Source: Prevotellaceae bacterium
GTDB lineage: Bacteria; Bacteroidota; Bacteroidia; Bacteroidales; UBA932
Length of the DNA stretch: 34,348 nucleotides
Direction: 5' to 3'
Assembly (NCBI GenBank): GCA_031276235.1
Contig: JAISNL010000169.1
Location: 1-34,348 of the forward strand
This document shows, piece after piece, positions 1 through 34,348 of the stretch. Position numbers and translations under genes: made by a program. The notes beneath the pieces are model-generated. The model was not told where the DNA came from. It did no database searches and was given only the letters and a program-made list of their open reading frames with translations. Numbering within the stretch: position 1 is the stretch's first letter; every line of letters begins with the position of its first letter.

Positions 1-5
1 TGATT

Positions 6-809
6 ATGAGTATACTTACCGATGACAAAATTACAGGAATTTTTTGTATAGTAGATGATTTTTGTAAAGAATTATCAAAAGAGTTGACAGAAATACCAAA
101 ATTGGAGGCTGGCGGCACAAAACATCGCAACCGTCCATATACAATGTCAGAGAGCGAGATAATCACCATCCTCTTGCTCTATCATTTTGGAAGTTTCAAA
201 AACTTCAAACATTATTACCTGCACTATATTTGTGTACATTTGAAACAAGAATTTCCAAATGCATTGTCATACAATCGTTTTATTCAAATAGAACATCGCG
301 TTTTCATGCCTGTGATGTTTTTTCTGAACACAGTCTGTTTCGGGAAATGTACAGGTATAACTTTTATTGACAGCACAAAAATGATAAAGGTGAATTACTT
401 TCATTTTGCCTTACACCCGGCAATGTTGACGACAGAAACCCTCAAACAATTAAAACTCTAACCAAGAAACTGTTTGGTAAACTTTTCGCTGATAGAAGGA
501 TATATTTCTGCTACGCTTTTTAAAATGCTTTTCGACGATGGAATATTCCTTGTTACAGGCATCAAAAGCAATATGAAGAATCGTCTGATGCCACAACTCG
601 ATCGCATACTGTTACGTAAACGCTCTGTTATTGAGACTATTAATGACGAATTAAAAAACATCGGCAACATTGAACATTCGCGTCATTGATCTGTTAATAA
701 CTTCATTATGAATTTGATCTCGGTGCTCGGTGCATACTGTTTCTTCGATAAAAAACCATCTATCAGAATTAACTATCCGCAGATATTAGGGAAATTAGTT
801 TTAGTTTAG
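6..809 (+). pseudogene. Degenerate IS982-family transposase (IS relic)
   Basis: ORF 6..461 begins with an IS982-like N-terminus (SESEIITILLLYHFGSFKNFKHYY...YNRFIQIEHR). The homology continues in other frames: [39 protein letters not shown], then [32 protein letters not shown], then SVNNFIMNLISVLGAYCFFDKKPSIRI after an in-frame TGA, ending at TAG 807-809. Confidence 0.85.
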
Positions 810-926
810 TTCCTCTATTATTTGAATATATCCTTTGATCTTTCTTTTCCGATAACATTTGTGTAATCGGAATCATGACAATTGCCCCTAATTTTCCTCG
901 CTTTTGATCTATGGCTTATCCAAAAC

Positions 927-2324
927 TCAGGTTATTATTTTATCATCCGAGTGGTCATCAATATTTTTTATGTATTTTTTTGTTTCGACAGCAACTACTC
1001 CGCTCAACAAAATGAGAGCAATAAGATTGGGTATAGCCATCAAACCGTTGGTAATATCTGCAAAATTCCAAATCAAATCCAGCGAAAATACCGCTCCTGT
1101 GAATACCATTATCAAATACGCAATTTTGTAGGGAAGTACTGATTTGCGCCCGAAAAGATATTCAATCGACTTCTCTGCATAGTACGACCAGCCGATAATA
1201 GTTGTAAAAGCAAACATTAAAAGCGACAGACCGAGAATTGTTTCTCCGAAAGGCACATTTGAAAAAGCCAGCTGCGTTAAGCCAAAGCCTGTAAGTCCCG
1301 ATTCCCATGCGCCGGTGTTTACGATTGTCAAGCCTGTTAGAGCGCAAATAACAACAGTATCCCAAAATGTACCGGAAGACGATACCAGCGCCTGCCTTAC
1401 GGAATTGCGTGTGCGTGCGGCAGCGGCAACAATAGCGGCAGAACCAAGCCCTGATTCGTTTGAAAACAGTCCGCGTGCAACGCCGTAGCGTGCCGCAAGC
1501 ATTATTATCACACCTGCGCCGCCACCGCTCGCCGCCTTGAACGAAAATGCCTGATTAAAAATTAATTTTATGCTGTCTATTAATGTTTCGTAACCTGTAA
1601 TCAATATAAACAAACAGCCCGCTACATAAAAAAACGCCATAAACGGCACTATGCTCTGGCTTACCCGTGCAATGCTTTTTATTCCTCCTATGATTACCAG
1701 TCCCGCAATTAACGCCAAAAAAAGCCCTATCAGTATTTTTGTTTCTATAATGATGCCTGCAATATTTATTTCGGAGGCAAAGTTAAACGTTGTAAAAACA
1801 GCATCCTTTATTGAATTTGATTGTGTTGACGAACCTATGCCAAAAGCAGCCATAGCAGCAAATACGGCAAACATTATTCCTAATATTTTTCCGAGTTTTT
1901 TATTTTTCAATCCGTATTGAAGATAATACATCGGACCTCCGGCAATGCTGCCATCTTTGCGCACTGTTCTGTATTTCACGGCAAGCAATCCTTCGGCATA
2001 TTTTGTTGATATGCCCAAAACTCCCGTCATCCATATCCAAAATATTGCTCCGGGACCTCCGAGCGCAATGGCTGTGGCTACGCCTACTATATTGCCTGTT
2101 CCTATGGTTGCGGCAAGCGCAGTTGCCAGCGCGCTGAACTGGCTAACATCTCCGTGCGAACTCTTATCGCGCATTACGGAAAGACGGATTGCCCTGCCAA
2201 CATAACGCTGTATGAAACCGAGCCTGAATGTTAAAAAAACATGAGTCCCAAACAGAAGTATTAAAAGAGGCCATCCCCATAACCATGAGGACAAATCTGC
2301 AATAAAATTAGAAAAATCAGCCAT
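927..2324 (-). CDS. Sodium:alanine/amino-acid symporter, AGCS family
   Basis: 465 aa multi-TM protein with AGCS signatures (ATALAATIGTGNIVGVATAIALGGPGAIFWIWMTG; RGLFSNESGLGSAAIVAAAA). Confidence 0.93.
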   Translation of the reverse strand: MADFSNFIADLSSWLWGWPLLILLFGTHVFLTFRLGFIQRYVGRAIRLSVMRDKSSHGDVSQFSALATALAATIGTGNIVGVATAIALGGPGAIFWIWMTGVLGISTKYAEGLLAVKYRTVRKDGSIAGGPMYYLQYGLKNKKLGKILGIMFAVFAAMAAFGIGSSTQSNSIKDAVFTTFNFASEINIAGIIIETKILIGLFLALIAGLVIIGGIKSIARVSQSIVPFMAFFYVAGCLFILITGYETLIDSIKLIFNQAFSFKAASGGGAGVIIMLAARYGVARGLFSNESGLGSAAIVAAAARTRNSVRQALVSSSGTFWDTVVICALTGLTIVNTGAWESGLTGFGLTQLAFSNVPFGETILGLSLLMFAFTTIIGWSYYAEKSIEYLFGRKSVLPYKIAYLIMVFTGAVFSLDLIWNFADITNGLMAIPNLIALILLSGVVAVETKKYIKNIDDHSDDKIIT

Positions 2325-2346
2325 AGTATTTTTATTATGTTATCTG

Positions 2347-2354
2347 CAAAGGTA
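2347..2354 (-). promoter_or_regulatory. Bacteroidetes -7 element (TACCTTTG) upstream of the AGCS symporter
   Basis: Reverse complement of CAAAGGTA; matches TAnnTTTG just upstream of the start at 2324. Confidence 0.55.
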
Positions 2355-2395
2355 ATTTTTTTTGATAAAAAAATTATCATTACAAAAAAAATATA

Positions 2396-2403
2396 TATCT
2401 TTG
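2396..2403 (+). promoter_or_regulatory. Bacteroidetes -7 element (TATCTTTG) upstream of ORF 2445..2807
   Basis: Exact TAnnTTTG about 40 bp before the start codon; divergent from the 2347 element. Confidence 0.55.
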
Positions 2404-2444
2404 CCGCTGATAAAAAAATATTAACATAATTAAAATAACGGGTT

Positions 2445-2807
2445 ATGGAACAAATAACAAAAAATTTCAAGCTTATTGCAGGAGTGTTGGTAATCATTTT
2501 CAGCTTTTTACCATTTTATACAGGTGTAAGCGGATTTTGGTTACTCAGCCATGGCGATATTCTTTCTCTTCTTTTTGTTTTGGTGATTTTATTAGGCGCG
2601 GCAGCTCTAATATTTGTTTCCTTAGTAAAAGATATTGAAGTAACGCCAAAATTCAAGCTATCCTTTCTTGCCAAATTGGCAATACTTGCAGGTGCAGTAT
2701 TAATATTGGTTAAATTACTGCTAAGCAGTTTAGGATTGCTTTTAGTAATTGCTGTTGCCCTTGCTCTTTTCTTTGAAGACAAGGTTGTACAAAGGCTAAA
2801 AAAATAA
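2445..2807 (+). CDS. Small integral membrane protein, function unknown
   Basis: 120 aa hydrophobic ORF with own promoter motif and a strong 3' hairpin. Confidence 0.75.
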   Translation: MEQITKNFKLIAGVLVIIFSFLPFYTGVSGFWLLSHGDILSLLFVLVILLGAAALIFVSLVKDIEVTPKFKLSFLAKLAILAGAVLILVKLLLSSLGLLLVIAVALALFFEDKVVQRLKK

Positions 2808-2830
2808 TTATACAAATTATTTTTCTGGTT

Positions 2831-2867
2831 TGAAGACTTGCCGCATGTAATGTTCGGCAAGTCTTCA
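2831..2867 (+). terminator. Rho-independent terminator
   Basis: 13-bp perfect stem TGAAGACTTGCCG / CGGCAAGTCTTCA, 11-nt loop, followed by TTTTTT. Confidence 0.88.
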
Positions 2868-2900
2868 TTTTTTAGAGTCGTACTCAAAGCATCCGAAAAC

Positions 2901-2979
2901 GTCAGCCCCTTCTCCTGAAAAGGGACGCCCCTTTTGGTAAAAACATCAGCCCCTTTTCAGGAAAAGGGAAGCCCCTTTT
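2901..2979. repeat. Two tandem divergent copies of a CAGCCCCTT..AAAAGGGA.GCCCCTTTT intergenic element
   Basis: gtcagccccttctcctgaaaagggacgcccctttt and atcagccccttttcaggaaaagggaagcccctttt, each with self-complementary segments. Confidence 0.6.
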
Positions 2980-3131
2980 TTTCACGACTTCCGCTTATTA
3001 AAGCAATCGCTCTTCAGCAACGCTGTAAAAATGCTGGCAGCGTCATACATTACAAGACCGTTGAAAGTTGAAAATGATAATTAATAATGAGATGATAAAC
3101 ATAATGGCAAAGGCGCTTAAAAGAAACACCG

Positions 3132-3164
3132 CATCATTGCAAACGTCAGCGAAGCAATCCAGAA
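3132..3164 (+). repeat. Degenerate CATTG...GCAATCCAGA intergenic repeat, copy 1
   Basis: catcattgcaaacgtcagcgaagcaatccagaa; related to the reverse complement of 16767..16803. Confidence 0.5.
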
Positions 3165-3209
3165 TAGTTAATAGTAAAACAAATAACTTTCAACTGTTTC
3201 GGTAAATCT

Positions 3210-5003
3210 CTAAGTAAATTTTGCCGATACTGTCCGTTTTTTGTTCAATTTGTTGCGTCTGCGTTTGTCGCGTTTTTGCGATTTGTCTGATTTGGCTCTT
3301 TTGCGGGCGTTTTCATAAAAATTATGTCCTTCATTATTATACTGTCTTTGCTTTTTGCTTTCTTTGGCAATATCTATTTCAAATGAAGTTCTGTTATTTC
3401 TGTAAAAGGCATTTAAAAGCTGTTCAGACTGATCGGCAAATACATCAAAAAAGGTAAATTTATCGGATATTTCAATATTGTTTATATTTATTGATTTATC
3501 GTTGGTTATATCGTTTATAAGCCCCAAAATAGCGCGAGGCGAAGCATTTTGTTTTGCTCCAAAATTTATTTTCATTCTTATTCGCTGTCCCCGTTTGGAT
3601 GTTTTGTCGCGGTTATTGCGGTTTTCGCAGTTGCGTTCTTTTTGCGATTTGTGGTTTTCATCTTTACTGGGCTTGTCGGGAATATTCAAATCGACTGCAT
3701 TTTTGTAATAATCGAGAAATCTGTTAAATTCGAGCGAAACAAAACGGCGTATAATATCTTCTTTGGGGAGATATTCCAGTTTTTTGAATACATGCGGGAG
3801 GAACTGGTCTATTTTTTCATCGTTCACCTGCACATGTTCCATTCGTTCTATCTGGTAGAAAAGCTGGCGTTTGCAAATATCCAGCCCTGATGGAACATTT
3901 TCTTTTTTAAATTGCTTTTTCACCATTCGTTCTATTTCGCGAATACGATTATGTTCGCGCGTATGAATGATTGAAACCGCAATGCCTTTTTTGTTTGCTC
4001 TTCCCGTTCGTCCGCTGCGATGAGTATAAATTTCAACATCGTCGGGAAGATTATAATTTATAACATGAGTCAGGTCGTTTACATCAAGTCCGCGAGCGGC
4101 AACGTCGGTTGCAACAAGTATTTGCAGATTGCGTATTCTGAATTTGTTCATCACCGAATCGCGCTGCGGCTGGCTTAAATCTCCATGCAGGGCATCTGCA
4201 TTATAGCCATCGCGCATCAGTTTTTCGGCAACATCTTTTGTTTCCTGTCGGGTTCTGCAAAATACTATTCCGTAAATATCGGGGTTTATATCAACAATTC
4301 GTTTCAGCGCCAGATAGCGGTTTGCCGCCTGCACCGTGTAATAAATATGTTCTACGTTGTCGCTTCCCGAATTGCGAATGCCTATTGAAATTGATTTTGA
4401 ATCGCGCATGTATTTTTGGGCAATCTGTTCAATCGCTTTAGGCATTGTTGCCGAAAAAAGCAATGTGCGGCGTTCGTCTGGAACGCTTTGTAATATTGTT
4501 TCCAAATCTTCCTGAAAGCCCATGTTGAGCATTTCGTCGGCTTCGTCAAGAACTAAAAACGACACGTGGTCAAGTTTTACTTTTTTTCTGTTGATAAGGT
4601 CAATCAGACGTCCCGGCGTTGCAACAACTATTTGAGGCTGCTCGGTCAGTTGCCTTATTTGCGATATAATATTTTCGCCTCCGTAAACGGGAACGATTTT
4701 TATACCTGACATGTATTGCGCATAATTTTTCAAATCGTTTGCAATCTGAATACACAATTCGCGCGTAGGCGACAGTATTAAAACCTGAGTCTGTTTTTTC
4801 TCGCTGTTTATTAAATTCAGCAAAGGCAAACCGAATGCGGCTGTTTTGCCTGTTCCTGTTTGCGCCAGCGCAATTAAATCGCATGTTTCGTTCATTACGA
4901 ACGGAATTACCTGTTCCTGTACAGGCATGGGATTTTCGAAGCCAAGACAATCAACTGCCGTGATAAGTTCGGTACATAATCCCAAATTTTTGAAAGTAGT
5001 CAT
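3210..5003 (-). CDS. deaD: DEAD-box ATP-dependent RNA helicase with DbpA-type RNA-binding domain and basic C-terminal tail
   Basis: Q motif, AQTGTGKT, PTRELCIQ, VLDEADEML, SAT, HRSGRTGR motifs; C-terminal DbpA-like segment, then a Lys/Arg-rich tail. Confidence 0.93.
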   Translation of the reverse strand: MTTFKNLGLCTELITAVDCLGFENPMPVQEQVIPFVMNETCDLIALAQTGTGKTAAFGLPLLNLINSEKKQTQVLILSPTRELCIQIANDLKNYAQYMSGIKIVPVYGGENIISQIRQLTEQPQIVVATPGRLIDLINRKKVKLDHVSFLVLDEADEMLNMGFQEDLETILQSVPDERRTLLFSATMPKAIEQIAQKYMRDSKSISIGIRNSGSDNVEHIYYTVQAANRYLALKRIVDINPDIYGIVFCRTRQETKDVAEKLMRDGYNADALHGDLSQPQRDSVMNKFRIRNLQILVATDVAARGLDVNDLTHVINYNLPDDVEIYTHRSGRTGRANKKGIAVSIIHTREHNRIREIERMVKKQFKKENVPSGLDICKRQLFYQIERMEHVQVNDEKIDQFLPHVFKKLEYLPKEDIIRRFVSLEFNRFLDYYKNAVDLNIPDKPSKDENHKSQKERNCENRNNRDKTSKRGQRIRMKINFGAKQNASPRAILGLINDITNDKSININNIEISDKFTFFDVFADQSEQLLNAFYRNNRTSFEIDIAKESKKQRQYNNEGHNFYENARKRAKSDKSQKRDKRRRNKLNKKRTVSAKFT

Positions 5004-5187
5004 AAAAATATAAATGTTTACACGCTTGGTTGTATCGGCTCGAAGATTCTTTTATTTTTATAATTTTGATTTGAATAATTAATTTGTTATTGCTCAAAAC
5101 GTGTAATCCCACTAAAACGAAAGGCTGCAAGCCATTCGGAGAATTTTATCAAGAAAATACTAAACAAACGTCAGTTAAAATTGGGCG

Positions 5188-5195
5188 CAAAAGTA
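5188..5195 (-). promoter_or_regulatory. Bacteroidetes -7 element (TACTTTTG), putative helicase promoter
   Basis: Reverse complement CAAAAGTA; exact TAnnTTTG about 185 bp upstream of the helicase start. Confidence 0.4.
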
Positions 5196-5379
5196 GTAAA
5201 AAATATTATACCGCAACACATTCATCAATAAATATTTTTCAAATACGGTCAGCAGTTTGCGAATAACAATATTTAGATTGCATATTTGAATATCGTTTAT
5301 GCTGTTTCAAATTTTTTGTCAAAAATTTTATAAATATGCGTGCGATTGAGAATATTTCATATAAATTTGTTGAAAAAAT

Positions 5380-6264
5380 ATGGATATGAAAATACTTGTT
5401 ACCGGCGCCGAAGGGCAATTAGGCAGTGAAATTCAAAAAATTTCGGCAAAAAATCATTCGTTTCAATACATTTTTACCGATTATGCCGAACTTGATATAA
5501 CCGATATAAATTCGGTGAAAAAATTTTTTGCCCTTCAGCGTCCCGATTTTTTGATAAATTGCGCTGCATATACTGCCGTAGATAAAGCAGAATCGGATTA
5601 TGAAAAAGCATTGCTTATTAATGCTGATGCGGTTGCCAATTTGGCAGATGCCTGCAAAATTTGCGATACTGTATTTTTCCATATTTCTACCGATTATGTT
5701 TTTGATGGCAAAAAACCTTCTGCCTATTTTGAAAACGACCAAACCAATCCTGTTTCAGCATACGGAAAAACAAAATTATACGGAGAGCAAAATGCTTTGA
5801 AATATCACAAATCTGTTATTATCCGAACATCGTGGCTATATTCATCTTTCGGCAACAATTTTGTGAAAACGATGTTGCGATTAGGCGCGGAACGCCAAAC
5901 AGTAAAAGTTGTTGCCGACCAGACAGGCTCGCCTACATACGCCGAAGATTTGGCTAATGCAATATTGAAAATTACAGATAAAATTGTCGAAAATCCTGCA
6001 AATCTGAAATCGGGAATTTATCATTTTTCAAATGAGGGACAATGTTCGTGGTGCGATTTTGCAAAAGAAATTATGATGATGTCGGGCAATAAAAACTGCC
6101 GTGTAGAACCAGTTTCAACATCCGAATATCCAACTCCAGCACAGCGCCCGCAATACAGTTTGCTGAACAAAGAGAAAATAAAAGTTGATTACGATGTAGA
6201 TGTCCCTCACTGGAAAACAGGTTTGCAAAAATGCATTAATATACTTAAACAAAAAAACTGCTGA
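5380..6264 (+). CDS. rfbD: dTDP-4-dehydrorhamnose reductase
   Basis: 294 aa SDR protein: ILVTGAEGQLGSEI, INCAAYTAVDKAE, STDYVFDG, YGKTKLYGE, RTSWLYSSFGNNFVKTM. Confidence 0.93.
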   Translation: MDMKILVTGAEGQLGSEIQKISAKNHSFQYIFTDYAELDITDINSVKKFFALQRPDFLINCAAYTAVDKAESDYEKALLINADAVANLADACKICDTVFFHISTDYVFDGKKPSAYFENDQTNPVSAYGKTKLYGEQNALKYHKSVIIRTSWLYSSFGNNFVKTMLRLGAERQTVKVVADQTGSPTYAEDLANAILKITDKIVENPANLKSGIYHFSNEGQCSWCDFAKEIMMMSGNKNCRVEPVSTSEYPTPAQRPQYSLLNKEKIKVDYDVDVPHWKTGLQKCINILKQKNC

Positions 6265-6307
6265 TGTACTGTGGAATCATATAATTATATTAAAGTATGG
6301 CATTATC

Positions 6308-6337
6308 ATATTTTGCGGTGCAAAGACAGAATAAAAT
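6308..6337 (+). repeat. Imperfect direct repeat flanking the MTase gene, left copy
   Basis: atattttgcggtgcaaagacagaataaaat versus aatatttcggcgcaaagatagaataaaaa at 7841..7869 (two substitutions and one indel in the core). Confidence 0.55.
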
Positions 6338-6421
6338 AGAGGAACTGGGGCTGAATCAACAGATAAAAACAATACTGCGAGCGAAAAATTCCTCGCTTTT
6401 TGTGGCAAAATGGCAGTTTTG

Positions 6422-6480
6422 ACAGTTGACAGTTAACAGTTGACAGTTTTTATCATTCTCAACTGTTAACTGTCAACTGT
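6422..6480. repeat. Perfect 22-bp inverted repeat built from ACAGTTR heptamers; possible bidirectional terminator
   Basis: ACAGTTGACAGTTAACAGTTGA (6422-6443) and TCAACTGTTAACTGTCAACTGT (6459-6480), 15-nt loop, between convergent genes. Confidence 0.85.
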
Positions 6481-7750
6481 TTCTCTGCACCAATACTCTC
6501 CTAAATTTTTCTTTACCATTGACAACAGGTATATACGATGTATTTTCTTCAATAAGTTTATATCCCTTTTCCAATATACCGTTTAATATTGGACGGGCTG
6601 ATACGGCAAAAGGTTTTTCATAGTCATTCGGAATATAACAGTTATCTACTAACAATATTTTCAAATCGTCATATTGTTTATGCTTTTCGGGTATTTCTTT
6701 TAATGAAACTATTTTTAATTGCTTATATTTTGGTCTGTCTTTTACAGGAATATTTGTAAACCAATAACCCGCCGCTCTGTTAAGTTCTTTCTTGGGCGTT
6801 AAAAACCAGTCTATTTCATTATATCCCGCCCATACTTTATTATCCTTAAAATATGGAATATATGCTTTTGTAACAGGATTTGCAATATTAGAAATAATGA
6901 GAAACTGCTTTCCGCTTTCAACAGTAATTTTCCAATAATCTATCGCTCTTGAGAACGGCGGGTTTGTGCATACTATATCCGCTTCTTCTTTAAGTATTTT
7001 AAGCGATAGCGGGTCATCAAAACTGCCTGTATAGCCTTTTGGAAAATCTTTAAATTCCTTGAAGCCGTCTTTGGTAAATACATAGCCTTTCGTGCCTTGA
7101 TTGAATAAGTCCACAGCGCCGCTGTAGTGTGTGCATATCAACTTTTTCAATTCAAGTTCTTTGAAATTACGCAAAAAATATAGCGCAAACGCCGATGTAT
7201 TCTTTTCATTGTTATCAACCGCGTCATCGCAGTTGCAGAACACCGTTTTATCCTTCCAAATCTTTTTATCATACATCGACAGTTCCTTTTCAACGTCTTC
7301 GTATCTGGTATAAAACTCGTCATTATTTGCTTTTTGCGCCTTTTGCAATACGTCTCTTTGGGATAATCCTCTTTCTTCAAGAGACGGCGTTGTTTTCTTT
7401 ACTATTTTTATTATCTCTTTTTTATCTTCGGTTTTAATAAATATTTCTTTAACAAACAGCGGATGGCTTTTTATAAATGTTACATACTGCTTAAACAGTT
7501 CGGAATTGAAAAAATATATTTCTCTGCTTTTTTCTTCTCGAAGGGCGCTGTATTTTATTTTTATATCATTTTCAACTTCTGTCATATTTTTTACTTCACA
7601 GGCAAATAAATACCGGTAAACGTTTTCTTTGGATTTGCCTGTCATATTGTTGTATTCTTTTAGCCTTCTTTCCAAATCGTTGGTTTTGCCGATTTTGCAT
7701 TTTGAAGGCTCTAAAGAGGCTTGAACTGTGTAAATGTATTGTTTTGCCAT
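6473..7750 (-). CDS. Fusion protein: N-terminal GIY-YIG-like (T5orf172/MUG113) domain + EcoRI-type adenine-specific DNA methyltransferase
   Basis: N-terminus YIYTVQASLEPSKCKIGKTNDLERRLKEYN...EVENDIKIKYS resembles the T5orf172 GIY-YIG fold. From about aa 135: NNDEFYTRYEDVEKEL...VDLFNQGTKGYVF...DIVCTNPPFSRAIDYW, an amino-MTase with NPPF motif as in EcoRI methylases. Confidence 0.8.
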   Translation of the reverse strand: MAKQYIYTVQASLEPSKCKIGKTNDLERRLKEYNNMTGKSKENVYRYLFACEVKNMTEVENDIKIKYSALREEKSREIYFFNSELFKQYVTFIKSHPLFVKEIFIKTEDKKEIIKIVKKTTPSLEERGLSQRDVLQKAQKANNDEFYTRYEDVEKELSMYDKKIWKDKTVFCNCDDAVDNNEKNTSAFALYFLRNFKELELKKLICTHYSGAVDLFNQGTKGYVFTKDGFKEFKDFPKGYTGSFDDPLSLKILKEEADIVCTNPPFSRAIDYWKITVESGKQFLIISNIANPVTKAYIPYFKDNKVWAGYNEIDWFLTPKKELNRAAGYWFTNIPVKDRPKYKQLKIVSLKEIPEKHKQYDDLKILLVDNCYIPNDYEKPFAVSARPILNGILEKGYKLIEENTSYIPVVNGKEKFRRVLVQRNS

Positions 7751-7776
7751 TTTTTGTTTCTTCTGATGATTTTAAT

Positions 7777-7806
7777 ATATTATTACCATATTTTGTATTG
7801 TGTCAA
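7777..7806 (-). promoter_or_regulatory. sigma70-like promoter TTGACA-N18-TAATAT upstream of the MTase
   Basis: Minus strand reads TTGACA CAATACAAAATATGGTAA TAATAT, about 27 bp before the ATG at 7750. Confidence 0.4.
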
Positions 7807-7840
7807 GTCCATATTTGTATGTTTATCATCGTAAATAAAA

Positions 7841-7869
7841 AATATTTCGGCGCAAAGATAGAATAAAAA
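7841..7869 (+). repeat. Imperfect direct repeat flanking the MTase gene, right copy
   Basis: See 6308..6337; also contains TATCTTTG on the minus strand (7853-7860). Confidence 0.55.
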
Positions 7870-8042
7870 ACTTTATAATTTTTCATCTGGCGGCAGGGCT
7901 GCTTTCTTTATATCGTTATTATTATCCATTAATTCTAAATTTTTCATTTTATTTACATCTTCGCATTTGAGATTCCCAATCATTTTTTTACATGTCGCCT
8001 AATTTTACTAATTTTACAGCCTGATATTATTAATAATTGCAA

Positions 8043-9431
8043 ATGACAGTTGATTCATACACCATAACAGACTTGCGGAAATCGTCAAACGACAGTTTCG
8101 GATTTTTCTATTTGCTCAACAATCTTGATTTGAAATCTTCGCTGTCGAAACGTTATATATATTCGCAAAATTTCATAACCGACAGGCATGAACTCGAATA
8201 CGAACTGAATAAAATAGAAGAAACAGTATCATTGCTAGACAAGCCTCAACACGACAAAATATTTTTGGCTGTTGAAAACAGGCTTTCGCAAGTTTCGGAT
8301 ATCGGCGGCACATTGCAGAATCTCGCAAATTCGATAATGTTGAGCGATGTGGAACTGTTCGAAATAAAAAAGTTTGCAATAATTGCCGATGATATAAAGC
8401 AACTTTTGAACGAATTGCATTTGGTTGATTTGCCCGATTTGACAGACGTCATAAATATACTCGACCCCGAAAAAATGCGAGTAGCAACATTCTATATTTA
8501 TGACGCCTATTCAGATAAACTTGCCGCTTTGCGAAAATTGCTGAAAGGAAAAAACGCAAATCAGTCAGCCGAATTATATCAGCAAATAATAGACCTCGAA
8601 GACGAAATACGCAGGCAACTTTGTTTGAAATTAAAGATGTATGCTCAGCCTTTGAATATCGCATTATCGCAGGTTGCATATATTGACATACTTTTGGCAA
8701 AAGCAAAACAGGCAAAAAATGAACATTTCTGCAAACCTTTTATTGCTGACAAAATCACGTCGTACAAGGCGCTGTTTAATCCGCAATTGAAAGATTCGCT
8801 GCACAGACAGGGCAAAACGTATCAACCTTTGGATATTTTGTTCGGACAATATCCGACTTTGATTACAGGCATAAACATGGGCGGCAAAACCGCGCTTCTC
8901 AAAACGCTTGCACTTGCGCAGTATCTTTGTCAGTTCGGATTTTATGTGCCTGCAACAGAAGCAAAAATTACTCTTGTTGACAAAATAATGATTTGCATAA
9001 CAGACGAACAAAATCATTTGCAGGGCTTGTCATCGTTTGCTGCAGAAATGAAAAACGTTAACAAAATATTATCCGAAATTACGGCAAATAAATCTTTGCT
9101 GGCGCTGATAGACGAACTTGCACGAACCACAAATCCTGCCGAAGGCAGCGCCATTGTAAGCGCCATGCTTGATATTCTTTTCGAACGCAAAATTTGCGCT
9201 TTTATTACCACGCACTACGATAACATTACTTCAGACTGCCGCCGCCTGCGCGTGCGCGGATTGACAGATACCGATGAAACCGTTGATGAAAAAAACATAG
9301 ACCGCCATATAGATTATTCGCTTGTTGAAGAAACGGCAACCGACGTTCCGCACGAAGCGTTGCGCATAGCAGAAATACTCGGAGTGAACGAAGATTTGAT
9401 AAGGCGGGCAAAACATAAAATGAAGAAATAA
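8043..9431 (+). CDS. MutS-family ATPase (MutS-like protein of lysine fermentation loci)
   Basis: MutS C-terminal ATPase: GINMGGKTALLKTLALAQ (Walker A), LALIDELARTTNPAEGSAI (Walker B), FITTHYDN; ends 26 bp before kamD. Confidence 0.85.
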   Translation: MTVDSYTITDLRKSSNDSFGFFYLLNNLDLKSSLSKRYIYSQNFITDRHELEYELNKIEETVSLLDKPQHDKIFLAVENRLSQVSDIGGTLQNLANSIMLSDVELFEIKKFAIIADDIKQLLNELHLVDLPDLTDVINILDPEKMRVATFYIYDAYSDKLAALRKLLKGKNANQSAELYQQIIDLEDEIRRQLCLKLKMYAQPLNIALSQVAYIDILLAKAKQAKNEHFCKPFIADKITSYKALFNPQLKDSLHRQGKTYQPLDILFGQYPTLITGINMGGKTALLKTLALAQYLCQFGFYVPATEAKITLVDKIMICITDEQNHLQGLSSFAAEMKNVNKILSEITANKSLLALIDELARTTNPAEGSAIVSAMLDILFERKICAFITTHYDNITSDCRRLRVRGLTDTDETVDEKNIDRHIDYSLVEETATDVPHEALRIAEILGVNEDLIRRAKHKMKK

Positions 9432-9457
9432 AATAAAATATGTAAAACAAAAAAAAT

Positions 9458-11020
9458 ATGCAAAAAAGTAAAATAGGACTTGATTTTGAAAAAGTGAAAC
9501 ATGCCAAACAGGTTGCCAAAAATATTGCAGCCGATGTGCAAAAATTTGTTGAAAATTATACTACCGTTGCCGTAGAGCGCACTGTTTGCCGCCTTCTGGG
9601 CATTGATGGAGTAGATGAAAATGGCGTACCTTTGCCTAATATTTTGGTTGATCAAATCAAAGAAAAAGGAGTTTTGGGAGAAGGAATAATGTTTTTTTTG
9701 GGCAATGCAATGCTCGAAACAGGTTTGCAGCCTCAACAAATAGCCGAAAAAGTTGCAAAAAACGAACTTGAAATAACAAAATTGCCCTTTAATTCTCAAG
9801 CCGAAATAGAAACAGTATTAAAACCCGCTATCGATGCAAGCATTGAACGCATCAACAACCGTAAGGCTCGGCGTGCGCACTATCTGGAAACTACAGGCGA
9901 AGGCTCGAAGCCGTATCTTTATGTAATTGTTGCAACAGGCAATATTTACGAAGATGTTGTTCAGGCTCAGGCGGCGGCGCGTCAGGGAGCGGATATTATT
10001 GCCGTTATTCGTACAACAGGTCAGAGCCTGCTCGATTATGTACCCTACGGAGCAACAACCGAAGGCTTCGGAGGAACTTATGCAACTCAGGAAAATTTTC
10101 GCATAATGCGCACCGCCCTTGACCAGACAGGTGAAGAAACAGGCAGATATATACGGCTGTGCAATTATTGCTCTGGATTGTGCATGCCAGAAATTGCTGC
10201 AATAGGAGCGCTCGAAGGTCTCGACGTTATGCTTAACGATGCCCTCTACGGAATTTTATTTCGCGACATAAACATGCAAAGAACGCTTATTGACCAGTAT
10301 TTTTCGAGAATTATCAACGGCTTTGCAGGCGTGATAATAAATACCGGCGAAGACAATTACCTTACTACCGCCGATGCCTATGAACAGGCGCATACGGTTT
10401 TGGCTTCAGACTGCATCAACGAACAACTGGCGCTTATTGCAGGTTTGCCCGAACAGCAAATGGGTTTGGGACATGCCTTTGAAATGGATCCACAACTCGA
10501 AAACGGCTTCCTTTACGAGTTGGCGCAAGCGCAAATGACCCGCGAAATATTTCCTGACGCGCCGCTTAAATATATGCCGCCCACAAAATTTATGACGGGA
10601 AACATTTTCCGCGGACATATTCAGGATGCGCTTTTCAATATGATTGGAATATGGACAAATCAAGGTTTGCAACTGCTCGGAATGCCTACAGAAGCAATTC
10701 ATACACCTTTTATGAGCGACAGATATTTGTCTATCGAAAATGCCAAATACATATTCAATAACATGAAAAATATAGGCGATGAAGTTGAATTTAAAAAAGA
10801 TGGAATAATGCAAACTCGAGCCAAAAAAGTTCTTGATGATGCTATCGCCCTGCTCGAAACCCTTGAAAAAGAAAGTTTGTTTACAGCTTTGGAAAAAGGC
10901 ATATTCGGAGATGTTAAACGCTCGAAAACCGGAGGTAAAGGGTTGGATGGCGTTGCCCCGAAAGGTAAAAAATATTTCAATTCATTTGTAGCGCTGATGA
11001 AGCAAAATAATGAAAAATGA
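9458..11020 (+). CDS. kamD: D-lysine 5,6-aminomutase alpha subunit
   Basis: 520 aa protein recognised as KamD (RKARRAHYLETTGEGSKPYLYVIVATGNIYEDVVQAQAAARQGADIIAVIRTTGQSLLDYVPYGATTEGFGGTYATQENFRIMR). Confidence 0.9.
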   Translation: MQKSKIGLDFEKVKHAKQVAKNIAADVQKFVENYTTVAVERTVCRLLGIDGVDENGVPLPNILVDQIKEKGVLGEGIMFFLGNAMLETGLQPQQIAEKVAKNELEITKLPFNSQAEIETVLKPAIDASIERINNRKARRAHYLETTGEGSKPYLYVIVATGNIYEDVVQAQAAARQGADIIAVIRTTGQSLLDYVPYGATTEGFGGTYATQENFRIMRTALDQTGEETGRYIRLCNYCSGLCMPEIAAIGALEGLDVMLNDALYGILFRDINMQRTLIDQYFSRIINGFAGVIINTGEDNYLTTADAYEQAHTVLASDCINEQLALIAGLPEQQMGLGHAFEMDPQLENGFLYELAQAQMTREIFPDAPLKYMPPTKFMTGNIFRGHIQDALFNMIGIWTNQGLQLLGMPTEAIHTPFMSDRYLSIENAKYIFNNMKNIGDEVEFKKDGIMQTRAKKVLDDAIALLETLEKESLFTALEKGIFGDVKRSKTGGKGLDGVAPKGKKYFNSFVALMKQNNEK

Positions 11021-11116
11021 TTTGCAGCCTGTATGTTGAGATTTGCAGGTACGCCGTTTATACAGAAACAACGATTTTGGCTGAAAACATTTGAACAAAC
11101 AGGGAAAGATTATTGT

Positions 11117-11162
11117 TTATTTGCATGAAAAAACATCTGTTTTTTGCTTTTCATGCAAATAA
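11117..11162. repeat. 15-bp perfect inverted repeat (stem-loop) downstream of kamD
   Basis: TTATTTGCATGAAAA (11117-11131) / TTTTCATGCAAATAA (11148-11162), 16-nt loop. Confidence 0.8.
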
Positions 11163-11207
11163 GCAACTCGTATGCCAGCATACCTTTGTCCCAAAGATGT
11201 ACAATTC

Positions 11208-11424
11208 AAAAGTACATGTGTACAATCTAAAAGTACAGATGGATTTTTCAAAAGTACACGTGTACAATCTAAAAGTACAGATGGATTCTTTAAAAGTACA
11301 TGTGTACAATCTAAAAGTACAGATGGATTCTTTAAAAGTACATGCGTACAATCTAAAAGTACAGATGGATTCTTTAAAAGTACATGCGTACAATCTAAAA
11401 GTACAGATGGATTCTTTAAAATTC
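11208..11424 (+). repeat. Tandem array: 42-bp unit made of two 21-bp half-units, about 5 copies
   Basis: AAAAGTACA starts at 11208, 11229, 11250, 11271, 11292, 11313, 11334, 11355, 11376 and 11397, all exactly 21 bp apart. Half-units AAAAGTACAYGYGTACAATCT and AAAAGTACAGATGGATTCTTT alternate; degenerate AAAATTCGG at 11418. Confidence 0.97.
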
Positions 11425-11575
11425 GGTAATGCCGTACATTGTATTACATTACCTGAAATTCTATGTGAACTGTTTATTGTGAGGGCATATTGTTGAATAC
11501 GATGCACATCCAAAATTTGAATGTACCGACACTGACAATAGTATTTTTTCTGTTATGCAATAAAAATAAAATCCA

Positions 11576-11583
11576 TACATTTG
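11576..11583 (+). promoter_or_regulatory. Bacteroidetes -7 element (TACATTTG) upstream of ubiX
   Basis: Exact TAnnTTTG 20 bp before the start at 11603. Confidence 0.55.
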
Positions 11584-11602
11584 CACAATTAATTTTAGAA
11601 AT

Positions 11603-12673
11603 ATGAAAAAACGTAAAATAATAGCAGGCATAACAGGCGCAAGCGGACAGATTTACGCCAAAACACTACTCGATGCGCTTGACATTTGTCATTCTGATTT
11701 TGACGAAATTGCCGTTGTATTTACACAAACAGGCAGGCAGGTTTTCGATTACGAAATTAATGAAGATATTAAAACATACAGGAATATCAGGATTTATGAA
11801 AACGATGATTTATTTGCTCCATTTGCTTCTGGTTCGTCTGATTACGATACGTTGATAGTCATTCCGTGTTCGATGGGAATGCTTGCACGTATTGCAAACG
11901 GATATGCCGGCGACCTTATTGCGCGTGCTGCCGCCGTGATGCTCAAAGAGCGCAGAAAACTGATTGTAGTTCCGCGCGAAACGCCATTGAACTTGATACA
12001 TATTCGCAATATGGAACAAATTACGCTTGCAGGCGGAATTGTTTGCCCCGCATCGCCGTCATTTTACTGCAAACCGCAATCAATTGCCGATGTCGCACAA
12101 ACCGTAGCGGAACGAATACTGCATTTGGCGGATATTAATATTGACGGCTACCGCTGGAATGGCAATAAACATGTTGAATATTGCAAACTGAAAAAAAATA
12201 TGGGACAGGAAACTGAAAAAAAATTTTTGGTAAAAGGCGATTTTCGTCCTTTTGTATTCAAATCGACACGCATTGTACAGGGCTATTTATCATCTGCGCC
12301 CGAACGTACGGTGCGAGTGAGAATCCAAGGCGACAAGGGATTTTTAACCATTAAAGGCTCAGGAAATGATTCGGGCGCTTCGCGGTTTGAATTTGAAAAA
12401 GAAATTAGCGTGGATGAAGCTGGAGAATTGCTTAAACTTTGCGAACCCGGAATAATTGATAAAATACGACATCTGGTAAAAGCCGAACCATATATTTACG
12501 AAGTAGATGAATTTCACGGTGAAAACAAAGGTTTAACTGTTGCCGAAATCGAATTGCCCGACGAAGATGCAATATTCGACAAACCCGAATGGCTTGGCAA
12601 GGAAGTAACAGGCGACAAACGATATTACAACTCATCGCTAATAAAAAATCCGATAGCGCCATACATTGTATAA
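11603..12673 (+). CDS. ubiX: Fused ORF: UbiX-type flavin prenyltransferase + CYTH/triphosphate tunnel domain
   Basis: N-terminal half: IIAGITGASGQIYAKTLL, VIPCSMGMLARIANGYAGDLIARAAAVMLKERRKLIVVPRETPLN. C-terminal half starts MGQETEKKFLVKGDF (ExExK) with ERTVRVRI, GFLTIKG, FEFEKEI, AEIELP, EVTGDKRYYN. No stop between them. Confidence 0.85.
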   Translation: MKKRKIIAGITGASGQIYAKTLLDALDICHSDFDEIAVVFTQTGRQVFDYEINEDIKTYRNIRIYENDDLFAPFASGSSDYDTLIVIPCSMGMLARIANGYAGDLIARAAAVMLKERRKLIVVPRETPLNLIHIRNMEQITLAGGIVCPASPSFYCKPQSIADVAQTVAERILHLADINIDGYRWNGNKHVEYCKLKKNMGQETEKKFLVKGDFRPFVFKSTRIVQGYLSSAPERTVRVRIQGDKGFLTIKGSGNDSGASRFEFEKEISVDEAGELLKLCEPGIIDKIRHLVKAEPYIYEVDEFHGENKGLTVAEIELPDEDAIFDKPEWLGKEVTGDKRYYNSSLIKNPIAPYIV

Positions 12674-12998
12674 TGCCACAAACAACCACGCAAAACATCA
12701 TTGCTCTACGGTGGTTGGTAATTTTTCTTCCATATTCTATGTATTTTTGATTTATTTTTACCAATTTTTTACGGTACTAATATACAAAATCCTGCATTAT
12801 TTTCCAAATATTTGCGCAATTATTTTATTATATATCAGCAATGTGTAGAGTTCGTAAGGAGGAATTAAATTAATATTGCATATTCAACAATAAATTCAGG
12901 AAGAAATTTCTTTGAAAGTAATGATTATCTTTATTTCTATTTTAATTATTTTTTTACAACTGGCACAAGCTACAAATAATCTGTTAAACAGCGTGTTA

Positions 12999-13814
12999 TT
13001 ATAAATCTCTTTTTTTGAGTAATTGATAAGATAAAACAATGAAAATGACAATATATACAATTGCAGCGATGCAATATTCCGCATGAAAATCGCTTAATGA
13101 AAAAACAGTTCCTCCTCTCATAAAATTTTGAAGTTTGATACCCGGAAAAGGTAATAAAGTTGCGGACGCATTACCCGGCAATAAATTGGATAAATGAAAA
13201 CTTGACCGGGAACTTATCTGCTCTATTCCTAAAATAATTACTTCGCCCAATCTCCACAAAATTACAAGCATCAAGGCAAAGCCCGACCTGCGTATCCAAA
13301 AAGCAAGCAAAGTGCAAAATGAGAAAAATACGCTGACTTTCAAAAAATATCCCAGAACAAATGTAACGCCTTTGAAAATCGAAGACGGATTTTGCGTATA
13401 AACCAAACCCAAACCCAGACAGGCAAAGAAAACAATTATCGTTGATAAAAGCGAGAAAATAAGACTTACTAATAATTTTGACAGTAAAAATTCTTTTTTT
13501 GTCAAGCCATCAATAAGGTTTTGTTTCATTGTGCGATATGTATATTCGTTTGTGATGTTTGTAATAATTATCACGCCTAAAAATATTGACCCAAAATCGG
13601 CAAAATAAGTTATGTTTTGCCAGACGTAGGGGAAAAGATATGCTCCAAATCGAGCCAAATCAAGAGACATATTGTCAACGGATGGTTTGATGACTGTTAC
13701 CAAATACCCCATTGAAGCAAGCAAGGCAAAATATATAATAATGAATATTCGAGCCGTTTTGTAATTATATATTTTATTCCATTCTATTTTTAGCAGTCGT
13801 AATATCTGTTTCAT
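12999..13814 (-). CDS. ABC-2 type transporter permease
   Basis: 271 aa multi-TM protein, 41-bp overlap with the upstream ATPase gene. Confidence 0.85.
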   Translation of the reverse strand: MKQILRLLKIEWNKIYNYKTARIFIIIYFALLASMGYLVTVIKPSVDNMSLDLARFGAYLFPYVWQNITYFADFGSIFLGVIIITNITNEYTYRTMKQNLIDGLTKKEFLLSKLLVSLIFSLLSTIIVFFACLGLGLVYTQNPSSIFKGVTFVLGYFLKVSVFFSFCTLLAFWIRRSGFALMLVILWRLGEVIILGIEQISSRSSFHLSNLLPGNASATLLPFPGIKLQNFMRGGTVFSLSDFHAEYCIAAIVYIVIFIVLSYQLLKKRDL

Positions 13815-14700
13815 TTTTTATAAGATTAAGAAATTGCTGTTCGAGATTATTTTTTCGTTTTACTAAATGATTTAAAAAAATACCTTGATTTACAAGTATT
13901 TTATTTAATTCTTCGGCATCCAAATCATTTTTTAATGTTGCCGAAACAATATCATGTCTGCGCACTATTTTTTCAAAACAAGTCATATTTTCGAGAATGT
14001 TAACGAGTTTGTCAATATTTGCTGTTCCAAGTTCAAAATAGCCAAGTTCGTTGGACATGTTTTCTACCGCGCCGCAATAAATGCTTTTGCCTTTGTTGAG
14101 TACAACCACATGCGAGCATACTTTTTCAACTTCGTCAAGCAAATGACTTGCAAGTATGATAGTTGTTCCCATGTTGGCAATTTGCCGTATTATTTCTCGG
14201 ATTTTTATAATTCCCTGCGGGTCGAGACCATTGGTCGGCTCGTCAAGAATCAGTACTTCGGGATTGTTGAGCAGAGCGGCGGCTATTGCAAGACGCTGTT
14301 TCATTCCCAGCGAAAAAGCCGAAAATCTGTCATTTTTTCGATGCAGCAAATCAACTGTTTCCAGTTTTTCATCAATTCGAGAAAAGGAAACCTGTTTGAT
14401 GGTTGCAACTGTTTGCAAATTCTTTTTTGCCGACAGATAAGGATAAAAATTGGGACGTTCGATTATTGCGCCTATTTTTTTCAGCGCATCGGAATTGTGT
14501 GTGTTGCCGAACCAGCGCCATGTGCCTTTTGTAGGATTTACCACATTAAGAATCATTCCGAGCGTTGTTGTTTTGCCGCTGCCGTTAGGTCCCAAAAGCC
14601 CGTAAACATTTCCTTTTTCAACTGAAAAACTGATATTGTCAACAGCAATCAGCGAACCGAAATGTTTGCTTAATTTATCAATTTCGAGGACAGTATTCAT
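13774..14700 (-). CDS. ABC transporter ATP-binding protein
   Basis: Walker A GPNGSGKTT, signature FSLGMKQRLAIAAALLNNPEVLILDEPTNGLDP, H-loop LASHLLDEVE. Confidence 0.95.
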   Translation of the reverse strand: MNTVLEIDKLSKHFGSLIAVDNISFSVEKGNVYGLLGPNGSGKTTTLGMILNVVNPTKGTWRWFGNTHNSDALKKIGAIIERPNFYPYLSAKKNLQTVATIKQVSFSRIDEKLETVDLLHRKNDRFSAFSLGMKQRLAIAAALLNNPEVLILDEPTNGLDPQGIIKIREIIRQIANMGTTIILASHLLDEVEKVCSHVVVLNKGKSIYCGAVENMSNELGYFELGTANIDKLVNILENMTCFEKIVRRHDIVSATLKNDLDAEELNKILVNQGIFLNHLVKRKNNLEQQFLNLIKNETDITTAKNRME

Positions 14701-14783
14701 TTATTTATATATTTATTTTTCAACAAAATTACTCTTTTTCTTTGGAAAACAAATACTTTACATTTTTTTCTATGGTCAACGTA

Positions 14784-16199
14784 TTACAGTTTTGATTCAT
14801 TTATTGACAAAATATCTGTAATGAGTTTGTTATCGGGTGAATTTTCAAAGTCAGTCCATATCGTATTTATCAGTTTTGAGATATCTTTATATCCGTCGTT
14901 GTCCGCAGCAAAATCGCTGTTATTCAATTTTTCCAAATGAGAAAAAATTGTTGCGATGGTCATTCTGTTAATATCAAACGCAGGCTGATAACCGTATTCT
15001 TTATCGTTATTTGAAACGACTTCTGAAAGTATTCCCGATTCAACCAGACTGTTTACAACCGTACGCACAATACGTGTGGGCAATGCAAGAGTTTCGGAAA
15101 TATGCGATATTTCTGGCGGAGCGCTTTGATTTTTGAAATTAACGGCAATCATGCGCATTATGAGCAGCGCCAATATTTTGCGCTGATAAAAGCTTGTATG
15201 TTCCGATTCTTTTTCGCTTTCATAGTGGTCTATATTTTGATAGGCAAAAGCAAGTTCTGCGCCAAGCAATACAATGAGCCAGCTCAGTTGCGCCCACATC
15301 AGAAACAGCGGTATGGCTGCAAAAGTTCCGTAAATTGCGCTTAATTTTGTAATCGAAACCTGCGAATAAACGTATAAATCCTGAGTCAATTGAAACAAAG
15401 AACCGGCAATTACTCCTGCAAGCAGAGCATGTGAAAATTTAACTCTTGTATTGGGCATGAACTTATAAATCAGCGCAAACAGAATCCAAACGGAAACATA
15501 AGGAATACATTCGTACAAAATATTCAATACAGGACTGATACTGTCGAGAAACGACAGCGAAGATGCAATTCCGCCTACATCATGATTTACTGCAAGCGAA
15601 ACGCTTATTGACACCATTAAAAATACGGGAGCAATGATAAACACAGCCAGATAATTTGTAATACGGTTTTTCCACGAACGCGGATTTTTTACGTTCCACA
15701 CATGGTTAAACGATTCTTCGATATGAATCAATAATTTAAGGCAAGCCCACAGCAACATTATAATTCCTATGCCGGCAATAAGCCCGTTTTTTGTGTTTTT
15801 CAAAGTAGAATCCACAAAATTCAGCACCCATTGTATAATATCCTGCTGGTCAGAAAAATTTTCAAACAAAAAAGTTCTGAGTTCTGTTTCGTAATTAAAT
15901 CCTTTTGCTATTGCAAAAACCAGCGCTGCAATCGGAATCAGCGACATCAGAGTATAATACGTTAGCGCCGAAGCGCGTACTGTTATTTTATCTTCAACGA
16001 ACGAACGTATTGCAATGATTATTATTTTCAACTGTCTGGTAAGAAATGAATCGTTTCGGCTTGGTTTTTCTTTTGTCAAATACCAAATATCGCGAGTAAC
16101 AAATCTTACAAAACGCCGTATGAAGTCCGATATAATTACAAATATGTTTATGTTTCTTTTCAACTGTTTTATGTATTCATATTTACTTTTAACAGTCAA
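14784..16199 (-). CDS. YihY/BrkB-family inner membrane protein (start uncertain)
   Basis: SALTYYTLMSLIPIAALVFAIAKGF; GTFAAIPLFLMWAQLSWLIVLLGAELAFAYQN. The annotated TTG start at 16199 overlaps a CAAAAGTA (-7-like) motif at 16197-16204. Confidence 0.88.
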   Translation of the reverse strand: MTVKSKYEYIKQLKRNINIFVIISDFIRRFVRFVTRDIWYLTKEKPSRNDSFLTRQLKIIIIAIRSFVEDKITVRASALTYYTLMSLIPIAALVFAIAKGFNYETELRTFLFENFSDQQDIIQWVLNFVDSTLKNTKNGLIAGIGIIMLLWACLKLLIHIEESFNHVWNVKNPRSWKNRITNYLAVFIIAPVFLMVSISVSLAVNHDVGGIASSLSFLDSISPVLNILYECIPYVSVWILFALIYKFMPNTRVKFSHALLAGVIAGSLFQLTQDLYVYSQVSITKLSAIYGTFAAIPLFLMWAQLSWLIVLLGAELAFAYQNIDHYESEKESEHTSFYQRKILALLIMRMIAVNFKNQSAPPEISHISETLALPTRIVRTVVNSLVESGILSEVVSNNDKEYGYQPAFDINRMTIATIFSHLEKLNNSDFAADNDGYKDISKLINTIWTDFENSPDNKLITDILSINESKL

Positions 16200-16266
16200 A
16201 AGTACAAAAATAAATATTCAAATGATGTTTATTGATGCAAAATATTTTTTATTCACAATTATTTTG

Positions 16267-16274
16267 TATTTTTG
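16267..16274 (+). promoter_or_regulatory. Bacteroidetes -7 element (TATTTTTG) upstream of tRNA-Leu(CAG)
   Basis: Exact TAnnTTTG 10 bp before the tRNA 5' end. Confidence 0.55.
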
Positions 16275-16284
16275 CGCCGTCATT

Positions 16285-16368
16285 GCCCGAATGGCGGAAT
16301 TGGCAGACGCACTAGTTTCAGGGACTAGCGACCGCAAGGTTGTGCAGGTTCGATCCCTGTTTCGGGCA
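16285..16368 (+). tRNA. tRNA-Leu (anticodon CAG)
   Basis: Acceptor GCCCGAA/TTCGGGC; anticodon arm CTAGT-TTCAGGG-ACTAG; variable arm; T-arm GGTTCGATCC. Confidence 0.93.
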
Positions 16369-16490
16369 CAGTATGAAAATGAAATTCTTATGTACAGAAA
16401 ACTGTTTTGTTTGCGGTTTCTGTATTTGTTGACAAAAATCAAGATAATATTATAAATCAATAAAATCTTGTTTTTTGAAGGTTCAAAAAA

Positions 16491-16574
16491 GCCCAGGTGG
16501 TGAAATTGGTAGACACACCACTTTGAGGGGGTGGCGCCGGTTGCGGTGTGCAAGTTCGAGTCTTGTCCTGGGCA
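16491..16574 (+). tRNA. tRNA-Leu (anticodon GAG)
   Basis: Acceptor GCCCAGG/CCTGGGC; anticodon arm CCACT-TTGAGGG-GGTGG; variable arm; T-arm with GTTCGAGTC. Confidence 0.93.
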
Positions 16575-16766
16575 CGCACAAAACTGTGTTATTATACTGA
16601 TAGCATAGTTTTATTTTTGTAAAATGTTCACATTATAAGACAGAATAAAAGACTTTTGATTTTATTAATAAAGTTGATTCTGAAACATTTTGTTGTTTTT
16701 AATACTTATTCGTTCCTTAATAATTCAGCACCTTATTGATATATAATAAAATAATTAATAAAAATA

Positions 16767-16803
16767 CTCTGGATTGCATCACCTTTCGGGTTCACAATGA
16801 CAC
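16767..16803 (-). repeat. Degenerate CATTG...GCAATCCAGA intergenic repeat, copy 2
   Basis: Reverse complement gtgtcattgtgaacccgaaaggtgatgcaatccagag shares CATTG, AAC and GCAATCCAGA with 3132..3164. Confidence 0.45.
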
Positions 16804-16832
16804 GGTGCGGGCAAAAATCGCCCCCTACCCTT

Positions 16833-16855
16833 TCAACTGTTAACTGTTAACTGTT
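16833..16855 (-). repeat. ACAGTTR heptamer repeat encoding the C-terminus of the GlcF-like ORF
   Basis: Minus strand AACAGTTAACAGTTAACAGTTGA; encodes ...QLTVNS-stop; 21/22 match to 6459-6480. Confidence 0.75.
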
Positions 16856-18164
16856 CGGCGTAAAGTTCTACAACGTGCTTTACTTCTACATTATCGCCGT
16901 TTTGGGAAAGCATGTCCATAAGCTGCAACATACACGCGGGACATGCAGCAGCAACAATATCGGGCTTTACCGATACTGCATTGTTGCGCTTTCGCTGCCC
17001 GATTTTGTTAGCCAGCGCGTGCTGAGTAAGGGTGAAACTGCCGCCGCTGCCGCAGCATCTGTCGGCTTCGGGCATTTCTACAAATTCAAGCCCCGACAGG
17101 TTTTTCAATATTTTGCGCGGCTGTGCAAATATTCCCAGCGTTTTTTTCAAATGGCACGAGTCGTGATAGGTAACTCTGCGTGTGCAGCCTGCATTTGCCG
17201 ATTGTGTGAAATCGACATTGAGAACATCAACCAGAAATTCGGTAATATCCACTGTTTTATCGTGTATTTTTTCTATTTGCAGCCGCTCGCCGTCAGTAAA
17301 GTCTTTTCTGAATCTGAACCAGTTTTCCTTGATGCTCGAAACGCATGTGGCGCAAGGCGATACCAGATAATCAAATTCTGCCTGCGAGAGCAAATCGAGA
17401 TTTATTTTCACCAGACGTTTGAACGAGGTATAATCGCCCGATACCAGATTTGGGATTCCGCAACATACCATAGTGTCGGGCATAAAAACTCCCACATCGT
17501 GTTTTTCAAATACTTTGAGGCTGGCTTCTGCCACCCGCACAAAAAGTTTATCGGGTACGCAGCCGGGGAAAAATGCTATTTTGATTCCGCTTTTGGCGGC
17601 TGATGTATTTATTTTTCCGTATTTTGCTGAAAAAGTTTTTGCCGCCAGAGGCTGAAAATGGCGTTTGCCTGCAAATGGACGCAGCAGCGGAAATTCAAAC
17701 ATACCCATGTTTTTATTGGCTTTGCGCCTGAAAAAACGTTGAAGTCGCCCCGCAACGGCAACAAAAAAACTCATTAGCTTTGGATGAGGCAAGATGAATC
17801 GAAAAATAATTTTTTTCACTCCGCTCAATCCTTTATATTCGGCAAGCAGCTGGCGTGCGTGCAAAAAAATTTCTATTGTATTTACACCCGAAGGGCAATT
17901 TGTCTGACATGAGCCGCAGAGCAGGCATCTGTCGAGGCGTTCGCTCAATCCATCTGCATCTTTGAGCATTTCGTAAGCCATGTTTTCCAAAAGTGCAATT
18001 TTGCCGCGACTGACATCCGCTTCTTTCAGCGTAACTCCGTAAACCGGACACACCGCCTGACACAGCCCGCAGCGCATACATCCTGTGAGGCTATCGTCGA
18101 TGGCAAGCAACTGCTGGGTCAACTTTGCAAGGGATGCGTTTTTTTTGTTTTTCTGTTTCATCAC
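16833..18164 (-). CDS. glcF: (Fe-S)-binding glycolate oxidase subunit GlcF-like
   Basis: CMRCGLCQAVCPVYG and CLLCGSCQTNCPSGV ferredoxin motifs; two CCG-type domains (FFPGCVPD...CCGIPN; YHDSCHLKKTLGI...DRCCGSGGSF). Confidence 0.87.
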   Translation of the reverse strand: MMKQKNKKNASLAKLTQQLLAIDDSLTGCMRCGLCQAVCPVYGVTLKEADVSRGKIALLENMAYEMLKDADGLSERLDRCLLCGSCQTNCPSGVNTIEIFLHARQLLAEYKGLSGVKKIIFRFILPHPKLMSFFVAVAGRLQRFFRRKANKNMGMFEFPLLRPFAGKRHFQPLAAKTFSAKYGKINTSAAKSGIKIAFFPGCVPDKLFVRVAEASLKVFEKHDVGVFMPDTMVCCGIPNLVSGDYTSFKRLVKINLDLLSQAEFDYLVSPCATCVSSIKENWFRFRKDFTDGERLQIEKIHDKTVDITEFLVDVLNVDFTQSANAGCTRRVTYHDSCHLKKTLGIFAQPRKILKNLSGLEFVEMPEADRCCGSGGSFTLTQHALANKIGQRKRNNAVSVKPDIVAAACPACMLQLMDMLSQNGDNVEVKHVVELYAEQLTVNS

Positions 18165-18172
18165 TGCGTCAG

Positions 18173-19561
18173 TTATAAAATCTTTTTGCCTGCATTAAAA
18201 AGATATTCAGGGTCGATAGCAAGTCTCAATTTTTTTGAGAAGTCAACGGTCGCTCTGTTTGTTTCTTTTTCCATCCATTTTGCTTTAGCCATTCCAATGC
18301 CGTGTTCGCCTGAAAGCGTTCCCTGCAATTTAAGGGCGGAGTCAAAAATTTCATCTACGGCATCTTCAACCCTTCTAAATTCTTCCTTATTGCGTCTGTC
18401 GCAAAGAATTACAGGATGCAGATTTCCATCGCCGGCATGACCGAAAGTTCCTATTTCAAGATTATGCTTCAGCGCAATTCTGTTGATTTCGGCAACCATT
18501 GCAGGCACTTTTGAGCGCGGCACGGTGGCATCTTCCAATACGGTAGTGGGGCGAGCCCGCGCCAGAGCGGGAAGGGCATTGCGCCGCGCTTCCCAAAGTC
18601 TGTTTTTTTCATCGGCATCTTTTGCCATCCTTATATCAGCGGCTCCGCATTTGCGACACAGATCTGTTACTTTGTTTGCGTCATCTTCCACAGCCTGAAT
18701 ATGGCTGCCATCTACTTCGATAAGAAGAATAGCGGCTGCATCAACAGGTAATCCCGCTTTGGTGTGCATTTCTACGTATTTGATACATTTTCGGTCTAAT
18801 ATTTCAAGCGTACACGGGATAATATGCGCAGCAATAATTGCGGCGACAGTTTCGGAGGCTGCGGCAATATCGTCATAGACAGCCATCATTGCTTTTGAAG
18901 CCTTTGGAGGAGGCACAAGTTTGAGAATAAGCTGCGAAAATATTCCGAGCGTTCCTTCCGAGCCAAGCATCATTCCGCTCAAATTGTATCCTGTAACACA
19001 TTTCACTGTGCGCGAACCTGTTTTAATGAGGTTCCCATTACAGTCAAAAAATTCCATCCCCATGAGGTAATCTTTGGTAACTCCGTATTTCAAGCCGCGT
19101 AAGCCGCCGGCATTGAGGGCAACGTTTCCGCCAAGGGTAGAAACGGTTTGCGAACCGGGGTCGGGCGGGTAGAAAAGTCCGCGAGCGCTTACCGCTTCGG
19201 CAAAAACGGAAGTAACTACGCCGGGTTCAACGACAGCGTACAAGTCGTCTTCATTGATTTCAATAATTCTGTTAAGCCTGCAGGTAAGTATCACAACCGA
19301 ATCGGCAGATGAGGGAATAACCGCTCCCGAAAGATTTGAACCCGCGCCGCGCACGGTAACAGGCAATCCGTTGGCATAAGCAAGTTTTACGGTTTTGCCC
19401 AGTTGCTCGCCTGTTTCGGGCATAACCACCAAAGCAGGCGTTTGCGGCGTCAGCACCGCAGCATCGTATGAATAAGCCTGACGGTCGGCTTCATCGGTAA
19501 AAACATGTTCCCTGCCAACAATAGCCATAAATTCTTTTATGAGATTTATATTCATAATCAT
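18173..19561 (-). CDS. glcD: FAD-binding oxidoreductase, glycolate oxidase subunit GlcD-like
   Basis: PALVVMPETGEQLGKTVKLAYANGLPVTVRGAGSNLSGAVIP; GGLRGLKYGVTKDYLMGMEFFDCNG; GHAGDGNLHP; LSGEHGIG. Start placed downstream of the -7 motif at 19575. Confidence 0.92.
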   Translation of the reverse strand: MIMNINLIKEFMAIVGREHVFTDEADRQAYSYDAAVLTPQTPALVVMPETGEQLGKTVKLAYANGLPVTVRGAGSNLSGAVIPSSADSVVILTCRLNRIIEINEDDLYAVVEPGVVTSVFAEAVSARGLFYPPDPGSQTVSTLGGNVALNAGGLRGLKYGVTKDYLMGMEFFDCNGNLIKTGSRTVKCVTGYNLSGMMLGSEGTLGIFSQLILKLVPPPKASKAMMAVYDDIAAASETVAAIIAAHIIPCTLEILDRKCIKYVEMHTKAGLPVDAAAILLIEVDGSHIQAVEDDANKVTDLCRKCGAADIRMAKDADEKNRLWEARRNALPALARARPTTVLEDATVPRSKVPAMVAEINRIALKHNLEIGTFGHAGDGNLHPVILCDRRNKEEFRRVEDAVDEIFDSALKLQGTLSGEHGIGMAKAKWMEKETNRATVDFSKKLRLAIDPEYLFNAGKKIL

Positions 19562-19574
19562 TTCAAATTTAGCG

Positions 19575-19582
19575 CAAAGGTA
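19575..19582 (-). promoter_or_regulatory. Bacteroidetes -7 element (TACCTTTG) upstream of glcD-glcF
   Basis: CAAAGGTA on the plus strand, 14 bp before the likely start. Confidence 0.55.
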
Positions 19583-19846
19583 ACTATTTATTTTTAAGAT
19601 TTCCCCGATACAAAGCATACAGCCCCGTAAGGGAAGAGCCTGCATTAGACAGTCGTTCCGCAATAACAATTAAAGTTGCTTATTAATAATAAACTGCAAA
19701 AGGAAATTAGCATAAAACATACCGCGTTTTGTTTCCAATAATCAACATGCAGAAACTTTTAATTTTCAATTTGAGCTAATATTTAATGTTTTAGAAATAT
19801 TTTATAAAATTAAAACCAGCTTCGGCTGTTTCTGAAGTTTTATTTG

Positions 19847-19854
19847 TACTTTTG
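19847..19854 (+). promoter_or_regulatory. Bacteroidetes -7 element (TACTTTTG) upstream of glyQS
   Basis: Exact TAnnTTTG 42 bp before ATG 19896. Confidence 0.55.
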
Positions 19855-19895
19855 TCGCTCAAAAATGTTTTTTGTTTTATGAAAATATATTAAAA

Positions 19896-21440
19896 ATGAC
19901 ACAGGAAGATTTGTTTAAAAAACTTATTGCTCACTCAAAAGAATACGGTTTTATTTTTCAATCGAGCGAAATTTATGATGGTTTAAGCGCCGTATATGAT
20001 TACGGACAGTTGGGCGCAGAATTGAAAAACAACATTAAAAAATACTGGTGGGAAGCAATGGTCAGGCTCAACGATAATATTGTAGGCATAGATTCTGCAA
20101 TTTTCATGCATCCGCGCATTTGGGAAGCATCGGGACACATAGGCGCATTCAACGATCCGCTGATAGACAATAAGGATTCAAAAAAACGCTATAGAGCAGA
20201 CGTACTGCTTGAAGAACATATTGCCAAAATTGAAGAAAAAATTGAAAAAGAAGTTGAAAAAGGCAGAAAGAAATTTGCAGAAAATTTTGACGAAGCAAAA
20301 TTTAAAGAAACAAATCCCAATGTCATAAGGCATCAAAATAAAATCGCCGATATTCAAAATCGCATGAACTCAGCTTTGAACAGCAATGATTTGGATGCGC
20401 TCAAGCAATTAATATTGGATTGCGAAATTGTGTGTCCCGTATCGGGAACGCGTAACTGGACTGACGTCAGGCAATTCAATTTAATGTTTTCGCTGCAAAT
20501 GGGATCGACTGCCGAAGGCGCTAATACTATTTATTTGCGTCCCGAAACAGCACAGGGCATTTTTGTGAATTTTCTAAATGTTCAGAAAACCGGTCGTATG
20601 AAAATTCCATTCGGAATTGCGCAAACAGGCAAAGCATTTCGCAACGAAATAGTTGCACGTCAGTTTATATTCCGAATGAGAGAATTTGAACAAATGGAAA
20701 TGCAATTTTTTGTGCGTCCGGGCGAAGAACTTAAATGGTTTGAACAGTGGAAAACAAATCGTATGAAATGGCATAAACTGCTTGGTTTGGGCGATGAAAA
20801 TTATCGTTTCCACGACCATGAAAAACTTGCGCATTATGCCAATGCAGCAACCGATATTGAGTTTCACTTCCCGTTCGGGTTCAAAGAAGTTGAAGGAATA
20901 CATTCTCGAACAGATTTTGACCTCGGAAATCATCAAAAATATTCAGGAAAAAAACTCCAATATTTTGATTCCGAAACAGGTGAAAGTTATGTTCCCTATG
21001 TTATCGAAACATCTATCGGCGTTGACCGAATGACGCTTTTGATTTTGTCGGCAGCGTATCGCGAAGAGCAACTGGCTGACGGCGAACAACGCATTGTGCT
21101 TCGTATTCCGCCCGTACTTGCGCCTGTGAAACTGGCAGTATTGCCTTTGCTGAAAAAAGATGGATTGCCCGAAAAAGCGCGTGAGATATTAAACGCATTA
21201 AAATGCGATTTTTATTGCCAATACGATGAAAAAGATTCAATCGGTAAACGCTATCGCCGTCAAGATGCAATAGGTACGCCGTTTTGCATAACGGTTGATC
21301 ATAAAACAATGGAAGATAATACTGTAACAGTCCGACACCGCGACAGTATGGAACAGCAGCGCGTGGCAATTTCGAAAATACATGAAATTATATGCGAACA
21401 AGTAAGTTTCAAAAATATTTTTGAGCAATTAATGATGTAA
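19896..21440 (+). CDS. glyQS: Glycyl-tRNA synthetase (single-chain alpha2 type)
   Basis: GFIFQSSEIYDGLSAVYDYGQLGAELKNNIKKYWW; LRPETAQGIFVNF; IPFGIAQTGKAFRNEI; ETSIGVDRM. Start at ATG 19896 preferred to upstream TTG 19872. Confidence 0.95.
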   Translation: MTQEDLFKKLIAHSKEYGFIFQSSEIYDGLSAVYDYGQLGAELKNNIKKYWWEAMVRLNDNIVGIDSAIFMHPRIWEASGHIGAFNDPLIDNKDSKKRYRADVLLEEHIAKIEEKIEKEVEKGRKKFAENFDEAKFKETNPNVIRHQNKIADIQNRMNSALNSNDLDALKQLILDCEIVCPVSGTRNWTDVRQFNLMFSLQMGSTAEGANTIYLRPETAQGIFVNFLNVQKTGRMKIPFGIAQTGKAFRNEIVARQFIFRMREFEQMEMQFFVRPGEELKWFEQWKTNRMKWHKLLGLGDENYRFHDHEKLAHYANAATDIEFHFPFGFKEVEGIHSRTDFDLGNHQKYSGKKLQYFDSETGESYVPYVIETSIGVDRMTLLILSAAYREEQLADGEQRIVLRIPPVLAPVKLAVLPLLKKDGLPEKAREILNALKCDFYCQYDEKDSIGKRYRRQDAIGTPFCITVDHKTMEDNTVTVRHRDSMEQQRVAISKIHEIICEQVSFKNIFEQLMM

Positions 21441-21479
21441 CAGCCAAGCCTTACAAATCAGTTCAAGCGGTATGTGCTG

Positions 21480-22769
21480 CTACAAATATTTTTCTGTTTT
21501 TTCGAGATGCACGCCGTGCGAGCCTTTTATCAGAATTGTTCGATTTGAAATTTTGTTTACACATAAATATTTTATGCAGTCATCAACGTCTTTGAAGCAT
21601 TGAAACAATGTATTTTGTGCAGCTTTTGCAAAGCCGCCGCCAACAAATATTACATCATTTATATTCGATTCGATTATCATTTGTACAATATTCAAATGTT
21701 CTGTTTCGCTGCTTGCTCCAAGTTCGTACATATCTCCAAGTATCAACATTTTGTTAGCAGCTTTTTGATTAATAAAATTCTGCAATGATGCCTGCATACT
21801 CGTAGGATTTGCATTGTAGGCGTCCATGTACAGAATGTTGCGTTGTGTTTCTATTTTTTGAGAGCGATTATTATCAGGATTATAAGATTCTATTGCAGCG
21901 GCAATATCGGTATCCGAAACGTTGAAATACTTACCTGTTGCAATTGCCGACAAAATATTTTCAATATTATATATTCCTACCAATTTTGTGCTGACAGTTA
22001 TTTGATTGAATATAAATTTAAGATATGGATTTTCACTGTCGGACGGAACAATTTTTATCCCGTAATTTTGTTTGCTGTATGGTATAATGTTTTTTGTGGC
22101 GACGTATGTTTCTGCGGTTTGCGTAATTATATCAATATCTTTGTTTACAAATATTTTCCCATTGTTTTTTGCCAAAAATTCAAATAATTCGCCTTTTGCT
22201 TTCGCCACTCCGTCAATGTTTCCGAAAAATTCGAGATGCGCTTTTCCTATATTGTTTATCAGTCCGAAATTGGGTTTTGCAATTCGGCACAAAGTTGCAA
22301 TTTCACCGAAATGGTTTGTTCCCATTTCAACAATGGCAAAGTCATCGTTTGTTTTTATTTTAAGCAAAGTTAGCGGCACTCCTATGTGGTTGTTCAAATT
22401 TCCCTCGGTTACGGCTACTCTATATTTTTTTGAAAGCACTCGATATACAAGTTCTTTTGTTGTAGTTTTTCCGTTGCTGCCGGTAATAGCAAGTATAGGT
22501 ATTCCAAGCATTTCCCTGTGATATGTTGCTAAATTCTGCAAGGTTGCAAGAGTATCATCTACGATAATAATTTTTTCTGTTCCTGTAAGCGATTTGTCAT
22601 CTGCTATTGCGCAGACTGCTCCTTTATCAAGCGCGGAGTCAACAAATTGATTTCCATCAAAAGTATCTCCTTTAAGCGCTGCAAAAATAGAATTGGAAAC
22701 AACTTTTCTACTGTCGGTGATTATGTTGGGATATTTCTTGAATATTTCGTAAATTTCCGATATTTTCAT
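21480..22769 (-). CDS. murF: UDP-N-acetylmuramoyl-tripeptide--D-alanyl-D-alanine ligase
   Basis: ITDSRKVVSNSIFAALKGDTFDGNQF; ILAITGSNGKTTTKEL; VEMGTNHFGEI; YNANPTSM; LILGDMYELG. Confidence 0.93.
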   Translation of the reverse strand: MKISEIYEIFKKYPNIITDSRKVVSNSIFAALKGDTFDGNQFVDSALDKGAVCAIADDKSLTGTEKIIIVDDTLATLQNLATYHREMLGIPILAITGSNGKTTTKELVYRVLSKKYRVAVTEGNLNNHIGVPLTLLKIKTNDDFAIVEMGTNHFGEIATLCRIAKPNFGLINNIGKAHLEFFGNIDGVAKAKGELFEFLAKNNGKIFVNKDIDIITQTAETYVATKNIIPYSKQNYGIKIVPSDSENPYLKFIFNQITVSTKLVGIYNIENILSAIATGKYFNVSDTDIAAAIESYNPDNNRSQKIETQRNILYMDAYNANPTSMQASLQNFINQKAANKMLILGDMYELGASSETEHLNIVQMIIESNINDVIFVGGGFAKAAQNTLFQCFKDVDDCIKYLCVNKISNRTILIKGSHGVHLEKTEKYL

Positions 22770-22785
22770 ATTATTTATTGCACAA

Positions 22786-22820
22786 AAAAATAAAAACCTC
22801 GTTTAGAGGTTTTTATTTTT
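22786..22820 (-). terminator. Terminator hairpin between gldJ and murF
   Basis: 15-bp perfect stem AAAAATAAAAACCTC / GAGGTTTTTATTTTT, 5-nt loop. Confidence 0.85.
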
Positions 22821-22825
22821 ATCTG

Positions 22826-24361
22826 TTAGTTATTTTTATTTTTTCGTTTTTTACTTGCTGCCATTTGATCCGATTTTGTACCGACCATGTTCATTGCACA
22901 GCGAAAACCTATATCACATGCCGATTTGTCTTCGTCAAGGAAACGGCGTGTACTCGGGCTAAGCCAATATGCTCTGTCCAAAAACGAACCGCCTTTATAT
23001 ACTCTTGATTTGTCGCTGATAAGAGATGTACGTCCTTTGCCAAGTTCGCCTTCGCCTTGATAGTACATGTCCGAAGTTTGCGATAAAATTTCGGGATTTT
23101 CACCTGCAGGAATATCTTTCATAAGCGATTTGTAATCGCCATCGTTATAATTGCGCAAGTCTCCTGTTTGATAGTTGAATCTGTCAGGAGTGTATCCTAT
23201 TGTATCGAATACCATTCTGCCGTACTGGTCTTTTTGTACCGGTTTTCCTTCACTGTCAACAACGAGTTGCGTGTAAACGTTTCCTCGGAATGGTTTGAAT
23301 TCATCCATATCGTTGAATGATAATGGACGGTAAACGTCTAAAACCCATTCGTTAACATTACCTGCCATGCAATACAAACCATAATCGTTTGGATAGAACG
23401 AACGCACTGGAGCTGGCGTAGCAAATGCATCGTTAGCATTGCCGGCAACTCCCATAAGGTCGCCTTTGCCTCTTTGGAAATTAGCCATCATTTGTCCGCG
23501 TGTTTTTTTATAATTGCTGCGCACCGAACCGCCTGCCCATGGATATACTTTACGTTCGGTAACGCGTTCGTTTTCTGTTACGCCTATAAGCCCAGCGGCT
23601 GCAAATTCCCATTCTGCTTCTGTCGGGAGACGGTATTTTGAAAACAATATGCCATCGCTCATTTGCACTCTGCGCGTTGCATTTTTATCTTCGGACGATA
23701 TATCTTTCAGCCCTTTGTTTATAGTACCTTCATACTGTCCTGCAAGATATGCATCCGTATTAAAATTGTTTTCATCTTTTTGGCTTGCCAAATCCAGTTT
23801 CAAGATTCCTTTCTTTACGAGTTGCAGTTCGTTTACACGGTCGGTACGCCACAAACAATAATCGCTTGCCTGACGCCATGTAACGCCAACAACAGGATAA
23901 TTGTCGAATGAAACATGCCGAAAATATGTTTCCACCATTGGTTCGTTATACGACATAGGGCTGCGCCAAACCAAACTGTCGGGCAGTGCATTCTGTACAA
24001 CATTCGGATATGATACATAAGTCCTGCCTAACCAGTGTATGTACATTCTGTAATCAACATTACGGACTTCTGTTTCATCTATATAATAAGAATCAACAGT
24101 AACTCTGCGCTGAGTATTGTTATTTGTAAAGCCAAGATCTTCTACAACTCGTCCCATAACATATAATCCGCCTTCGATAAATACGAGACCGGGCGCCGTT
24201 GCCTGTTTGCGCGGAGTTAATACTTCAAAACCGCCATATTCCCGGTCGTTGTATTTCCATCCTGTTGTTTCGGATACGCCACTACTTTTCTTTTTCAGGA
24301 AACATCCTGTTAAACTTAATGCAAGAATGCAATAAATTAATGGTAAAAATTTAAGTTTCAT
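22826..24361 (-). CDS. gldJ: GldJ-like gliding motility/type IX secretion lipoprotein (SUMF1/formylglycine-generating-enzyme fold)
   Basis: Lipobox LSLTGC; TGWKYNDREYGGFEV; FIEGGLYVMGR; YYIDETEVRN; YRLPTEAEWEFAAAG; AGNVNEWVLDVYR; DIGFRCAMN. Confidence 0.85.
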   Translation of the reverse strand: MKLKFLPLIYCILALSLTGCFLKKKSSGVSETTGWKYNDREYGGFEVLTPRKQATAPGLVFIEGGLYVMGRVVEDLGFTNNNTQRRVTVDSYYIDETEVRNVDYRMYIHWLGRTYVSYPNVVQNALPDSLVWRSPMSYNEPMVETYFRHVSFDNYPVVGVTWRQASDYCLWRTDRVNELQLVKKGILKLDLASQKDENNFNTDAYLAGQYEGTINKGLKDISSEDKNATRRVQMSDGILFSKYRLPTEAEWEFAAAGLIGVTENERVTERKVYPWAGGSVRSNYKKTRGQMMANFQRGKGDLMGVAGNANDAFATPAPVRSFYPNDYGLYCMAGNVNEWVLDVYRPLSFNDMDEFKPFRGNVYTQLVVDSEGKPVQKDQYGRMVFDTIGYTPDRFNYQTGDLRNYNDGDYKSLMKDIPAGENPEILSQTSDMYYQGEGELGKGRTSLISDKSRVYKGGSFLDRAYWLSPSTRRFLDEDKSACDIGFRCAMNMVGTKSDQMAASKKRKNKNN

Positions 24362-24461
24362 AATACCTTATTTATAAAATAATCCCACAAAATTATTATT
24401 ATTTTTAAACATATCGCTATTTTTATTTCTTTTTTCCATAAAATAATATTATTAAATATTG

Positions 24462-25526
24462 TTAATAGGGACATTTATACGTTCTGGTACGCTGATATTC
24501 AGTCGGTTGCTTGTCGTAATAAATTCCCTGCAATATATGTTCTTCTTCTTTATTTTTTAATTTAAATATAACATTTATCTCGTGCGCCGATACATAATAA
24601 GGTAACGAACCCAGATTGCCAAAGTTGGCGCTGTATGCTACATTAAAATATTTTGCTCTGAATCCTGCCGTAACAACAAAGGTTGAATTTTTGAAGCCTG
24701 TATTCGACCTGTGCGCCAAACCTGCAAATACCTTATTTATATCAAAATATGCTCCAATATCAATATCATCAAAATCGTATTGACGTATATATCTTACGTA
24801 TGGAGATATAACTAATGCATCTTCTTTTATTGCTCTGTTATTGTACCGTTGAATAACGGGAATGTCAAAAGCCGCATAACCTGTAATTTTCAGCGGAGCC
24901 GGTAATGATATAATCGTGGATTGCGATAAGTTTTGACCTCCAATGTTCAGTATTGCTGCTCCAGCTTTAAATCGCTTAAACAATATCGTTGCGCCAAATC
25001 CTGCGTATATTGTGCCGGTTTTTATTACCGGATAATCAGATGGATAAGCCATATTTCCGTTGAAATAAGGCATATCTGGAAATATCAAACCGTTGGGATT
25101 GCGCTTTCTGTCGAAATACGAAAGCGACAGACCTGCGCGTATGTACAGTTCGTCGGCAAGACGTATATTATTTGAATATGCCAAACTTATTGATGTTGTT
25201 GTAAAAACACCTTTTGCAACATTATCATGCATTATCATAAGTCCGAAACCGCTATTGATTTTCGCAAAATACAAATCGTATGCAGCGATATATGTTGCAA
25301 ACGGACTTTTATATGTAGGATATTGATTTCTGTAGCCTAAGGATATGCGTGAATAATCTTCGTTTCCTACATGGCTCGGATTAAAATTCATAGCCGTAGA
25401 TTCGAAAAGACTGAATATCGGGTCTTGTGCATGTAAAACATTTGCAGTAAACAAAAACAAACATGTTACATGCAAAAACAACAATTTACAGCAATATTTT
25501 ATTTGGGTAATTTCGTTCAAATCCAA
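24462..25526 (-). CDS. Type IX secretion system PorP/SprF-family membrane protein
   Basis: Signal peptide, then AQDPIFSLFESTAMNFNPSHVG...ISLGYRNQYPTYKSPFATYIAAYD; beta-rich C-terminus. Confidence 0.88.
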   Translation of the reverse strand: MDLNEITQIKYCCKLLFLHVTCLFLFTANVLHAQDPIFSLFESTAMNFNPSHVGNEDYSRISLGYRNQYPTYKSPFATYIAAYDLYFAKINSGFGLMIMHDNVAKGVFTTTSISLAYSNNIRLADELYIRAGLSLSYFDRKRNPNGLIFPDMPYFNGNMAYPSDYPVIKTGTIYAGFGATILFKRFKAGAAILNIGGQNLSQSTIISLPAPLKITGYAAFDIPVIQRYNNRAIKEDALVISPYVRYIRQYDFDDIDIGAYFDINKVFAGLAHRSNTGFKNSTFVVTAGFRAKYFNVAYSANFGNLGSLPYYVSAHEINVIFKLKNKEEEHILQGIYYDKQPTEYQRTRTYKCPY

Positions 25527-25548
25527 TATGATATATAATTATATGGCG

Positions 25549-25556
25549 CAAAGGTA
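25549..25556 (-). promoter_or_regulatory. Bacteroidetes -7 element (TACCTTTG) upstream of porP/sprF
   Basis: CAAAGGTA on the plus strand, 23 bp upstream of the ORF start. Confidence 0.5.
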
Positions 25557-25751
25557 TATAAAATTTATTTACTGCAATACAAAAATATAAATTTAATGTT
25601 AACATATTCTATGTTTAATCGGGTGAGTGCAGTTATGCTTATGTTCTATTGAGATGTAACAAAATCATTTATTGATATGATAAACGTTCAGTTAGTAATT
25701 GATTAGCGCTTTTGCATTAGGGTTTGTCAACTCATCAATTATAAAAAACCA

Positions 25752-28700
25752 TCAATGGTTTCGCGCCTCAGGCAATTCAACGATAAAGCAGGTTTTTCCG
25801 TCTTCCGAAGGCGAGTAATATATTCGTCCGCCGAAATTTTCAATAATGTTCTTTGAAATAGCCAAACCTAATCCTGTGCCGCTTGATTTGGTAGTAAAAT
25901 TCGGCTGAAACAGATTTTTGCGCAATTCTTCGCTTATTCCGGTTCCCGAATCCTGCACTTTGAACCGGTAACAGCCATTGGGTAAATCGGATGCAAACAG
26001 TTTGATTTCGCCTTCGCCGTCATCGCCTATTGCCTGTATTGCATTTTTTATAAGATTTGTAAATACTCGCTGCAACTGTTCATACAAAGCCGATACTGTT
26101 TTGGGACGAACTCCGTCAACACAAAGCGATATTTTTATGTTTTCATATCCTTTGAATACGGTCAACTGTTTTTCCAGCAATTCTACTACATCTACACTGT
26201 GTCGTTCAATATTTGCAAATTTTGCAAAATCCGAAAATTCGGATGCGGTCAGCGATAAAATGCTTATCTGTTCCATTAATGATTTTGCCAGACTGTCGAA
26301 ATGCTGTTCCCAATTCGGGTCATTATTTTTTTTCAAACGCATTACATGCTGAATATTAAGCCGCATTGGCGTTAGAGGATTTTTTATTTCATGTGCAATT
26401 TGTTGAGCCATTTCGCGCCATGCGTGTTCCCGCTCGGTTTTGGCAAGTTTCAGGGCGCTTTCGGCAAGTTTGTCGAGCATCGAATTATAGGCGCTGACAA
26501 GGCTTCCTATTTCATCATTACCTTTATATTTAATATGTTCGGATTTTCCTGTCAAATTAAATTTTCCTATTTGCGAACGCACAGTATCCAGCGGTTTAGT
26601 CAACAGATTTGATATGACAGTTGCAAATAAAATTCCGAGTATTATTACTACAATAAAAATGTTTATCACGGTGTTTGCCAAAGCAAGCCATTCTTCGCGA
26701 AACTTGCGCTGATGTTCAAAATATGGAAGATTTAAATATACAAGTTTTTTGTCATTATTGTTATAAAAAGCAAAATAAATAGAGTTGAATTTAAGACTTC
26801 CGATATTGTCATAATACATGTAATAAGGTTGATTTTGAGCATTTAAGTTGACAAATGCCTGTATATTCATATTCAATCCAAGTAATTTGCGGTCGAAAAT
26901 TTCGGGTCGCGATGTTGATAAAAGTTTGCCATCGAGCGAATAAATATTTATATCAATATGATACAGGTTCGACAGCGCTATCAGCCACAATGACAAATCG
27001 CGCGTTGCTGAAATATCATCCAACATTCCATAGCGCAAAGCAAATTCGTTTTTTATCATCTGTATTTTTTCTTCGATTGATTCTGTTTTATTTTTCTCGA
27101 ATTGGCTGAAAGTGTGCCACAATATAGTGCCGCCAACTACAACCAGCAAAAATAAAACAAGTATCAGCAATAAGATTCTTGTTTTTTGTCGAAAATTTAT
27201 TGTTCTGTTTATTTCCAGTATGTCGAATCCGATGCAACGCAATATTATTGCAAGTATTATTATAAAAAACAAAAACACAAACGAGTTGGATGAAATATAT
27301 TCCAGCGGTGAAATTACAGGCAGCGATATAATGATTGAATCGTTTTCGCCGTTATCAATGTAATAGTGAATATAACCGTTGTGTATAAAGAAAGAACGGC
27401 TTTTTATTTTCTTTGCAATATTGAGTTCGTAACCATATCCAAAATTGCCATAACGGGAAACGAGTTTGTTTTTGAAATATTTTGCGTATGAATAATAATT
27501 TTCCTGCAATAATTTATTCGGTTGATTTTTACGGTCGAGCAACAATTCGGGATACCCAATATATTGAGATTCGGAAAGCGAAGTGAAAGATAAAAACAGT
27601 CTGGTTTCAACATTGCCTGCATACAACAATTCTGCCAGATAATTGATTTTGCCGTTGCCCGTTGCTATAAACCACAAAGGCAACTCGCCTACCCTGCTTC
27701 CGTAAACAGATTTTTCGCCATCAAAAAAATTGAAACAATCGTAATTCGTTTCACTGTTTGACTCTGTAACAAACAGTAAATCTTTTTTTTGACACAAATT
27801 CAAATGCAAATCATAACTTTTAAAATAGCCGCCGAAATATTTTTCGCCTAAATAATTTAATATCACACTTATGTCAATATTTGTATCTTTTACGTAAAGT
27901 TGTAACTGCCCATCGGATAACAGTTTGTCGGATATTTCGGCAAACATGGTTTCGAATGTCGGATCGTTTTTTTGAGATATTAATTCTGCAAGATTTTCAG
28001 TGATTTGTTTGGTTTTGCGAAATCCTTCGCTCAATACAGTCGAAACGCAAAATACGGTTGACAGCGCAACAAACAATACAAATGTTTTTAATTTTGATTT
28101 GACAGCAAAACAAATTTTTGATATAAAAACAAAATATACGGCAAAAAAAAGTAATATTTCAATGTGAAGTTCAGCGCATAAAATCAGTATAAACACAGCC
28201 AGCGATAACTGTATTAAAACAATTATTGCACAGTACAATTTAGACTTTAAATTGCACATCCATAAAATCTGCAACATGGCAAATCCCATAAACATCAGCG
28301 CCATCAACAGATACGACAAAACGGTGAACCAATTTATATCATATATTCTGTGAACATCAAGCGAGAAATTGGAATCGTTGGTTAATGTTAGCGGCAACAG
28401 CAAACACAATACAGACTGAACAACCGAAAAAAGAATTAAACTGCATCTTATAATATAACCTTTGTTTACGTTGCTTTTCTGTATTGCAAAAGAAATATTG
28501 CGCCTCTTTACAAATACAACACAAATAACGGTAAATATAAAACAAACATATAAAAATAAAACTCCGAAAGATGTCAGAAATTTTGATGAAGCGTAATAGG
28601 ATGAATTGAAAAAATTAAATTCGGCGCTGGCTGTTCCCCAGTCACTGTACACAACAAACAATGCGCACGCAAATATTGCAATGATGGAAAGCGCTGTTTT

Positions 28701-29447
28701 AAGAATGCTTCGCCGAAACAAAAACTGCGCCGCCGCAATTACAAAAACCAGCAACAGCAATACAATTCCAAACCAGCGAACATACATTGACACAGGATTT
28801 GCGTTTTCGCCAACATCTATTCCCAATACAAACAGCGGAGTTCCGTCTGCTCCTTTAATTGTATATCCGTCGTAGAAACCTGCATTTTCCAGAAACAACG
28901 ACGGAGATACATCAAAATTTTCTGAAAATCTGCTTTTTAAAAAATCATTTTCATAAAAATAATAAGTTATTATACCTATGACATAAACTATTTTGAAGTT
29001 GCCGCACACGTAAGCCTTTGCTACATAGCGATTGTCGGTTGCCGTCTCTGATAAAAATAATTCATTATCAAAACCTGTAAATTTTTCTACTGTATCAGTT
29101 TCAAGCAAATCTTCGTTTCTCACAGGCAAACTCGAAGACCAGAATATCAAACTGCCGTTGTTGAAACAGAAAAAACCTTCGCTTGCATTGCAGTCAACAT
29201 TTATATTATACAGAACATCCTGCAATGCCGAATCTGGCGCAGCACAAAGTTTATCCAACAAATCCTTTGAAATTTTTTCAAGTTTTTTTTGTTTTTCCTG
29301 TATTTGATATTCTGCACATTTTATTTGATTTTCGTAGTATGAAACCGAATACTGTTCAAAAATAACAGAATATAATATCGCAAAGCAGGCAACAATAAAC
29401 GTTGCTATCAACGTACGTTTCAGATATTTCTGCTTATTGCTTTTCAA
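25752..29447 (-). CDS. Large multi-TM sensor histidine kinase, NtrY-like (HAMP, HisKA, HATPase_c)
   Basis: 1231 aa; HAMP-like TKPLDTVRSQIGKF; H-box EMAQQIAHEIKNPLTPMRLNIQHVMRL; N-box FTNLIKNAIQAIGDD; GSGLGLAISKNIIENFGGRI-type G-boxes. Confidence 0.92.
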   Translation of the reverse strand: MKSNKQKYLKRTLIATFIVACFAILYSVIFEQYSVSYYENQIKCAEYQIQEKQKKLEKISKDLLDKLCAAPDSALQDVLYNINVDCNASEGFFCFNNGSLIFWSSSLPVRNEDLLETDTVEKFTGFDNELFLSETATDNRYVAKAYVCGNFKIVYVIGIITYYFYENDFLKSRFSENFDVSPSLFLENAGFYDGYTIKGADGTPLFVLGIDVGENANPVSMYVRWFGIVLLLLVFVIAAAQFLFRRSILKTALSIIAIFACALFVVYSDWGTASAEFNFFNSSYYASSKFLTSFGVLFLYVCFIFTVICVVFVKRRNISFAIQKSNVNKGYIIRCSLILFSVVQSVLCLLLPLTLTNDSNFSLDVHRIYDINWFTVLSYLLMALMFMGFAMLQILWMCNLKSKLYCAIIVLIQLSLAVFILILCAELHIEILLFFAVYFVFISKICFAVKSKLKTFVLFVALSTVFCVSTVLSEGFRKTKQITENLAELISQKNDPTFETMFAEISDKLLSDGQLQLYVKDTNIDISVILNYLGEKYFGGYFKSYDLHLNLCQKKDLLFVTESNSETNYDCFNFFDGEKSVYGSRVGELPLWFIATGNGKINYLAELLYAGNVETRLFLSFTSLSESQYIGYPELLLDRKNQPNKLLQENYYSYAKYFKNKLVSRYGNFGYGYELNIAKKIKSRSFFIHNGYIHYYIDNGENDSIIISLPVISPLEYISSNSFVFLFFIIILAIILRCIGFDILEINRTINFRQKTRILLLILVLFLLVVVGGTILWHTFSQFEKNKTESIEEKIQMIKNEFALRYGMLDDISATRDLSLWLIALSNLYHIDINIYSLDGKLLSTSRPEIFDRKLLGLNMNIQAFVNLNAQNQPYYMYYDNIGSLKFNSIYFAFYNNNDKKLVYLNLPYFEHQRKFREEWLALANTVINIFIVVIILGILFATVISNLLTKPLDTVRSQIGKFNLTGKSEHIKYKGNDEIGSLVSAYNSMLDKLAESALKLAKTEREHAWREMAQQIAHEIKNPLTPMRLNIQHVMRLKKNNDPNWEQHFDSLAKSLMEQISILSLTASEFSDFAKFANIERHSVDVVELLEKQLTVFKGYENIKISLCVDGVRPKTVSALYEQLQRVFTNLIKNAIQAIGDDGEGEIKLFASDLPNGCYRFKVQDSGTGISEELRKNLFQPNFTTKSSGTGLGLAISKNIIENFGGRIYYSPSEDGKTCFIVELPEARNH

Positions 29448-29453
29448 GGCGAT

Positions 29454-30803
29454 TTATGTTTTTATTCCTATATAATTATGCGGACTTATTTTTTTCAATT
29501 CAGTTTTTAATGCATCCGAAATATCAAGCGCATCAATAAATTTTTTGATATGCAGTTCGGTAACAATGTCGTTAGTCCGTGTAAGTTCTTTAAGTTTTTC
29601 ATAAGCATCAGGATAAGCCTCGCGGCGCAAAACTGTCTGTATGGCTTCGGCTACAACCATCCAGTTTTTATTCAAATCGCGACTAATCGCTTCGCTGTTA
29701 AGATAAATTTTATTCAATCCTTTAAGGATAGACTTGAATGCAATAACAGTGTGAGCAACAGGAACTCCAATATTCCGCAAAACAGTGGAATCGGTTAAAT
29801 CGCGCTGCAAACGTGATATGGGAAGTTTTGCCGAAAGATGCTCAAACAGCGCATTTGCAACGCCAAGATTTCCTTCCGCATTTTCAAAGTCTATAGGATT
29901 TACCTTGTGCGGCATCGCCGATGAACCTATTTCATCGCTTTTGATTTTCTGCTTGAAATATTCCAAAGAAATATAAGTCCACATATCGCGACACAAGTCA
30001 ATCAATATAACATTTATACGTTTAAGATTGTCGAAAATTGCCGCAAGTTTATCATAATGATCAATTTGAGTAGTTGATTGCGAACGTTCGAGATTCAGCA
30101 CATTTTCTACAAAATTATTTGCAAAGCTGCGCCAGTCTATTTCAGGATATGCAACATGATGAGCGTTAAAATTTCCTGTTGCCCCGCCAAATTTTGCAGA
30201 ACAGCGCATATCTTTCAATGAATTTGTCTGTTTTACAAGACGCTCTACAAAAACATTAATTTCTTTTCCCAAACGCGTAGGCGATGCCGGCTGCCCATGA
30301 GTTCGCGCCAACATTGCAACATCGCTCCATCCTACTGATAAATCGGAAAGTTTGTTTTTAATTTCATTTATCAACGGAAAATAAATATTATTTAACGCTT
30401 CGTGCAACGAATAAGGCGCTGCAGTATTGTTGATATCCTGCGACGTTAATCCGAAATGAACAAATTCACGAAAAACGGACAAACCAAATTCATCAAATTT
30501 ATTTTTCAAAAAATATTCAACAGCCTTCACATCATGATTGGTAATTTTTTCCGTTTCCTTTATCCGCCGAGCATCGACAATATTAAAATTAATATATACA
30601 TTGCGCAGTTTGGCATAATACGACTTGTCGAATTTTTCAAGTTGCGACAACGGCAATTCGCACAGAGCAATAAAATATTCAACTTCAATCATTATTCGAT
30701 ATTTTATCAATCCGTATTCCGAAAAATACGGAGACAATGTTTCTGTTTGCAGTCTGTAACGTCCGTCTATCGGCGACACTGCCGTAAGAGTATTAAAATC
30801 CAT
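29454..30803 (-). CDS. purB: Adenylosuccinate lyase
   Basis: LTAVSPIDGRYRLQTETLSPYFSEYGLIKYR; EFVHFGLTSQDINNTA; RTHGQPASPTRLGKE; DEIGSSAMPHKVNPIDFENAEGN. Confidence 0.95.
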   Translation of the reverse strand: MDFNTLTAVSPIDGRYRLQTETLSPYFSEYGLIKYRIMIEVEYFIALCELPLSQLEKFDKSYYAKLRNVYINFNIVDARRIKETEKITNHDVKAVEYFLKNKFDEFGLSVFREFVHFGLTSQDINNTAAPYSLHEALNNIYFPLINEIKNKLSDLSVGWSDVAMLARTHGQPASPTRLGKEINVFVERLVKQTNSLKDMRCSAKFGGATGNFNAHHVAYPEIDWRSFANNFVENVLNLERSQSTTQIDHYDKLAAIFDNLKRINVILIDLCRDMWTYISLEYFKQKIKSDEIGSSAMPHKVNPIDFENAEGNLGVANALFEHLSAKLPISRLQRDLTDSTVLRNIGVPVAHTVIAFKSILKGLNKIYLNSEAISRDLNKNWMVVAEAIQTVLRREAYPDAYEKLKELTRTNDIVTELHIKKFIDALDISDALKTELKKISPHNYIGIKT

Positions 30804-30824
30804 ATTAAAAAAATTTGCAGATTG

Positions 30825-30832
30825 CAAAGGTA
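30825..30832 (-). promoter_or_regulatory. Bacteroidetes -7 element (TACCTTTG) upstream of purB
   Basis: CAAAGGTA on the plus strand; supports start 30803 rather than ORF start 30827. Confidence 0.55.
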
Positions 30833-31037
30833 ATAAATATTAACTCATTTTACGCAGGTTTATAATTTTTTACAGATTGCAAATTCTTCTTAATTATGAT
30901 AGCCCGTACAATGTATGACATTACATTTTTTATTGTTCGTAACATAAATTATTTGATTGACAAATTTTTATAATTACATGTTTTTTGCAACATCATTAAA
31001 ATTTTTATTCGTCTGTGTGTACATCAAATTTTTCATA

Positions 31038-31045
31038 TATATTTG
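31038..31045 (+). promoter_or_regulatory. Bacteroidetes -7 element (TATATTTG) upstream of gcvH
   Basis: Exact TAnnTTTG 31 bp before the ATG. Confidence 0.55.
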
Positions 31046-31075
31046 CAACATTAAAAATAATCAAAATTAAAAGCA

Positions 31076-31456
31076 ATGAATATACCATCAAACTTAAAGT
31101 ATTCCAATGACCACGAATGGATTCGTGTTGAAGATAATCATACAGCCGTTGTCGGCATTACCGATTTTGCTCAAAGTCAGTTGGGCGATATTGTTTTTGT
31201 TGACATACAAACCGAAGGCGAAACGCTTTCAGCAGGTGAAGTTTTTGGCGCAATAGAAGCAGTAAAAACAGTTTCGGATGCATTAATGCCTGTTTCGGGC
31301 AAAATTATAGAAGTAAACACCGAACTCGAAAACGCCCCCGAGTTGGTAAACAAAGATCCTTACGGCAACGGATGGATGATAAAAATAGAGATGACAAATC
31401 CCAATGAATTAACTGATTTGCTTACGGCAGAACAATATCAGGAAATTGCACAATAA
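31076..31456 (+). CDS. gcvH: Glycine cleavage system H protein
   Basis: [35 protein letters not shown]...[24 protein letters not shown] (lipoyl-lysine motif). Confidence 0.96.
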
Positions 31457-31482
31457 TTTTTTTGCGTTCATAATTTACACGC

Positions 31483-31513
31483 CTGCAGAAATTTAAGAAA
31501 TTTATTTCTGCAG
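31483..31513 (+). terminator. Stem-loop downstream of gcvH
   Basis: CTGCAGAAAT / ATTTCTGCAG 10-bp stem, extended imperfectly by ACACGC / TGTGT. Confidence 0.65.
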
Positions 31514-31990
31514 TGTGTTTGTTATATAAGAGGGTTAAGGAATGTGTTTGCGATAATCTGTAAACCATATTTAAATAGGCTTTTAGCGAGATTTCCGTGG
31601 TTTTTTACTTTGATATTTTCATGTGCAAATATTCCAACAATATATGCCCAAGCAAACGCTATCATAACGATAGAAACCTTTACAAGGCAAACTGCAGATA
31701 ATTATATTTTTATAATTTATTTATGATAGATATTTCATGTATCTTTTGCATCATGTTTTACAAAAAAAATGAAGTTTTTGCATGGCATTTCAATTAATTG
31801 TGTACTTTTACACTTGACCTTGATATTTTTCGTTACAATTGATTATAAATAAGATAATTCCATGACAAATTTATGTTTTTTGTCATGTAAAAAAAATATT
31901 TACATTTACTTTTCATTACTCCGTGTCTTTCTAAAAATTTAATTCATAAATTACGTCTGAATTTATTTGATAAGGTGCGTGTATTTCATA

Positions 31991-32019
31991 AAAAACCGAC
32001 CTTTCAAAAGTCGGTTTTT
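31991..32019 (-). terminator. Rho-independent terminator of the sigma/anti-sigma/DUF4252 operon
   Basis: AAAAACCGAC / GTCGGTTTTT 10-bp stem, 9-nt loop, just 3' of ORF 32043..32525. Confidence 0.8.
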
Positions 32020-32042
32020 CAATGTGAAACAAAGAGTCAAAA

Positions 32043-32525
32043 CTATTTTTTGCGTGCTTGAGATATGATTTTCTTGATAGCTTGCGCCGATAATTCGCCT
32101 GCAAGGAAAATAACCGACAGTTCTTTGGATTCCCTTGTTACAATAAGCAATCCTTCGCTTGTAGCATATACTTTTGTAACATCGCCTTTTTCTCTGGTTT
32201 CGATAACAGTTTCTGATTTTGAATCTTTTTTGAGAACATCGTCAAGTTCATCTGTTATCAATTCTATCATCTTTTCATCTGCCTCCGATTCAGACTCTAA
32301 TGTAAGTAATTTTAAACCTTTGAGTTTTAAGTCATCTTTTATAATTTTATTGATATCAACATCATCAATAAAACTTAATCCGAATTGAATTAAATCGGCG
32401 CTTAACGCAACATAAGTAAAACGTTTGTCGTTAGAATATTTGCTCACTAATTTTTCAATTCCCTGAGCCTGCGCCGTAATTGCCATTATCAGCAATGTTA
32501 CGATAAAAATTGTTGTTTTTTTCAT
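32043..32525 (-). CDS. DUF4252-like secreted protein
   Basis: Signal peptide MKKTTIFIVTLLIMAITAQAQ; YSNDKRFTYVALSADLI...; third gene of an ECF sigma operon. Confidence 0.75.
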   Translation of the reverse strand: MKKTTIFIVTLLIMAITAQAQGIEKLVSKYSNDKRFTYVALSADLIQFGLSFIDDVDINKIIKDDLKLKGLKLLTLESESEADEKMIELITDELDDVLKKDSKSETVIETREKGDVTKVYATSEGLLIVTRESKELSVIFLAGELSAQAIKKIISQARKK

Positions 32526-32548
32526 ATTTTTTTGAATTTATGAGTTTG

Positions 32549-33067
32549 TTATAATTTAATATTTATTTTGTTTAATGTATTTTGGACTTTATTTTTTATG
32601 TTTTCTATTTTATGCAGCGTTTTCATTGTTTCGTTTATATGATCTATGGTTTGCAATGATTTCAGGCTTGATTTCAGAGATGCTGAAATTTTATTCATTT
32701 CTGTTTGCGCTATTTGCAGGGCAAGTTCTTTGTCGTTTATGCGTTTTCCTTTAATTATAACATAAGAGTCGCCGCCTGTTCTGAAAATTCCAATCATCAG
32801 CAGGATACTTGCTGCAATTGCCGCTGACGTTATTAATGTTTTGAACGGTTTTTTGCGTACAGTCAGTATTTTCATTTTTGGCAGATTTTCGGGATATATT
32901 TCCGATTTTTCTGTTTCAAACGTTTCAAAAATCTGTTGATATACTTTGTGTTTGGCAGCAACGTGTTGTGATGCAAAATATTTTTTCAGTTCCTGTTCCT
33001 GCGCTATTGTTGTTTCGCCTGCAAAATATAAATTCAGAAGCCGGTCTATTTTTTCAATATTATTCAT
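32549..33067 (-). CDS. Putative anti-sigma factor-like single-TM protein
   Basis: Acidic N-terminal region (LLNLYFAGETTIAQEQELKKYF), central TM ITSAAIAASILLMIGIF, directly downstream of the ECF sigma gene. Confidence 0.6.
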   Translation of the reverse strand: MNNIEKIDRLLNLYFAGETTIAQEQELKKYFASQHVAAKHKVYQQIFETFETEKSEIYPENLPKMKILTVRKKPFKTLITSAAIAASILLMIGIFRTGGDSYVIIKGKRINDKELALQIAQTEMNKISASLKSSLKSLQTIDHINETMKTLHKIENIKNKVQNTLNKINIKL

Positions 33068-33078
33068 TTTCTTAATGA

Positions 33079-33564
33079 TTATTCTGTTAATAATTGTGTT
33101 CTTATTTTTTGTCGCGCTCGCGAAAGATTTACTCTAACGGCATTTTCGGTTAATGATGTAATTTCTGCTATTTCGTCAAGTTCCAATCCTTCTACATCTC
33201 TCATTCTTATTATTGTTCGCTGCAATTCGGGCAACTGATTTATCAAAACGGTTGCTCGCGTTGCCATATCTTTTTTTTCGAGTTGCGAATGTGGATCCGA
33301 TTCTCTGTATTCCAAATCATTCTGCAATTCGTTTTCAACATGTTTCCGCCTCAATCTGTCGAGACACAAATTACGCATTGCGCGCAGTACAAATCCTGTA
33401 ATATTTTCAATTTTATCCAGTTTGCCACGTTTTTCCCACAGTTTCAAATTCAAATCCTGAACGGCATCCTGCGCAGCGTGTTCATCGTACAGAATGGATT
33501 TTGCAAGCCGATAAGTTTTGTCTGCAAGTTTCAGTATTTTATCATTGAACTGTTTTGTATTCAT
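33079..33564 (-). CDS. ECF-type RNA polymerase sigma-70 factor
   Basis: LAKSILYDEHAAQDAVQDLNLKLWEKRGKL (sigma2) and QLPELQRTIIRMRDVEGLELDEIAEITSLTENAVRVNLSRARQKIRTQL (sigma4). Start at MNTKQF (33564) preferred; the ORF extends to 33627. Confidence 0.92.
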   Translation of the reverse strand: MNTKQFNDKILKLADKTYRLAKSILYDEHAAQDAVQDLNLKLWEKRGKLDKIENITGFVLRAMRNLCLDRLRRKHVENELQNDLEYRESDPHSQLEKKDMATRATVLINQLPELQRTIIRMRDVEGLELDEIAEITSLTENAVRVNLSRARQKIRTQLLTE

Positions 33565-33921
33565 TTTTTTATTTGTGCCTTTATATAGATAACGCAATTT
33601 AGCGGATTTTATTACATCTGAAATCATTTTTTTTTGAAAGATTGTTATATTCGCCTTTAATTAATTGCGATATGATATAAAAATTTGTTTTGTTGACGTT
33701 TATTTAGTCGCTAATTACAAATATAAGACTGCAATAATAATATATTTTTGTTGTATATAAAATAACTAATAGAAAAAATTTTTACAAATTCCAATAATTA
33801 ACCAAATTTAACTCTTTTGAGTTTATTTATTAAAAAATAATTTTGTAATTTTACGCCAAATAATTAAATGAGCAAGCCATGCAAACTGATATAAAACTTG
33901 CCCGAAACGGCATAAAACAAA

Positions 33922-33946
33922 GGCTCTCGCAATAAAAACGAGAGCC
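33922..33946. promoter_or_regulatory. Stem-loop in the 5' region of the lipoprotein gene
   Basis: GGCTCTCG / CGAGAGCC, 9-nt loop; overlaps the end of an 18-codon ORF. Confidence 0.5.
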
Positions 33947-34049
33947 GCAAAAAGTTTTCTTATTCGCTTCACAACAAAAAATAAGAGCAAATAATGTTAA
34001 AAATAAATTCTTTTACTCTAAATATTAATCAAATTAAACAAAAATAACA

Positions 34050-34348
34050 ATGAAAAAAATAATATTAAAAACCACAGCAATTTTGCTGATTTTAGCAGGA
34101 GTGGTTGCCTGCGAGAAGGAAAATACGAACAATGTAGATTTCCGTGAGATAACAATAGGTAGCGCAAATCCTGTAATTAATTATGCTGCTAACGGTATAG
34201 AGTTTGAATTCTGCCTGTTGAACGAACAGGGCGAACCATCAACAATATTCAACGAGGGTGAAAACTTTAGTTTTTACTTTAAGATTGCAAACAGAAATAA
34301 TGATGGATTACAAATATCTAAAGGTTTTTTGAACAATTTAGTATTTAA
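34050..34348 (+). CDS. Putative lipoprotein, truncated by the window edge
   Basis: MKKIILKTTAILLILAGVVACEKENTNNVDFREITIGSANPVINYAANGIEFEFCLLNEQ...; lipobox AGVVAC; open to the window end. Confidence 0.75.
   Translation, partial: MKKIILKTTAILLILAGVVACEKENTNNVDFREITIGSANPVINYAANGIEFEFCLLNEQGEPSTIFNEGENFSFYFKIANRNNDGLQISKGFLNNLVF

Follow-up and report, generated by a model that had tools for sequence, protein, structure and literature searches.

A minus-strand gene in a 34,348-nucleotide contig from a Prevotellaceae bacterium (the whole contig is called the window below) encodes a predicted GIY-YIG-type nuclease and an adenine methyltransferase in a single chain. With a probability of about 0.6, we take its product to be a minimal single-chain restriction-modification (R-M) enzyme, Type IIC-like, behaving as a selfish mobile gene. 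Judged by profile matches, nuclease and methyltransferase domains share one chain, as in Type IIC enzymes, across many full-length loci. The fast-spreading family is apparently undescribed: open-licence papers yielded no description of the fusion architecture, whether as a plain orphan methyltransferase or otherwise.

Gene and neighbourhood. The open reading frame (ORF) starts with ATG, ends with TGA and encodes 425 amino acids (Table 1). A first-pass annotation made from the DNA alone had proposed this ORF, read it as a T5orf172/GIY-YIG module joined to an EcoRI-type m6A methyltransferase, and placed it between rfbD and a MutS-like gene. All of this stands: the strand is now set as minus, both domains exceed curated Pfam cut-offs, and both neighbours are confirmed in the window. 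The annotation had also seen no separate restriction enzyme. None lies beside the gene in the window, and neither a separate nuclease gene nor a constant neighbour was found at the related loci examined. The domain and residue matches are far beyond chance. An Rfam search of the window locus returned no RNA family.

Table 1. Features of the fusion gene and its surroundings, in window coordinates
Feature	Position	Strand	Evidence
Whole gene, T5orf172(GIY-YIG)-EcoRI-type methyltransferase fusion, 425 aa	6473..7750	-	ORF and Pfam; 32 related loci
N-terminal predicted GIY-YIG/T5orf172 nuclease domain, aa 1-105	7436..7750	-	Pfam, AF2 (pLDDT 85), Foldseek Slx1, alignment
Inter-domain linker, aa 106-129	7364..7435	-	Low model confidence, pLDDT <50 at 106-129
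Predicted EcoRI-type adenine methyltransferase domain, aa 130-425	6476..7363	-	PF13651, E = 6.9e-40
NPPF catalytic motif of methyltransferase, aa 263-266	6953..6964	-	Invariant, 42/42 copies
Y7, predicted first catalytic Tyr (GIY half-motif)	7730..7732	-	Tyr in 37/37 copies reaching the position
K19, Lys replacing the YIG Tyr (= K73 of R.Hpy188I)	7694..7696	-	37/37; PMC2630997
R28-R29, predicted catalytic Arg; register fits R29	7664..7669	-	36/38 and 37/38
Y33, predicted helix Tyr (= Y88 of R.Hpy188I)	7652..7654	-	40/40
E60, predicted metal-binding Glu	7571..7573	-	40/40
Leader, 58 bp including ATGGCAAAAC, with second occurrence on contig C14 of own genome	7741..7798	-	95% identity
3' trailer, part of the genome's dispersed repeat	6380..6451	-	88% identity
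Weak direct repeat, downstream flank, promoter-like	6308..6336	.	E = 3.8e-4 against other flank
Weak direct repeat, upstream flank, promoter-like	7842..7868	.	Weak; pairs with downstream flank
Neighbour RmlD/rfbD	5380-6264	+	
Neighbour MutS-domain-V protein	8037-9431	+	

Nuclease domain. The N-terminal domain matches the Pfam model T5orf172 (PF10544) over aa 4–87 (E = 6.5e-10, 39.9 bits, cut-off 20) and MUG113 above its curated cut-off (E = 2.2e-7). The generic GIY-YIG model PF01541 reaches 17.5 bits, under its cut-off of 22.6, which counts against the single-chain R-M reading. An AF2 model of the domain, with elements E4–11, E18–23, H26–36, E45–53 and H56–66, is predicted to contain the core beta-beta-alpha-beta-alpha fold of the GIY-YIG superfamily. 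Foldseek pairs this model with the Slx1 GIY-YIG nuclease at probability 1.00, yet with weak E-values (best 8.4e-3), another point against the single-chain R-M reading; for the full-length model (pLDDT 76.8) the hits are Slx1 and Rossmann methyltransferases. A sequence search of PDB chains with the N-terminal profile gave nothing meaningful.

The candidate active site was followed across 42 copies (counts in Table 1). Arg deviants that were checked in the alignment retain the other Arg (R28 only in L005, R29 only in L170). The catalytic set of GIY-YIG/T5orf172 domains, namely Tyr, Tyr or Lys, Arg and Glu, is present as predicted residues that align with the known positions. The Tyr, Arg and Glu picked out by the first-pass annotation are in place as Y7, R28/R29 and E60, with the correction that the second GIY-YIG Tyr is a Lys, K19. 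The active restriction enzyme R.Hpy188I, whose predicted active site is Y63, K73, R84, Y88 and E149, shows this same Lys-for-Tyr replacement (PMC2630997), and the spacing of K19, R29 and Y33 nearly equals that of their counterparts there. T5orf172 domains are nucleases, among them Odn of phage ICP1, for which a catalytic Glu has been inferred (PMC8263062, PMC10448857). Nei-Gojobori dN/dS of the nuclease domain is 0.04–0.21 in informative close pairs, as in the methyltransferase domain, and the domain is therefore maintained. The conserved active site and purifying selection, together with the multi-copy spread across phyla, the metG insertion and the locus-specific flanking duplications described below, give strong comparative support to two ideas that had been suggested for this ORF, a single-chain R-M protein and a homing-type selfish gene.

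Methyltransferase domain. EcoRI_methylase (PF13651) matches from aa 135 with 137.8 bits (cut-off 26.4) and PADLOC reports MTase_II (2.6e-40); profile match and NPPF motif together predict an EcoRI-type adenine methyltransferase. Homologous domains of the M.EcoRI family, solitary or in R-M systems, are found in 67 plasmid and 10 phage records at <60% identity, but the matches listed start near aa 122–135 and, unlike the fusion, have no N-terminal domain. Four relatives without the fusion (G001, G002, G006 and G045; L092–L097) hold distant EcoRI-type methyltransferase sequences (41–49%), also with no N-terminal domain, and one of these sequences has an internal stop. Palindrome avoidance, at GAATTC or other words, was uninformative as a footprint of activity. 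GAATTC occurs at 0.31 of expectation in the window host versus 0.32 in a gene-less relative, so the hosts are not separated; the same words are depleted in gene-less relatives, and in several carriers no palindromic 4-mer is avoided. This lack of a carrier-specific footprint counts against the single-chain R-M reading. Extreme avoidance of several palindromes was seen in genome G066 (loci L205–L224, 400 kb): GATC 13 versus 782 expected, AGCT 17 versus 663, GGCC 22 versus 804, CATG 13 versus 382, and CTCGAG and CTGCAG 0 versus about 25 each.

Distribution. The fusion defines a coherent family (about 63–82% identity) in about 40 genomes from about eight phyla; most carriers are gut anaerobes. 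Scanning a single genome from each species gave 32 loci, mostly full length and 65–79% identical to the window protein, in Bacteroidota, Spirochaetota, Planctomycetota, Fibrobacterota, Elusimicrobiota, Campylobacterota, Pseudomonadota and Margulisbacteria; further searches raised the total to about 40 genomes. Many of the carriers are metagenome bins that, going by isolate names, we take to come from termite guts. One carrier is recorded as an isolate (Brachyspira catarrhinii strain Z12), and binning error therefore cannot account for all of the spread. Presence is patchy: a full-length copy occurs in 2 of the 11 genomes of the host's genus. The other copy in that genus (G004) is 66% identical to the window's, while three copies from another genus are closer (70–75%). 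The family tree interleaves phyla, and the AU test rejects a single clade for Spirochaetota (p = 0.005) and, marginally, one for Bacteroidota (p = 0.045). The gene has been transferred between phyla.

Origin from a phage, raised in the first-pass annotation as a phage-derived modification enzyme, was rejected: there is no full-length relative among 50,697 phage records, and viral contigs contain one (L034), at the edge of an apparent prophage. On that contig the family copy adjoins an apparent tyrosine integrase, annotated by eye (6196–7260 and 8001–9317). Plasmid carriage was rejected as well, with no full-length relative in 72,556 records and no match to the N-terminal domain.

Copy number and decay. 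Eleven copies in G066 group together in the tree, and several of them have a leader in common up to about 100 bp but share no downstream sequence. One pair of G066 copies (L172) is mosaic: the middle is nearly identical (dS 0.27), while the N-terminal and presumed recognition parts have diverged (dS 1.1–1.3), which points to recombination between copies. L026 has three tandem copies, the third without the nuclease domain, and in G209 a methyltransferase-only copy comes after a full one. Truncated copies without the nuclease but with the methyltransferase retained (the third of L026, L177, L255 and L257) fit R-M decay. In L248 (G167:C40), an insertion of about 100 bp breaks the methyltransferase part but leaves the nuclease part open. 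This copy counts against a single-chain R-M enzyme, since a cell could tolerate it only if cutting depends on the recognition domain that both activities share.

Insertion sites. The flanks of the loci are mutually unrelated, and no neighbour gene recurs as a possible partner; an apparent neighbour cluster in seven genomes was rejected in that role, since it includes antisense reading frames of the family gene itself. Gaps to the neighbouring genes are often just 13–100 bp, and most copies examined lie between ordinary genes. In G004, the family gene is inside metG. The N-terminal part of metG ends in ...KMLNI-stop and is followed by the insert and then by the C-terminal domain of MetRS, which has an ATG of its own. 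The insert holds the family gene, an orphan 108-aa ORF and no transposase. The orphan ORF, between the family gene and the 3' part of metG (L136, G004:C97, 3106–3429), has no relatives in the 60 other genomes searched. In nine other genomes of the genus, the window host included, metG is intact as a single ORF of 680–693 aa, giving one occupied site versus nine empty ones. G004 is a draft genome in which a chimeric assembly is conceivable; both metG halves lie on one contig, in order and orientation. Another copy, in G066 (L173), is within a MobF/TrwC-like relaxase gene that is partly missing (identified by eye).

Direct repeats of 53 and 57 bp (91–93%) flank the copies at L015 and L167, and in the DNA searched they have strong matches only at those two flanks. 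At E <= 1e-6, flanking repeats were found at three copies (L015, L167 and L034) versus 1 of 587 control placements; those of L034 are possibly dispersed repeats and are not relied on. The repeats of L015 and L167 resemble the long, variable target duplication described for mobile R-M genes (PMC3874152). Most copies, the metG insertion included, have no such repeat, so that either multiple routes of movement or repeat decay is likely. The best explanation is that the gene moves, between and within genomes, as a unit of about 1.3–1.7 kb with no recognisable transposase. Other DNA methyltransferase-like ORFs with a DPPY motif (by eye) lie near copies in four genomes (L172, L003, L028 and L180), two of them in L172; these places are possibly defence islands.

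In the window's own genome (G000), about 120 bp at C14:10713–10829 (L124) consist of the leader with ATGGCAAAAC fused directly to the trailer, with the gene body absent. This junction is most simply read as what remains of a second copy that was lost. Positions 6422–6483 of the window and many other places in the host genome carry a dispersed repeat of TTGACAGTTAACAGTTGACAG units in both orientations, and a hairpin element, GCGAGGAATTCCTCGC..CAAAATGGCAGTTTTGACAG, recurs at several other intergenic sites. No empty site was demonstrable for the window locus, as every relative examined shows rearrangement around both rfbD and the MutS gene.

Known systems. The fusion resembles Type IIC/IIG enzymes (MmeI, Eco57I, TaqII) in having a predicted nuclease and an adenine methyltransferase in one chain, with the nuclease N-terminal. 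Type IIC enzymes mostly use PD-(D/E)XK nucleases, a majority trait and not an obligatory one; some work without and others with an extra methyltransferase (PMC4081073), which parallels the methyltransferase-only copies beside full ones in L026 and G209. In contrast to the PD-(D/E)XK and mostly gamma-class pairing of Type IIC/IIG, the fusion combines GIY-YIG with an EcoRI-type domain, and because it departs from this majority form we call it Type IIC-like rather than a Type IIC enzyme. Type IIC/IIG enzymes can be very large, with TaqII at 1105 aa (PMC5587805) versus 425 aa here. The GIY-YIG restriction enzymes in a Type II review are Eco29kI, Cfr42I and Hpy188I (PMC4081073). They too have a GIY-YIG nuclease, and Hpy188I also has the Lys for the YIG Tyr and a near-equal Arg and Tyr register, but their nuclease and methyltransferase are separate proteins. 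The engineered RM.Eco29kI has the domain order of the fusion, N-terminal GIY-YIG and C-terminal methyltransferase in one chain; it is functional, restricts phage 100-fold and is classed as Type IIC (PMC3039593). RM.Eco29kI is man-made and has a different methyltransferase, whereas the fusion is natural, smaller, mobile and multi-copy. Natural fusions of GIY-YIG with an N-methyltransferase are also described, in excerpts of a 2006 survey, for five Lactobacillales proteins with a COG4123 methyltransferase, predicted only and proposed to be R-M-like (PMC1564403). They differ in having the methyltransferase first and an Slx1-like nuclease, and those excerpts do not describe mobility.

Proposed mechanism. 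The EcoRI-type domain would recognise a short DNA sequence and methylate adenine there, protecting the cell's own DNA. The GIY-YIG domain, acting through the same recognition domain, would cut DNA with unmethylated sites: phages, plasmids, or the chromosome once the gene is lost. No second gene would be needed, because the nuclease would borrow the recognition domain of the methyltransferase. The gene would land between genes and rarely inside them. We infer the cutting, its dependence on missing methylation, the specificity shared by the domains and the self-driven spread. Several lines of evidence favour a single-chain R-M enzyme: the fusion as such, a predicted active site that is conserved, the lack of a partner, the tandem methyltransferase-only copies, decay in which the methyltransferase outlasts the nuclease, and the working precedent of RM.Eco29kI.

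We think it rather unlikely that the gene is a mobile orphan methyltransferase, regulatory or of the 'moron' kind, in which T5orf172 merely binds DNA or is catalytically silent. The methyltransferase is open in copies lacking the N-terminal domain (the third of L026, L177 and L257), the second Tyr is a Lys, and no restriction footprint is specific to carriers. However, most copies retain the domain, with all predicted catalytic residues kept and under purifying selection equal to that of the methyltransferase, and R.Hpy188I shows that cutting is possible with a Lys in this place (PMC2630997). A modification-dependent or strand-nicking defence enzyme, for example one cutting foreign-modified DNA and using methylation as a self mark, seems very unlikely: Pfam shows no modification-reader domain, and there is no partner helicase or constant neighbour. 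It would accord with the N-terminal match to the PADLOC candidate PDC-S57 (5.1e-8) and with T5orf172/GIY-YIG genes that accompany the methyltransferase DnmA in a defence-like cluster (PMC9973331).

The homing-type selfish gene entertained in the first-pass annotation shares the strong comparative support set out above, including the multi-copy spread across phyla, the metG insertion and the locus-specific flanking duplications. Here GIY-YIG, aimed by the DNA-binding part of the methyltransferase, would break insertion sites and the gene would be copied into them, while the methyltransferase would limit self-damage. Phage T5orf172 proteins, of the same nuclease subfamily, are largely homing-type, proliferate within lineages, exchange domains and occur inside or close to essential genes (PMC10448857), a pattern like that of the 11 copies and the mosaic pair in G066 and the metG and relaxase insertions; the split metG resembles the 'genes in pieces' known from free-standing homing endonucleases (PMC2988022). 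The single essential-gene insertion is also homing-like and counts against the single-chain R-M reading. But homing returns to one site, and the copies here are at unrelated, non-homologous sites; methylation of the recognition site is no known part of homing; and the fusion has no long DNA-binding region of the zinc-finger or NUMOD type. The phage genes and ICP1 Odn are phage-borne, aimed by zinc-finger or RepA_N domains and, unlike the fusion, have no methyltransferase. On balance, we judge homing proper unlikely. More tentatively, the gene may be a transposase-free hybrid of homing and R-M, whose own GIY-YIG opens the breaks for gene copying and whose own methyltransferase immunises the invaded genome, so that copies would build up, to as many as 11, and the gene would pass between phyla in gut communities.

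If active, the single-chain R-M enzyme proposed here would be about the smallest natural one and, as far as we have found, the first natural GIY-YIG enzyme shown to work in single-chain form. Its recognition domain, already varied by nature in many paralogues, would then be useful for engineering specificities. Autonomous movement of R-M genes is a long-standing question, and this family, with many copies per genome, transfer across about eight phyla, an essential-gene insertion, flanking duplications and no transposase, offers a clean test case for R-M genes that move themselves.
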